From NCBI GenBank assembly GCA_029260265.1, contig JAJDDO010000024.1, positions 745,458 through 809,457 of the forward strand: 64,000 nt of DNA, written 5' to 3'. Positions within the stretch are counted from its first letter, which is position 1; every line of letters begins with the position of its first letter. The DNA comes from Phycisphaerales bacterium. GTDB taxonomy: Bacteria > Planctomycetota > Phycisphaerae > Phycisphaerales > UBA1924. The notes under the pieces were generated by a model. It was not told where the DNA came from, did not search any database, and was given only the letters and a program-made list of their open reading frames with translations. The translations under genes were made by a program, and so were the position numbers. Positions 1 through 64,000 of the stretch are shown here, one piece after another.

Positions 1-966
1 AACGCGATCGAGCTCGATAAGTCCAACATCTTGCTCATCGGCCCAACCGGCTCGGGCAAGACCCTGCTCGCCAAGACCATGGCCCGGATGCTCAAGGTGC
101 CCTTCGCCATCGGCGATGCGACCACCTTGACCGAAGCCGGGTATGTCGGTGAGGATGTCGAAAACCTCTTGCTCAAGCTGCTCCAGGCCGCCGACTTTGA
201 TGTTGAAGCAGCCCAGCGGGGCATCATCTTTATCGACGAAGTCGATAAGGTCGGCAAGACCTCGGGCAACGTCTCCATCACCCGCGATGTGTCGGGCGAA
301 GGCGTCCAGCAATCACTGCTCAAAATGCTCGAGGGCACCGTATCGAATGTCCCCCCGCAGGGCGGACGCAAGCACCCCGAGCAACAGTACATCCAGTTTG
401 ATACAACCAATGTGTTATTCATTGTCGGCGGCACCTTTGTCGGGCTCGAAGACATCATCCGCCGTCGTCTGGGCAAAACCCGGATCGGATTTGGCGCCGG
501 AGCTGAGGATACAAATCAGCGTCATTTCGATGATTCTAAGGCCGAGATCGAATGGCTGCGTGCACAAGTCACCAATGAAGATGTCGTCGAGTACGGGCTG
601 ATCCCCGAGCTCGTTGGTCGTCTCCCGGTGATTACACCGTTGATGCAGCTCTCGCACGATGCGCTGGTCGAGATCCTCACCAAGCCCAAGAACGCGCTGG
701 TCCGTCAGTATCAGCACCTCTTCAGCCTGGAAGGCGCGAAGCTGAGCTTCACCGAAGGTGCATTGTTCGCGCTCGCCGAGAACGCATCAAAGCGTGCAAC
801 CGGTGCCCGTGCATTGCGTGCGGTGATGGAAGAAGCGATGATTGATCTGATGTACGATCTTCCCGATCTCGACAATGATGGTGTCGAATACATCATCGAC
901 GAGTCGCACATCAAGTCGCACCGCAAACTCGAAGAACTCCGCGTGAACAAAGCCAACTCCGCGTAA
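1..966 (+). CDS. clpX: ATP-dependent Clp protease ATP-binding subunit ClpX (5' end outside the window)
   Basis: Walker [53 protein letters not shown]; the frame is open from the window edge. Confidence 0.95.
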
Positions 967-990
967 AGGTCATTGAAACATTGAATCCAA

Positions 991-1016
991 AGCCCCGCAG
1001 TTTGCGGGGCTTTTTT
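991..1016 (+). terminator. Rho-independent terminator after clpX
   Basis: agccccgca-gtt-tgcggggct followed by a T-tract. Confidence 0.85.
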
Positions 1017-1380
1017 ACGACGGGTGCTTATCGCGCATCGCTCGGCGGGCCTGGGGTGAATCAAGATCGACGCCGCATTCGGGGCAGACGGTCGGTTTCG
1101 GCAACGAACGAACATCGTACTTGCAAAAGGCACAACGCCCTTCCAGAGTGACCGCGCGGGGGTAATCCTCGAGAATCGCGTCCCAGATCCCGTAAATTGC
1201 TTCTCTGGCGATGAAGGCGTACTTGGAATCCAGCACGATGTCGTACTTGTCGCTTCGGCTCGATTGAGATTCTACAACCTGGACCCGCACGCCCCGCAAG
1301 TGCAGCCCATACACAATCTGCTCGATATCCCTTCGATTGCTGGCGCTGGTAATGATGATGGGCTCGTCGTTCTCGGGCAT
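1015..1380 (-). CDS. Hypothetical protein with N-terminal DUF2007-like region and C-terminal zinc ribbon
   Basis: CAFCKYD...VCPECGVD four-cysteine ribbon; divergent from rsmH. Confidence 0.65.
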   Translation of the reverse strand: MPENDEPIIITSASNRRDIEQIVYGLHLRGVRVQVVESQSSRSDKYDIVLDSKYAFIAREAIYGIWDAILEDYPRAVTLEGRCAFCKYDVRSLPKPTVCPECGVDLDSPQARRAMRDKHPS

Positions 1381-1409
1381 GTAGACAGAATAGGGGGCTA
1401 TCGTCCCCT

Positions 1410-2369
1410 ATGAGCGATTCGCCAACCCATATCCCTGTCCTCGCCCGCGAGGTTCTCGAGGCTCTGGACCCCCAACTGGGCGAGACCTACGCCGATTGCA
1501 CCGCCGGGCTCGGCGGGCACGCCGCGATGATCGCCCGCCGTATTGGCCCCGAGGGCACAATCGTCCTCAATGACCTCGATAGAGGGAATTTGAAAATCGC
1601 TAAGCGTCTGGTGCAGAATAGCTTGCGGCCAGACGGGCCGGAAAGTTCCAATGTGCACCCGTACCATCTCAACTTCGCGGATCTCCCGAGAAAGCTGAAA
1701 GAATCGGGCATCGAGATCGACATGATGCTGGCGGATCTCGGATTTGCGAGCCCGCAGGTGGATGACCCCGAGCGTGGGCTCAGTTTTCGGTTTTCGGGGC
1801 CGTTGGATATGCGGCTGGACCAATCTTCCGTAATTACGGCTGAGGAACTGGTTAATACCCTGCCCGCCGATGAGTTGGTGCGGATATTGCGAGACTTTGG
1901 GGAGGAAAAACATGCCCGGCGCATTGTGTCAAAACTTGTTGCTGAGCGAGAGGTTGTGCCGATCACAACGACTGATCGACTTGCTGAGATTGTGTGTTCA
2001 GCGGTCCCGGGCCCACGGAAATCGATCAATCCCGCAACGAAGACCTTTCAGGCGCTTCGGATCGCGGTCAACGATGAACTGGGCAGCCTTGACTCGTTCT
2101 TACGCGTCATCGGGATCGCGCTGGCCAAACAAGCCCGGGGGGAAACCACCTGGCTCAAGGGCGGGACACGGATCGCGATTATCGCGTTCCACTCGCTCGA
2201 AGATCGCCCGGTGAAACGGGCGATGAGCGCATGGGCACGCGATGGATTGGTGCAGCCCTGCACCACCAAGCCGATCATGGCATCCGATGCCGAGATCGCG
2301 GAGAATCCGCGTTCACGATCGGCCAAGATGCGTGTGTGTCGTGTGATCGGCGGAAACGCCGGGGCATGA
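1410..2369 (+). CDS. rsmH: 16S rRNA (cytosine(1402)-N(4))-methyltransferase RsmH
   Basis: HIPVLAREVLEAL, DCTAGLGGHA, FRFSGPLDMRLDQ, ATKTFQALRIAVNDELGSL, IAFHSLEDRPVK. Confidence 0.96.
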   Translation: MSDSPTHIPVLAREVLEALDPQLGETYADCTAGLGGHAAMIARRIGPEGTIVLNDLDRGNLKIAKRLVQNSLRPDGPESSNVHPYHLNFADLPRKLKESGIEIDMMLADLGFASPQVDDPERGLSFRFSGPLDMRLDQSSVITAEELVNTLPADELVRILRDFGEEKHARRIVSKLVAEREVVPITTTDRLAEIVCSAVPGPRKSINPATKTFQALRIAVNDELGSLDSFLRVIGIALAKQARGETTWLKGGTRIAIIAFHSLEDRPVKRAMSAWARDGLVQPCTTKPIMASDAEIAENPRSRSAKMRVCRVIGGNAGA

Positions 2370-2472
2370 GTTTGATCCCGGGCGAAGGACCGCCCGGATT
2401 CAACGCGGAGACCACATCCGCGGATGCCCTCTCAGACGCCCGCCGAACGCAATCAGAAGCAAGGACGCCACC

Positions 2473-3258
2473 GTGACCACAGAAAGCAAACTCGCACTCA
2501 TCATCGGCTTTGTCCTGATCCTCGTGGTCGGGGTGCTGGTGTCTGATCATCTCTCGCAGGGAACGACCGACGAGATCGAACCCAACCCGATCAACAATCG
2601 CCAACTCACGGTCAATGAACTCCCACACACCGGGAACGATGCACGCACCAACACGCCAGCGATAGATCACCTGGCTCCTGCCCACGCAGCTACCAACCAG
2701 GGTAATCGCGGCGAGTTGAATGCCGCGCCGGATGATGCCCCGGTTGTGATTTCACAGGCTGCACCGAGCAAGCCCTCGCTGCTCGATCAGTTCCGAGGCA
2801 CGGTCAACACATTGGGCACAACCGATGTCCCGGCATTGGCTGCAGAGACAAATCGTGATCTTCCTGATGCCCCCGCCCGCTCGTACACGGTGCGTACGAA
2901 TGATTCGCTCTACGCGATTGCCCGTGAAACGCTCGGCGACAGCGAACGATGGAGAGAACTCCATCGAATGAACATGAACCTGCTCGGTCCTGACCCCGTT
3001 CTCCAGCCGGGCATGGTGCTGACGCTGCCCGGCTCGGCGATTGTCACCCAGCCCCAGCGTGCCCGCAGGGACAGCCGTCCTTTTGAGAATGTAAGTAAGC
3101 AAACGACCTACACCGTGCAATCCGGCGATGTGCTCTCGATGATCTCCCAGCGTCTCCTTGGTACTTCACGCAGGGTTGACGAGATCGTCAAGCTCAACGG
3201 GCTGAGCGACGCCGATGAGATCCGCGTGGGCATGGTGCTCAAGATCCCCGCACGCTAA
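2473..3258 (+). CDS. Membrane-anchored protein with two LysM domains
   Basis: N-terminal TM segment; YTVRTNDSLYAIARETLGD and YTVQSGDVLSMISQRLLGT repeats; GTG start. Confidence 0.85.
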   Translation: MTTESKLALIIGFVLILVVGVLVSDHLSQGTTDEIEPNPINNRQLTVNELPHTGNDARTNTPAIDHLAPAHAATNQGNRGELNAAPDDAPVVISQAAPSKPSLLDQFRGTVNTLGTTDVPALAAETNRDLPDAPARSYTVRTNDSLYAIARETLGDSERWRELHRMNMNLLGPDPVLQPGMVLTLPGSAIVTQPQRARRDSRPFENVSKQTTYTVQSGDVLSMISQRLLGTSRRVDEIVKLNGLSDADEIRVGMVLKIPAR

Positions 3259-3273
3259 AGGATCGGAGTCGAT

Positions 3274-3645
3274 ATGTTTATCAAGCTGATAATTCTTGTT
3301 CTCGTGGTTGGTTCGAGCGGTGTCGGGGTGCTCTCGGTTCGTCAATCGCGCCTTCAGGCCGCCCACGAGACCGCCGAAGCGAGGCTTCGAATCCGCAAGC
3401 TTGAGAACCGCACGAGCGAACTCAAAGCAGAGATCGCGTTGCACGCCACGCCCGAGCGCATCGCGGCGGCACTCGATTCACTGGAACAATACAACCCCGC
3501 GGTCCAGCACCCCGCCAAGATCGGCGAGGTGTTTCGCCCGATCAACGAAACCGAACCCAATGAGCCTCAGCTTGAGGATGAGGAATCGTGGATACTCGAG
3601 GATGGGACCCGCGTGCTGATTATTGAGCAGGCGATCAGCCCATGA
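3274..3645 (+). CDS. Small bitopic coiled-coil protein in the FtsL position
   Basis: Single N-terminal TM followed by a helical region, located between rsmH and ftsI; overlaps the next start. Confidence 0.55.
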   Translation: MFIKLIILVLVVGSSGVGVLSVRQSRLQAAHETAEARLRIRKLENRTSELKAEIALHATPERIAAALDSLEQYNPAVQHPAKIGEVFRPINETEPNEPQLEDEESWILEDGTRVLIIEQAISP

Positions 3646-5687
3646 GTATGCGGACGAACGGGCACGCGAATACCGCAGCTTCAGCCAATATGGTAGCCAA
3701 GATCCTGAGGGTCTGCACGGTTCTCGGATTGGTTGTGGTGATTGGGCGCGTTGCGCAGCTTCAGCTCGCGCCATCCGATGACCTCCAGGGATTCATCACC
3801 GCTCGCACCACACGCAAATCACTCGTCGCCAACCGGGGTGATCTGCTCGATCGTAGAGGGCGCGTCTTGGCGACAACCAAGTCAGGATTTCGCGTCGTGG
3901 TCGATCCCCAATCGGTGACCGAAGGGCACACCATCAAGGTCGATCAGGTGATCACCGCGCTTGCGGCTGCGCTCGATATGAGCCCCGATGCCGTTGGTCA
4001 GCGGATAATGGGTGCCCTGGTAGAGAATGCAAACAGGATAGAACTCGCAGAGAACACGCCGGGTATCACCCCGCCCGCGGTTGCTGGTATGGGATCCGGC
4101 GGATCTTCACGGGCAACGACCGAGGCGCCAAAGGTCAAGCTGATCCGGTACCTCCCGATCGGGGGCATCATCACCCAAGAGGCTGCCGATGCGGTGCAGC
4201 AACTGCATCTTCCAGGTGTGAGCCTCGAGAGCCGACCAACGCGTGTGCTCAGCGCTCCCCAGGTCGTTGGATCGCTCGTCGGTAAGGTGGGGTATGAAGA
4301 CGCATCAACCCGGCGAATCGGGCTCGTCGGGGCAGAGTCCTTGTTCCAAGATGAACTCGAGGGCACCAACGGGTCGCTGACCTATGTCCGCGATTCACGC
4401 GGACGCCCGCTTTGGGTGCAGCGTGGACGATGGATTGATTCTGATCGCGGGGCCGATGTACGGCTGTCGCTTGATCTTGAGCTTCAACGCATTGTGTACG
4501 AGGAACTGGTCGCCGGTGTCGAGCGGGCCGAGGCCGCCGGCGGGCGTGCGGTGATGCTCGATCCGAACACCGGCGAGGTGCTCGCGATGGTTGATGTCCT
4601 TCGCGACACACCGGATGCGATTGACTTTCCGTGGGATGACGATGCCGAGGGTGCCGAGCGGACAACTTACACGCCGCTGGATCCGATGCCGAGGTATCGG
4701 GTGATCCGGGAGGATCCGATCCGGGCGACCGAGCCTGCGCTGGCGTACAACCGGTGCGTGCGTGATGTGTATGAGCCGGGCTCGACCTTTAAGCCCTTCG
4801 TCTGGGCGCTCGGCAAATCCAAGGGGTTGCTGCCCGACGACGAGATGATCGAACTCGATGCCAACTGGTTTATTTCTGCGGACGGACGCAGATTGCAGGA
4901 TGTGACCTATCGGTCGGAGTTGAACTGGAACGATGTGCTGAAGTATTCGTCCAACATCGGGATGTCGATCGCCACATCGCGGCTCGAGTTTGATGATGTC
5001 CGAAAAATGGTGGGGGCGTTGCGATTCGGTCATCGCACCGGGATTGGGCTTGCCAATGAATCGCCGGGTTTGGTGACTCCAGAATCGAGGTGGTCAAAGT
5101 ACACCCAGACCTCGGTGGGCATGGGGTACGAGATCGCGATCACCCCTGTCCAGATGGTGCGTGCGTTCTCCATCTTTGCACGCAAAGATGCGGGGACATT
5201 GCCCGAGATCAGATTGACCGCATCAGGCACCGATGATCGCCCGGGAATCGTTGGCGAAGAAATAATCGTTGAGCGCGTTTTCGAGAGCAAGACCGCTCGG
5301 CTGGCCATCGAGCCGATGAGGGCGGTCGCCGAGCGGATGGACACACGGACACGGGCGAATGATCCAACAATCCCCGAGCCCAAGTATTCGATGTTCGGTA
5401 AGTCGGGCACGGCCAATATCGCGGGGGTCGCCCCCGAAGGCAAACGCCGTCCCAAGGGCACGCCGGGGTACTTCCGGACCCAGTACAACTCGAGTTTCCT
5501 GGCGGCGTCGCCCGCGGGGGCACCCGAGGTTGTCTTGTTGGTCGTGATCGATGATCCAGGACCAGCCCGAATCGCCGAGAAACACCACTATGGGTCTTGG
5601 GTTGCCGGCCCGGTTGTACGGCGGATACTTGAACGAGCGCTGCCCTATCTGGGTGTCGAACCTGATCTGCCCAAACTCGACGGCTGA
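3642..5687 (+). CDS. ftsI: Penicillin-binding protein / FtsI-like transpeptidase
   Basis: N-terminal TM; SxxK (STFKPF), SSN (YSSNIG), KSGT (GKSGTAN). Confidence 0.9.
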   Translation: MSMRTNGHANTAASANMVAKILRVCTVLGLVVVIGRVAQLQLAPSDDLQGFITARTTRKSLVANRGDLLDRRGRVLATTKSGFRVVVDPQSVTEGHTIKVDQVITALAAALDMSPDAVGQRIMGALVENANRIELAENTPGITPPAVAGMGSGGSSRATTEAPKVKLIRYLPIGGIITQEAADAVQQLHLPGVSLESRPTRVLSAPQVVGSLVGKVGYEDASTRRIGLVGAESLFQDELEGTNGSLTYVRDSRGRPLWVQRGRWIDSDRGADVRLSLDLELQRIVYEELVAGVERAEAAGGRAVMLDPNTGEVLAMVDVLRDTPDAIDFPWDDDAEGAERTTYTPLDPMPRYRVIREDPIRATEPALAYNRCVRDVYEPGSTFKPFVWALGKSKGLLPDDEMIELDANWFISADGRRLQDVTYRSELNWNDVLKYSSNIGMSIATSRLEFDDVRKMVGALRFGHRTGIGLANESPGLVTPESRWSKYTQTSVGMGYEIAITPVQMVRAFSIFARKDAGTLPEIRLTASGTDDRPGIVGEEIIVERVFESKTARLAIEPMRAVAERMDTRTRANDPTIPEPKYSMFGKSGTANIAGVAPEGKRRPKGTPGYFRTQYNSSFLAASPAGAPEVVLLVVIDDPGPARIAEKHHYGSWVAGPVVRRILERALPYLGVEPDLPKLDG

Positions 5688-5885
5688 ACCGTATCAATAC
5701 CCGAACAACATGATTGCAATTTCATCCAAAAACACCGGAATTCGGTATTTTCTGGCTTGTGTGCGAAAGGCCTTTCGCGTATTCTTGGTGTGAACCCATG
5801 CCTCGGCGTGGTGTGAACTGTCTTGCTCACCGGTTGAGATCCGGTGGATATTCCGTTTTTTCGTGAGAGTTTGAAGGAGAAAGAA

Positions 5886-6569
5886 ATGAACAAAGTATTG
5901 CTGACAACAGCCTTGCTCGCCGGCATCAGCGGCGTCGCGGGCGCAACCGTGTACTCGGACACAGTGGGCGATGTCGCTGCTGCGATCGGTGCTTCCAACT
6001 TGGACATCACGCAGGTCGAGATCACCGACGACGGCACCAACATCACATTTAGCATTCAGCTCAATGGTGATTTGGATGTTGATGTCTGGGGCAAGTACGC
6101 TCTTGGAATCAACAACGGTTCCGGCTTAGATGATGCGGGTAACCCTTGGGGCCGCAACATCGATTGGGGTTCTGGCCAAGAGATCACCCATTGGGTTGCA
6201 TCATGGGCGGACGATGGCGGTTCAGGCATCGGTGCTCAGGTTTGGAGCTACGACGGAGGCGCATGGAACGAAACCGGCTCCCTGTTCAGCACCGATGACA
6301 GCCAGCACGCGGCCGGCTTCCAGATTTTCACCATCTCTTTGGCTGATCTCGGGCTCAGTGGCGGCGATACCTTCAGCTTCGATGTCATCAGCACCGGTGG
6401 CGGCGCAGATCCAGGCGTTGATCACCTCAGCGTCGCGGGCGAAGCAACACCGGGCTGGGGCGATACCTCGGTCGGTGGTCAGTTCCTCAGTTACACCGTG
6501 ACCCCGACACCGGGCTCATTGGCACTGCTCGGGCTCGGCGGCCTCGTCGCGACACGCCGTCGTCGCTAA
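5886..6569 (+). CDS. Secreted PEP-CTERM-type protein
   Basis: Signal peptide; C-terminal TPTPGSLALLGLGGLVATRRRR; upstream AAGGAGAAAGAA ribosome-binding site. Confidence 0.8.
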   Translation: MNKVLLTTALLAGISGVAGATVYSDTVGDVAAAIGASNLDITQVEITDDGTNITFSIQLNGDLDVDVWGKYALGINNGSGLDDAGNPWGRNIDWGSGQEITHWVASWADDGGSGIGAQVWSYDGGAWNETGSLFSTDDSQHAAGFQIFTISLADLGLSGGDTFSFDVISTGGGADPGVDHLSVAGEATPGWGDTSVGGQFLSYTVTPTPGSLALLGLGGLVATRRRR

Positions 6570-6596
6570 GACGCGCGGATACATCTCGACATCCAC

Positions 6597-6630
6597 AAGC
6601 ACGCTCGGCATTGCCCGGGCGTGCTTTTTT
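6597..6630 (+). terminator. Terminator hairpin between convergent genes
   Basis: aagcacgc...gcgtgctt followed by Ts. Confidence 0.7.
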
Positions 6631-7672
6631 AGTGATTCGGCGAACGCCCGGCGACCACGGCGTCGCGCCCGCCGGTGCGGACGATTCTCCGCATGAACTG
6701 CTGGTAGGCATGATCAAGCTCGGCGAGGGTGTACTGCGGGAGGTAGGCATGCAGAACTTCTGGGCCGATGCGACGGGTTCGTAAACGGCTCGAACTCCCT
6801 TCGCCCAATGCGGCGTCGATATGGTCATTGAGTGATGCCGATGCGCTATCTGTGAGCATCCGTTGAAGCCCCGCGCGGAATCGTCCGGCTTCGGCTTCAT
6901 AGAGAAAATGGACCAGCGCCCATGATTGGGCGTACCAGTTGAGAAGTTCGTCGCCGGTGGCGTTGCGGGCGATGAGGTCTTGGGGCCGCGTCGAGACCAG
7001 CGCGTGCAGCGAAATCAACGATCCAGCGCTAACGGCCTGGCGGAGCTGATCAAAGCGCTCGGTGTTTGCCCAGGGCATAAACCGCGGGCGATCGGGCGAA
7101 GCCAGATCCCACCGGAACCCCTCCATAAAACATGCGATGCCCTCGTCGAGCCAGACGGGCAGCGGGTCTTGCAACACCGAGTGGGCGTACTGATGCCAGC
7201 CTTCGTGCGCACAAATTATGAAAGTATCGCGTGGGCCGATGTTGTAGAACACGCCTCGATGCCCGGCGGCGAATCCGCCACGCTCGATGCGGAGGTAGAC
7301 GGATGCCTTGTCACCAAGCAGCGCGCGGGTGAGTTGCTCCCACTGGATCCGATTGCCCATGAGGTAAGTTTCGATCGGCTCATCGAGCTCGGGCAAGTTG
7401 GTGATCGCGTGCTGATAATGCACGACGGAGCGTTCGACGAAGGTTGGGAGTCGGCGGTTGATCAGCCGATCATTGGTGGTTGTGCGGACGATCGAGCTGG
7501 GCGTGAGGTAGATCCGCCCGGTGTTGCCTCGAAACGACCACGCCCCCTCCTCAGCGATAAACCGCGAAGCGTCACCGGTTGATGGTCGAAGCAGGGGCGG
7601 ATCAACCGTCTGCGTTTGGGCGCACCCCGCAAGGGTTCCGCCGATCAGCATGATCGCCACGATTCGGCTCAT
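6629..7672 (-). CDS. DUF1570-like lipoprotein with zincin-type motif
   Basis: Lipobox LAGCAQ; HEGWHQYAH (HExxH-like) followed by WLDEGIACFMEG. Confidence 0.7.
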   Translation of the reverse strand: MSRIVAIMLIGGTLAGCAQTQTVDPPLLRPSTGDASRFIAEEGAWSFRGNTGRIYLTPSSIVRTTTNDRLINRRLPTFVERSVVHYQHAITNLPELDEPIETYLMGNRIQWEQLTRALLGDKASVYLRIERGGFAAGHRGVFYNIGPRDTFIICAHEGWHQYAHSVLQDPLPVWLDEGIACFMEGFRWDLASPDRPRFMPWANTERFDQLRQAVSAGSLISLHALVSTRPQDLIARNATGDELLNWYAQSWALVHFLYEAEAGRFRAGLQRMLTDSASASLNDHIDAALGEGSSSRLRTRRIGPEVLHAYLPQYTLAELDHAYQQFMRRIVRTGGRDAVVAGRSPNH

Positions 7673-10600
7673 GCGAGCTTGTCCAACGCGGCTTTCGTCG
7701 CGTCGCGGTCCTTCACCAGCTCGGCGAGTTGATCGCGGGTCTGCTGGACCAAATGCGCCGGGGCCTTGTCGGTGTAACCCGGGTTCGACAGACGCCCCTC
7801 GATGCCCTTGATGGATTTATCGAGCCCGGCGAGTTCTTTTTCGAGCCGGTCACGCTCGACCGATGCGTCGACCGCGTCGGCGAGATCGGAAACATGGTGC
7901 TCGGCGGCTTCGAAGGTGAACGCGGCGGCGTTACCGATCGGGGCAGCGGTCGAGATTTCTTTGACACCCGCATTGGTCTCGATCAGGGGCGACCATCGCG
8001 CGACATCGTCGGCGACCGAACCGGAGGCATGCAGCACGATCTTCCGCTTGGGAAGCACCTTGTTGTGCGCACGGACCTCGCGGATCGTGGTGACGAGCGA
8101 CCGCATCCGGTCGAACGCTTCCTCGGCGACTTCATCGCGAAGCTCGTCGATCGGCTCGGGCCAACCGGATTGGCAGAGAGTATCCGTCGAGGTGGTCTTG
8201 GCAAAGTTGAACCCGGCGATCTCGCGCATCGGGATGGTGTCGAGCCGTTCGAAGATCGTCTCGGTGATGAACGGCGTGACCGGGTGCATCAGACGCAGGA
8301 TCGAATCGAGAACAATCCTCAGCACCGCCCGCTGACGATCGTCAGCGTCGACGGTGGGCTTGATCGATTCGAGGTACCAGTCGCAGAAGTCCCGCCAGAG
8401 CAGGTCGTAGATCGCGTCGGCGTAGTCCTTGAACTGGTACCTGCGCATCGCGGTGTTGACCTTGTTGGTCGCTTCAACGACGCGCGAGAGCATCCACCGG
8501 TCGCACAGGCTGAGCTCTTGCGGGTCGATCGGCATGCCGGGCTCGATCGGGTTCTTCTCGAGCATCGAGATGGCGAACTTGGAGGCATTCCAGAGCTTGT
8601 TGCACAGGTTGCGACCGAGGTCGAACTTGGGCGAGGTGTTCTTGCCGGTGGCTGCATCGTGCTCGACGGGCATGCGGACATCTTGGGTCTGCGTGGTCAT
8701 CTGGCAGAGGGTGAATCGCATCGCGTCGGCGCCGTGAGAGTCGATGATGTCGAGCGGGTCGACGCCGTTGCCCAGGGACTTGGACATCTTGCGTCCCTCG
8801 CCGTCCTGGATCATCGCGTGGATGAAAACATCCTTGAAGGGGGCGGGGCCGGGTTGATCTTCAGTAGAACGGGCTTCCAGCCCGTTGCTTTGGTTCTGAG
8901 ATGATATTGAGGAAGATGAAGAAACGGGCTGGAAGCCCGTTCTACCGGGGGAGTCTAAGAAGTACCGGTTGAACATCGCCATCCGCGAGACCCACAGCGT
9001 GATGATCTCGCGTGCGGTGGTGAGGACAGAGGTCGGGTTGAACGCTGCGAGCATGGACTCGAAGTCTTTGATGCCCGAGGATTCCTTGGCCGCATCGGCG
9101 TCGGGCCACCCCATCGTCGAGAGCGGCCAGAGCGCAGAGGAGAACCAAGTGTCGAGGACATCGGGGTCCCTGACGAAGCCGTCATTTTCGAGATCTGAAA
9201 TCACATTCTCGCCGACTGCTGCTGGGCTTAAGCAAACAAATTCAGTCTCGCCGTCATCTTGAATTGCTATTAGATCTTCCCAGAATGGCTCTTGTTTCCA
9301 TTTCACAAGTGCAGAATCCCCGGTAGCGTTAGATCGAATTTTTGGTTTACTCCACACCGGAATCCGATGCCCCCACCAGAGCTGGCGGGAGATGCACCAG
9401 TCGCGGAGGTTATCGTGCCAGGATTCGTAGGTTTTCGCGTAGCGCGATGGGTAGAACGACATGGTGCCGTCGGTACTCTCCCCGGTAGAACGGGCTTCCA
9501 GCCCGTTTCTTGATTGATTCGCTTCTTTCCGTGTCCACTCATATTCACTTGGCTGATCACACAATCCCCCCTTCACGGGATTGTTGAGCATGTAGTTCCA
9601 TTTCTCGCGGAACTCATCTTCATCCCGGACGATGCGATCAAAGTATTCGGCCTGCCAGAATGATCCAGAGTCGTTCCTGCTCCGATTGATCTCGTTGGCG
9701 GTGTAGCTCTTGATGCTGTGGATGATGTCTTGGAGCGGGTACCACTCGTCAGCGCCGATTTTGTTTGGCGTGATGAGGATGTGGACATGATCGGGCATGA
9801 CGGTCACAAGATGGACTGTTGCTCGCTCATTATTGAAATGGAAGCATGAATCGAGGACGAGCGAGCGTTCGTGCTCACTCATGTGTCCTTCTTTGATGCG
9901 GAAGGTAACGAAGTATGTGGAGCCTCCGAGTTGCCAGTGGGGGAGGTTTCGTGTGTGGATGGAGAGTTGGTTTGGGGTGGGGGAAGAGGGAGGGGAAACG
10001 GGCTGGAAGCCCGTTCTACCGGGAGAAGAGGGGGTGGATTCGGGCCAGGTTTCTAAGGAGGATTCTGTGCGTTGGTTTGGAACGAGGGCGCGCTGGGCGT
10101 TGCCTCGGAGTCTGTCGTCGGTGACCTTGCAGTACCATTGGTCGCTCAGGTACGGCTCGATCGCGGCGTGGGAGCGGTAGGAGTGCCCAACGGAGTGGGT
10201 ATGGGGCACGATCTTTTCGAGCAGCGATCCCTCCGTGCCTTCGGCGACTGTGCGGGCGTCGAACTCTTTGATGACGAGTTTGCGGGCGTCCTCGCGTGAC
10301 TTGCCGACGAAGATGTGCCCGTCGCCGATGTCCTCCCACCCGTGCTGGTCAGAGATGGACGCATCGGGAGCCATGATGTTGATGGCTTCGAGGTTGTGAC
10401 GCTGACCGATCATCCAGTCATTTGGATCGTGGGCCGGGGTGACCTTGAGGAACCCGGTGGACATCTCTGCCTTGGCGTCGCCCTCTTCGCCGCCGTACTT
10501 GACGGGCAGGACGACATAATCATCCTCGATGATGGGGATGACGCGCCCGATGACGGGCAGCTCGCAGAGGAACCCGCGGACCGCGGTGGCGCGGGGGTCC

Positions 10601-11466
10601 TTTGGATTCACCGCGACGGCGGTGTCGCCCATGTAGGTCTCGGGGCGGGTGGTGGCGACGGTGACCCAGGCTTGTTCATCCTCGGGGTGCTTTTCAGCGC
10701 CGGGGTACCCGCGCCGGGCGAGCTCGGACCAGGTGACCGGGTTGTGGTTGCCGGGCTCGGTCTCGTGGACGAGCGGGTAGCGGAGGTAGTAGAAGTTGCC
10801 CTGCACTTCTTCCATCTCGACCTCGTCGTCGGCGAGTGCGGTCTGGGTGACGGGGTCCCAGTTGACGAGGCGCTTGCCGCGCTCGATGAGCCCGTCTTTG
10901 AAGAGCTGGAAGAATGCTTCGCGGACAGCGCGGGCGCAGATGTCGTCCATGGTGAAGCGTTGGCGTTCGTAGTCGCACGAGCAGCCCATTTTTTTGAGCT
11001 GGTCGGTGATGCGTGCTTCGTATTCGTCTTTGAAGTCGAGGACGAGTTGGGTGAACTGTTCGCGGCCACTTCTTCCTTCAGCATCGAGCTCGCCGGCGAG
11101 TTCGCGTTTTTTGTAGTCGGCGATCCCGGGTTTGCCGGCTTCTTTGAGCTTTTTGTCGACCATGGTCTGGGTGGCGATGCCGGCATGGTCGGTGCCGGGC
11201 ATCCAGAGGGTCTCATAGCCCTTCATCCTGTGCGCACGGATGAGGATGTCCTGGATGGAGTTGTTGAGCGCGTGCCCGAGGTGGAGGGCGGCGGTGACAT
11301 TGGGCGGGGGGATGAGGATGGAGTAGGGTTGGGCGCTGCCATCGAGGACGCGGGCGGGATCGGCATGGAAAGCACCCGAGTCGAGCCATTTTTCCCAGAT
11401 GCGGGGTTCGTGATCGGCGGCGGTGTAGGCCTTGCTCATCGGGGTTTGGGTCGATTCGGTCGTCAT
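7669..11466 (-). CDS. valS: Valyl-tRNA synthetase carrying an in-frame RAYT insertion and an in-frame REP doublet
   Basis: ValRS blocks PPPNVTAALHLGHALNN, RDWCISRQLWWGHRIPVW, GRKMSKSLGNGVDP and C-terminal coiled coil; 1278-aa ORF interrupted twice by GRTGFQPV...NGLEARST segments. Confidence 0.95.
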   Translation of the reverse strand: MTTESTQTPMSKAYTAADHEPRIWEKWLDSGAFHADPARVLDGSAQPYSILIPPPNVTAALHLGHALNNSIQDILIRAHRMKGYETLWMPGTDHAGIATQTMVDKKLKEAGKPGIADYKKRELAGELDAEGRSGREQFTQLVLDFKDEYEARITDQLKKMGCSCDYERQRFTMDDICARAVREAFFQLFKDGLIERGKRLVNWDPVTQTALADDEVEMEEVQGNFYYLRYPLVHETEPGNHNPVTWSELARRGYPGAEKHPEDEQAWVTVATTRPETYMGDTAVAVNPKDPRATAVRGFLCELPVIGRVIPIIEDDYVVLPVKYGGEEGDAKAEMSTGFLKVTPAHDPNDWMIGQRHNLEAINIMAPDASISDQHGWEDIGDGHIFVGKSREDARKLVIKEFDARTVAEGTEGSLLEKIVPHTHSVGHSYRSHAAIEPYLSDQWYCKVTDDRLRGNAQRALVPNQRTESSLETWPESTPSSPGRTGFQPVSPPSSPTPNQLSIHTRNLPHWQLGGSTYFVTFRIKEGHMSEHERSLVLDSCFHFNNERATVHLVTVMPDHVHILITPNKIGADEWYPLQDIIHSIKSYTANEINRSRNDSGSFWQAEYFDRIVRDEDEFREKWNYMLNNPVKGGLCDQPSEYEWTRKEANQSRNGLEARSTGESTDGTMSFYPSRYAKTYESWHDNLRDWCISRQLWWGHRIPVWSKPKIRSNATGDSALVKWKQEPFWEDLIAIQDDGETEFVCLSPAAVGENVISDLENDGFVRDPDVLDTWFSSALWPLSTMGWPDADAAKESSGIKDFESMLAAFNPTSVLTTAREIITLWVSRMAMFNRYFLDSPGRTGFQPVSSSSSISSQNQSNGLEARSTEDQPGPAPFKDVFIHAMIQDGEGRKMSKSLGNGVDPLDIIDSHGADAMRFTLCQMTTQTQDVRMPVEHDAATGKNTSPKFDLGRNLCNKLWNASKFAISMLEKNPIEPGMPIDPQELSLCDRWMLSRVVEATNKVNTAMRRYQFKDYADAIYDLLWRDFCDWYLESIKPTVDADDRQRAVLRIVLDSILRLMHPVTPFITETIFERLDTIPMREIAGFNFAKTTSTDTLCQSGWPEPIDELRDEVAEEAFDRMRSLVTTIREVRAHNKVLPKRKIVLHASGSVADDVARWSPLIETNAGVKEISTAAPIGNAAAFTFEAAEHHVSDLADAVDASVERDRLEKELAGLDKSIKGIEGRLSNPGYTDKAPAHLVQQTRDQLAELVKDRDATKAALDKLA
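8864..8945. repeat. REP doublet (REPIN-like) inserted in frame within valS
   Basis: gtagaacgggcttccagcccgtt (8864-8886) and its exact reverse complement aacgggctggaagcccgttctac (8923-8945), 36-nt spacer. Confidence 0.93.
9484..10020 (-). mobile_element. REP-flanked RAYT element inserted within valS
   Basis: 23-bp REP arms at 9485-9507 and 9997-10019 in inverted orientation around a Y1/HUH transposase domain; 537 bp = 179 codons, in frame with valS. Confidence 0.92.
9509..9957 (-). CDS. REP-associated tyrosine transposase (RAYT, IS200/Y1-like) domain, translated only as part of the valS ORF
   Basis: HTRNLPHWQLGGSTYFVTFR; HUH motif HVHILI at 9772-9789; FWQAEYFDRIVRDEDEF; Tyr codon at 9592-9594 in NYMLNNPVKGGL. 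Confidence 0.9.
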
Positions 11467-11546
11467 TTGGTTGATCCTTGCACGGGGTGCGTGAAATCGG
11501 GGCAATTCGTGGCTTTGGAGTGTACGCGGGGTCGATATCCTTGTGC

Positions 11547-12599
11547 ATGGATAGATCTACATTCCGACAGAACAAGATCGGTGTTTTCTCTGCTCGTTCG
11601 GGATCGGCGAGGGCTGCGGGGGTGGGGCTCGCGGCGGTCGCGGTGTTGGGCGTTGCGATCGCGGGGTACGCGATTTACACGCTCGCGCAGCCGAAGCAGG
11701 CAGAGCCGATCGTCGAGGATCCGGGTGAGAGCGGGATCGCGCCGACGCAGACGATCGAGGGCGTGCTCGCGAGTGTGCAATCGTTTGTGCGTGATAAGGA
11801 ATACACAAGGGCGCAGGCGGTGCTCGAATCGGCGGTGCTTCAGTTCCCGGGCGATCAGGATCTTCGCGTGGCGATGGGGGATCTGATGATGCTCGACGGG
11901 CAGAACGCGGCGGCGTATGACCAGTATGTTGCGGCGATCGAGATCGGACCAACAAACGGGGATATGGAGTTCACCGCAGGGACCCTTGCCAACACGATTG
12001 GGAATCGAACGCTCGCGGTGCAGCATTACAAGCAGGCGGTGAAGATGGATCCGACGCGCCCGGATTACATGACCTACTTGGCGGTGCTCCAGATGAACCT
12101 GAATCAGCTCGATGATGCCAAAGCGAATCTGGCTCTGGCGTCGCAGCTTGCGCCCGATGATGCGCAGATCTGGGCGATCCGGGCGAGCCTGGCGTTGCGT
12201 GAGAACACCTTGGGGATCGCGCAGCTGCATATAGATCGGGCACGCGAGTTGGAGCCCCGCGAGCCAAAGTGGATCCTCTCGGAAGCGAAGATCCGAAAAC
12301 GGGGCGGCGAGGTGGATGTGGCGATCAACCTGTTGACGGGATTACCCGAGGAGATGCTCTCAACGGATGAGACACTCGGGCTTCTTGCGGAGTGCTATGG
12401 GCTGGTCGGGCGGCCCGGTGATGCGGCATCGAGGTACATTGATGCGGCGCAGGCGGATGAAAAGAACGCGGGATTGGCGTTTGAAGCCGCGCTCTGGTTG
12501 GAGCGGGCGGGCGACAGGGAGAACGCGCTCAAATGGGGTCGGCGTGCGCGTGATCTCGGGCATCCACGCGCGGGAGAATGGACCGAATCGCTGCCCTGA
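11547..12599 (+). CDS. TPR-repeat protein with N-terminal TM
   Basis: TM segment followed by TPR-like repeats (AAYDQYVAAIEIGP, AVQHYKQAVKMDPTRPDY). Confidence 0.8.
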   Translation: MDRSTFRQNKIGVFSARSGSARAAGVGLAAVAVLGVAIAGYAIYTLAQPKQAEPIVEDPGESGIAPTQTIEGVLASVQSFVRDKEYTRAQAVLESAVLQFPGDQDLRVAMGDLMMLDGQNAAAYDQYVAAIEIGPTNGDMEFTAGTLANTIGNRTLAVQHYKQAVKMDPTRPDYMTYLAVLQMNLNQLDDAKANLALASQLAPDDAQIWAIRASLALRENTLGIAQLHIDRARELEPREPKWILSEAKIRKRGGEVDVAINLLTGLPEEMLSTDETLGLLAECYGLVGRPGDAASRYIDAAQADEKNAGLAFEAALWLERAGDRENALKWGRRARDLGHPRAGEWTESLP

Positions 12600-12616
12600 T
12601 GCGAACTCGATACGGA

Positions 12617-12913
12617 TTAGCTGACCAGACCGTCTTCATCCTCATTCTCTTCGTCGCTCTCATCGTACTCGATGATCGAATCGCTCATTCGGTTGGCGGA
12701 CTCTGCCCACGGATCGACCGGGTCGGGCTCTGGTGCCCGAGACTCGATCTGGCGTGCGCTGCGGGTCCGGCGGAGGACAATGATGAGCAGCATCGAGAAC
12801 ACCAAGATGAGCCCGAGGATCGAGAGCATGGCGAGCAGGGACCATCCCTCGCGGGCGGCGATGTCTCGCTCGGGCGATTGGGTGATCTGGATGATGGGGA
12901 TCGGCAGGTTCAT
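12617..12913 (-). CDS. Small single-TM protein with acidic tail
   Basis: ORF with GWSLLAMLSILGLILVFSMLLIIVL and acidic C-terminus. Confidence 0.55.
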   Translation of the reverse strand: MNLPIPIIQITQSPERDIAAREGWSLLAMLSILGLILVFSMLLIIVLRRTRSARQIESRAPEPDPVDPWAESANRMSDSIIEYDESDEENEDEDGLVS

Positions 12914-12976
12914 CAGGGGATGATACGGGCGAAAGCGTCGGATGGATGCTACAGTTGTGCCCGAACTGGAGGACCG

Positions 12977-14087
12977 ATGCATCTTGAAGCACACCAGAAT
13001 GTGATTAACGACTTAGAGGCGCGGATTGTAACGATCCGTGACTCTCTTTGACTACGACAACAAGATAAACCGGCTCAAGGAGCTCGAAGAACGGATGGGG
13101 GCGATGGATTTCTGGGATAACCAGGAGGCTGCCCAAGAAACCGTCGGCGAGCTCAAACGGATCAAGGTCCAGATCTCGCCGATCAAGCAGGCATCGGAAG
13201 ATTTCGAGGATGCCAAGCTGGCGTACGAGATGTCACGCGAAGAGGGCGACACCGATCTGCTCAAAGAGGCTGACGGGCAGCTCTACAAGATGCTCGCGCG
13301 GATGGACAAGATCGAGATCCAGTCGCTGTTGAGCGGCAAGCATGACACGCGGGATTGCTTCTTTACGATCTCCGCGGGCGATGGCGGTACTGAGGCGAAT
13401 GATTGGTGCGAGATGCTTTTTCGCATGTACCTGTATTTCTTCGAGAACCAGGGATGGAAGATCGAGGAGGTCGAGAAATCGCACGGGTCCGAGGTCGGGC
13501 TTGATTCGGTGACGCTGCATGTGCAGGGTGACTTCGCGTTTGGGTATCTCTCTTGCGAGCGTGGGACGCATCGGCTTGCGCGGGTATCGCCGTTCAACTC
13601 GCAGGGAAAACGCCAAACAAGCTTTGCGACCGTTGAGGTGGTGCCCGAGTTCGAGGAACGCGATGTGGTGATCCCGGATGCTGATCTCGAGATCCAGGCG
13701 TTCGCGCGTTCGAGCGGCCCGGGCGGGCAGAATGTGAACAAGGTTGCTTCCGCGGTCCGTCTTGTGCATAAGCCCACGGGGATCATGATCCTTGCGTCCA
13801 CGCATCGTGAGCAGCAGCAGAATCGTCGGCAGGCGATGACGATCTTGATGGCCAAGCTCGAGCAGCTCGAGGAAGATCGGCGGGCGGCGGAGATCGCCGA
13901 AGCGGCGGGGGGCAAGCTCGAGCATCGCGGGTGGGGCGCGCAGATCCGCAGCTATGTGCTCTACGACAATCGTGTGAAAGACCACCGGACGAGTGTTGAA
14001 GGCAACCCGACCAATGTGCTCGACCGAGGCGAGCTCGAGCCATTTATTGACGCAGAGTTGAAGCGCCGGCGTGCAGAACGGGGATGA
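12977..14087 (+). CDS. prfB: Peptide chain release factor 2, +1 programmed frameshift (12977-13048 joined to 13050-14087)
   Basis: GGQ motif RSSGPGGQNVNKV; 24-codon leader ORF ends CTT TGA C at 13046-13052 and continues in the +1 frame as DYDNKINRLKELEERM. Confidence 0.94.
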
Positions 14088-14126
14088 TCAGCTTTGGTTG
14101 GTTGGTAAAATTTCTTGGAATCATCG

Positions 14127-14423
14127 ATGAGTGTTGAGCACGACAGGGTGATTGCCAAGGCGCGGGGTGAAAGGTCATTCATTTGTCTGCGTTGTCGGTA
14201 CGAGCTTGACGGGGTGCCGATGAATGATGCCCACGGCGTTGTGTGCCCTGAGTGCGGGTACGAGATGCGGTTTCATGTACAGGTTCGGCTCGAATCCAAT
14301 GACCAGGTGTATCAGCAGTCGGTCAAGAAAACGCTGAACCGGATGGACCGTGTGCTCACGAGGCTTGCGTTTGGGCTGGTTGCCGTTGCGGTCGTGGTGG
14401 TGCTGGTGATGATCTTTTTCTAG
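14127..14423 (+). CDS. Zinc-ribbon, C-terminal TM protein
   Basis: ICLRCRYEL...VCPECGYEM plus C-terminal hydrophobic helix. Confidence 0.6.
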   Translation: MSVEHDRVIAKARGERSFICLRCRYELDGVPMNDAHGVVCPECGYEMRFHVQVRLESNDQVYQQSVKKTLNRMDRVLTRLAFGLVAVAVVVVLVMIFF

Positions 14424-14424
14424 T

Positions 14425-14763
14425 TTAGAATGATCCGGATATTGGTGGATCGAGATCGTCGTCGCGATTTCTGTTTTCATCGATGCCGCGTGCGAGGGCA
14501 GCGATCAGGATTGCACCGAAGCAGAGGATCGGAAGAATCGCGGGCATGCGAACACCATATCGCGGGAGAACGATGTAGAACACGATGCCAAGAACTAGCA
14601 CCAGGGCGAAAGCGACGAACAGCCTACGGGCGAGCTTTTTACCTTCGGTGTTCTGCTCATCCTCTCTGCGTAGGCGTTCGCGTGCGTCCTCGATGAGCAT
14701 CGAGTGGTCGTCGTCGGGAGCGCCGGGGCCGATGAGCGGCTGGTTGTGGTCGTCGGAGGTCAT
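14425..14763 (-). CDS. Hypothetical protein with two TM helices
   Basis: ORF adjacent to the next gene on the same strand; hydrophobic segments. Confidence 0.5.
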   Translation of the reverse strand: MTSDDHNQPLIGPGAPDDDHSMLIEDARERLRREDEQNTEGKKLARRLFVAFALVLVLGIVFYIVLPRYGVRMPAILPILCFGAILIAALARGIDENRNRDDDLDPPISGSF

Positions 14764-14766
14764 GGT

Positions 14767-15354
14767 TCAGAGCTCGAGTTGGATGTCGTCGTTCTGGATC
14801 ACTTTCCGGAGGATGACGAAGAAGATGATGGCGATCCCGCTCAAGAATGGGACGGTTGCGCCGATCCACCAGGGGAGCACCTTGTTGAAATGGAAACTGA
14901 ACATATCCGTGTGGTGATGGAAGATGCCGAAGTCTTCTGTGTGATCAGCAGAAACCGTGATGGTGCATTCAAGGGATTCGGGCGCGTTGAACGAAGCGAT
15001 GGTTCGGTAGCTGTGACCCATTGTGGTCTGCCACCCGTTCATTTCAGTCGTATCGATCGCGGCTCCATCAGATTCGATTGTAAGCTCAAGCGAGGGGAGG
15101 GGATCGCTTGTGTCTTCGACCTTCAGCATCACAATAAACCGTGTGTTGTGGTCTGGCAGGGTGACGGTGGTTGGAGAGTTCGCGTCGAACTCGGTGATCG
15201 GAAAAACCGCGTCCTTGAAGAGGTGGCTGAAGAACTGGGCACTCGGGTACGCGGCGATGGCGAGCCCGAGAACACAAAGGAGAAGTGCGGCGATGATGAG
15301 CCTTGGTGTCGTGAATCGTCTCGATCGTGCGATTGAATCGGTCATTGCTTGCAT
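14767..15354 (-). CDS. Hypothetical membrane protein
   Basis: N- and C-terminal TM segments flanking an extracytoplasmic region. Confidence 0.5.
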   Translation of the reverse strand: MQAMTDSIARSRRFTTPRLIIAALLLCVLGLAIAAYPSAQFFSHLFKDAVFPITEFDANSPTTVTLPDHNTRFIVMLKVEDTSDPLPSLELTIESDGAAIDTTEMNGWQTTMGHSYRTIASFNAPESLECTITVSADHTEDFGIFHHHTDMFSFHFNKVLPWWIGATVPFLSGIAIIFFVILRKVIQNDDIQLEL

Positions 15355-15367
15355 TTGTCGATTGAGA

Positions 15368-16678
15368 TTAGACGAGCAACGCGGCGGGTGATTCGAGGAG
15401 TTGCTTGACGGAGTTGAGGTACGCTGCGGCCATGGTGCCGTCGATGATGCGATGGTCCGACGAGATGGTCATGGACATCTCGCTGCCGATGATGAGTTCG
15501 GCGTCGCCATTCTCGTCGTATTCGACAAAGGGCTTATCGATGGCCTTGCCGACCGCGAGGATGGCGGCGTTTGGCGGGTTGATGATCGCGGTAAAATGAT
15601 CTACGCCGAACATGCCCAGATTGCTAATGGTGAAGGTCGAGCCGGAGAGTTCCTGCGGGCTGAGCCCCTTGTCGCGGGCTTTGGAGGCGAGTCGTTTGGT
15701 CTCGGCGGAGATCTGACGAAGCCCTGATTGATCTGCATGATTGATTGTTGCTACGACGAGCCCGCCGCCCTTTTCGGGGGGGAGCGACACCGCGACACCG
15801 ATGTTGACCTGGGCGTGAAGGTCGATCGCGGGGCCTTGCGGGTTCCATGATGAGTTGATGAATGGGTGTTGGTGCATCGCCAGGGCGCATGCGCGGACGA
15901 GGAAATCGTTGACGGAGAGCTTGACGCCTTGGGGGGCGAGCTGCTCGTTGAGTTCGGTTCGCAGGGCGTTGAGTGCATCCATGCGTGCGCTGATGGTGAC
16001 CTGATAATGCGGGATGGTGGTCTTGGATTCGACCAGGCGTTTGGCGATGACCGAACGCATGGTGTTGAGGGGCACGGTCTTTGATTCGAGCGTTGCACCC
16101 GGCACGGGCATAGGCAATGGGGCGGGCGCGGATGCAGGAGCAGGTGACGCGGCGGTCGCCGGGCTGGGTGCTGTCGAGGTGCCGATGGCGTTCTCGACAT
16201 CTTTCTTGGTGATGCGCCCGGAGGGGCCGGTGCCGACGATGGTGGCGAGGTTGATGTTGTTCTCGGCAGCGATCTTTCGAGCAAGCGGGGAGACAAACAC
16301 ACGATCACCTGTTGTTGATTCCGCGGGCGGCTCGGCGACGGCGGTGGCGGAGGGTGCGTTGAGCTCGGAGCCGTTCTGCTGTGCGGTTGCTGGAGCGGGC
16401 GAGGCGGACATGCTCTTGGCAGCGTCCTCAACCGATTCGCCGTCCTCGGCGAGCACGATGATCGGGAGCCCGACAGCGATGGATTGGCCTTCGTCCACCG
16501 CGAGCGCAGCAACGGTGCCGTCGTCGAAAGATTCGAGTTCCATGGTGGCCTTGTCGGTCTCGATGTCGGCGATGACATCGCCGGCGGAGACGGCGTCGCC
16601 GGTATTGACATGCCATTTGACGACGGTGCCTTGTTCCATGGTGTCAGACAGGCGGGGCATGGTGATGCTGATGGGCAT
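15368..16678 (-). CDS. pdhC: Pyruvate dehydrogenase E2 (dihydrolipoamide acetyltransferase)
   Basis: Lipoyl motif IETDKATMELESFDDG, E3-binding VSPLARKIAAENNINL, catalytic SSDHRIIDG. Confidence 0.95.
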   Translation of the reverse strand: MPISITMPRLSDTMEQGTVVKWHVNTGDAVSAGDVIADIETDKATMELESFDDGTVAALAVDEGQSIAVGLPIIVLAEDGESVEDAAKSMSASPAPATAQQNGSELNAPSATAVAEPPAESTTGDRVFVSPLARKIAAENNINLATIVGTGPSGRITKKDVENAIGTSTAPSPATAASPAPASAPAPLPMPVPGATLESKTVPLNTMRSVIAKRLVESKTTIPHYQVTISARMDALNALRTELNEQLAPQGVKLSVNDFLVRACALAMHQHPFINSSWNPQGPAIDLHAQVNIGVAVSLPPEKGGGLVVATINHADQSGLRQISAETKRLASKARDKGLSPQELSGSTFTISNLGMFGVDHFTAIINPPNAAILAVGKAIDKPFVEYDENGDAELIIGSEMSMTISSDHRIIDGTMAAAYLNSVKQLLESPAALLV

Positions 16679-16728
16679 GGGGTGAATCCTTCAATCAGTC
16701 GGTGCAGCAGATCAACAAAGAGAAACTA

Positions 16729-17805
16729 TCAGTTGAGCATATCGCGGACAGCGTCCACAATCCGTTCCGGGTTCGGCAGGTAATCGTATTCGAGCCCCTT
16801 CGCATACGGTGTGGGGACATCCTCGGTGTTGAGCCTCGCGGGGGCCATGTCGAGCCAGTCGAAGCATCGCTCGCAGATCTGGGTGATGACCTCGCTCGCG
16901 ATCGAGGCGAAGGGCCAGGACTGGTCAACGACCAGGACCTTGTTGGTCACCTTGACGCGTTCGATGATCGATTCGATGTCCAGCGGGCGGATGGTGCGCA
17001 TGTCGAGGACATCGACCTCGATGCCTTCGGCGGCCAAGGTTTCGGCGGCCTCGAGGCAGAAGTTGACGGGGCGACCGAAGCTTACCAAGGTGACGGCGTC
17101 GCCTTCGCGGGCGAGGCGGGCTCTGCCGAAGGGGATGTAGTATTCCTCTTCGGGGACATGGGCCTTGTCGCCGAGCATGCGCTCGGATTCCATAAAGAAC
17201 ACGGGGTCGGGGTCGTTGATCGCGGTCTTGAGCAAGCCCTTGGCGTCATAGGGATTCGATGGGATCGCCATCTTGAGCCCGGGTACATTGGCGTAAAGTG
17301 CTTCGACGCACCAAGAGTGGGTCGAAGCGAGCTGCCCGCCCGCGCCGTCGTTGCCGCGGAAGACGATCGGGCAGCCGAATTGACCGCCCGACATGTAGAG
17401 CATCTTGGGCGCGTTGTTCAGGATCGGATCGGCAGCGACAAAGCTGAACGACCAGCTCATGAACTCGACGATCGGGCGAAGCCCGGTCATCGCCGCGGCG
17501 ATGGCCATGCCGGCGAACCCGTTCTCGGAGATCGGCGTGTCGATGATCCGCTTGGGCCCGAACTCGTCAAGCATGCCCTGCGAGATCTTGTACGCCCCGT
17601 TGTACTGAGCGACCTCTTCGCCGAGCAGGAACACGCGTTTGTCCTTGCGCATCTCTTCGGACATTGCTTCGCGGAGTGCTTCGCGGAACTGCACGATGCG
17701 GTCGCCTTCGCGGGAGGGGAGCTGGTCTTCGGAAAGGAAGACGGGCAACGCAGGGTTGTCGACGGCGGGGTGGATGTCGGTTTCAATCATGGGCATGGTG
17801 GTCAT
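16729..17805 (-). CDS. pdhB: Pyruvate dehydrogenase E1 beta
   Basis: FREALREAMSEEMRKDKRVFLLGEEVAQYNGAYK, DTPISENGFAGMAIAAAMTGLRPIVEFM. Confidence 0.95.
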   Translation of the reverse strand: MTTMPMIETDIHPAVDNPALPVFLSEDQLPSREGDRIVQFREALREAMSEEMRKDKRVFLLGEEVAQYNGAYKISQGMLDEFGPKRIIDTPISENGFAGMAIAAAMTGLRPIVEFMSWSFSFVAADPILNNAPKMLYMSGGQFGCPIVFRGNDGAGGQLASTHSWCVEALYANVPGLKMAIPSNPYDAKGLLKTAINDPDPVFFMESERMLGDKAHVPEEEYYIPFGRARLAREGDAVTLVSFGRPVNFCLEAAETLAAEGIEVDVLDMRTIRPLDIESIIERVKVTNKVLVVDQSWPFASIASEVITQICERCFDWLDMAPARLNTEDVPTPYAKGLEYDYLPNPERIVDAVRDMLN

Positions 17806-17968
17806 GGTGTATTTCTCGTTCGTCTTCGTTCCAGGGCGGACGGTTTATTTTTTTCTTCAACATCCAGATGATAATCACTGCAATGGGTATGAATGCCGCG
17901 ACCACTGCGCCTCCAAAGATCAAGATCCAAGTACCGAGACCCGGAATGCCTTCCTGCGCAAGTGTCAT
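17783..17968 (-). CDS. Small single-TM protein between E1 alpha and E1 beta genes
   Basis: 61 aa with one hydrophobic helix and His/Asp-rich tail; overlaps the pdhB start. Confidence 0.5.
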   Translation of the reverse strand: MTLAQEGIPGLGTWILIFGGAVVAAFIPIAVIIIWMLKKKINRPPWNEDEREIHHDHHAHD

Positions 17969-17972
17969 TTCA

Positions 17973-19076
17973 TCACATCAACGGGTTCTTGGTGCCGTGG
18001 GTGTAGGTTGCGGTGGGGGACAGGTTCTTTTCAGGGTTGGCGTAGACATCGGTGTACAGCTCGCCCGGTTCAGGGACCGCGGCGTTCTCCGCGGCTTCGA
18101 CGGCGTCGAGCACCGTGTTGCGGATCTCTTTCTGCATCGACTTCCAGCCGGCCTCGTCGATGTGCCCCATGCCCATCAAATCTGAGCAGAGCTTGGCGAT
18201 TGAGTCTTGGTCCTTGAACTGGTCGACCTCGTCCTTTGTCCGGTACTTCTGGGGGTCGGACATGGAATGTCCTTGGTAGCGGTAGGTCTTGAAGTTGACG
18301 AAGCCGGGGCGTTGTTTGTCGCGGCAGTCGTCGAAGAAGGGTTTGAGTTCGCTGTAGGCGTGGAGGATGTCGAGCCCGTCGATGGTGATGGACTTGATGC
18401 CGTAGCCCTTGGCGCGGTCTTCGAGGTTTTCGGAGTTGGCGGTGTGGCGGTTGATGGCGGTGCCCATCGAGTAGCCGTTGTTCTCGAGGATATAGATGAC
18501 CGGGAGGTCCCACAGCGAAGCGAGGTTCTGTGCCTCGTGGAAGGCGCCTTGATCGAGTGCGCCGTCGCCGAGGTAGCAGAGTGCGATCTTCTTTTTGCCG
18601 GTGCCGAGCACTTCGAGCTCGTACTTGGAGGCGAAGGCGAAGCCCGCGCCCATCGGGGTCTGTGCGGAGACGATGCCGTGCCCGCCGAAGAGCCAGTTGG
18701 GTTTGTCGAACATGTGCATGGATCCGCCCTTGCCCTTGGCGCATCCGGTGACTTTGCCGAACATCTCGGCCATGCATGCCTCGGCGGACATGCCGCGTGC
18801 GAGGGCGTGCCCGTGATCGCGGTAGGCGGTGACGACGGGGTCGTCGTCGTTGGTGCAGGCGATGGTGCCTACGGCACAGGCTTCCTGCCCGGAATAGATG
18901 TGGCAGAACCCGCCGATTTTGGCCTGCTGGTAGGCCTGCTGGGTGCGGTTTTCGAACTCGCGGATGAGCTGCATGTCATAAAGCCACTTGAGCATCATCT
19001 CTTTGGATGGCTTGGTGGGTGCGGGTTGCGAATCTGCTTTCGCGGGGTTGGTGCTTGTTGCCGGCGCTTGGGTCAT
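17973..19076 (-). CDS. pdhA: Pyruvate dehydrogenase E1 alpha
   Basis: MFGKVTGCAKGKGGSMHMFD, GDGALDQGAFHEAQNLASLWDLPVIYILENNGYSMGT, YRYQGHSMSDPQKYR. Confidence 0.95.
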   Translation of the reverse strand: MTQAPATSTNPAKADSQPAPTKPSKEMMLKWLYDMQLIREFENRTQQAYQQAKIGGFCHIYSGQEACAVGTIACTNDDDPVVTAYRDHGHALARGMSAEACMAEMFGKVTGCAKGKGGSMHMFDKPNWLFGGHGIVSAQTPMGAGFAFASKYELEVLGTGKKKIALCYLGDGALDQGAFHEAQNLASLWDLPVIYILENNGYSMGTAINRHTANSENLEDRAKGYGIKSITIDGLDILHAYSELKPFFDDCRDKQRPGFVNFKTYRYQGHSMSDPQKYRTKDEVDQFKDQDSIAKLCSDLMGMGHIDEAGWKSMQKEIRNTVLDAVEAAENAAVPEPGELYTDVYANPEKNLSPTATYTHGTKNPLM

Positions 19077-19221
19077 GGCGTCGTGGTCCTTGTTCTTTTT
19101 CTTGTTTGATTGGTTGTGCAATGGGGCCTTTCGTCTTTGATCTGGTCGCCTGAGCACAAACAAATCCAAAACCGGGAACGGGCCCGGTCTGGGCATCCTG
19201 CGAGTATAGAGGATTCCTCGC

Positions 19222-20481
19222 TCATCGACAATCGGATGCGGGCTGAAAAGCGGTTCTTGATGCTCTTATCGCGAGGAGAATCATGAGGCAAACGATTCCC
19301 GAGGTGATCCCAATGACCCAGAGCCGGAAGGATTCTGGGTTGTTTCCAGCGATTCCGAGTCCCATGATGCCGCAGAGGGGGCCGAGGGTGTACCCGAGTC
19401 CGATAAGTGCCTCGTGTTTTCCACCGGCGTCGATCTCTGTGGATCCGACGGCGAGGGCGTAGTACAAAGCGCCGCAGTAGGTCATTGCGATACCGATGCC
19501 CGTGGTGAAGAGCCCGCCGATGAGCATGGGCATGGCGAGCGATGGGAAACTCGGAGCGAGCATGCAGGTGGTGAATCCGACGAGCAGCAAGGCCATCCCG
19601 GTCCAAGGCGTCCACCATCGCCCATGCCAACCATGCCAACGCTCGAAGAAGGCAAAGAGGGTCACGCGAGCGATCAGCCAGGTGCTCGCGATCGGGGTCT
19701 GCCAACCGATCGGGATTTCGAGTTTGGTCTCGACAACGGGCAGCAGTGGGGCCAACACCGAGAGGACGACATAGGACGCGATGAGCAGAATGCGGAATGT
19801 GCTCAAGAGTGGGCGGTAAGACTCGGGGTGTTGTTCGTGGTGCTCGCTGATGTGCTTGGGCGGGTCGCTCGGAAACCAGCGAAGGGCCGCGATCATGAGC
19901 AGGTGCATCACGCCGAGGATGGAGAGGATCGCGAGCGGGTTTGATTCGAGCAGCGGGGCCATCAGCCAGAATGCGGCAACAAGGGCGGCGGACCAGACAA
20001 TGTTGAAGCGTCCGATGGCGTTGCGGAGGGGCTTGCCCGAGCGCCCGCCGGAGAGGTAGCTCTCGACGATGGGCCAGAGCACGCCGGTGGCGGGGGAGAA
20101 GATCAATACCAGCACCCAGAATGCGGCGGGGGTGTATCGCGGGGCGAAAGAGTCCAGCAAGATCGGGAGTTGGCAGGCAACAGCGATCAGCAAAAGCACG
20201 AGGACGAGGCTGCCCCGTGTAGAGAGCCAATCATGTTTTTTGGTGTATCGGCGGACGATCGGGCCGGCGGTCAGGGCCCCGACGATGTACGACGCGCCGA
20301 GGGCCAGTGTGAGCAGCAGGTTCATGCCCTTGGCGTAGCCCAGCGAGTGGGTGGCGACGAAGGCAATGCCGTTGGTGACGATCCCGGTGCCCAGAGATCC
20401 GAGAAAGGTGAGGGCGAGGACAGCGCCCAGCGGGGTGGCGATGGCGGATTGATGAGACGAGATGGTGTTGGTCATTGCCAT
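19222..20481 (-). CDS. MFS transporter
   Basis: About 12 hydrophobic segments; LSYLSGGRSGKPLRNAIGRFN-type loop. Confidence 0.75.
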   Translation of the reverse strand: MAMTNTISSHQSAIATPLGAVLALTFLGSLGTGIVTNGIAFVATHSLGYAKGMNLLLTLALGASYIVGALTAGPIVRRYTKKHDWLSTRGSLVLVLLLIAVACQLPILLDSFAPRYTPAAFWVLVLIFSPATGVLWPIVESYLSGGRSGKPLRNAIGRFNIVWSAALVAAFWLMAPLLESNPLAILSILGVMHLLMIAALRWFPSDPPKHISEHHEQHPESYRPLLSTFRILLIASYVVLSVLAPLLPVVETKLEIPIGWQTPIASTWLIARVTLFAFFERWHGWHGRWWTPWTGMALLLVGFTTCMLAPSFPSLAMPMLIGGLFTTGIGIAMTYCGALYYALAVGSTEIDAGGKHEALIGLGYTLGPLCGIMGLGIAGNNPESFRLWVIGITSGIVCLMILLAIRASRTAFQPASDCR

Positions 20482-20542
20482 TGGTGCGGCGCGATCGTAG
20501 ACTGTCTGCGGCCTTCTGAGATGGGGGTTGACCAATGTGTTT

Positions 20543-20616
20543 GGTCCCGTAGCTCAACTGGATAGAGCGTCGGCCTCCGAAGCCGAAGGTTCTGCGTTCG
20601 AATCGCAGCGGGATCG
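20543..20616 (+). tRNA. tRNA-Arg (anticodon CCG)
   Basis: Cloverleaf GGTCCCG-TA-GCTC...GAGC-G-TCGGC-CTCCGAA-GCCGA-AGGTT-CTGCG-TTCGAAT-CGCAG-CGGGATC-G. Confidence 0.95.
20573..20615. repeat. attL-like direct repeat (3' half of tRNA-Arg)
   Basis: 43 bp gcctccgaagccgaaggttctgcgttcgaatcgcagcgggatc, identical to 22469-22511. Confidence 0.9.
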
Positions 20617-20689
20617 TTGGAAAAAACATTGCTGAGGACGCGTAACGGCGTTTCCCGGTCGCTCCGGTGCAGCTCACACACCCTGATTC

Positions 20690-20709
20690 GCGCAGCCAAA
20701 TGGCTGCGC
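20690..20709. repeat. Hairpin gcgcagcca-aa-tggctgcgc
   Basis: 9-bp perfect inverted repeat; core shared with 22345-22366. Confidence 0.8.
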
Positions 20710-20726
20710 AGCAGAGGAGCTGCAGC

Positions 20727-21431
20727 ATGAATGCCAGAACACCGAGTTATCGCAAGAGGTCCGGCCGCGATTTTGCAGTCGTTACGCTTACGGATTCGAT
20801 TTCGAAACAGCGTCGGGAATACCAACTCGGGAAGTATGGGTCGGCCAGTTCGAGGACCCTGTACTACCAACTGCTTGCCGAGTTCGAAGCCGCGGGCAAG
20901 CGGCTTCCTCCGGTCGATCGATGCGACCCAGATCAGGCGGGGACCACTGTCTCTGAGTTGTGCCTGGTCTACTTGGAGTGGGTCAAGGGTTACTACTCAA
21001 CGAGCGAGGCAAACAACATCAAGATAATCCTACGGGAGTTCAGAAAGTATCACGGATCAGATTTAGCGGAATCCATGGGACCAAATGCGTTGCGTCGATT
21101 TCGTGAAACCCTGATTAGTCCTGAATATGACTGGTCACGGAACTACTGCAACAGTCAGCTTAAACGGTTGAGGCGACTCTATAAATGGGCGGCCTCGCGT
21201 GAGATGGTGGCTGTGCATGTGTATGAGTCGATCCGCACACTTGAATCATTGAAGAAAGGCCGGACCGACGCCAGAGAGAATAAAAAGGTTGTGCCCGTAG
21301 ATATCGGCATTGTCGAGAAAACGATTCCATTTTTGAACAGGCAAGGGCCTGATCAAAAAACTGGGCAACTTGATTCCGGGAGGCGGGGGCAAGCTCGCAG
21401 TAAATGTTGGTGGCGGATCCTACTATCCTAA
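20727..21431 (+). pseudogene. Truncated tyrosine-recombinase (integrase), N-terminal and core-binding regions only
   Basis: SAM-like core-binding region (TVSELCLVYLEWVKGYYS...LRRLYKWAASREMV...VVPVDIGIVEKTIPFLNR), then out-of-family sequence; no R...HxxR...Y catalytic domain. Confidence 0.75.
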
Positions 21432-21699
21432 GCCTTCATTATCACAGACGAAGAACGCACTCAGGCGAGTTCATAAATTATTAGGCGGAAAACCCAAAGG
21501 CATGGTGAGGAAGCCTGGAAAAATGGGTGGTGGTGGAGCTCGAGTGACGAAGGATGGAAAAATTAACTACCGGCTGGACAATCAAGGCCACACGCCCGGG
21601 GGAAATCATCTTAACGGGAAGGAACCTCATATAGATTGGGCTGATTGGAGAAATGGTAAGAGAAATTCCGGCGGGGATTATGGTTCGGAACCAATTTGA
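21370..21699 (+). pseudogene. Orphan polymorphic-toxin C-terminal (nuclease-like) domain
   Basis: GLIKKLGNLIPGGGGKL...KDGKINYRLDNQGHTPGGNHLNGKEPHIDW; no N-terminal delivery region, only a TTG start available. Confidence 0.55.
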
Positions 21700-21741
21700 G
21701 CAATACTCGATTAAGTTGAACGGCTATTGAATGGAATTGAT

Positions 21742-22176
21742 ATGTTACATAAATCAAAATTTGAGCGATGCCAGCTGTTCTTGCAAGAAATTGATGACTT
21801 GAAGAAAGAAATAAATGCTAGAATCGTAAATGGGGAATCGCTTCAGTTCGTAGACGAGCTGAAGCGATTCTATCAGGGCACCGAAGAGCAGGTCCGTGAC
21901 AAACAAGTGTTTTGCCAAGAATATCAGGACCTAGGGCAGTTGCGTGTAGATTTGCTTCGCCGGCAAGATTTGCTTGAATCGATCGTATATCTTAACTGGG
22001 AGTTGTTTCAAGATCTTGTCGAACTGAATTATCAAGATTTGCTTGATGAAGAATTGTTCGAGGACTGCGTCTGGCTGCCAGTCCGTGATGAGACTGATAT
22101 TATTGTTCCTGGACAGTTTATGTACTCCATTGATCATGATGGCGGAATATGGTATACAGATTTGTCAATCAAATAA
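21742..22176 (+). CDS. Putative cognate immunity protein, acidic, 144 aa
   Basis: ORF directly downstream of the toxin domain, low-GC, acidic, ATG start; function inferred from position. Confidence 0.5.
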   Translation: MLHKSKFERCQLFLQEIDDLKKEINARIVNGESLQFVDELKRFYQGTEEQVRDKQVFCQEYQDLGQLRVDLLRRQDLLESIVYLNWELFQDLVELNYQDLLDEELFEDCVWLPVRDETDIIVPGQFMYSIDHDGGIWYTDLSIK

Positions 22177-22344
22177 TATTTTTCCGCGGCACCTTTCTCT
22201 CGTAGAGGGGCGTATTCAGAGTACATATCACAGACCATGATCCATGAACAAGTTGCCGGTTGCCCTCGCTTCCGCGAAACTGAAGCAGGCTTCATCCGAA
22301 CTCGGATCACTGAGTTCAATTTCACGATCGCCATTCTTCAAGCC

Positions 22345-22366
22345 TTGCGCAGCCACGGCTGCGCAA
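22345..22366. repeat. Hairpin ttgcgcagcc-ac-ggctgcgcaa
   Basis: 10-bp perfect inverted repeat; core gcgcagcc/ggctgcgc shared with 20690-20709. Confidence 0.8.
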
Positions 22367-22468
22367 ACAGTGCATACTCGGTACATGTGAGTGCGAATTA
22401 CGCGACATTTGATGAACGATAACCCTATGCATAGACTGTAGATGTACATTTCAGGCTGCACTGAAAGT

Positions 22469-22511
22469 TGCCTCCGAAGCCGAAGGTTCTGCGTTCGAAT
22501 CGCAGCGGGAT
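22469..22511. repeat. attR-like direct repeat (partial tRNA-Arg copy)
   Basis: 43 bp identical to 20573-20615; lacks the tRNA 5' half. Confidence 0.92.
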
Positions 22512-22517
22512 CACTTG

Positions 22518-22542
22518 AAACCCTCCAATCTGGAGGGTTTTT
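22518..22542 (+). terminator. Rho-independent terminator, probably the displaced terminator of tRNA-Arg
   Basis: aaccctcca-atc-tggagggtt followed by Ts, immediately after attR. Confidence 0.8.
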
Positions 22543-22575
22543 TCATGGAGTGGCATGGCCTGCTATTCTTTGTGT

Positions 22576-24057
22576 ATGAAGTCGATACACATCGTGATGG
22601 GATTGCTTGTTTCTGTTTTTGTGAGCGTCTGCCTCGGTGCACCAGACGGTGAAGTGGTTGGACATGAGCCGGATTGGGATGCGGTGACCGGCGGGAACTG
22701 GTCGCCTTGGGTGATGGCGAGCGACGGCACGCAGGAGTGGAACCCGGTCGCGGGGTTTAACTCGTGGATTGAGACGATCCCGGTAGAGGACAGGGCTTGG
22801 CCGATCCTGATAGACGCCAGATATAAGTTTGATTTGGTGTTCGCCGATTCTTGGTCGAGCTCTCTGCCAGAGCGGGATCTTGATGAATGGGCGGCTCGGG
22901 TTGAGATCCTCAAACTCCCCGAAACGGCGGATGCCCTCAGTCAGGTGAAGGATGCTTTACGCCGTAAACATCTTGGCAAGCTGTTTACAGAGTTTGATGA
23001 TCCTGCGACGAATGGTGCGTGCATCCGGCATGGGCTCGAAGATGAGATTTATGATGGGCAAGAGAATCCGAACCTGGCGATCATGCGCGGTTCGATCACC
23101 GAGCTTTCTCAACTGAGAAACGCAACCAGGTTTGCCATCTCATTCGCGATCTATCGTTTGCAACTGGGCGATACCGATGGGTTTGTGGAACTCATCGAGT
23201 TGACGAATGGGGCGGTGCGTTTTGCGCAGGAGTCTCCCAACTCGATCAGTCATCTGTTGTCAGTCGCGATACAAAGAGATTGCTACGAAACAGTCCTTTG
23301 GGCATTGGAGTGTCACGATGATGTGTTTTCTGAGGAGCATCTCGAACGGCTTGCGCTGAGTTTCCAAAGCAATCAACTCGGGGATGTCTCCATGCTCGGT
23401 GATGTGATGCTCTTTCATGATATGTGCCGACGCGTTGTGAATGGTGTTGGAGGGTTTAATCTTGACGGCATGAATCCTCAGCGTGCTCTCGATGTAGGCT
23501 TTGAGGGCGACCCGACGCATGTGGCGTTCGCCGGGTTACATGAATCGGTCCAGCAGACAATGTTGCTCTACGAGAAAATGATGTGCTCGGGGGCGTCCGG
23601 GCGGTTGTACATCCGAGAAGTTTCGAATCAACATTCTGAAGACATCTTCGAGAGGGAAAAGGATCCTTCAAATTTTGTTGGTAATCAACTGATTGATGTC
23701 GCTGAGATTGCAGTCGGAAAGCTATCGCTCATTCATATCGAATACCTGGAGGGGATCGGCAATGTCCGCCTCGCCATTGCGATTTATCGCTACAAGCTCC
23801 GTCACGGGGTGTTCCCAGCATCCATTGCTGAACTTGATGAGGACTTGATGGGGTTTACTCCACTCGATGGATACACGGGCGAACCGCTTAGTTATCGGTT
23901 AACTGAGTCAGGCCCGGTGATCTACTCGTTTGGGTTCGATCTCGATGATGACGGGGGGCGGCATGTTGTGTCGGAGTACCCAAGATCGGATCGCTCCGCA
24001 GACGGTGATTTTGTACATTTCCCGCATCAGTTTCTGCAACTGTTCTCGCAGCCGTAA
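22576..24057 (+). CDS. Exported hypothetical protein, paralogue of 32456-33991
   Basis: Signal peptide; VTGGNWSPWVMASDGTQEWNPVAGFNSW...; C-terminal RLAIAIYRYKLRHGVFPASIAELD. Confidence 0.7.
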   Translation: MKSIHIVMGLLVSVFVSVCLGAPDGEVVGHEPDWDAVTGGNWSPWVMASDGTQEWNPVAGFNSWIETIPVEDRAWPILIDARYKFDLVFADSWSSSLPERDLDEWAARVEILKLPETADALSQVKDALRRKHLGKLFTEFDDPATNGACIRHGLEDEIYDGQENPNLAIMRGSITELSQLRNATRFAISFAIYRLQLGDTDGFVELIELTNGAVRFAQESPNSISHLLSVAIQRDCYETVLWALECHDDVFSEEHLERLALSFQSNQLGDVSMLGDVMLFHDMCRRVVNGVGGFNLDGMNPQRALDVGFEGDPTHVAFAGLHESVQQTMLLYEKMMCSGASGRLYIREVSNQHSEDIFEREKDPSNFVGNQLIDVAEIAVGKLSLIHIEYLEGIGNVRLAIAIYRYKLRHGVFPASIAELDEDLMGFTPLDGYTGEPLSYRLTESGPVIYSFGFDLDDDGGRHVVSEYPRSDRSADGDFVHFPHQFLQLFSQP

Positions 24058-24117
24058 TCTCTTTGGCACGCTCCATTGTCCAAAGGGTTGTGGTTGGATC
24101 GGCGTGTGAGTTGCTGA

Positions 24118-25518
24118 TCACCTGCTGCGGTAGGCGGTGAGGATGGCGTCGACATTCTTCTTGGCGTCGCCGAAGAGCATCTGGGTGTTGTCTTTGAAGA
24201 AGAGTGGGTTGCCGATTCCGGCGTAGCCGCTGGCCATGGACCGCTTCATCACGATGACATCTTTAGCCTTCCAGACTTCGAGCACGGGCATGCCCGCGAT
24301 CGGGCTGGCGGGGTCGTCGAGGGCGCTGGGGTTGACGATGTCGTTGGCGCCGATGACGAGCACCAGATCGGTGTTGGGCAGGTCCGGGTTGATCTCGTCC
24401 ATCTCGAGCACGATGTCGTAGGAGACCTTGGCCTCGGCGAGCAGCACATTCATGTGCCCAGGCAGACGCCCTGCGATCGGGTGGATGGCGAAGCGAACAC
24501 TCACGCCGATTGCTTCGAGTTCCTTGGTGATCTCGGAGAGGGTGTGCTGGGCTTGTGCAACAGCCATCCCATATCCAGGAACAATGACGATGCTTTTGGC
24601 ATTGCACATGAGCTCGACGGTTTTGGCGACATCGATCTCGGTGTGCTGACCATCGACAGCGACGGCGGTGCCTTCCGCTGCGCCGAAACCGCCGAGGATA
24701 ACGCTGACGAATGAGCGGTTCATGCCCTTGCACATGATGTAGCTGAGGATCGCACCGCTCGAGCCGACGAGTGCTCCGACGATGATGAGCAAATCATTGG
24801 AGAGCATGAACCCCGCGGCGGCGGCGGCCCAGCCGGAGTAGCTGTTGAGCATCGAGACAACCACGGGCATGTCGGCCCCGCCGATCGCCATGACCATGTG
24901 CACGCCGAGTACGCCCGTGATCACGGACGCGATCACGAGCAACCAGATCGCGCGTGTGATGTTCTCTGCGTCTACGGCTTGCACAAACATGACAGCAATC
25001 CAGATGCTCACCACGAGCAGCATGAGATTGAAGAGGTGTCTCGCGGGGAGGATGAGCGGTTTGCCGCCGATCATGCCGTGGAGCTTTGCGAATGCGATGA
25101 TCGATCCGGTAAAAGTGACTGCGCCAATGCACACGCCGATGTAGACTTCGATGTTGTGGATGAGGTGCTCGGCTTCGGACATCTCTGCATGTGGACCGAG
25201 GAGCGTGGCGAACCCTACGAGGACCGCAGCGGCGCCGACAAAGCTGTGCAGCAGCGCAACGAGTTGGGGCATCTCGGTCATTTTGACTCGGTTTGCGAGG
25301 AAGGCGCCGATGATGGTTGCTGGGATCAGGGCGGCGGCGAGCATGCCATAGCCCATGAAGTCCTTGGCCATCGCGGTCGCGAGCAGCGCGATCAGCATCC
25401 CGGCGATGCCCATCATGTTCCCCCTGCGGGCGGTGTCCGGGTGCCCGAGCCCGGAGAGGCTCAGGATGAACAACGCGGCGGCGACAATGTAGGCAATAGT
25501 GGCAAAGTTTTCGGGCAT
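24118..25518 (-). CDS. pntB: NAD(P) transhydrogenase subunit beta
   Basis: Multi-TM N-terminus; [59 protein letters not shown]. Confidence 0.95.
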
Positions 25519-25541
25519 TGGGAATCCTGTGCGTTTTTGTA

Positions 25542-27110
25542 CTACTTCTGGAACATAGAGAGCATTCGGCGGGTCACGAGGAACCCGCCGGACACATTGA
25601 TCGCGGCAACAAAGACCGCAATGGCACCAAGAACGGTGATCGCTTCAGACGGTGCACCAGACAGGTGGAGCATCCCCCCGATCAGGATGATCCCGCTGAT
25701 TGCGTTGGTGACACTCATCAGCGGCGTGTGCAGCGCGGGTGCGACATTCCAGACAACCTGCCACCCGACGAAGCACGCGAGAACAAACACGGTGAAGTGG
25801 CTGAGGAATGAATCTGGTGCGGCCCAACCCAGCCCGACCATCGCCAGCCCTGCAATCACCCAGAGGACGATGCTTCCAAGCTTTGATTTACCCGTGTTCT
25901 CCTTCGAGGATTCGTCAGCGGCGCCATGCTCTTCGGTCCATTGCTGGCTCGCTGCTTCGGGCTTGGGTGCCGGTTCGGCTTGGGGCGGGGGCCAGGTCGT
26001 TTGTCCGCCGTGGCAAACCAATGCTCCACGGATGATCTCGTTTTCGAGATCAATCTTGAACTCTTCAGAGCCTCCCATTTCATCGATCATGTTCACAATC
26101 GTTGATGCGTAGAGCCAGCTTGTTTGGATCGCCATGCGGCTTGGAAGATCGGTGTACCCGACGAGGCGGACACCCTTGTGGATGACCATTTTTTCGGGCT
26201 GGGTCAGTGCGCAGTTGCCGCCCTGCTGGGCGGCCATATCGACGATCACGGCGCCCTCTCGCATGGATTCAACCATCCCCGCGGTGATGAGTTTGGGGGC
26301 TGGTTTGCCCGGGATGAGTGCGGTGGTGATGATGATGTCGACTTCCATCGCCTGCTGGGCGAAGAGCTTCATTTCTGCTTCGATGAACTCGGCGGACATT
26401 TGCTTGGCGTACCCGCCGGTGCCGCTGCCCTCTTCTTTGAAGTCCAACTCCAAGAACTCGGCGCCCATGGATCGGACCTGATCGCCGACCTCTGCCCGTG
26501 TATCAAACGCGCGGACGATTGCGCCCAGGGAGCGCGCCGCCCCGATCGCGGCGAGCCCGGCAACGCCCGCGCCGATGACGAGCACCTTGGCGGGTTTGAT
26601 CGCGCCCGCTGCGGTGCTCTGGCCCATCAGGAATCGTGGGTAGACATTGACGGCCTCGATCACCGCGCGGTACCCCGCGGCGTTGGCCATGGCGCTGAGC
26701 GCGTCGACTTTTTGTGCGCGCGTGATGCGTGGGACGCAATCCATCGCGAGCACCGAGGCGTTTCGTGCGTTGAGTTTGGCGAGCACCTCTTCGTTCTGAG
26801 CGGGCCAGACGAATCCGATGAGGCATCCGCCTTCTTTGATCAGATCCGCTTCGTGCTCGCCGAGTTCGGGGTGCATCTGAGGCGTGTGGACCTTGAGGAT
26901 CAGGTCTGATTCTCCCCACAGCGCTCGGACATCGGAGGTCAATGATGCGCCTGATTCGGCGTACATTGAATCGAGGTGTTCGGCTTGGAAGCCCGCGCCT
27001 TCCTCAACGACCACTTCAAACCCGGCTTGGATGAGTTGCTTGACCGTTCTTGGTGTGCCTGCGACTCGGCGTTCGCCGGTGTGAACTTCTTTCGGTATTC
27101 CGATTCTCAT
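25542..27110 (-). CDS. pntA: NAD(P) transhydrogenase subunit alpha (single-chain form)
   Basis: [43 protein letters not shown], plus C-terminal TM region [34 protein letters not shown]. Confidence 0.95.
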
Positions 27111-27269
27111 AGCGCCCTCTCTTGATGAAGCTCTCGACAAAATCATACTAGCAAGTCCGTTTCTTGTGCGCACGATCTGGGATCAACATCTTCAGAGTCT
27201 TTCGCGAGGGTCTAAATTACAACGGGGGAGGCAATCAGGCAGATGCGGGGGGCCTAAAATGCCCATTCA

Positions 27270-27290
27270 CCCGGCTCCGCCGGAGCCGGG
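27270..27290. promoter_or_regulatory. Strong GC-rich hairpin in the korA 5' region
   Basis: cccggctccg-c-cggagccggg perfect 10-bp stem, ~35 bp before the korA start. Confidence 0.5.
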
Positions 27291-27324
27291 CTCTTCAGGC
27301 AATCCCCACGGGAGTCCGCCCAAG

Positions 27325-29205
27325 ATGCCAACCAAGCAAGCAGCCGAGAACTCCAACACCACCCTCGATTCTGTCGTGATTCGTTTCTGTGGAGATTCCG
27401 GGGACGGGATGCAGCTCACGGGCGGGCAGTTTACCGATACAGCGGCATTGATCGGGAACGACTTTGCGACTTTTCCCGATTTTCCCGCCGAGATCCGCGC
27501 GCCCAAGGGCACGACCTTCGGGGTGTCTGGTTTTCAGGTTCACTTTTCCAGCGAGAGTATTTTTACGCCCGGCGATCGGGTCAACGCGATGGTGGCGATG
27601 AATCCCGCGGGGCTCAAGGTCAACCTGCCCGATGTCGAAGCCGGCGGGATCGTCATCGTCAACGAGGATGAGTTCAACAAGGGGAACCTTTCCAAGTGCG
27701 GGTACCTTGATGGGTACAACCCGCTTGATGATGAAGAGATCCTCTCCAAGTACAACCTCATTCGGGTGCCGATGTCTCGGCTGACCAAAGAGTCCCTCGC
27801 GGACTCGGGGATGGGCGCCAAGGATGTCAACCGCTGTCGAAACATGTTCGCGCTCGGCATCGTCTATTGGTTGTACGAGCGATCGCTTGATGTGACCAAG
27901 GAATATCTCAATAAGGTTTTCGGCGAGAAAAAAGGCAAGCCGGAGATCGCCAAGATCAATATCAACGCCCTCGAAGCGGGATACTACTTTGGTGAGACCT
28001 CAGAGATGTTCCCCGCTCGATACCGGGTCCCGCCTGCATCGCAAGAGCCGGGGACCTATCGGCAAATCAGCGGCAACGAAGCGACCGTGCTTGGGCTTGC
28101 TGCCGCGTCGCAGCTTGCACAAAAAGAGATGGTGTATGCGAGTTATCCGATCACGCCGGCTTCCAATGTCATTCACGGGTTGGCAAGGCTCAAGCGATTC
28201 GGGATCAAAACCATCCAGTCCGAGGACGAGATCGCGGCGGTCTGTTCTGCTATCGGCGCGAGCTTTGCCGGCAATATCGGGGTGACCGGGACATCGGGCC
28301 CTGGGCTTGCGCTCAAGGGCGAGGCGTTGGGGCTTGCCATGATGCTCGAGCTCCCGCTTGTCGTCGTCGATGTTCAGCGTGCGGGGCCCTCGACGGGCAT
28401 GCCGACCAAGACCGAGCAGGCTGATCTCCTTCAGGCGATGTTCGGGCGGCACTGTGAGAGCCCGGTCATTGTTGTGGCACCGCGGAGCCCATCGGACTGT
28501 TTCCACATGGCGATCGAAGCGGTTCGGTTGTCTATCGAGCACATGTGCCCTGTGGTGTATCTCTCTGATGGGTACATTGGCAACGGCGCCGAGCCGTGGA
28601 AGATCCCTGATTTCAGCTCGCTTGCTCCGATCACGGTCGATCATCCGACGCTCGATGATGCGGATGAGAACGGGTACTTGCCTTACAAGCGTGATCCGGA
28701 TTCTCTCGCTCGCAAATGGGCCATCCCTGGCACGGCGGGGCTCGAGCATCGGGTTGGCGGGCTCGAGAAACAGGATGAAACAGGGAATATCTCGTACGAT
28801 GGCGACAACCATCAGCACATGGTTGATATCCGTGCAGAAAAGGTGCAACGGGCGGCGAGATCGATTCCGCCGCTCGAGGTCCACGGCGAATCATCGGGCG
28901 ATGTGCTCGTTCTCGGGTGGGGGGGGACCTATGGCTCGATCACCACGGCGGTCGAGCAGGTTCGAGCGAGGGGGCATTCGGTGAGCTCGGCGCATCTGCA
29001 ATACCTCAATCCGTTCCCGTCGAATCTCGAGCAGGTGCTTGGTTCCTTCAAGAGGGTGGTCGTGCCGGAGATCAACTCGGGGCAGCTGAGTGTGCTTCTC
29101 CGATCGCGGTATCTGGTGGAGACGATCGGGATCAATATCGTCAAGGGGCAGCCCTTCCGGGTGGACACGCTCGTGGAGCGGATCATGGAGGTCATCGAAC
29201 AATGA
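27325..29205 (+). CDS. korA: 2-oxoacid:ferredoxin oxidoreductase subunit alpha (KorA-like)
   Basis: RFCGDSGDGMQLTGGQF, SDNE..ASYPITPASNVIHGLARLK, GPSTGMPTKTEQADLLQAMFGRHCESP. Confidence 0.93.
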   Translation: MPTKQAAENSNTTLDSVVIRFCGDSGDGMQLTGGQFTDTAALIGNDFATFPDFPAEIRAPKGTTFGVSGFQVHFSSESIFTPGDRVNAMVAMNPAGLKVNLPDVEAGGIVIVNEDEFNKGNLSKCGYLDGYNPLDDEEILSKYNLIRVPMSRLTKESLADSGMGAKDVNRCRNMFALGIVYWLYERSLDVTKEYLNKVFGEKKGKPEIAKININALEAGYYFGETSEMFPARYRVPPASQEPGTYRQISGNEATVLGLAAASQLAQKEMVYASYPITPASNVIHGLARLKRFGIKTIQSEDEIAAVCSAIGASFAGNIGVTGTSGPGLALKGEALGLAMMLELPLVVVDVQRAGPSTGMPTKTEQADLLQAMFGRHCESPVIVVAPRSPSDCFHMAIEAVRLSIEHMCPVVYLSDGYIGNGAEPWKIPDFSSLAPITVDHPTLDDADENGYLPYKRDPDSLARKWAIPGTAGLEHRVGGLEKQDETGNISYDGDNHQHMVDIRAEKVQRAARSIPPLEVHGESSGDVLVLGWGGTYGSITTAVEQVRARGHSVSSAHLQYLNPFPSNLEQVLGSFKRVVVPEINSGQLSVLLRSRYLVETIGINIVKGQPFRVDTLVERIMEVIEQ

Positions 29206-30236
29206 GCACCGCAGAATCAAAGAATACTGAGCTCCCGATCTACACCGCCAAAGACTTCACAACCGATCAGGATGTGCGTTGGTGCCCAGGGTGCGGAGAC
29301 TACGCGGCGCTCTCCGCGGTGCGCAAGGCGCTGCCCGAGATCGGGCACAGGAAAGAGAACATCGTGTGTATTTCGGGCATCGGGTGCGCGGCGAGGTTCC
29401 CGTATTACCTTGACACCTTTGGGATGCACTCAGTGCACGGGCGTGCGCTCGCGGTGGCGACGGGCGTGAAGTGCGCGAATCCTGAACTAGAAGTGCTGGT
29501 TGTATCGGGTGATGGCGATCTGCTCTCGATCGGTGGGAATCACACCATCCACACCATGCGGCGCAATGTTGATCTTTCCATCTTCTTGTTGAACAACAAG
29601 ATCTATGGACTCACCAAGGGGCAGTATTCTCCGACGAGTGAGCAGGGCAAGGTGACCTCGTCGTCACCTGCCGGCTCGATCGATTTTCCGATTAACCCGA
29701 TCGCGCTCGCGGTTGCTGCCGGATGCACCTTTATTGCCCGCGGGATTGATGTGGACATGAAGGGCATGGACAAGCTCATCTCGCGCTCGTTTGCTCACCG
29801 TGGGACTTCATTCGTAGAGGTCTATCAGGATTGCAATATCTTCAACCACAAGGCGTGGTTCTATGCATCTCAGAAGGACACCATGCCGGAGAACACCATC
29901 CGGGTTGAGCATGGCAAGCCGCTGATCTTTGGAAGCGATCGAACAAAGGGCGTTCGGTTCAACAACGGGCATCCCGAGGTGGTCACGATCGGCGAGGGCG
30001 GTATCAACGCGGATGACCTCATTGTGCATAACGAAACCGATCGTATTCTGGTTTCGATGTACGCACAGATGGCGCATCCGGAGTATCCAGAGCCGGTCGG
30101 TGTGCTGCATGCGGATCCGACCAAGCCAACTTATGACCAGCTGCTCATTGACCAGATCACCGACGCGCAAGAGAAAAACGGGGAGTCTGATTTTCAATCC
30201 CTGCTCGTTGGAAACGATTCTTGGAAGGTTCAATAG
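29202..30236 (+). CDS. korB: 2-oxoacid:ferredoxin oxidoreductase subunit beta (KorB-like)
   Basis: RWCPGCGDYAALSAVRKALPE, SGIGCAARFPYY, VVSGDGDLLSIGGNHTIHTMRRN, NNKIYGLTKGQYSPTS; ATGA overlap with korA. Confidence 0.94.
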   Translation: MSTAESKNTELPIYTAKDFTTDQDVRWCPGCGDYAALSAVRKALPEIGHRKENIVCISGIGCAARFPYYLDTFGMHSVHGRALAVATGVKCANPELEVLVVSGDGDLLSIGGNHTIHTMRRNVDLSIFLLNNKIYGLTKGQYSPTSEQGKVTSSSPAGSIDFPINPIALAVAAGCTFIARGIDVDMKGMDKLISRSFAHRGTSFVEVYQDCNIFNHKAWFYASQKDTMPENTIRVEHGKPLIFGSDRTKGVRFNNGHPEVVTIGEGGINADDLIVHNETDRILVSMYAQMAHPEYPEPVGVLHADPTKPTYDQLLIDQITDAQEKNGESDFQSLLVGNDSWKVQ

Positions 30237-30241
30237 CGAGA

Positions 30242-32017
30242 TCATGCCGTGGGCTTGGGCCCATCATTCTCATTGACATACAGCGGAACAATGCGTTGCT
30301 GCTCAACATCTACAAGCCCGAGATCGGTGAGCTTGAGTTTAGGGATCACGGGCAGCGGCAGGAAACTCAATGGCATGAAGGGGTCTTCCATCGGGCAACC
30401 GATCTCGCGCACGCCGGCCAGCAAGGCATCTTGCTGCGCGATGACACTCGGCGCGTCCTGGTCAGAGATCAGCCCGGCGATCGGCAAGGGCAGGAGGGCC
30501 TTGACCTCACCGCTTACGACCACGCATTGTCCGCCCCCCGATTCTTGGAGAGTTCGGACCGCGATCGTCATATCTTGATCGTTCGACCCGACCACCGCGA
30601 GGTTGTGCGCGTCGTGCCCGACGGTGCTGGCCAATGCTCCGCCGGTGAATCCGAACCCGGTTACAAATCCGAGCCCAACCCCGGACGAGGCTCCGTGGCG
30701 AGCGATCACCGCGATTTTGAGCATGTCGCGTGATGGGTCCGCAACAAGATGCCCGCCGGCGATGGTGGGGCGCATGTGCTGCTCGCCGGTGATGAGTTGG
30801 TGGGGATCGGCTTTGATCACGCGGATCAGGTCGCTGTCTGCTTGGGCTTCAATGCGGAGTGATTCGGCATTGAAGCTCGGATCGATCCGCACAGATCCGC
30901 GTGCGATGGAATCGTCGAGATCGTAATCAGCGTCATCAAGCCTGTTGAGCATTTTGCCGTGTTCTGCGATGTGCTCCCCCCGAAAATACACGCTTGTTGG
31001 GCGTATATCGAAGAGGTCATCAAACACGATCAGATCGGCCTGCCTGCCCGGTGCGATGGCGCCCAGATCGGGCAACCGATAATGATCCGCAGCGTGCAGC
31101 GACCCCATCGCCAGCGCGGTGATCGGATCAAGCCCACACCAGACCGCCTTGCGGATCGCATGGTCGATATGCCCCTGCCGATGCAGATCACCCGGGTGTC
31201 GATCGTCGGTGCAGAAGCAGAACCGCGATGCGTTTTCTGGGGTGACTGCGGAGACCAACGCTTCTATATTCCGCGCGGCGCTGCCCTCGCGGATGAAGAT
31301 CTGCATCCCGAGTGCGAGCTTCTCCTGTGCTTCTTGTGCGGTCGTGCATTCGTGGTCGGATCCGATGCCCGCAGCAACATAGGCCCCGAGGCTCGCCCCC
31401 GTTAACCCGGGGCAGTGCCCGTCGACGAGGGCACGCTCGAGCCCGAGTTTTACCCGCGAGAGCACGGCCTGATCGCCGAGGAACACGCCGGGGAAGTTCA
31501 TCATTTCTGCGAGCGCAACAACACGATCGTCATCAAAGAGCGGAGCAAGGTCATCTGCGTGTAGGCTCGCCCCAGAGGTCTCAAACGCGGAAGAGGGCAC
31601 GCACGATGATGCGGTGAACAGGGTGTTCATCGGCAGGTTCTTGCTGGCGTCCATCAAGAACCGAATGCCGGGCATGCCGAGGACATTGGCGATTTCATGC
31701 GGATCAAATACCACGCCTGTGGTCCCATGCGGCGATGCGACGCTGACGAAGTGGCGGGGCATCATCATTGTAGATTCGACATGCATATGCGCATCAATCA
31801 GCCCCGGCGCAAGATACCGCCCGTCGAGGTTAATGTGCTGCTTTGCATCGATTTTGTGATGGCTGACACCTGAAACTCGCCCGCCGAAGACGGCGACATT
31901 GGTCTGCTCGATCGATCGTGTGAAGACATTGACGACCCGTGCGTTGGTGAAGACCAGATCCGCCGGACGGTCACCCCTTGCGACGGCCATCAACTCTGGG
32001 CTTGTTCTTGGGATCAT
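30242..32017 (-). CDS. ade: Adenine deaminase
   Basis: APGLIDAHMHVESTMM, TTGVVFDPHEIANVLG, CTDDRHPGDLHRQGHID, ALPLPIAGLIS-type C-terminus. Confidence 0.93.
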   Translation of the reverse strand: MIPRTSPELMAVARGDRPADLVFTNARVVNVFTRSIEQTNVAVFGGRVSGVSHHKIDAKQHINLDGRYLAPGLIDAHMHVESTMMMPRHFVSVASPHGTTGVVFDPHEIANVLGMPGIRFLMDASKNLPMNTLFTASSCVPSSAFETSGASLHADDLAPLFDDDRVVALAEMMNFPGVFLGDQAVLSRVKLGLERALVDGHCPGLTGASLGAYVAAGIGSDHECTTAQEAQEKLALGMQIFIREGSAARNIEALVSAVTPENASRFCFCTDDRHPGDLHRQGHIDHAIRKAVWCGLDPITALAMGSLHAADHYRLPDLGAIAPGRQADLIVFDDLFDIRPTSVYFRGEHIAEHGKMLNRLDDADYDLDDSIARGSVRIDPSFNAESLRIEAQADSDLIRVIKADPHQLITGEQHMRPTIAGGHLVADPSRDMLKIAVIARHGASSGVGLGFVTGFGFTGGALASTVGHDAHNLAVVGSNDQDMTIAVRTLQESGGGQCVVVSGEVKALLPLPIAGLISDQDAPSVIAQQDALLAGVREIGCPMEDPFMPLSFLPLPVIPKLKLTDLGLVDVEQQRIVPLYVNENDGPKPTA

Positions 32018-32203
32018 GGGCTAACCCTCAGGTGCAAAAACGCTTGAGAGGATACACACCAAGTCGTAGCCAGACGCTGCATGACAGATCTACGCCTAGA
32101 TGTTGCATGGTTCTTTTGTTGGATTGGGTCGCCCTCTGCCCGATCGAACCAGATGTTGGAGGTCCTGATGAGAGTAGGCGTTGCCTGAATGATGACGAAA
32201 AAA

Positions 32204-32275
32204 AGCGGGTGAAGAGACTCGAACTCTCAACATTCAGCTTGGAAGGCTGACGCTCTACCATTGAGCTACACCCGC
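32204..32275 (-). tRNA. tRNA-Gly (anticodon TCC)
   Basis: GCGGGTG-TA-GCTC...GAGC-G-TCAGC-CTTCCAA-GCTGA-ATGTT-GAGAG-TTCGAGT-CTCTT-CACCCGC-T. Confidence 0.93.
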
Positions 32276-32455
32276 GATTGTGCTCGCAGGATTCCTGCTG
32301 CAAGCGATCTGCCTCCCCTGTGATCAAGCAAGGCGGGGGTATTGTACACGCCCTTGGAGTTCATGCCCACCTCGGGTGCTGCGAATATCCCCGGCGAGCC
32401 CGCCTGCCCACATGAGCGTGGGAGAGGGTGCGTTTGGGCAGAGGTATGATCAGGT

Positions 32456-33991
32456 ATGAAAAAGTTTCTGATCCCAATCTCAGTGGTCATCGTGCTGATC
32501 GTCCTCGTGGCCGGCGGGCTCGCAGCGTGGGCATACTACGAGTTCCTCTACACCGAGCCTCTTACCCCGGTGGAGCTCGCCGAGTTGGAGATCGATTGGA
32601 CCCCGGTGACGGGCGGGAACTGGTCGCCTTGGGTGACAGCAGCGGACGGCACACAGGAATGGAATCCGGCGAAGAGTTTCAATACCTGGCTGGCGACGGT
32701 GCCCGAGGAAGATAAGGCCTGGCCGATCATGGTAGATGTTAAGTACGCCGAGCCCGTGTTTTATGATCATGCCGATCTCGGCAAGATGCCAGTGCAGCAG
32801 CCGCAGTGGGATCGGTTAGTCGAGGTGCTCGACTCAGAGGAGTCTCGAGAGATGAGTGAGAGAATCGGCCAAGCTTTCCGGCGACCGGTACTCGGTTGCG
32901 GTATGTACAACATGGTCGGTCCGATCGAACATGCCTCGATGGTGAAGTACGGAGCGGATCAGCTCAGTGATTGGGATCCGAGCAATCAGGAGGAGGTGAG
33001 CATGATGCTCGCACTACTCCCTTCATTTATTGTTCATAGAGAGTGCATCCAGTTTCTAACTGCTTACGCGATGCACGCGGTTGAGTTAGGCAATCTGGAG
33101 CGGTTCCATAATTCGCTTGATAGTGTGAATGGCAGCACAAGCCTGTTCGAAGAAGCACCCTTCATTATCAGTATGCTCATGAAAATTTCGGTCAATGCTA
33201 TGGTGGTAAGCGCGATTGACTGGGCAATTGATCGCCATGCAGGCAAGTTTACAGATGAGCAACTGCACGCCCTAGATCAACTCATCAAAGATGAAAATGA
33301 CTATCAAATCTATTGGCGAGGCGAAATGCTCATGTTTGAGGATGCCATCCGTCGGCTTTCCAGCCCAGATGGTTCGCTCACGCTTCTGGCCCGGAGGAGT
33401 CGTGTTCAAATCGCCGGAACAGAATCGTTTGGGCCGTCGGCGGACTTACCGCGGGCTCGGTTGCATCCATCTTCTCAACGAGTACTTCATACTTATGATC
33501 AGATTATCCGCAGAGACTTTCGGGAATTAAATGATTTACAATATCCGTCTGGTTATTCGTATCTCCAGAGCCGATTGCCTTCTTTGGGGCGGTATGCGGG
33601 GTCACTCCTGGAGACGCTCCCCTCGGTATGCGAGAAATCAGTTGGGCAGATCCGCAAGTACCATCGGTACAACAACGCTGTGCGTCTAGCGATCGCGGTT
33701 CGGCGGTACGAGTTGAGGCATGGTGAACTCCCCGGGTCGATCGAAGAGCTTGATCCGGATCTGGTTGCTGGGCTTGATCTGATGGACCCGTTTTCTGAAG
33801 AGATGCTCACCTATCAGCGAACAGAAAACGGATTCGAGATTTTGCCCAGTCATCCTGAAGATGAACCCGGCGAGATCCTCTGGCCAAAGCAATACGAACA
33901 GATCGTGGAGCGTGATGAGCCTGAGTATCTTGATGGAGAACTGGAAGGATTGACCGAGGAGCAGAAGCAAGAAATGCTCGATTCGCCATGA
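32456..33991 (+). CDS. Exported or membrane-anchored hypothetical protein, paralogue of 22576-24057
   Basis: N-terminal TM; VTGGNWSPWVTAADGTQEWNPAKSFNTW; C-terminal RLAIAVRRYELRHGELPGSIEELD. Confidence 0.7.
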   Translation: MKKFLIPISVVIVLIVLVAGGLAAWAYYEFLYTEPLTPVELAELEIDWTPVTGGNWSPWVTAADGTQEWNPAKSFNTWLATVPEEDKAWPIMVDVKYAEPVFYDHADLGKMPVQQPQWDRLVEVLDSEESREMSERIGQAFRRPVLGCGMYNMVGPIEHASMVKYGADQLSDWDPSNQEEVSMMLALLPSFIVHRECIQFLTAYAMHAVELGNLERFHNSLDSVNGSTSLFEEAPFIISMLMKISVNAMVVSAIDWAIDRHAGKFTDEQLHALDQLIKDENDYQIYWRGEMLMFEDAIRRLSSPDGSLTLLARRSRVQIAGTESFGPSADLPRARLHPSSQRVLHTYDQIIRRDFRELNDLQYPSGYSYLQSRLPSLGRYAGSLLETLPSVCEKSVGQIRKYHRYNNAVRLAIAVRRYELRHGELPGSIEELDPDLVAGLDLMDPFSEEMLTYQRTENGFEILPSHPEDEPGEILWPKQYEQIVERDEPEYLDGELEGLTEEQKQEMLDSP

Positions 33992-34015
33992 ATCTGACAA
34001 ACGAGTCGCTGATGA

Positions 34016-34765
34016 TCAGAGCTTCGATTTGTTGTACGGCCTGTCGCAGTTGACGCCGAATTTTTTACAGATTTGATGCTCGTGCGTGCAGTTGGGGCGG
34101 GCGGTGCAGTTGTACCGCCCGTGCAGGACCATCGAGTGTCCGAGCGAGGACCAACGCGGGCGTGGGAAGAGGGCCATCAGTTGTTTCTCGATCTTGGCGG
34201 TGTTTTCCTTTGCCCTATCGACCAGCCCCCATCGCCACGCCAGGCGTTGGACATGGGTGTCAACGGTGATGCCATCTTGGACATCGAAGCAGTTGCCGAG
34301 GACGACATTGGCGGTTTTTCGGGCGACGCCTCGCAGGGTGAGCAGGTCTTCCATTGTGTTTGGAACGACGCCGTCGTAGTGCTCGACGACGCGGGTCATG
34401 GATTCGTGGATGGACTTTGATTTGTTGCGAAAGAGCCCGATGGTCTTGATGTAGGGCTGGATTTTTTCGGGCGTCGATTTGGCGTATGCAGCCGGGGTCT
34501 TGAAGGCCTTGAACAACCCGGGTGTTGCTTTATTGACGCCGGCGTCTGTGGATTGGGCCGACAAAATGGTCGCGACGAGCAGCTCGTGCGGGTTGGTGAA
34601 GGTGAGCTCGCAGTGTGCATCAGGGTAGTGCTTGCCCAGGGCGTTGGCGATCTTGAGCGCATGGGCGCGTTGCTCTTTGGTAACCTCGGGGAGGGCGAAG
34701 TGGATGTCCTTGAGCCCGCGTGGGTTGTTGATGCCTTTGGGATGCGGTGTGCGTGTTGGGGTCAT
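34016..34765 (-). CDS. nth: Endonuclease III
   Basis: LLVATILSAQSTDAGVNKATP, LRGVARKTANVVLGNCF, ITVDTHVQRLAWRWGL, SLGHSMVLHGRYNC. Confidence 0.93.
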   Translation of the reverse strand: MTPTRTPHPKGINNPRGLKDIHFALPEVTKEQRAHALKIANALGKHYPDAHCELTFTNPHELLVATILSAQSTDAGVNKATPGLFKAFKTPAAYAKSTPEKIQPYIKTIGLFRNKSKSIHESMTRVVEHYDGVVPNTMEDLLTLRGVARKTANVVLGNCFDVQDGITVDTHVQRLAWRWGLVDRAKENTAKIEKQLMALFPRPRWSSLGHSMVLHGRYNCTARPNCTHEHQICKKFGVNCDRPYNKSKL

Positions 34766-35346
34766 GCTGGCTCCGGTGCTTTTGTTGGGCTGGCGTGCTC
34801 TGCGGTCCAGAGCCCAAGAAGAAAGGAAATGAGGACCGCAAGGGTGATGCCTCCGATGGTACGCGAAGCGGTAGAGTGCATAGCAAGGAAGGCGTCCTTG
34901 TGGGTGTCAGCTAAGTCTGTGTTGCCCGCCGCAGCGGCGTCCCAGTAGGTCTGCAGATCCTGATTTATCGCGGGCATCAAGATCAGCAGGTGGTAGCTCA
35001 GCAGCCCGAGCGTGCAGCACAAAAGGATCGAGCGGAGCACACGGGCGAGCGTGTTGAGCGAGTACCCACACATGAGCATGACGATGAACGAACCGAGCGC
35101 GGTTGATGCACAGATGAACTGGATGGTATCGACGGTGAGGAAGACCTTGCCGGCGATCTGCCCGGCGCCCAAGATGGCATGGTCGCCCGAGTAGTCTGGG
35201 TAGCTGGCGAGGGTCGGATCGAGTTTACGCATGGTGGGGAAGACGATCGCGGCCACGACGCCGCTCATGGCGGTCGAGCCCATCCAGATGGCAAGCGAGA
35301 GCAGATTGATGGTCTGGGCGATTCGGAGAACGGGGTGGGTGCGCAT
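34762..35346 (-). CDS. Multi-TM protein, DUF4149-like
   Basis: Four hydrophobic segments; LAIWMGSTAMSGVVAAIVFPTMRKLDP. Confidence 0.55.
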   Translation of the reverse strand: MRTHPVLRIAQTINLLSLAIWMGSTAMSGVVAAIVFPTMRKLDPTLASYPDYSGDHAILGAGQIAGKVFLTVDTIQFICASTALGSFIVMLMCGYSLNTLARVLRSILLCCTLGLLSYHLLILMPAINQDLQTYWDAAAAGNTDLADTHKDAFLAMHSTASRTIGGITLAVLISFLLGLWTAEHASPTKAPEPA

Positions 35347-35364
35347 GCACTATGATAGTGCGTG
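35344..35364. promoter_or_regulatory. Putative bidirectional leaderless promoter: palindrome between divergent start codons
   Basis: CAT-gcactatgatagtgc-GTG; TATGAT (+) and TATCAT (-), each 5 nt from its start codon. Confidence 0.55.
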
Positions 35365-36129
35365 CATGTTGCCCCGGATATCTCGGTTTCGCTCGCAGGT
35401 GTCCAGGGCATCGGGGGCGATGGATCCCCGAGGTCCATGCTCGATTGGCTCCGCTCGCTCTCGATTCGAGGGGCCGCGATTGATGGATCACGCCCGGGGT
35501 TTCGAGCGCGTGAGCTGGGACGATCCGCGAGAAGAGATTTTGCCGCGTCGATGCGTAGGAGAGAGATCGAGTTCACCGGGATCGATCTCTGGATTCCCGC
35601 CGAGCACTTCACGGGCGCGGAGCATTGTTCGCGTGCTGTCGAGATCATCCACCAGACCACGGAACTGGCAAGCGAGATGGCGTCGCTCGTGGGGGGGCGA
35701 TCAACAGCACGGGTCTCGGTGATGACGCCCGGTTCGATTGATGCCGATCTCTTGCGGGTGATGGGCGATGGAGCCGAGCGGGTTGGGTCGTTGATCGTTG
35801 ACCATCGGGTAGATCTGCCGAGGGCTTGTCCCGCGGGAGTTGCGATCGGTGTCGATCCTGCGTCGGTCTTGATCGCAGGGGGCGATCCGGTCGAAGCGGT
35901 CCACGCGGCCGGGGGGCGGCTTGGATCGGTGAGGCTCGATGATGTCAATGCGATGGGGCGGTGCCCGGTCGGCACCGAGGGCTCTCGGCTGGATATTGAT
36001 GGATACAAAGCCGCCTTGATCGTCGGCGGGGTTGATTGGGTGACGATTGATCTTCGCCAGTTGCCCAACGCATCGCAGGGATTTGAGATCGCCCGGCATG
36101 CTTGGGATTCCGGACTCTCGATGGGCTGA
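35362..36129 (+). CDS. Possible sugar-phosphate isomerase/epimerase-like (TIM-barrel) protein
   Basis: Barrel-like alternation and IEFTGIDLWIPAEHF; family call tentative. Confidence 0.45.
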   Translation: MHVAPDISVSLAGVQGIGGDGSPRSMLDWLRSLSIRGAAIDGSRPGFRARELGRSARRDFAASMRRREIEFTGIDLWIPAEHFTGAEHCSRAVEIIHQTTELASEMASLVGGRSTARVSVMTPGSIDADLLRVMGDGAERVGSLIVDHRVDLPRACPAGVAIGVDPASVLIAGGDPVEAVHAAGGRLGSVRLDDVNAMGRCPVGTEGSRLDIDGYKAALIVGGVDWVTIDLRQLPNASQGFEIARHAWDSGLSMG

Positions 36130-36334
36130 GGGGCAAAATCTGGGGGAACTCGATGGTCCGGGAAACTTTCTTCAGCGTCGCTCGTAGAACCTATGTGGGC
36201 TCTCACGCCCGATATGGGCGGGAATGTTCTGTGGGGCACGGATGTTGACCCATTGGGGCTGGGAAGGCCGAAAAGAAGTAAAATACCCTTCCGATTGGGG
36301 AATCCGATCGGTGCATGTTTGAAACGGAGTCAGA

Positions 36335-38611
36335 ATGAACCGATTGTCACGCTCAGCAGCCATCTTTGGGGTCCTTGGTCTTGTGGGTGTCTTTGGGTTG
36401 CCCCAAGCGTCATTGATTGCTGCTGAACCCGCCGGTGAATCATCGAGTGTTCTCTCGTCTCCATCGGCTGCCGATGTCTGGGCTGCCGCTCGCGATGGTG
36501 ATGCAGCCGCACTCGATGCGTTGCTTGATCCGAGCGCATGGGGTTCGACCGATTTGGGCGGGCATCTTGTTGATTCCATTCGACTGCTGCAGACCAATGA
36601 GGATCTGCGTGAGCAGAACCGGGCGGAGCAGATCGAGGAAGTCAGCGAAGAGCTCGACGCCCGACTGGCCGCGTACGAGGAATCCGCATCACCGGTCGAA
36701 CTGAGCAAGGCGCTCGGATCGGCGGTGGGGCTGCAGTTGCTGTATGAAAACGATGACAACTTCTTTGCTGATCAGCGGGTCAGTGAGCTGCTCAAGCTGG
36801 GCGACGCCGCGGCCAAGGAGGCCGAAGAGAAGGGTGATTGGATGATGGCCAGCGAGCTGTTCTACCGGCTCAACGCAATCTTTGATCCCAACGGCCCGTA
36901 CAAGCCCGCGACCAAACGCCTCAACAAACGGCTCACGATGATCCGGATGTACACACCCGAGCAGCTGTGGGAGATCCGCAACGAACGCAGGCTTGCAGAG
37001 GAGCTCGAGCCGCTGCCCGCGTACAACGCCTATGGCGACGATTTTCACGACAAGCTCTTGGGGATCAACTCCGTCACCGTTCGTACCGCGATTCAACGCG
37101 CCGCGTCTCAGCATGTCGGGCGGAAGACCCGTCAGCACGCGGAGGGGGTGACGATGAATCACCTCATCGCCGGCGGGCTGCACTCGATCAGGACCATGGT
37201 GACCACAAGTGATCTGAAGGCCGCATTCCCTGGCTTGGCGGATGAAGAAAAGGTCTCTACCTTCCTCGCTGTGCTTGACGAACAGATTGCACGCATCGAG
37301 AACAATGAACGAACGGCGAGTGCCTACGACCTCCGCCGGGCGCTTGATGCCGTGCTCAGCTCGAGCCGCGATACGGTCGATGTGCTCGAAGCAGCGCTGT
37401 TGCACGAGTTCGGCAACGGGGCGATGGGCGAGTTGGACGATTACACCGCGATCATATGGCCCGACGAGATCGCACGATTCTCGCGTTCAACACGCGGCGA
37501 GTTCATCGGCGTCGGGATCCAGATCCAGCTCGATGAGCTTCAGAATATCAAAGTTGTCACACCGCTCGAAGGCACCCCAGCGCAGCGATCGGGGATCCGC
37601 GCGGGCGATATCATCAAGAAGGTCGATGGGCTCAGCGCTGTCGGGCTCGGGCTTGATCAGGCGGTCGAGGTCATCACCGGCCCCGCCAATACCGATGTGA
37701 CGCTCACCATCGAACGCCAAGATGAAGAAACCGAAGAACTGACCGAGATCGATTTCACCATCGTGCGAAGAAAGATCGACCTCCCCTCCGTGAAGGGGTG
37801 GTCAAAGTACGGTCCGGGCGATGAGGACTGGAACTACTTCGTCGACCCCGAAGCCGGCATCGGGTATGTTCGATTGACCGGGTTCTCCGCGGATACCACC
37901 AGGGACTTTGATCGTGCGATCAGCAAGATGCACGAGAAGCAACTCAACGCGTTGATTCTTGATCTCCGGTACAACCCGGGCGGGTTGCTTGATCAAGCCG
38001 TCTCGATGGCGAGCAGGTTTGTCCCCGAAGGGATGATTGTCAAAACCGTGAACGCATCCGGCGTCACGCAAGAGAGCCAAGACGCACGCGCTGTAAGCCC
38101 GAAGCGATCGCTCTCGGATATCCCCGTGATTGTGCTCGTCAATGAGGGGTCTGCATCAGCCAGCGAGATTGTGTCTGGTGCGATCCAGGCAGCCGCTCAT
38201 CAGGGCAAAATCCAGGCGCTCGTCGTCGGGAACCGCAGCTTTGGCAAGGGCAGCGTGCAGAATGTCTACATGCTCCCCGGCGGGGCCGCCGCGATGAAGG
38301 TCACCACGCACTACTACCGCATCGACGCACCACGGATGATCCACAAGGTGCCCGGCGCGACCGAGTGGGGGATCGAGCCTGATCTCAAGGTCGGGATGCT
38401 CCCGAGCCAGCAGGCCGATGCGTTGATGCTCCGCCGTGACGCCGATGTGTTGCCGCTCGACGAGAACGGCGAGATCATCGTCGACGCTGAGCGCCCCGAT
38501 CCGAACTCGCTGATCACCGAAGGGACCGATCTGCAGGTCGAGACCGCGTTGGTGCTCCTGCAGACGCAGGCCGCATCGAAGATCGGCGAGCCGACCTCGA
38601 TGAAGGACTGA
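36335..38611 (+). CDS. C-terminal processing peptidase (S41 family) with PDZ domain
   Basis: PDZ GVGIQIQLDELQNIKVVTPLEGTPAQRSGIRAGDIIKKVDG; LILDLRYNPGGLLDQAVSMASRF; VNEGSASASEIVSGAIQ; RSFGKGSVQ. Confidence 0.95.
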   Translation: MNRLSRSAAIFGVLGLVGVFGLPQASLIAAEPAGESSSVLSSPSAADVWAAARDGDAAALDALLDPSAWGSTDLGGHLVDSIRLLQTNEDLREQNRAEQIEEVSEELDARLAAYEESASPVELSKALGSAVGLQLLYENDDNFFADQRVSELLKLGDAAAKEAEEKGDWMMASELFYRLNAIFDPNGPYKPATKRLNKRLTMIRMYTPEQLWEIRNERRLAEELEPLPAYNAYGDDFHDKLLGINSVTVRTAIQRAASQHVGRKTRQHAEGVTMNHLIAGGLHSIRTMVTTSDLKAAFPGLADEEKVSTFLAVLDEQIARIENNERTASAYDLRRALDAVLSSSRDTVDVLEAALLHEFGNGAMGELDDYTAIIWPDEIARFSRSTRGEFIGVGIQIQLDELQNIKVVTPLEGTPAQRSGIRAGDIIKKVDGLSAVGLGLDQAVEVITGPANTDVTLTIERQDEETEELTEIDFTIVRRKIDLPSVKGWSKYGPGDEDWNYFVDPEAGIGYVRLTGFSADTTRDFDRAISKMHEKQLNALILDLRYNPGGLLDQAVSMASRFVPEGMIVKTVNASGVTQESQDARAVSPKRSLSDIPVIVLVNEGSASASEIVSGAIQAAAHQGKIQALVVGNRSFGKGSVQNVYMLPGGAAAMKVTTHYYRIDAPRMIHKVPGATEWGIEPDLKVGMLPSQQADALMLRRDADVLPLDENGEIIVDAERPDPNSLITEGTDLQVETALVLLQTQAASKIGEPTSMKD

Positions 38612-38657
38612 TCAAGGTTTGATCAAGGACTGATTAAAGAGACAATGCTCTCCTTTG

Positions 38658-38686
38658 CACCCCGTCACGCTGGCGGGGTGTTTTTT
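38658..38686 (+). terminator. Rho-independent terminator
   Basis: caccccg...cggggtg followed by T6. Confidence 0.75.
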
Positions 38687-39170
38687 ATTTGCGTGTAAAG
38701 AACTCATGCAGAGCGAGAATCTGTTGTTCAATCGTTTCCGCATCGACTTCAGTCGCTGTGTAATCATTCGCGACGCACTCAAAGAGTGAGTCGTGGAAGG
38801 TAAGTATGAAGTGGCGGTCGTCATCAAAGTACTCCGCCATGTGGCGGTCATGGACCCGGTTTGCTCGTTCCAACGCCGCGATCCAAGGAGATGATTTTAC
38901 CTCGTAGGAAGCGTACGGATCTAAACCAAACTTGCAAAGTGGGTGCCCGTCCAGTGCTTCGTCATTTGGTGAACCGAGTGCGTGTGCGCGACAGCCCTTG
39001 AAGCAAACCATTGCCCATGAATCAGTTTGCGTGAAGTAGCCAATGGCAACCCGGTGTTCATCGGCGAGGAGAATAGGCTCGGGCGCACCGCAGGTGCTCT
39101 TGGGCAGATCAAGAAGATTCACTAGTTTTGGCTTTACATCAAACTGTGTGAGGCAGAGACTGGCAGGCAT
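38685..39170 (-). CDS. Hypothetical protein
   Basis: 161-aa ORF with consistent composition; no family recognised. Confidence 0.5.
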   Translation of the reverse strand: MPASLCLTQFDVKPKLVNLLDLPKSTCGAPEPILLADEHRVAIGYFTQTDSWAMVCFKGCRAHALGSPNDEALDGHPLCKFGLDPYASYEVKSSPWIAALERANRVHDRHMAEYFDDDRHFILTFHDSLFECVANDYTATEVDAETIEQQILALHEFFTRK

Positions 39171-39182
39171 GATGATTCTCTT

Positions 39183-39659
39183 TCAAGGTGCAAATCTTTG
39201 GGGTTTCAGATCGCCCCGTAGGTACAACGGGTGTTTCGGAAAGCCGTGCTTGGTGATGGCGAGGCAATGCGGATCGCAGTGGGGGGTGAGCAGGTCGAGG
39301 ACTTCGGTGTGGCGGTTGTTGAGGGCGGCGTGGGTGCCCCATCCGATGATGATGAGGTCGGCGCGTTTGGCGAGCTTGACGATCGCGGCGTCGTTGCCCG
39401 GGCCGACGGGGTCGTCGGTTTTCTTGAGCCCCTTTGGATCCGTCGAACGCAGGGCGAAGATATTGGCGACATCCATCGTGCTGAACCCCCAACGGACAGC
39501 GTACCGGTGGCAACGCGTCAGGGTCGGGTCGAGGACCTTGGCGTCGGCGGTGGAGGGGTTGAGCAGGCAGAAGCAGACGCGCCTGCCGCCCGGTGCCCAT
39601 CGCCGACCGAGGGTGTAGCGGTAGACCTCGTCATCAGAGAATGTTGCCCAGCCCTTCAT
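39183..39659 (-). CDS. DUF1643-like protein
   Basis: CFCLLNPSTADAKVLDPTLTRCHRYAVRWGFSTMDVANIFALRSTDPKGL. Confidence 0.8.
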   Translation of the reverse strand: MKGWATFSDDEVYRYTLGRRWAPGGRRVCFCLLNPSTADAKVLDPTLTRCHRYAVRWGFSTMDVANIFALRSTDPKGLKKTDDPVGPGNDAAIVKLAKRADLIIIGWGTHAALNNRHTEVLDLLTPHCDPHCLAITKHGFPKHPLYLRGDLKPQRFAP

Positions 39660-39720
39660 GGTACAGTGTATGGATGCAATCCCTCACAATGCATCGCGTT
39701 GAGCGGGCAAGGAGATCGAA

Positions 39721-40632
39721 ATGAGACCAGGCAGGTTCATGATCGTGGTTGGCGGGCTCGGGATGATTCTCGGATGCGCGGCATTCATCACACACGAAGA
39801 TTCAGCGTCGGCGTCTCACTCGTCAATCAGCCCCATAGAGCAGAAGGATGTGGCGTACATCGAGCGGGAAGGCGTGGATACCAAGTACACCTCGCTGGAC
39901 ATCTATCACCACGAAGACACCGAAACGCTCCGCCCGATCGTGTTCTACATCCACGGCGGCGGATGGGCAATCGGCGACAAGGCCGCCGCCATGTACGCCA
40001 AACCCCGATGGGCGATACGAAATGGGTGGGCTTTGGTCTCGGTCAACTATCGGCTCTCGCCCGATGTCATGCACCCAGAGCACGCACGGGATGTTTCGGC
40101 AGCGTTCGCGTGGGTACGCGAGCACGCTGAGGAGTTTGGAGGGGACCCAGACCAGATCGCGGTGATGGGGCATTCCGCGGGGGCCCACCTCGCGGCGATC
40201 ATTGCGTGCAACGAGGATCTACTCGCCGAGTTCGGCTCAACGACCGATCAGATCGCTGGTGTGGTCCTGCTCGATGGTGCAGGATACAACCTGCCTGAGC
40301 GTATGGAGTCACTGCCCAAACGCGGGCTGGCGACCAAAATGTACACTGAAGCCTTTGGTGACAACCCGGAGTTGTGGGAGTCGGCATCGCCGACGCTGCA
40401 AGCCAAGCCCGGTGACCATCTCGGGGCGTTCTTGGCGATTCATGCGGGTGACCGTGAAGAGTCCGCAGCACAATCAAAGGCGCTGGTGAAGGCGTGGGCG
40501 GCAACCGGTGTTCGCGCAGAGTTGCACCACGCGCCGGACAAGACGCACATGACGCTCAACCATCGGCTGGGCTATCGTGGCGATCGCGAGACCAAGCGGA
40601 TTGAGTTGTTCCTCGAATCAATCTTTGATTAG
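39721..40632 (+). CDS. Alpha/beta hydrolase (esterase/lipase)
   Basis: VFYIHGGGWAIGDK, VNYRLSPDVMHPEHARDV, GHSAGAHLAA. Confidence 0.85.
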   Translation: MRPGRFMIVVGGLGMILGCAAFITHEDSASASHSSISPIEQKDVAYIEREGVDTKYTSLDIYHHEDTETLRPIVFYIHGGGWAIGDKAAAMYAKPRWAIRNGWALVSVNYRLSPDVMHPEHARDVSAAFAWVREHAEEFGGDPDQIAVMGHSAGAHLAAIIACNEDLLAEFGSTTDQIAGVVLLDGAGYNLPERMESLPKRGLATKMYTEAFGDNPELWESASPTLQAKPGDHLGAFLAIHAGDREESAAQSKALVKAWAATGVRAELHHAPDKTHMTLNHRLGYRGDRETKRIELFLESIFD

Positions 40633-41390
40633 AGTGCCGCGAGATCGTTGGCGTCAAAGTCGGCGTTGGAGTACACCTTCTGGACATCATCGTCGTCTTC
40701 GAGCGCATCGATCAGGTTCATGACTTTGCGGACATCATCGCCGGCAACCGCGACGAGGTTGTCGGGAATGCGTGAGATGCCGGCTTCGAGGATCTCGATG
40801 TCCGCGGCTTCAAATGCATCTTTGACGCCCTGGTAATCCGCGACTTCGGTGAGGATGGTCCAGACGCCCTTGTCCTTGTCATCACCCTCGGGAGATTGAA
40901 CATCGTCGGCGCCGGCTTCGAGCGAGATGTCCATGATTTGATCCTCGTTGTACTTATTGGCATCGAGGATAATTTGTCCCTTGGTCTGGAACATAAACGC
41001 GACGGTGCCCGCGTTGCCCATCGACCCGCCACCCTTCTTGAAGACCGTGCGGATATTGCCGACGGTGCGGGTGTTGTTGTCGGTGAGCGCGAGGATGAGC
41101 ACCGCGGTGCCTCCGGGTGCGTAGCCTTCGTAAATGAGTTCTTCGAAGTCCGCCCCGCCGGTGCCGCCCGCGCCTTTTTCGACAGCACGCTTGATGGTGT
41201 CCTTGGGCATGTTGGCGTACTTGGCTTCATCGATGGCGTAGCGGAGGGCGAGGTTGGTGTCGGTGTCGCCACCACCAGAGCGTGCCGCCGCCATGATCGC
41301 CTTGGAACATTTGGACCAGATCTTGCCCTTCTTGTTGTCCTGGGCGGCTTTGCGATGCTTGATGTTGGACCACTTACTATGACCGGCCAT
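40629..41390 (-). CDS. yebC: YebC/PmpR-family regulator
   Basis: MAGHSKWSNIKHRKAAQDNKKGKIWSKCSKAI, GYAPGGTAVLILALTDNNTRT. Confidence 0.95.
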   Translation of the reverse strand: MAGHSKWSNIKHRKAAQDNKKGKIWSKCSKAIMAAARSGGGDTDTNLALRYAIDEAKYANMPKDTIKRAVEKGAGGTGGADFEELIYEGYAPGGTAVLILALTDNNTRTVGNIRTVFKKGGGSMGNAGTVAFMFQTKGQIILDANKYNEDQIMDISLEAGADDVQSPEGDDKDKGVWTILTEVADYQGVKDAFEAADIEILEAGISRIPDNLVAVAGDDVRKVMNLIDALEDDDDVQKVYSNADFDANDLAAL

Positions 41391-41485
41391 GGATGGGCTC
41401 CTCTGCGTGAGTCTTCGACAAAATCAGATACGCATGATTGTTGGGGCGACTGGCCCGGATTTCATACTCAACTGCGAAAAGGGTG

Positions 41486-44400
41486 TTACTTCATAGGATC
41501 CATCTTGACCCGCGGATCTACCGGAACCTGATCGGTGCTCGTTGGGATCTCGGCGAGCTTGGGTGCAGCACCCGCCTCAGCGTCCGAGATCTTGAGGCGG
41601 ATATCTCGTAGCCTCGTTGAGAGACTCACCACCGCTTGGTCGTTGATCGTGTCTTCTACCGAGATCTGCTGAAGCTGTCTTCTCAGCAATCGCTCGGCTT
41701 CGAGCCAGCCAACAATCGCGTCGTCATATCGACCAACCCACCAATAGGCATCGCCGAGGTGATCGTGGATGGTCGCGTTGCCATTTTCCTCTTGCTCGAG
41801 CTCAATCGCGATTGCACGCCGAAGGAGGGTGATGGCCCCTTCACGAACGATCTTGGCTTCCCCATCGGTTTCGTCATTGAGCACATTGAGTTTGTAGCGT
41901 GCCCAGCCGAGTGAATCGAGCACGCTCGGATTCTCGGGCAGGGCATTGAGAGCGCGTTCGAGCATCCGCTCGCCTTCTTCAAGCCTTTCATTACTCTCGG
42001 CGAGCATGTACCCATAATCGTTGTTGGCCCAGGGTTGATCGGCGTCGTAGGCAAGTGCGAGTTCGAGCAACTCGGTGGTCGCATCGGGCCTATTGAACGC
42101 CCCAGCCAGCGAGGCGAGGGTGTAGCTGATGTCGGCCTGCTTCTCCGCATCGCTTTCCGCTGGGCGAGGGCGGAGCGGGATGGCGAGTTGATCGGTGCTC
42201 AGCTCGATCATCTCATCGAGGAATCCATCGGCGGTAAGTCTGTCGAGCATCTTGCGTACGCTGCCGGTATCTCCGAGCCCCGCCCCAAATCGGAGCAGCT
42301 CAAACCCAAGCCGATCATCGAGCGACCCGGTGCGCACCGCGAGGGCGTGGAGAACCGCGAAGGCATCGTTGATGCGTTCATCGGCGAGCAGCTGTTGCAC
42401 CGCAATGATTTCAACTGCATTGTGTTGCTCCTCGCTGGCATCATCTGGAAGGTGTGTCAGTGCAGCGGCGGTTGCTGTAGCCAGCGACTGGTGCTCGCTC
42501 GGATGCAGTTGTGCGAGCATTGAAATCTGAATCCGGAGAAGCTGATCGGGGATCGGGCTGATCCAGCTCGAAGTCGCGTCGAACAATGAAAGCCATTGGT
42601 CTGAAACGAGGAGTTCGTCGTTCTTGTTGGCGAGTTGGAACAGGATCGCCGTCATCCGCTGGCGCTGCGCGGGGAGCAGTTCGATGGATGCCGGGAGGGT
42701 ATCGATGAGAAGCTGGATTGCTTCTGTTTCTCTTTGATCTCGGGCGAGCTGCTGTGCTCGTTCGATTGAGGCATCGAATCCGTGCGCGAGCTCGGTGCGT
42801 TCGATCGCACGCTCGATCGCTTCGCCGGGTCGATCGAGAGAGCTTGTAAGGACCTGCTCAGCCGCTCTTGCAAGCTCGAACGACCCAGTCTTGGCGTACC
42901 CCTCGTCGAGAATGCGAAGTGCCTGTTCGGGGAGCTCTTGCTGGAGTTTGATTTGGGCGAGACGCATCCGGATCGGGACCGAGCTGGGCATCGATTCAAG
43001 CCGATCAACGAGCCAACGCTCGGCTCGTCCCAAAGCCTCGTCATCGCCCGCACTATCAAGGGCTGCCCAGATACCGATCAGCAGCGGCACGCCGATCTGT
43101 TGATGGGGGGTCTTGTGCGAGAGCTCGGTGAGCAGGGTTTCGCTTTCGCGGAGGAGCCTGTTGCGTGCGAGTTCATTGGCGCGGGTCAGAGTCACCAGTG
43201 GCGACCGCGGCAGCCGCGAAGTGAGCAGCCTCAAGAGCCGCTTGTACTCTTCTGCATCCTCAAGATCTGCTCCCGGCGCGTGCAGCAGAATCAGCTGCTC
43301 GTACGCTTCTACTCGATCTGGATCTGCTTCGAGCGTGCGTTCAAAGTACGAGCGTGCATCGCCTGGTTTATCAAGTAACAACGCGATTGATGCAGCGTCG
43401 GCGAGGTCATCAATAGACGCATCCGAAAAATCGGCATTCGCGGAGATGAGCGCCCACGCCTCGCTCGGCCTCTGGGCGCTGATCAACGCCCAAGCCCGCT
43501 GACGAGTTGCAAAGGGTGTATCCATCGATTGAAGCGTCGCAAGAAGATCCTCGGCGTGTTTCCAGTCCCCGTTGAGAAACGCGATCCGAGTCTCAATGCC
43601 GAGCAATGCGGCGCTCTGCATCGAGTCTACCTCAGGTGCGCCTCGCATGGCGTCAGGGCGGGCGAGCGTCAGCGCGATGTGGTCAAGCAGTAATCTCTGA
43701 TCTTGATCGGCAGCGTGCATACGCGAACGCAAGAACGGGAACGGGTCGATGAGCGAGCGGACGCACGCGATGCTGATCTCTCGTGCGGACTCAGGGTGGG
43801 CGCGGGTGATCTGTACACACGCATCAAACCGGTCCGCATCGGTATCGAGCATCGCAATCGCTTCAGCGACCACGATGGTGCTCGGCCAAGTGTATGACGG
43901 TGAACAGAGCGCATCGATTCGTCCTTGCGTTGTCGGGCGGGCAGCGAGTTCTATACGGGTCAGTGCGTGGGCTTCGGATGGACGCAGCTGGGTGCTCATC
44001 CTCGATGCCCGGATTGCATCGGGCAGCAATGTGCTCAGTGAATCAATGGAACGAAGTGTGCGGGCCCACCCTCGTTCCGTATCGGCGGTGCGGGCCGGTG
44101 CGAGGGTGATGTGTGAGAGAAAGGACAACGCGGCCGACGCGGGGCGACCCGTTCGGAGCTCAGAACCGATCTTTCGCGCAATCATGGGGATCGGCATGGG
44201 TTGTTCTGGATCAATCGCGTTGGCGTAGGCGCGTGCTGCGCGTGATTGGGCATTGATCGCGGTCCATGCATCGCCGACATGCATCCATAGGGTCCGGCGT
44301 TGGGTATAGAACTGGACAATCTCGGATCGCCAGCGTGGGTCGCGGCTTGTCTCGTCAAAAGACTCGAGCGCTTCGGTCATCGCCGTCGCGCCCGCATTGA

Positions 44401-45166
44401 GCCGCCCGTCCTCGATAAGCAGAGCGCCGAGCAGCACGCTGCTGATCGTCTTCGCCATCGGATCATCGTCGGCGATTAATCTTGCTTGGGTCGTGAGCCA
44501 GAGCACCTCATCAAGATTTCCCTCGTTGGCAGCGTCCGACGCGAGCATGGTCAATGCGCGGGCGGACGCACCGCCGAGATCGGCGGCTTGACGGAAGGCA
44601 CCGATCGCGGACATCCGATCACCCAGATCGAGGTAGGTGTCGCCTAGATAGTTGAGCAGATCGGGAGAGGTTGGATCAAGCGTGATCGCCTGGTGCAGCT
44701 TTTCAACGCCTTCCTCACGCTGTCCATCTTGAATCAATGACCGGGCATTGGTGTAGAGCTTGGTCGCCCGGGCGAGATCATCAGCACTCGGCTCATCGGG
44801 CGGAGCGGGCAACGATGGGGTCGGGATCGTGGCGATGACCTGATCGAGCGTGAGTAATCCTCGCTGGTGTTCGGGTGATCCTGCGGCGAGCATCGCTGGC
44901 GCGTCAGGGATGATCTCTGCCAGAACTGAATCTGCAGCCGGGGCGAGCGGGGTGAGTGCCTGGAGCTCGGCCTGGGCTTGAAGCTGACGGATCGGGTCCT
45001 CAATATGCTCGGTCGCCAAGACGATCTGGTCGGGTGTCGATTGAACCGAGCGACAACCCGCCAAGAGGAGCCCGGCGAACAGCACATATCCAACGAAAAC
45101 CAGATTTGTATTGATCGCCCGGCGTCGAATTTTGGCAGCGGGCACAGCGGGGGGCGTGTGGGTCAC
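41486..45166 (-). CDS. Large TPR lipoprotein-like protein
   Basis: Lipobox-like LLLAGCRS; multiple TPR-like repeats; GTG start. Confidence 0.75.
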   Translation of the reverse strand: MTHTPPAVPAAKIRRRAINTNLVFVGYVLFAGLLLAGCRSVQSTPDQIVLATEHIEDPIRQLQAQAELQALTPLAPAADSVLAEIIPDAPAMLAAGSPEHQRGLLTLDQVIATIPTPSLPAPPDEPSADDLARATKLYTNARSLIQDGQREEGVEKLHQAITLDPTSPDLLNYLGDTYLDLGDRMSAIGAFRQAADLGGASARALTMLASDAANEGNLDEVLWLTTQARLIADDDPMAKTISSVLLGALLIEDGRLNAGATAMTEALESFDETSRDPRWRSEIVQFYTQRRTLWMHVGDAWTAINAQSRAARAYANAIDPEQPMPIPMIARKIGSELRTGRPASAALSFLSHITLAPARTADTERGWARTLRSIDSLSTLLPDAIRASRMSTQLRPSEAHALTRIELAARPTTQGRIDALCSPSYTWPSTIVVAEAIAMLDTDADRFDACVQITRAHPESAREISIACVRSLIDPFPFLRSRMHAADQDQRLLLDHIALTLARPDAMRGAPEVDSMQSAALLGIETRIAFLNGDWKHAEDLLATLQSMDTPFATRQRAWALISAQRPSEAWALISANADFSDASIDDLADAASIALLLDKPGDARSYFERTLEADPDRVEAYEQLILLHAPGADLEDAEEYKRLLRLLTSRLPRSPLVTLTRANELARNRLLRESETLLTELSHKTPHQQIGVPLLIGIWAALDSAGDDEALGRAERWLVDRLESMPSSVPIRMRLAQIKLQQELPEQALRILDEGYAKTGSFELARAAEQVLTSSLDRPGEAIERAIERTELAHGFDASIERAQQLARDQRETEAIQLLIDTLPASIELLPAQRQRMTAILFQLANKNDELLVSDQWLSLFDATSSWISPIPDQLLRIQISMLAQLHPSEHQSLATATAAALTHLPDDASEEQHNAVEIIAVQQLLADERINDAFAVLHALAVRTGSLDDRLGFELLRFGAGLGDTGSVRKMLDRLTADGFLDEMIELSTDQLAIPLRPRPAESDAEKQADISYTLASLAGAFNRPDATTELLELALAYDADQPWANNDYGYMLAESNERLEEGERMLERALNALPENPSVLDSLGWARYKLNVLNDETDGEAKIVREGAITLLRRAIAIELEQEENGNATIHDHLGDAYWWVGRYDDAIVGWLEAERLLRRQLQQISVEDTINDQAVVSLSTRLRDIRLKISDAEAGAAPKLAEIPTSTDQVPVDPRVKMDPMK

Positions 45167-45193
45167 GGGGACCTCCCAAAGAAGTTGACAACC

Positions 45194-45901
45194 TTATGAA
45201 CAATCTTCGTCGCTTGCGGCATTGGCCTTGGTATCGCGATCAAGCTCGTCGATTGTAGAACATGTGTTTCGTTTCCGATCGGCCCAATACTCAATCATCC
45301 CGTAGATGCGTCGGGATTCGGTCGCGCGAACAGCACGCTCGAGTTTGCCCATGTGTTGCGTCGCGGTCCCGGCACCGAGGAGGACACCTTGCTGGGCGAG
45401 GTACTTCATGAGCAGCCCGTCCAGCGGGAATGCGTGCCCGCCGAGTGCGATCAATGTGACGCGGGCGGCGACAAAGTCGGGCACGCCATCGAGCGTTGAA
45501 AGATATTGGCGGGCATCACGCTTGGGCGCGTCGAGCAGATGGATGAGTTTGAGCGATTGCTCACGCTGAAACACGGCGTTGAGTGCTGCGGCAATACGCT
45601 CACAACGCTCGTGGGCGTTGGGGTACCTCGTTCCGATGATTGCAGCCAGCTCATCGGGGAAGCAGACGCGCAGTTCATTGTAATCGGCGAGGTTTGTGCG
45701 GATTGCGTCCATCGCTTTGATCGCGTGGCTCAATGAGGCTTCCCAGAGAAACAGCGAAAAAACAAGCTCATGGATCACCGGGTCGCTTGGAGCAAGCATG
45801 TTGGGAGCAAAGTCGAGAGCGCTGTACCGGATCTTGTCCGGGCATGATTTGTTCAGCAAGGTGATAAAGACCTCGAGATGTTTGTCGTCGACCTGGCTCA
45901 C
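45194..45901 (-). CDS. Divergent HhH-GPD (endonuclease III fold)-like protein
   Basis: LSTLDGVPDFVAARVTLIALGGHAFPLDGLLMKYL aligns by eye to LPGVGRKTANVVL..FG.P..VDTHV.RV. Confidence 0.45.
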   Translation of the reverse strand: MSQVDDKHLEVFITLLNKSCPDKIRYSALDFAPNMLAPSDPVIHELVFSLFLWEASLSHAIKAMDAIRTNLADYNELRVCFPDELAAIIGTRYPNAHERCERIAAALNAVFQREQSLKLIHLLDAPKRDARQYLSTLDGVPDFVAARVTLIALGGHAFPLDGLLMKYLAQQGVLLGAGTATQHMGKLERAVRATESRRIYGMIEYWADRKRNTCSTIDELDRDTKANAASDEDCS

Positions 45902-46299
45902 GCCTGCGGTTCCTCAGCTATGTCTCTCGACTCATTTGCGGCTTGCCTTGCCTCGCGATCGAGGCGATCCTTGTTGAGCAGATTCATTATTTTCTTCTGC
46001 TCGTGCAGGCCCTGATCCACCGTGAATACCAGCTTCGGCATCTCTTTGATCCGGATGCGTGACGCGACATCGTGGCGGATTTTTTTACCCGCGGCCTTGA
46101 GCCCGTGCATGGTGATGTTCTCTTGGTCTTCGGGCATGATCGAGACAAACACCTTGGCGATCGACAGATCCTCGGTCATCTCGACACGGGTGATGGTAAT
46201 CATCCCCTTGATGCGTGGATCTGCAAACCCGCGTGCGAGCCGGTTCTGCAGTTCGCGTTTGATCGTTGAGCCGACTTGGAGGGCTCTGCGTTTGGCCAT
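45898..46299 (-). CDS. rbfA: Ribosome-binding factor A
   Basis: VGSTIKRELQNRLARGFADPRIKGMITITRVEMTEDLSIAKVFVSI; operon with infB. Confidence 0.9.
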   Translation of the reverse strand: MAKRRALQVGSTIKRELQNRLARGFADPRIKGMITITRVEMTEDLSIAKVFVSIMPEDQENITMHGLKAAGKKIRHDVASRIRIKEMPKLVFTVDQGLHEQKKIMNLLNKDRLDREARQAANESRDIAEEPQA

Positions 46300-46320
46300 G
46301 ATTCTCTCCGTGGAACACGA

Positions 46321-49143
46321 TCAATCGAGCGTGCGTTTGACCTCGATGTTTTTGTAGCATTCGAGCACATCGCCATTCTTGATGTCGTCGTACCCAACGA
46401 TCTTCATGCCGCATTCCATGTTCGCACGAACCTCCTTGGCATCGTCCTTGAACCGCTTGAGCTGCTCGAGCTTGCGATCGTTCTCGATGACCACGCCGTC
46501 GCGGGTGACGCGGATGAGCGCGTCGCGTTGGACGATCCCATCGGTGACATAGCACCCGGCGATGGTGCCGACTTTGGATACCTTGAAGACTTCGCGGACC
46601 TCTGCGTGTCCGAGCACTTCTTGGCGGATATCCGGTGAAAGCAGCCCCTCGACCGCTTTCTTGATGTCCTCGACGATGTGGTAGATCACCTGGTAGTTAC
46701 GGATCTCTACGCCCTTGTTCTCCGCGAGTGCTCGCCCCTTGGCGTTGGCGATAACATTGAACCCGATGATGATCGCGCTCGACGCTTCGGCCAGCACGAT
46801 ATCTGAATCGGTGATCCCGCCGACCGCCTTGTGGATGACACGGACCTTGACCTCTTCGTTGGTGACCTTCTCGATCTCCGATGTCAGCACATCGACAGAG
46901 CCCTGAACATCGGCCTTGAGCACCACCAGGATCTCCTTGACATCCTGATCGGCGATCTGCGTGAACATCGTGTCCAGCGTGAGCTTGGGCTGGGCAAGCA
47001 GGGTTTCTCGCTCGCGATCGCGGCGTTGTTCCGCGGCCTTCTCGGCCTCCTTGAGCGATGAAACACAATAGAACTTGTCACCGGCATCCGGAAGATCGTT
47101 GATGCCGGAGATCTGCACGGGCAACGGCGGCAGAACCTTCTTGTGCTTCTTGCCTCGGTCGTCGGTGATATCTCGCACACGCCCAAAGGCACGACCCATG
47201 ACGATGAAATCGCCAACGCTCAACTCGCCTTCTTGGACAAGAATATTGGCAACATTCCCTCGCCCACCCTCCGGGCGAGCTTCGATGACGGTGCCCTGGG
47301 CAGGGCCAGAGAAGTCGCTCTTGAGTTCAAGGATCTCTGCCTGCAGATCAAGGATCTCGAGCAGGTCTTGGATGCCGATATCCTTGATTGCGCTGGTGCG
47401 GACCACTTCTGTTTCGCCACCCCAATCGGTCGGATTGAGCCCGTGTTCTGCAAGTTGCCCGAGGATCCGCTGGATGTTCCCATCGGTTGCCTGCTCTTTG
47501 TCAATCTTGTTGAGCGCAACGATGATCGGCACGCCCGCGGCTTGGGCGTGCGAGATCGATTCGATGGTCTGGGGCATCACGCCGTCATCGGCGGCCACAA
47601 CCAGCACCACGATATCGGTGACATTTGCCCCGCGTGAACGCATCGCGGTAAACGCTTCGTGACCAGGAGTATCAATGAATGTCACGAACTTCTGATTCTT
47701 CTTGTCCGCTCCGACCGGCACACGGAAGGCGCTCGTTGCCTGGGTGATCCCGCCGGCTTCGCCATCGGCGACATGGGCGTTGCGGATCCGGTCGAGCAAT
47801 GAGGTCTTGCCGTGGTCCACATGCCCAAGGATGGTGACGATCGGACCACGCTGGCGTTCGTCCTTGCGATCCCGTTCGGCGAACTGCTCGGCGACTTGTT
47901 CCTCCGCGCTCTTGGCCTCGGTGACCTCGAGCTCGATCTCCCAATCCATCATGATCTCTTGAGCCTTCTCGCTCTCGATGCCCGAGTTGATCGTCGCCAT
48001 CACGCCCTGCATGAAGAGTTTCTTCACGATGTCGGCGCCCTTTACACCGGTCGCGGCGGAGAGGTCCTTGATGGTAAACGGTTCGGTGATGGAGACATTG
48101 CCACCGATCTTGGCAGGCGTTTGTGCCGCGTTGGCGGCGTTGCGCATCTGCTGCTGTCGTTGACGGAGGTATCCACCGGAACTCTTCAATCGTGCGTCAC
48201 GATCGGCTAGATCCGCCGCGGTCCAACCGCCACCGCGGTAAGGCTGATCTCCGCCGCCACGGTTGGTGCCGCCTGTGCGTCTGCGGGTGTTCCCGCCTCC
48301 ACGCGCGGGGCGTCCGTCTGGGGGTATGGCTCCCGCGCCGCCACCCGGCGCGCCCTGCCCGCCGCTGTAACCACCGCCACCGCCATAACCTCCGCCATTG
48401 CGTGGCGGTGGGCGTCTGCGTGGTTCCGAAACGGGTTCAGGAGCTTCAACGCGGACAACCTTGGGGCCGGAGAGCTTGATCGTGCTCTTCTTTTCAAGCT
48501 GACGCCCGGCAGGTGCGATCGTCTTTGGACGCGTGGGCACATTCATCTTTGGTGCTTCGCTCGGTCCCTTCACTTCTGGCTTGGGCGGGCGAACAACTCT
48601 TTGCGGCTCATCTGCTGCCGGCGCTGGGGGCGCACTCGCAGCGGGTGCCTTTGGTGCGTCGATCGGTGGGGGTGTCGATGAGAGCCCCGCCGGAACTTGG
48701 GTCGGGCGAAGAGTTGGTGGCGTGGGTTTCGCCGGTGCAGCAGGCGCGGCGGCTGCTGGAGTCGCGGGCTTGGCCGTCGCTCTGGCTTTGGCTTTGGGCT
48801 TGGGGGGAACTGCCACTGCAACCGTGTTCTCTGTTGCGTCGGATTCATCGGTCGATTCTGATGGGTCGATCGCCTTTGCCTTCGCCTTGGCCTTGCGGGG
48901 TTTGTTTTCGCGGACCTTTTCGATATCGATTTTCTCAGACGACTCAACCGCGGTATGCGGCGAGTCCTCGTTGTCTGTCGATGCGAACCATTCGCGGATC
49001 GTCTGCTCGAGCCCGATCGACACCGTCGACATGTGATTCTTGATCACATCCTTCGGGATGCCCTCGGCGTGGCATTTTTCAACGATCGCTTTGGACTTGA
49101 TGCCCATCTGTTTCGCGATTTCAAAGATTCGTGTATTGGCCAA
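46321..49143 (-). CDS. infB: Translation initiation factor IF-2 (TTG start)
   Basis: [42 protein letters not shown]-terminal [14 protein letters not shown]. Confidence 0.96.
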
Positions 49144-49210
49144 CTGCTTCTCCGTCTGATGTATCGATCAACCGCGTATGTGCGGTCTGTGTGGTTTCTT
49201 AACTCCGAGT

Positions 49211-50602
49211 TCAGCTGTCGCCAAGGATGTCGGCGGCACGAGACTCGGAGTGTTCGTCTGGTTCGGTGGTCTCGGTTGATTCCGGTTCTGGAGCCGGTGC
49301 TGGTGCTGCCCCGAGGATGGCTGCAGCGGCAACATCTGGTGAGATGTCTTCGCCTGAGATCGCACCCGAAAGAATCGCCGATGCCGCTTCTTCCTCTTCC
49401 GCCTTGCGGGCGGCGGCTTCTGCCTTTTCACGCTCTTGCTCTTCCGCGACCACCTTGGATTTGGCGGCGCAGAGCTCGACCGCCTGCTCGGCGAGCGCTT
49501 CGTCGATTTCAAGCTCAACCATCAGCATCTCGACGCCGATCTCTTCGACATCAAACACCGAGATCATGCCCAGGGCGGCCAAGCGGTCAACGCCCTCGGT
49601 CGTGATTCCCTCGATCTGTGTAAGCGTTTCAGACAGTGTTTCGAGCCCCTTGGTGAACTCTTCCGGGGTCAGGATGTCAACATCCCAGCCAGTCAACCGG
49701 GCAGCGAGTCGAACATTCTGTCCACGCTTGCCGATCGCCAATGAAAGCTGATCATCACGGACAACAACAGTCGAACGCCCGAGCTCGAAGCACAATGAGA
49801 TTTCTTGAACCTCGGCGGGCTTGAGTGCGTTGGCAATGAGAATCTGTGAGGACTCATTCCAGCGGACGATGTCAATCTTTTCGCCGTTCAACTCGTCAAC
49901 GATTGTCTTGATCCGTGACCCGCGGATGCCGACGCATGCGCCGACCGCATCGACCTTCGAGTCGATCGAGGAGACCGCCATTTTGGTGCGGTAACCGGGT
50001 TCGCGGGCGATTGCCTTGATCTCGATGGTGCGTTCCATGACCTCTGGGACTTCGACCTCGAAGAGCCTGCGGATGAAGTCTGGGTGTCCACGCGAGAGGT
50101 AGATGCTCACGCGGTTGCCCTGGTCTTTGACATCAGAAATGGTCGCGCGGACTCGGTCGCCGGGGGCGAACTGCTCTCCGGGGATCTGCTCGGAGCGGAG
50201 CATCATGCATTCGGCGCGATCAACCTCTACGACGAGGGCGCCGCGTTCGTACCGCTGGGCGATGCCGACAATGATCTCACCGATCCGTTTCGAGAAGACT
50301 TCCATGAGGGATTGGCGTTCGTCATCGCGGAAACGCTGGATCATCACCTGCTTGAATGTCTGGGCGGCGATGCGACCAAAGTCACCCGGATCCATGTCAA
50401 GCGGCTCGTCATAGCGGAACAGCTGGATCTCTCCAGTGATCGGGTCAACCGCGCACTGGAACTCATCCGCATCGAGCGTTCCAAAGAACTTCCTGCACGC
50501 GGAGACCATCGCGCTCTCGAGGTCCGCGATCAGCAGCGAACGATCAATGTTGCGGTCGCGTGCGATTGAATCGAGGATTCGCATCATTTCTGAGGTGTTC
50601 AT
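49211..50602 (-). CDS. nusA: Transcription termination/antitermination factor NusA
   Basis: S1/KH region AVSSIDSKVDAVGACVGIRGSRIKTIVDELNGEKIDIVRW, LAIGKRGQNVRLAARLTGWDVDI. Confidence 0.95.
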   Translation of the reverse strand: MNTSEMMRILDSIARDRNIDRSLLIADLESAMVSACRKFFGTLDADEFQCAVDPITGEIQLFRYDEPLDMDPGDFGRIAAQTFKQVMIQRFRDDERQSLMEVFSKRIGEIIVGIAQRYERGALVVEVDRAECMMLRSEQIPGEQFAPGDRVRATISDVKDQGNRVSIYLSRGHPDFIRRLFEVEVPEVMERTIEIKAIAREPGYRTKMAVSSIDSKVDAVGACVGIRGSRIKTIVDELNGEKIDIVRWNESSQILIANALKPAEVQEISLCFELGRSTVVVRDDQLSLAIGKRGQNVRLAARLTGWDVDILTPEEFTKGLETLSETLTQIEGITTEGVDRLAALGMISVFDVEEIGVEMLMVELEIDEALAEQAVELCAAKSKVVAEEQEREKAEAAARKAEEEEAASAILSGAISGEDISPDVAAAAILGAAPAPAPEPESTETTEPDEHSESRAADILGDS

Positions 50603-51042
50603 TTAAGTCTCCGGTGTCTGTTTCCGCATTGCGGGATTTGTTGTTGAGTTGCCAAGATGTTGAGTTGTCTGTTTGTGGGATCAAATTCCAAAACACAAAC
50701 GACCGCGAGCTTGGATTAAGCTGCGGCCTTGCGCGATAAACGAGGACGGGGAATCCCTGTCTTCGCTCCATTCCGGGTTGGACAACGCTGTTATTGCATC
50801 GCCCGCACCTTCCTAGGCAGTCCAGTACCGATTTGAATCAGGCACCTATCAGACTTCATCACGCACAGCCATAACCATGTCCGCACTCCGATCAGCCGGA
50901 CCCCATGCCCGGCTTCATACATCAAGTGTAGAACCCCGGTGCCCATATTCAACCGCTCACCGTGTTTGGATGGGCAATATCAGGGGATTGGGACGGAGAT
51001 GGATTGTGCAGTTTGCCGCCCAGATAGGCCGAATTGTTGGCA

Positions 51043-53451
51043 ATGAGCGTGATTTCGCACCAACCGATGGTTTCCACAATCGAAGCGTGGGCCAAAATAG
51101 CCGAGCTTGGACCCCGATTGGCTGCAAACCCCAGCGACGGATCCATCAAACTTCAATGGATTCAGGCTCTGCTGGCGATCGGTCTGCGAACCCTCGCGTT
51201 GCATGAAATTCAGCAACTCGCTTCCGATACCCGAATGCATGCTCAACTGGTGGACCTCATCGCGAAGGCAGAACGCATAGACGATGACCTGATCACCCCC
51301 GAGCAACGCGAGCAGATCCTGCGAACCAATCTTGGCAGGCTTGGCCCAGCGATTGAAAATCAAAATGAACTGGACCGTTGGCGTGCATCGGCGTACGAAC
51401 AAATCCAGTTCAGATGTGCCGATGCCAACATCGTCCGCGTCGTCGCAGGCCGCGTCGACCAACTCCAAGACATCCGCTCGGGGCTCCGCGGGATGATCAA
51501 CCAAGCGATCACCACGCTCACCGGACGACCCCGAGGCCCGATCGTGCTCGACGGCGTCAGCCCGCCTTGGATACTCCAACGGCTCCTCGAAGAAGACGCC
51601 CAGCCCACCACACTGGGCTTCCGCCAGCAACTCATCGTGGTCCAACCGAGCTGGTCGGATTTCTTGGACGGGATGTCCATGATCGACCTGGGTGAACAGA
51701 TCGGCGACGATCGAATCGAATGGTTCGTCGGCCCCGATGCGATCGACCGCTTTTCCTCGTATATCCGTCGACACTCTGGCAAAGCCCATTCGAGTGTCCT
51801 GATCGCAAACCCGGGCAACCAGTCTCCAAGGGTATCAGAGATTCAGCAGGTCCTTGGCGATCTTGACAAAGAGGAACAGGCGCACAACGACACGCTGTAC
51901 AAAGACCTCGCCGATCGGTACTCCGATCGGGACGCGATCCATTGGTCCGCTCGCTTTCAACGCCGGAGCGAGCCGCTGCGGGTCCTGATCCCGACCTCTC
52001 GGTACACGACCTATCTCAAGCATTCGTGCGCAGACCTTCAGCGTGCACTCGAGGGGATCGGGTGCCAGTGCCGGGTCATCATGGAACCCGACGACTTGAG
52101 CGTATTCCCGGTTGATTCCTACCTTCGTGCGCTCGACGATTTTGATCCGGATCTCGTCGTCACGATCAACTACCCGCGTTCAACGATCGCCGAGCGGATC
52201 CCGCCGGGTGTGCCCTATGTGTGCTGGGTGCAAGACGCGATGGTTCATCTGTTCAACGAAGACTGCGGCAACGCGGTCGGTGAGCGTGAGTTCTTCGTTG
52301 GGATGATCCATCCAGAGCTTGCCGGTCGGTACGCCTATCCACAGGATCAGATGCAATGGATGCCGATGCCCGCAAGCCAATCAAAGTTCGCCGGCTCTGC
52401 GTCGAGCAGCCCCTACGAATGCGAGATCGCCTGGGTCACCCACCAGAGCGAGCCGGTTGATGTCCAGTGCGATCGGCTGCTCGGCATGGTTTGCGAGCAC
52501 TTCCCTGATCGCGCAGCACATTTCGAGACCCTGTTTACACAAATCCGCGACGGATTCTCTGAAGATCCCGCTCGTTTCGTTTTCTCATGGCTCAACCAGC
52601 TCACCGATGAATGTCTCTTCCCGGATCAAGACCCTCACGCGGAATCAATCATTCGAGCCCACGCCATCCACGGCATGGTCTACCCCATCGCCGAGCGGCT
52701 TTTTCGCCACGAAACCCTCCGCTGGGCGAATGAACTCGCCGAGAAGAACAACTGGCGTCTGCGTGTGTTCGGAAACGGGTGGGATGCCAACCCCGAGTTC
52801 GCCCACCTCGCCGCCGGCCCGGTCGAGCACGGGCATCAACTGCACGAGTGCTACCGATCCTCAGCGGTCCAAATCCACGCGTCGCTGCACCAGCCGATGC
52901 ACCAGCGCGTCAGCGAGTGCCTGATCTCCGGCGGGCTGCCGATCGTGCGTGTCGCCCGCGATGCGTTCGCGATGATGAACGACGCGGCCGTGCTCGAAGC
53001 AGTCGAATCCGGCGCAGCCACTCCAATTTATGAGGGCGATACGCAGACGGCTCTGCGTGCAACGCTTGAAGACAATCCGAGCGGCGCAAAGATGATTGAA
53101 TGCATCCGTCGGCTTGGGCTGTGCACCGAAAACGAGTTCGCCGAGCGTACGCTCACCTGGCCGATGACCAAGGTGCTCGCTGCCCAGCAATCCAGCCGGT
53201 CTTCAGCGCAGCGTGCAAACACGGATCGGTTCTGCTCCATGACCGATTCTCTTTTCGCCAACAAACCGGGGCTCGAAGACCTCATTCGGCGGGCGGTGAC
53301 GGATCCGCAATGGCGTGACGCGCAAAGGGCGCACGCCCGCAGTTCCCTCGATGCGGTCTACACGATGGAAGGTTTCGCAGAGCAGGTGCTGAAGTTTGTC
53401 GCCGACTCGATAAGCGATCAATCTACAGCCGAGACTCGCCCCACGCGCTGA
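51043..53451 (+). CDS. Large glycosyltransferase-like protein (CgeB/GT1-like C-terminal half)
   Basis: DFDPDLVVTINYPRSTIAERIPPGVPYVCWVQDAM; LRVFGNGWDANPEF...CYRSSAVQIHASLHQPMHQRVSECLISGGLPIVR. Confidence 0.65.
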   Translation: MSVISHQPMVSTIEAWAKIAELGPRLAANPSDGSIKLQWIQALLAIGLRTLALHEIQQLASDTRMHAQLVDLIAKAERIDDDLITPEQREQILRTNLGRLGPAIENQNELDRWRASAYEQIQFRCADANIVRVVAGRVDQLQDIRSGLRGMINQAITTLTGRPRGPIVLDGVSPPWILQRLLEEDAQPTTLGFRQQLIVVQPSWSDFLDGMSMIDLGEQIGDDRIEWFVGPDAIDRFSSYIRRHSGKAHSSVLIANPGNQSPRVSEIQQVLGDLDKEEQAHNDTLYKDLADRYSDRDAIHWSARFQRRSEPLRVLIPTSRYTTYLKHSCADLQRALEGIGCQCRVIMEPDDLSVFPVDSYLRALDDFDPDLVVTINYPRSTIAERIPPGVPYVCWVQDAMVHLFNEDCGNAVGEREFFVGMIHPELAGRYAYPQDQMQWMPMPASQSKFAGSASSSPYECEIAWVTHQSEPVDVQCDRLLGMVCEHFPDRAAHFETLFTQIRDGFSEDPARFVFSWLNQLTDECLFPDQDPHAESIIRAHAIHGMVYPIAERLFRHETLRWANELAEKNNWRLRVFGNGWDANPEFAHLAAGPVEHGHQLHECYRSSAVQIHASLHQPMHQRVSECLISGGLPIVRVARDAFAMMNDAAVLEAVESGAATPIYEGDTQTALRATLEDNPSGAKMIECIRRLGLCTENEFAERTLTWPMTKVLAAQQSSRSSAQRANTDRFCSMTDSLFANKPGLEDLIRRAVTDPQWRDAQRAHARSSLDAVYTMEGFAEQVLKFVADSISDQSTAETRPTR

Positions 53452-55276
53452 GCATACAGATCGAACGCAGCTTGTACACCGCTCTGTGGGGCACAAACGA
53501 CATCCAGTCCGAGCGAAGATATCCGCCGGTGACCAGCTTCGATCGGTTCACCTGTTTGCTGATTGCGATCCACTGTTCCCATTCATCTCTACGCCGAAGA
53601 CTAAACCCCTGCTTGGCGCGTTTCGTGAATGTTTCGCCAAGCACTGCTGATGCATATCGCCGAAGATCCGGGCGGTTGGTCTCGTTGCTGTGTTCCATTT
53701 CAATCGGGCGAACACGGGCACCGAGCCCGTATTCGAGCAGCTTACGATCAAGCATCGGCGATCGAACCTCGAGCCCGAAGTGCATGCTCGCGCGGTCAAG
53801 CTTCGGAAGTATCGAGTTGGCGCAGAACCCGAGCAGATCAAGGCGCTGGACCCGCCTGAGGTGGTCGAGCTCGGGGCGGTCTTGATCGGTTAGCCAGGAC
53901 GCCGCACGCTCTTCGTCGTACCAGCCGCCCAGGGTGTGCGTGAGCGCACACGATTCCGCCGGATGAAACCCCGCCATGACCCGCGAGAGGTACCCATGCA
54001 CGAATGAGTGCGATCCGAACACCGTGCCAGCGATGTTGCGTGCGTCATCCGAAGCGTCGGGCGAGCGGATGAGTTCACTGAGTGGTTCCGATTGCGATCT
54101 GAGCGATCGGTTCTGTGCGAGGTTCTGCCAGGCGTGTTCGCCTTGCTCGCGTTGCCAGAGGTATCCGCCGAATCCCTCGTCGCCGCCATCCCCTCCGAGC
54201 AGGGTCTTTCCACTCCGCGAAGCGTGTCCACAGATCCGGGTTTGGGTGAGCAACGCAGAGTGTGATTGAGGCTCATCAAAGGCATCGGCATAGACATCCA
54301 ACTCGACGCCCAGATCCCATCGGTGATCGGCGGTGTTGCATACAAGCCCAAGCCGATCCGCAAGTCGGCGCGCATCAGCGCTCTCGTCCTCCGGGCCGTC
54401 CATGGCGAGCGTGAAACAAGCCGGGTGTGCACCAAGCCGGGTTGCAGCACCGGTGACGCACGCCGAATCGAGCCCGCCAGAGAGGAACACACCCACCGGG
54501 ACATCGCTGCGGAGATGCTCGCGGACTGTCCGCTCCCACATCTCGGCAAACTGATCTGCATCCAGCCCGGGTCCGGTTGATTCATCGGGTGGTGACCAAT
54601 ACCGCTCGGTTTGCAGTTTACTGCCGGGCTTCCAACGAAGCGTGTGTCCGCTGCAGAGCTTGTGCATCCCGGTCCACATCGTCATCGGCGCGGGGCAGCA
54701 TCCCAGCGTGAGCACATGACGAAGCGCGATCGGATCGAGCGGCTCCCGATTCTCATTTAGCGCCCGCACCGCATCGGCATCCGATGCGATCAACACCCGC
54801 CCGTTTTCTTGCATATACACCAGAGGCTTCATGCCCGCGTGATCGACCGCTGCGAACAGCTCGTGTGTCCGATCATCCCAGATCACCACGCTGAACATCC
54901 CGCGGATCCGCTCGATCAATCCCCGTCCCCATCGGATCCACCCCTCAACGAGCACCTCGGTGTCGCAGCTCGATCGGAACCGATGCCCCCGGGATTCAAG
55001 CTGGCTGCGAAGCTCGGGCGCGTTGTAGATCTCGCCGTTGAAGCTGACGGCAACCTGTCCGTGAGCGCCGATCATCGGCTGGTGCCCGCGGGGGGTCGGG
55101 TCCACAATCGCCAGCCTTGTATGCCCGAGCGCCGCGTGCCCCGATGGGCTGACCCAGGTGCCCGATCCATCTGGTCCTCGCCGTGTGAGCCGATCCATGC
55201 ATCGAGTCCAGGGCGTCGATTCCGTCAGGTGCGGGTCGAGCGGGCGATCCGCAAGGATGGCTGCGATTCCACACAC
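53423..55276 (-). CDS. asnB: Asparagine synthase (glutamine-hydrolysing), GTG start giving Cys at position 2
   Basis: (V)CGIAAIL; ALGHTRLAIVDPTPRGHQPM; VSFNGEIYNAPELR; PVGVFLSGGLDSACVTG. Confidence 0.92.
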   Translation of the reverse strand: MCGIAAILADRPLDPHLTESTPWTRCMDRLTRRGPDGSGTWVSPSGHAALGHTRLAIVDPTPRGHQPMIGAHGQVAVSFNGEIYNAPELRSQLESRGHRFRSSCDTEVLVEGWIRWGRGLIERIRGMFSVVIWDDRTHELFAAVDHAGMKPLVYMQENGRVLIASDADAVRALNENREPLDPIALRHVLTLGCCPAPMTMWTGMHKLCSGHTLRWKPGSKLQTERYWSPPDESTGPGLDADQFAEMWERTVREHLRSDVPVGVFLSGGLDSACVTGAATRLGAHPACFTLAMDGPEDESADARRLADRLGLVCNTADHRWDLGVELDVYADAFDEPQSHSALLTQTRICGHASRSGKTLLGGDGGDEGFGGYLWQREQGEHAWQNLAQNRSLRSQSEPLSELIRSPDASDDARNIAGTVFGSHSFVHGYLSRVMAGFHPAESCALTHTLGGWYDEERAASWLTDQDRPELDHLRRVQRLDLLGFCANSILPKLDRASMHFGLEVRSPMLDRKLLEYGLGARVRPIEMEHSNETNRPDLRRYASAVLGETFTKRAKQGFSLRRRDEWEQWIAISKQVNRSKLVTGGYLRSDWMSFVPHRAVYKLRSICMLSAWGESRL

Positions 55277-55278
55277 GG

Positions 55279-56208
55279 TTAGGCATACGCCTTGCGCGAG
55301 CTGCCCAAAGGCGGGTGATCTACATACTGCATTGTTTCGCCCGGTCCTTGCGAAAACCGGAGCAGGTCGCGGATCCATTTCAGCGTCATGGTGTCCTCGC
55401 GAAAATCGTGCCGGAGAAGGTGTTCGCGGATGTACCGGTCGGTATCCGCAATCACCATCGGAGGCTTCTCACTCAACCCAGCATCAATCATCCGTTGATC
55501 AAACCCAGGATACCGAGCGTCCCAATCGTACTCAGTTGGTTGGTCAGATGTCGATGTTGCATCCTCAAATCCCCAGAGTGCCGCCCTCGCATCGGGCGAG
55601 ATGGCGCGGAGTGGTTCGAGCCGACTGATGAACAACTCAGGCTCCTTTGCTTTGCGTGCTCTGAGCATGGACTTAATGTACACATGGCGGAGCGATTGCT
55701 CGTACTCGTGCAACCCGAAGACCTTGGCGTAGCATTCGCGTGTATGCCCGCGCTCACGCATCGCGTCCTGAATCGCGCTCTCGGGGCGGAGCGGCTCGTC
55801 CGCATTGGGAGTGACGCAGAGAGCTTCTTCAAGCATGGAAGCGCGGTAGCAGTGCAGCCCACGCGTGGCGAGCCCGCCGAGGGTATTGCACAAGAACAGA
55901 GGCGTGGCGCAGAATGCTTCGGGCGCCATCTTGCCGCAGACTTCACGGATCCGGCAGACGACATCGCTGAGGAGCAACAAATCGGCATCAACCGCGATCA
56001 ACCACGGACGCGCGGATTCGATCCCGATCGTGAATGATGCTCGAACTGCCCGCGAGAACGGCCGCTCGTGGATCACAACACATTGCGAACTGTTCGGGAG
56101 TGTAGATTTCAAGAGCTCAGCGCAGTGGTGTTCTGTCCGCTCGCCCGCCGAGCGGATCACTACGGTGAGTTCAGATGCATCAGGATATCTACGCTCTGGT
56201 GCGGACAT
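55279..56208 (-). CDS. Glycosyltransferase-like protein
   Basis: TVVIRSAGERTEHHCAELL..., WLIAVDADLLLLSDVV (DxD-like); adjacent to asnB. Confidence 0.55.
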   Translation of the reverse strand: MSAPERRYPDASELTVVIRSAGERTEHHCAELLKSTLPNSSQCVVIHERPFSRAVRASFTIGIESARPWLIAVDADLLLLSDVVCRIREVCGKMAPEAFCATPLFLCNTLGGLATRGLHCYRASMLEEALCVTPNADEPLRPESAIQDAMRERGHTRECYAKVFGLHEYEQSLRHVYIKSMLRARKAKEPELFISRLEPLRAISPDARAALWGFEDATSTSDQPTEYDWDARYPGFDQRMIDAGLSEKPPMVIADTDRYIREHLLRHDFREDTMTLKWIRDLLRFSQGPGETMQYVDHPPLGSSRKAYA

Positions 56209-56239
56209 GATGGTGTATGCTAGTGTATCTTGGAGCCTG

Positions 56240-57481
56240 ATGCATATGCCCGAACCGATCACAGTCCTTCTTCCGATCCATCGTTGGGATGGGCACACCG
56301 ATGACGCCATCGGATCAATCATCGAACAGACCCACCAAGCGTTCGAGCTCCTCCTGATCGTCAACGGCCCGGATGCCCAGAGCAGGGCAAAGGCCCGGGT
56401 CTATGAGCTCCGCGACCCACGGATCCGGATGATCGAGCATCCAGAACCGAGCCTGCCCAAAGCGCTCAATCTCGGGATCGAGCACGCCAAGTATGAACTG
56501 ATCGCCCGCATGGACAGCGATGACTGGTCGCACCCGGATCGGCTCGCGATCCAGGGGCGATTTATGCAAGCCAACCCCTCGCTGGGCGGATGCGGCGTGG
56601 GCACCTCGATCGTGGATCCGGACGGGAGCCTACTGCATGCGCACCTCCCGCCGACCAGCAGCGAAGAGACCCGTTGGCGCGTGCTGATCTGGAACCCATT
56701 TGTACACGGGTCGATGATGATCAGAAAACAAGCGGTTCAGAGTGTCGGCGGGTACGACGAAACCCTCTTACGGGCCCAAGATTATGATCTCTGGATCAGG
56801 CTTGCGGGGTTCGGTTTGTCGGGGATCCCCAGCATCCTTTATACGCACCGATCGACGCGCCGGGCGATATCCGATGCGACCGCCTCTGGGCTCGATGATG
56901 TTCAGTCTGCGCACACCGCGGAGATTCTCACCCGTGCATGGGCTGGTCTGAGTGATCGCCAGGATCCAATGGTGCAGCCGATCATGGCCGAGATTGCCCG
57001 AGGCGATGCATCGGCGCGATCTCAGCTCGAGCACCTCATGCAGACCCGGGGGCCGACGAGGCAGATGCTCATGGCGTGGATGTGGTCGTGCTGGCGTCAT
57101 CCCGTTGCGCCAACGGATCACGCTCAACGCAGCGACCGAATCAGCGGCACACGCGATCTGCTTTGCGAACTTGGGATCAGCAGGGTCTGGCTGTGGGGGG
57201 CGGGCGACCTTGCCCGCAGCCTCCTCGCTGAGCGTGAAGCCCTTGGCGTGCAAGTCGTTGGGGTAGTCGATGATTTTCGCGCCGGATCCGCCATCAACGG
57301 TCTTCCAATCGCCCATTCAGATGAACTGCCCGCGATCATGGGCGAGCACGAGGCGGTGCTGATCGCGTCGGACCTCTACGAGCAAGCAATCTGGGACCGA
57401 TCCGCCTCCCATCGTTCAAAGGGGATCCGGGTGATTCGGCTTGTAGATTCTTCCTGCCCATCTGCGGAACCGGTGCCATGA
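56240..57481 (+). CDS. GT2 glycosyltransferase with C-terminal Rossmann/PglD-N-like module
   Basis: ITVLLPIHRWDGHTDDAIGSIIEQT, LIARMDSDDWSHPDRL; C-terminal RVWLWGAGDLARSLLAE...VVGVVDD. Confidence 0.85.
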   Translation: MHMPEPITVLLPIHRWDGHTDDAIGSIIEQTHQAFELLLIVNGPDAQSRAKARVYELRDPRIRMIEHPEPSLPKALNLGIEHAKYELIARMDSDDWSHPDRLAIQGRFMQANPSLGGCGVGTSIVDPDGSLLHAHLPPTSSEETRWRVLIWNPFVHGSMMIRKQAVQSVGGYDETLLRAQDYDLWIRLAGFGLSGIPSILYTHRSTRRAISDATASGLDDVQSAHTAEILTRAWAGLSDRQDPMVQPIMAEIARGDASARSQLEHLMQTRGPTRQMLMAWMWSCWRHPVAPTDHAQRSDRISGTRDLLCELGISRVWLWGAGDLARSLLAEREALGVQVVGVVDDFRAGSAINGLPIAHSDELPAIMGEHEAVLIASDLYEQAIWDRSASHRSKGIRVIRLVDSSCPSAEPVP

Positions 57482-58815
57482 CGAGCACAACCCCGCTGGT
57501 GGATGTCGTGATCCCGATGCACAATGCATCCGCCACAATACTGCGTGCATTGAGATCGCTTCAAGCCCAGAGCATAAGCGATTGGCGGGCGATCGTGATC
57601 GATGACGCAAGCGAAGATGATTCTGCCCAGGTTGTAAGCTCCATGAATGATCCCCGCGTGGGTCTTGTTTCTCAGTCTCATTGCGGTGTTTCTGGCGCAC
57701 GAAATCACGGGTTGCGGATCTCGGATGCCCGGTTCGTGTGTTTTCTTGATGCGGACGACACGCTGGAGCCAAGTTACCTAGCAGAGTTGCTTCCTGTCGC
57801 AGAAAAAACGGAATGTGGCGTGATGTGCGGCTGCAGCGTCGTGGACGCGTGCGGAGAACCAATCTTTCCGATATCTCCGCCGTCGATTCATGCGCTCGAT
57901 CAAAGCATGCTGCTGTCCATGGATTGCCCGCCGATCATGTCCATCTTGCATACCAGGCAATCGCTCAATCAGATTTCCAGAAACGGCAAGCTGTTTGACG
58001 AACAGCTCGATGCGTTTGAAGACTGGGACATGCTGATGCGACTTGCACGCCAGTTTGGTTCAGCTGAGCAGCAGTGGGGGGTGGTCACCCAGACGCTCTG
58101 CTCGTATTGGTGCACGCCGATGAGTTTGTCGGCGGATCCGCGCCGCGTCCATGATTGCGGGCTCGCGATGATCCAACGGTACGGCCAAGCGGACTGCCGG
58201 CGTGCATGGAGGCTCCGATCATGGAGCGCGTGCGTCGCCATGCAAAGTCAAGAGATGGCCAATGAACTGCTCATTGAACTGGGCGGGCTGCGACAAGAGG
58301 ACCTCGGGATCGTGCTGGGCTCGTTGCGATGGCAAGTCTGCAGAAGACACGCGGTGCGCCACGAAAAACTCGGCGAATGGTCTTCAGCACTCACTCGCTT
58401 TCTCAAATCACTCAGCGCGTATCAGGACTCCCAAGCAATGATCGAACTGATCGAGGACATCCGATCGTGGGGGGGTGACCGCTGGACGCTCGCGGTGATC
58501 AATGCGGCAAAGCGGGTTGAAGGCGACGGGCGATTGGTGATTTATGGGCTCGGTCACAACGGACAGCGGGTCTGCCAAGCTGCTAGGGCATTGCGGCGAT
58601 CGGTCATGGTCATGGATGACGATCCGACACGAGTCGCGAGTTTCGATCAACAGATTCTGTTGGATGAACTGCGAGCGGACGATTTTGTGCTCGTCTCGCC
58701 CGATGATTCTGCCGGGATGCTGAGCACAATCACCTTGCAGACGCCGGCGAAGGCGATGAGCATTCGTCAGCTGACCCGGACCGAGCATCCAGATACAGCC
58801 GGTGCACGACAATAG
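57478..58815 (+). CDS. GT2 glycosyltransferase with C-terminal Rossmann-like module
   Basis: VDVVIPMHNASATILRALRSLQAQSISDWRAIVIDDASEDDS, CFLDADDTLEPSYL; C-terminal LVIYGLGHNGQRVCQ...VMDDDP. Confidence 0.87.
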   Translation: MTSTTPLVDVVIPMHNASATILRALRSLQAQSISDWRAIVIDDASEDDSAQVVSSMNDPRVGLVSQSHCGVSGARNHGLRISDARFVCFLDADDTLEPSYLAELLPVAEKTECGVMCGCSVVDACGEPIFPISPPSIHALDQSMLLSMDCPPIMSILHTRQSLNQISRNGKLFDEQLDAFEDWDMLMRLARQFGSAEQQWGVVTQTLCSYWCTPMSLSADPRRVHDCGLAMIQRYGQADCRRAWRLRSWSACVAMQSQEMANELLIELGGLRQEDLGIVLGSLRWQVCRRHAVRHEKLGEWSSALTRFLKSLSAYQDSQAMIELIEDIRSWGGDRWTLAVINAAKRVEGDGRLVIYGLGHNGQRVCQAARALRRSVMVMDDDPTRVASFDQQILLDELRADDFVLVSPDDSAGMLSTITLQTPAKAMSIRQLTRTEHPDTAGARQ

Positions 58816-60313
58816 ATGCGTCAAGGTGTTGAGCACACCTCGCGGCGAGCTGATCCTCGTGCATCCAACTGCTCAAGACTACATCCGTGACGGCATACCG
58901 ATCTAGATCATCTATCGAGCAGATATCCCAGCCAAGCAGCTTAGTGCTCCAACGATCCGGGTGATCATCGATGATGCATTGGATGGCCGCACCTGAACCT
59001 GCGAGTGTTGAGGCAAGATCAATCGTGTGCCGCCCGGCACCAAAGATCGCAATCCGCTTACCTGACAAATCTTCAAGCACGCGGAAGAGACGCTGATGCG
59101 CATCCGCTGGTGTCGAGCCCGAGCCGGAACCCATCGAGGAGGAACTGCTAAATGCAACAGGTCGATCGCCCGCCCATGCACGCGGCGACATCGCACAAAC
59201 GCTTTCAATCAATGCTTCAAGAGCCTGGGCGTGCGCCTCCTCGTTATGGAATCGACGGACATGCTCCACGGCAGCGTGCTTCATGGATTCAAGATCAACC
59301 TGCCCGCATGAGCCGATCGTATCGCCAATCGCAATACCCACTTGCTCTCCGGATTGGTCCTGGCCTGCTTCGACAATCAACCCGGTTTTACCGTGCACAA
59401 TCGCTTCGCCCAGCCCTGAGTGAACTCGAGAAACGATCGGCACACACCCGGCGCCCATCGCTTCGAGCATCGCGACGCTCTGCCCTTCAAACCTTGAAGC
59501 AAGCACCCAAACATCACCCCAGGCTAAGTGCTCGACCACCTCGCCCGGATCCACCGCACCAACAAGGTCGACGCCCGACATCGCATGGGTGTCACGGCGG
59601 AGCTTGTCCATTGATGGGCCATCGCCGACAACTCTGAACTCATAGTCAACACCAAGATGATCGAGCCGTGATGCGATCCAGGGGAGTGCGCTCACTCGTT
59701 TTTGATGTTCCTCGATCCGACCTGTGTACACAAGCCGGATGGCCTTGTTGTTCTCCGTCATTGCCGCGGGCGTTGGATGATGTTCGGCGGTCACCGGCAC
59801 CGAATGACGGATATGGGTAACATCGTCGTTGCGAAGGGGGATCCTCTCACGGCAAGCATCCGCCAACTCCTTGCTCACCCCAGCGTACCCATGAACAATC
59901 GGCTCGAAATGGGTCCCGACGCCGAGGTCATACCCGTTGTCTGCGTGAAGCCATGAAACCGTCCGAATCTTTTCAGGCATTGAAAGCGACAACGCGGCTA
60001 CCGCTCCGAAACAGTCGCCGTGCAGGCATGGGGCGAGAACCACCGGCTTGCCGGTCTCGGCAAACTCCGATTCAATCACTCTCCGATACTGCGGGATGAT
60101 CTCTTCGATCCGTCCGTTGAACTCTTCCACCGGACGGCTCGCGCTGATCTCGGCGACCAGGTACGCCCTGAGAAACGCGGGAATGGGCTCGCCATTGACT
60201 GTATGGGCAAGAATCCCGCTGCGGATCCCACGCGAACGCAGAGCGTCGACCGCCCGCATCGCCCATGTGGTGACGCCGCTGACACGGAGATGGCTTGGCA
60301 GTACAATAAGCAC
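58730..60313 (-). CDS. GT4-type glycosyltransferase with C-terminal Rossmann-like module (GTG start)
   Basis: RVSGVTTWAMRAVDAL, YTGRIEEHQKRVSALPWIA, ASRFEGQSVAMLEAMGAGCVPIVSRVHSGLGEAI; C-terminal RIAIFGAGRHTIDLAS...IIDDHP. Confidence 0.87.
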   Translation of the reverse strand: MLIVLPSHLRVSGVTTWAMRAVDALRSRGIRSGILAHTVNGEPIPAFLRAYLVAEISASRPVEEFNGRIEEIIPQYRRVIESEFAETGKPVVLAPCLHGDCFGAVAALSLSMPEKIRTVSWLHADNGYDLGVGTHFEPIVHGYAGVSKELADACRERIPLRNDDVTHIRHSVPVTAEHHPTPAAMTENNKAIRLVYTGRIEEHQKRVSALPWIASRLDHLGVDYEFRVVGDGPSMDKLRRDTHAMSGVDLVGAVDPGEVVEHLAWGDVWVLASRFEGQSVAMLEAMGAGCVPIVSRVHSGLGEAIVHGKTGLIVEAGQDQSGEQVGIAIGDTIGSCGQVDLESMKHAAVEHVRRFHNEEAHAQALEALIESVCAMSPRAWAGDRPVAFSSSSSMGSGSGSTPADAHQRLFRVLEDLSGKRIAIFGAGRHTIDLASTLAGSGAAIQCIIDDHPDRWSTKLLGWDICSIDDLDRYAVTDVVLSSWMHEDQLAARCAQHLDASIVVHRLYLDARSGSADECSSPSPASAR

Positions 60314-60373
60314 AGCGGGAATCCTCAGCCGGTGTTGTTTCGATCTGCGGATGATATCCGATAAGGAAAGTCA

Positions 60374-61441
60374 GTGCACACACTCGTTTCCATCATTGTG
60401 CCTTCGCGGGGGAGGAGCGATCAGCTGCAGAGGCTTGTTGATGCCCTTGCGACTCAACAACTCCGCCGCGCCCAATCGTTCGAGCTGATCGTGGTGATCG
60501 ATGGTGATGGCAGCCCGCCAAGCTTCCCTCAAGGGCTTTGCGCGAGGACCATCAGCGTTGGCTTTGGCGGCGCGGGCAATGCCCGCAATGTCGGCGTCGA
60601 GCACGCGAAGGGCGATATTCTCCTCTTCCTCAATGATGATGTTGTCCCATGCGATGGGTTCGTACAAGCCCATGTCGACGCGATCAAGAAGGGCCATCTT
60701 GCGGTGCTTGGTCAATCGCCTTGGGGCGGCGGGTTTGCGCGAACGCTCTTTGACGAGTTCATCACGCACACGCCGAGCATCTTTGATGCTGGGTCATTGG
60801 TGCCGTTTGGACTGCATGACTTTCGATCGGCGTGGACCCTCAACCTCTCGATCCGCCGATCCGCGATCAGGGACCAGCATCCACCGTTCGATCGTGAGAT
60901 CCGCCCGGTGTATTTCGAGGATCTGGAGTTCGCCTACCGATGCTTCGGCGATCAGCCAATCATCTACCACGAACCCAAGGCTCTCGCCGTGCACCATCAT
61001 CGCGTTTGCATCGAAGAGTACTTCAAACGCGAGGTCCTGCTCGGGATGATGTCCGCGGTGCTGTATCATCGCAATCAGCCGTGCCATGATCGGATCTTCG
61101 CACAATCTCCGGAAGAACACGCACGGGCTTCTGCGCCGATGCTTCCAATCGATGCCCCTGATCATCGCCGGATTCTCAAGGCATTCACAGATCTCGCCCG
61201 CACGCGAGCGGGCGATGTGGTTGATCCGATCGAGCAAGCAAAGGCGATGTACATCATGCACCTGCCCATCAAACGCCGAGCGTTCCGGCTCGGGCTCTGT
61301 GCGTTCATCAATGACGGACCCATCGCGTGGGATCAACGAATACCGCGTGCAGCAGAGCTACTTGCAGCTGATCCGGTCTTCTCAACGCTCGTTCGCATGG
61401 AAACCGAACATCGAATCGCGGAGCACACCCATGCTCAATGA
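60374..61441 (+). CDS. GT2 glycosyltransferase (GTG start)
   Basis: VSIIVPSRGRSDQLQRLVDALATQ, NVGVEHAKGDILLFLNDDVVP. Confidence 0.88.
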   Translation: MHTLVSIIVPSRGRSDQLQRLVDALATQQLRRAQSFELIVVIDGDGSPPSFPQGLCARTISVGFGGAGNARNVGVEHAKGDILLFLNDDVVPCDGFVQAHVDAIKKGHLAVLGQSPWGGGFARTLFDEFITHTPSIFDAGSLVPFGLHDFRSAWTLNLSIRRSAIRDQHPPFDREIRPVYFEDLEFAYRCFGDQPIIYHEPKALAVHHHRVCIEEYFKREVLLGMMSAVLYHRNQPCHDRIFAQSPEEHARASAPMLPIDAPDHRRILKAFTDLARTRAGDVVDPIEQAKAMYIMHLPIKRRAFRLGLCAFINDGPIAWDQRIPRAAELLAADPVFSTLVRMETEHRIAEHTHAQ

Positions 61442-62453
61442 AATAGAGTTCGTGCATCCAAAGACGGGTTGCCCCCTCGAGAGACATGAGGATTCATGGT
61501 GCATCGCTCAGACCGATGAGCGGGTCGCCGAGATCCGCGATGGGGTGATCGACTTCGTTGCCGATTCAGCGTACACCGCGAGCTTTGGTTTCCAATGGCA
61601 CCAGACCAAGGCCGTCCGCACCCGAGACACGCAGCTCATGCAGGGGCACACGACCGAGATGAACCTGCGGACCGGGTTTGATTCGATGGACCTCGCGGGC
61701 AAGCGATGCCTCGAAGTCGGTGCGGGGCTCGGCGACGACACCGCGTACATGCTCGATCTCGGCGTAGGTGAATACCACGCGGTTGACCTCTCTGAATCGA
61801 TCTACCGGGCTGCTGAGTTGATCAATGATCCACGGGTCCGCTTTGTGCGCGCCGATGTCAATGCATTGCCGTATCAGCCGGAATCGTTCGATGTCGTGCT
61901 CTGTCATCGGATGATGATGCACACGCCGCATCCCGCAGCAACGCTCGCCCGTGCAGCAAGAATGGTCAAGCCCGGCGGCACCTTGTTCGTGCACTCCTAC
62001 CACAAAAGCAAATACTTCAACGCTTCAGCAAAGTACAAGTACCGCCCGGTGACCACCCGGCTGCCCCGACGAATCCTCTGGACATTAATCGCGGCCCCCG
62101 CGCCGATCTGGAGGGGGCTGACGGTGTTGCCCTCAAAGGTGTTTGGCCAACGCGGCGCCGAGTTCGCCCGCAGGTGGAGCCCGTGGGTTGTTCAAGCCGC
62201 CCACACGGTGCCCAACGCGGATCTCAGAACACTTCTGGCGTATGAGACCCAGATCACATTCGATTCACTGACCCCGAAGTACGATCTGCCGATGTTCGCC
62301 GACGACTTTGAAACACTGATCGAGTCGATGGGATTCGAAATTGTCCATAGAGAGCGCCGCCCGTGGTTCCCGCTCTGGGCGACCGCGATCAAGCGTCAGG
62401 CTCAAACAGGAGTCAACATCGTTGCAGCCGAGAACGAGGAGGTGTGCGTATGA
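61431..62453 (+). CDS. Class I SAM-dependent methyltransferase
   Basis: KRCLEVGAGLGDDTAYMLDLG, FDVVLCHRMMMHTPHPAATLARAARMVKPGGTLFVHSY. Confidence 0.87.
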   Translation: MLNEIEFVHPKTGCPLERHEDSWCIAQTDERVAEIRDGVIDFVADSAYTASFGFQWHQTKAVRTRDTQLMQGHTTEMNLRTGFDSMDLAGKRCLEVGAGLGDDTAYMLDLGVGEYHAVDLSESIYRAAELINDPRVRFVRADVNALPYQPESFDVVLCHRMMMHTPHPAATLARAARMVKPGGTLFVHSYHKSKYFNASAKYKYRPVTTRLPRRILWTLIAAPAPIWRGLTVLPSKVFGQRGAEFARRWSPWVVQAAHTVPNADLRTLLAYETQITFDSLTPKYDLPMFADDFETLIESMGFEIVHRERRPWFPLWATAIKRQAQTGVNIVAAENEEVCV

Positions 62454-63166
62454 GCACCCAGACCAAGGACCTGCTCCCGATTCGTATTGCTGATGCACGA
62501 GCTGCGATCGAGGACCAATCGCAAACCGCGTTTGTTGTCCGCGGCGCACTCTCCGCCGGCGAGCTTGATGACTACATCCGTGGTGTCCAAGGCCAGTTCG
62601 CCCATGCACCGGTTGGGAAAGAGAAGCCGGCAACTGATTCGGGTGAGGACTTCGTGCTTCCCTGGATCTATGACCACACCAAGAAGCAGTTCAGCGTCCA
62701 TCGGCTCTACCGATTCTGCACCAATGATTCCGGCTCTTCGTACGGGGCGTTCCATGAGCGTGTGATGAACACCCGCGACGAGATCGAGCAGCCTTGGGAC
62801 AACACCCCTGCCTACCGAGAACACGGGTATCGAAATATCCACATCATCACACGGTACCTCGATGATGCCGACGGCTACCCGAGGCACAATGATGTCCCCT
62901 ATCCGCACCCGTGCCCCATGCTCCAGTGCTGGCTTCAGCTCACCGAGCCCGGCCAAGATTTCAAGGGCGGCGAGCTCGTGCTTCATCCACCAAGCGGCCC
63001 GTCCGTTTCTGTCTACCAAGACCTTGGCGTTCGTGGGGGCGATCTGATCTTCTTCGACAAACGAACCGATCACGAGGTCACCGAATGCCGGACGGTTGGA
63101 AGCGGACGAGGCCGAATGATCGCCCTTATCGGAGCGATGGCTCCACTTGAAACGAGGTCCGGGTAA
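62450..63166 (+). CDS. 2-oxoglutarate/Fe(II)-dependent oxygenase-like protein
   Basis: HND (HxD)...GGELVLHPPSG...GGDLIFFDKRTDHEV...GRGRMIAL; ATGA overlap with the methyltransferase. Confidence 0.7.
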   Translation: MSTQTKDLLPIRIADARAAIEDQSQTAFVVRGALSAGELDDYIRGVQGQFAHAPVGKEKPATDSGEDFVLPWIYDHTKKQFSVHRLYRFCTNDSGSSYGAFHERVMNTRDEIEQPWDNTPAYREHGYRNIHIITRYLDDADGYPRHNDVPYPHPCPMLQCWLQLTEPGQDFKGGELVLHPPSGPSVSVYQDLGVRGGDLIFFDKRTDHEVTECRTVGSGRGRMIALIGAMAPLETRSG

Positions 63167-63370
63167 TCGTGCGGCCGCAGATAACACCAAACAGGACCAA
63201 AACGAGGCTGTCCGCTAGTTAATTCGTGAGAATTATTGATGTTTCATCGATCGGCCGCTTGTATGGGCGTTTCATCCGTTGTAATTTGAAGATGCCCCTG
63301 TCAACGCCGAACTCTCGGCAATGGGCATTGTCTTGTGGTCTAGAGAGTCCACTATTTTAGGAGAGAAGAA

Positions 63371-64000
63371 ATGAAAGTAGCACTTTTGGTAGCGCTCGCA
63401 GGCGCCGCAAGCGTCGCCCAGGCAGACCTGTACACTTCAGCCGACATCACCGGCGACAGCAGCCATATCTCGGCAGCATCCATGCAGAATGTTGCACCCG
63501 CCAATCGCACCACCGACGGATACTTCCTCGGTCACGCAATCGGTGGCGCAGGCGGATTCGCACTCATCAGCCCAAATGTAGATTCCATCTTTAATGGTGC
63601 GTCAGAGGTTCTTGGCGCTGACGGCACCACCGGCGGCACCATCACCTCCTCAGACGCCACCCTCGTTGGTGATGTGTTTGCTTTGGGCAACACAGTCATT
63701 CAGGTTCAGCTTGACACCACTGCTGCTGACATGTTCATCAGCGGCTTCACTGTTGGTGGTCTTCCTGCAGACTCCGCAGGGATGTTCATGGGCGCAAACG
63801 CTGGCGGGAATCCACTCGATTTCACCAACCCAGCATTCATGAACCAGGCATTGCTCTACACAATCGATGCTTCGGGCGCAACCACCAATGTCTTTGATGT
63901 CACCGGCATCATGGGCACCCTTGGTGATGGCAGCTGGGACGGCTCGGCTGGCGTATCGATCAGCGGTCTCATGGACGCAGGCACCGTTGCTGCTGGGTTC
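63371..64000 (+). CDS. Secreted protein, possibly PEP-CTERM type (3' end outside the window)
   Basis: Signal peptide MKVALLVALAGAASVAQA; open to the window edge; AGGAGAGAAGAA RBS like the 5886 gene. Confidence 0.6.
   Translation, partial: MKVALLVALAGAASVAQADLYTSADITGDSSHISAASMQNVAPANRTTDGYFLGHAIGGAGGFALISPNVDSIFNGASEVLGADGTTGGTITSSDATLVGDVFALGNTVIQVQLDTTAADMFISGFTVGGLPADSAGMFMGANAGGNPLDFTNPAFMNQALLYTIDASGATTNVFDVTGIMGTLGDGSWDGSAGVSISGLMDAGTVAAGF

Follow-up and report, generated by a model that had tools for sequence, protein, structure and literature searches.

Within the window, i.e., the whole stretch of 64,000 nucleotides analyzed here, the gene for valyl-tRNA synthetase (ValRS) contains a RAYT, a transposase of the Y1/HUH type, that is enclosed by two inverted REP sequences and lies in the same reading frame as the synthetase. 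The following features were assigned:

7669-11505, minus strand: valS, valyl-tRNA synthetase with internal RAYT (ORF, Pfam, catalytic motifs)
11505 (TTG) or, more likely, 11466 (ATG), minus strand: start of valS
11272-11283, minus strand: HLGH motif of ValRS, aa 75, intact
9995-10023, minus strand: 5' REP arm, CCCGGTAGAACGGGCTTCCAGCCCGTTTC in coding direction, GTAG-tagged, read as PGRTGFQPVS
9481-10023, minus strand: inserted REP-RAYT-REP cassette, in frame, delimited by its inverted arms and by the empty site in congeners
9526-9951, minus strand: core domain of the RAYT (Y1/HUH transposase), ValRS aa 519-660
9781-9789, minus strand: HUH motif HVH, aa 573-575, invariant in 56 aligned RAYTs
9592-9594, minus strand: candidate catalytic Tyr, aa 638, in NYMLNNP, invariant in 56 aligned RAYTs
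9481-9509, minus strand: 3' REP arm, exactly inverse to the 5' arm, reads RNGLEARSTG
8864-8945, minus strand: second in-frame REP pair of the same REP family (REPIN without RAYT) in another valS loop
8776-8790, minus strand: KMSKS motif of ValRS, aa 906, intact

All 1278 codons of the valS frame are open. Pfam recognized tRNA-synt_1, Anticodon_1 and Val_tRNA-synt_C together with an internal Y1_Tnp domain above the curated cut-off, and ValRS is otherwise full, with anticodon-binding and C-terminal arm domains present. An earlier note, made from the letters of this DNA, had described a complete RAYT in frame within valS, and the open frame and the Y1_Tnp match confirm this. The same note had given arms of 23 bp and a segment of 537 bp (179 codons); the arms are in fact a perfect inverted match of 29 bp and the cassette therefore measures 543 bp, or 181 codons. 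It sits in the loop by which the chain passes from the editing domain back to the catalytic core, at a point that in the alignment immediately precedes residue 377 of Thermus ValRS (1gax), and no target-site consensus was evident by eye in the listed flanks of the arms. The second REP pair has its arms at 8864-8890 and 8919-8945 (minus strand). The REP core matches the window four times vs. 0.06 times expected, and all four matches fall within valS; cassette arms and second pair alike are palindromes lying in frame in a coding gene, as is characteristic of Rickettsia palindromic elements.

The assembly of the window genome consists of 41 contigs and is 93% complete, which gives some room to the idea of an assembly artefact or of a pseudogene with an intact valS elsewhere. 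A search for a second valS, which the earlier note had proposed, returned this gene as the sole copy in the genome, ruling out the pseudogene. Artefact and chance are excluded because the same architecture recurs in dozens of independent genomes, some of them represented by one contig (including G069, G095 and G101), and the probability left to an artefact or pseudogene is practically nil.

Elsewhere in the window, prfB (RF2; 12578-13051 and 13038-14087, plus strand) shows a programmed +1 frameshift of the classical, ordinary kind: its first frame ends with ARIVTIRDSL at CTT TGA C and the next frame continues with DYDNK. The C-terminus (TPTPGSLALLGLGGLVATRRRR) of a protein encoded at 5844-6569 (plus strand) looks like a sorting signal of the PEP-CTERM type.

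The inserted domain combines the Y1/HUH fold, the HUH motif and a single catalytic Tyr with flanking inverted REPs carrying a GTAG-type tag and with cognate REPs/REPINs dispersed over 17 sites in its own genome, all of which characterize RAYTs (TnpA_REP). It matches TnpA_REP 4er8 at profile level (E = 1.1e-14), its AlphaFold model is confident (mean pLDDT 86, core mostly >94), and the best PDB match of this predicted structure is a RAYT bound to a REP hairpin; a model of the whole ValRS-RAYT chimera was uninformative (pLDDT 49) and left unused. The usual layout of an independent gene with its own start and stop, typical of RAYTs and unneeded for membership by homology, is not found here, as the frame reads through both REPs into ValRS. 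Neither is the insert of the IS200/IS605 kind, which has IS-type ends and often tnpB: its ends are REPs and 543 bp are too small for tnpB. The window genome encodes two Y1 transposases, the nested RAYT and a distant stand-alone RAYT on another contig whose surroundings, to about 1.2 kb, lack REPs of this kind.

In the valS gene of the window, neither the 45 codons ahead of the RAYT core nor its first 8 codons include an in-frame ATG, GTG or TTG, ruling out an own RAYT start, and a usable RAYT start codon is likewise absent in G000, G016, G001, G014, G013 and G148. By ordinary initiation rules, the RAYT can thus be produced only as part of ValRS, and that of the window apparently is made only as a ValRS domain, which would entail translation of the full fusion. 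In 37 of 69 nested copies elsewhere an in-frame ATG lies nearby, and these RAYTs may also be produced separately. As far as the sequence tells, the RAYT domain stays in mature ValRS. That the segment is instead removed before the protein works, by intein-like splicing, as an intron or through a bypass aided by the 29-bp arms, appears extremely improbable: base pairing of the two arms in the mRNA is conceivable, but Pfam shows synthetase domains and Y1_Tnp only, with no splicing (Hint) domain, so that the nested RAYT is not an intein, and in all 45 ValRS cases collected (see below) the insert keeps the frame and lacks a stop, which would be needless if it were cut from the RNA.

Sixty-one close relatives were sampled, in 48 of which the ValRS loop was readable. 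A RAYT fills it in 17 of these 48, while the remainder are empty or contain short fillers. The genus of the window holds both filled and empty valS sites, with a clean empty site in 11-12 congeners (named are G002-G007, G010, G012, G017, G019 and G020), in which the loop is short, e.g., KMVADDT. G012 had been considered as a shortened ValRS, a view rejected in favor of an N-gap with the site empty. These empty sites, for which the earlier note had suggested a search, support its view that the RAYT and two REPs entered the loop as a unit with the frame kept.

In an order-wide sample of 301 genomes, two RAYT profiles find about 43 genomes with a ValRS insert. The distinct insertions in ValRS number 45 across the order, and all 41 with both flanks readable lie in this loop. 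Named relatives with a ValRS insert belong to the Phycisphaerales, e.g., JAESRA010000119.1 and DEXG01000008.1. At least two types can be told apart among the nested RAYTs; they are clearly dissimilar and have REP arms of their own, and the unrelated REPs at the loop read TGFQPV...GLEARST, TGVPPV...RRDACAT or NEPRPSGSG...PLPHGRGS. Across the five host genes considered for the first type, inverted arms surround 53 of 55 copies; in the second type, every one of the 16 copies has them. Anatomy and recurrence of the nested RAYT are firm. Unit insertion into the loop, as interpreted in the earlier note, holds; the account is incomplete as one event, with the loop filled repeatedly by dissimilar RAYTs and other core enzymes invaded too.

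Some valS loops hold other material. Those of G032 (L063) and G033 (L050) contain bare REP/REPIN translations (GGTGFQPVPNGLKARST; GGTGVPPV) and no RAYT, which either arose by insertion of a REPIN or were left behind by a RAYT since lost, and those of G030 (L065) and G047 (L069) contain in-frame short-repeat expansions (EAPARSAEAPTR; TSRAREEAGSASQ), possibly translated tandem REP-like copies.

Beyond ValRS, RAYTs lie in frame in LeuRS, RdgB, MiaA and Kbl, identified by conserved motifs, as well as in PurH, IleRS, AlaRS, ThrRS, RecG, PriA and DNA methylases, identified by Pfam. Their taxa, from the order sample and a scan of named genomes, are Planctomycetota and Verrucomicrobia. About ten RAYTs were found in LeuRS, mostly at one site in the editing domain, and 12 in RdgB, all at one site. 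About 51 of 61 first-type matches in the order sample are nested in conserved enzymes, a share that is indicative only, given that the search profile held ValRS flanks and nine candidates were scored per genome. The idea that stand-alone copies are decayed was dropped because the stops counted are often natural and lie before the 3' REP, which is within the search profile. In other planctomycete orders, RAYTs reside inside long DNA-methylase-like proteins (RHGHPSTLHLWWARRPLAA...; L297 in G663 and L284 in G369, host assigned by eye), and nesting is therefore not limited to housekeeping genes. At L244, again judged by eye, a RAYT lies in frame in the apparent C-terminal part of a cobalamin-dependent methionine synthase.

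Counted with up to two mismatches to the arms, matching REPs number 17, 13, 52 and 26 in the four congeners whose valS carries this RAYT; among the congeners with the site empty, nine have none and two have two each (Mann-Whitney p = 0.0007). The dispersed REPs of G014 share the GTGGGACGGG variant of that genome's own valS arms. This distribution fits a nested RAYT that would act on REPs in trans. G015 has 23 of these REPs though its valS RAYT differs, a second REP family reaches high numbers in G013 and G016, which have no RAYT to match it, and for the second RAYT type the corresponding test gave no specific link; the abundance of REPs is in part a property of the genome as a whole.

On the ValRS tree (74 rows), presence and absence of the RAYT require 24 changes, gains and losses undistinguished, at least 16 of which are forced by well-supported branches; the mean after shuffling is 23.8. 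On the RAYT tree (116 rows), where many forks are unsupported, the host-gene label requires 22 changes vs. 67.7 after shuffling. RAYT lineages are therefore faithful to their host gene and not to the species lineage. Occupation of the same site in different hosts, patchiness on the host tree and the existence of empty sites, all three observed here, are hallmarks of homing elements. Among G000, G016 and G001, dN/dS of the nested RAYT is 0.09-0.14, similar to ValRS, and values around 0.1 indicate strong purifying selection on the codons of the RAYT.

These results bear on whether the RAYT is simply tolerated, i.e., whether occasional REP-RAYT units land in a permissive loop and remain there inert, kept open only via selection on ValRS. 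The empty loop does vary widely in length and content and holds bare REPs in G032 and G033, REPs alone in frame in proteins are already known (PMC3733652), and the nested RAYT of G023 has lost its Tyr, from which it follows that activity of nested RAYTs is not universal. We nevertheless regard neutral tolerance as unlikely, since RAYT codons are constrained at least as much as those of ValRS, HUH motif and Tyr do not vary among the 56 aligned sequences and RAYT lineages track the host gene.

The same purifying selection could also reflect domestication, with the RAYT performing a function that benefits the host, either within ValRS or more broadly (handling of tRNA or ssDNA, maintenance of REPs). 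Domestication has been proposed for RAYTs in other contexts, and pairing with aminoacyl-tRNA synthetases and genome-maintenance enzymes is a repeated one here. Such a role is quite improbable in view of empty sites in close relatives, occupation of the same loop by unrelated RAYT types and a turnover as patchy as random, unlike that of a useful domain.

With regard to the route of spread, the RAYT of G001 is more alike to those of G000 and G016 than is the host gene. Synonymous differences among the three amount to 0.46-0.50 for the RAYT vs. 0.56-0.70 for ValRS, and identity at fourfold sites between G001 and the other two is 0.49-0.59 in the insert vs. 0.14-0.48 in the upstream flank, with a sharp left boundary. 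The greater likeness of the RAYT together with the diverged upstream flank points more to horizontal transfer of the unit than to vertical inheritance alone, subject to the small number of sites and possible mosaicism of valS, and we infer spread by HUH-mediated insertion. Homologous recombination of whole valS alleles would replace only this route and is compatible with the anatomy described above. Gene and site are the same throughout, valS genes appear mosaic and similarity in the downstream flank is mixed; still, the sharp boundary of an insert more alike than its upstream flank, and the inability of one allele to supply unrelated RAYT types at one site, make allele exchange distinctly unlikely.

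The reading that we consider probable is that of a selfish REP-RAYT unit that is not spliced and would persist, much like an intein, in frame inside essential enzyme genes. A REP-RAYT-REP unit would insert in frame into the permissive surface loop of ValRS, and its RAYT would be translated as an internal domain of this essential enzyme. As the unit has no start or stop of its own, a nonsense or frameshift mutation within it would kill ValRS, and nesting would thereby give the unit constant expression and shelter from decay. RAYT lineages are specialized for a single gene and site of the host (ValRS, LeuRS, RdgB, AlaRS, ThrRS, PurH), and site specificity, patchy occurrence and purifying selection together form the pattern of a homing element like inteins, minus splicing. 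The nested RAYT is predicted to be catalytically active, and the fused domain probably still acts on the cognate REPs of its genome. More tentatively, and with slightly less than even confidence, these proteins may represent a new class of homing element that does without splicing: REP-flanked HUH transposases would invade fixed positions of essential enzymes, be produced solely as a domain of the host protein, stay active on ssDNA from inside it and move from one species to another by targeting empty sites.

The findings suggest a mobile element that endures by residing in genes indispensable to the cell. Nesting in essential genes without own start and stop offers a concrete, testable answer to how RAYTs and their REP populations last so long in bacterial genomes. 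ValRS, LeuRS and RdgB also exemplify core enzymes into which an entire foreign catalytic domain has been taken up repeatedly, at a surface loop. In the literature covered, which excludes subscription papers and preprints, we found no paper on a RAYT nested in a housekeeping gene. Unexpectedly long family proteins have been discarded as fusions or annotation errors (PMC6006769), and nested proteins may have been lost from earlier surveys through filters of this kind.

Among known systems, REPtrons, i.e., RAYT/TnpA_REP with flanking REPs, share the HUH-Tyr domain, inverted arms tagged GTAG or GTGG and REPINs elsewhere in the genome, but are described as stand-alone, whereas the nested RAYT has no start or stop of its own, sits inside an essential enzyme, has many hosts and reuses one site. 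IS200/IS605 TnpA has the same nuclease fold and presumably the same ssDNA chemistry; the nested RAYT differs by REP arms in place of IS ends and by the lack of TnpB in the insert. In TnpA_Y1 subclass 2.4, REPs are inserted in frame in tnpA (PMC6006769), which likewise preserves the frame, with the nesting reversed. REPs within genes, those of tRNA synthetases among them, and Rickettsia palindromic elements have been described (PMC3733652); like the cassette, they are selfish palindromic DNA that lies in frame in functional proteins. The Rickettsia elements are non-autonomous repeats of 20-82 aa without transposase, whereas the nested cassette carries a whole one. Inteins and homing introns, finally, share with the nested RAYT the conserved sites of essential genes, an internal nuclease, site-specific lineages and a patchy distribution; the nuclease here is of the HUH/Y1 type instead of a homing endonuclease and a splicing domain is lacking, so that the selfish strategy proposed would resemble that of inteins while needing no splicing.
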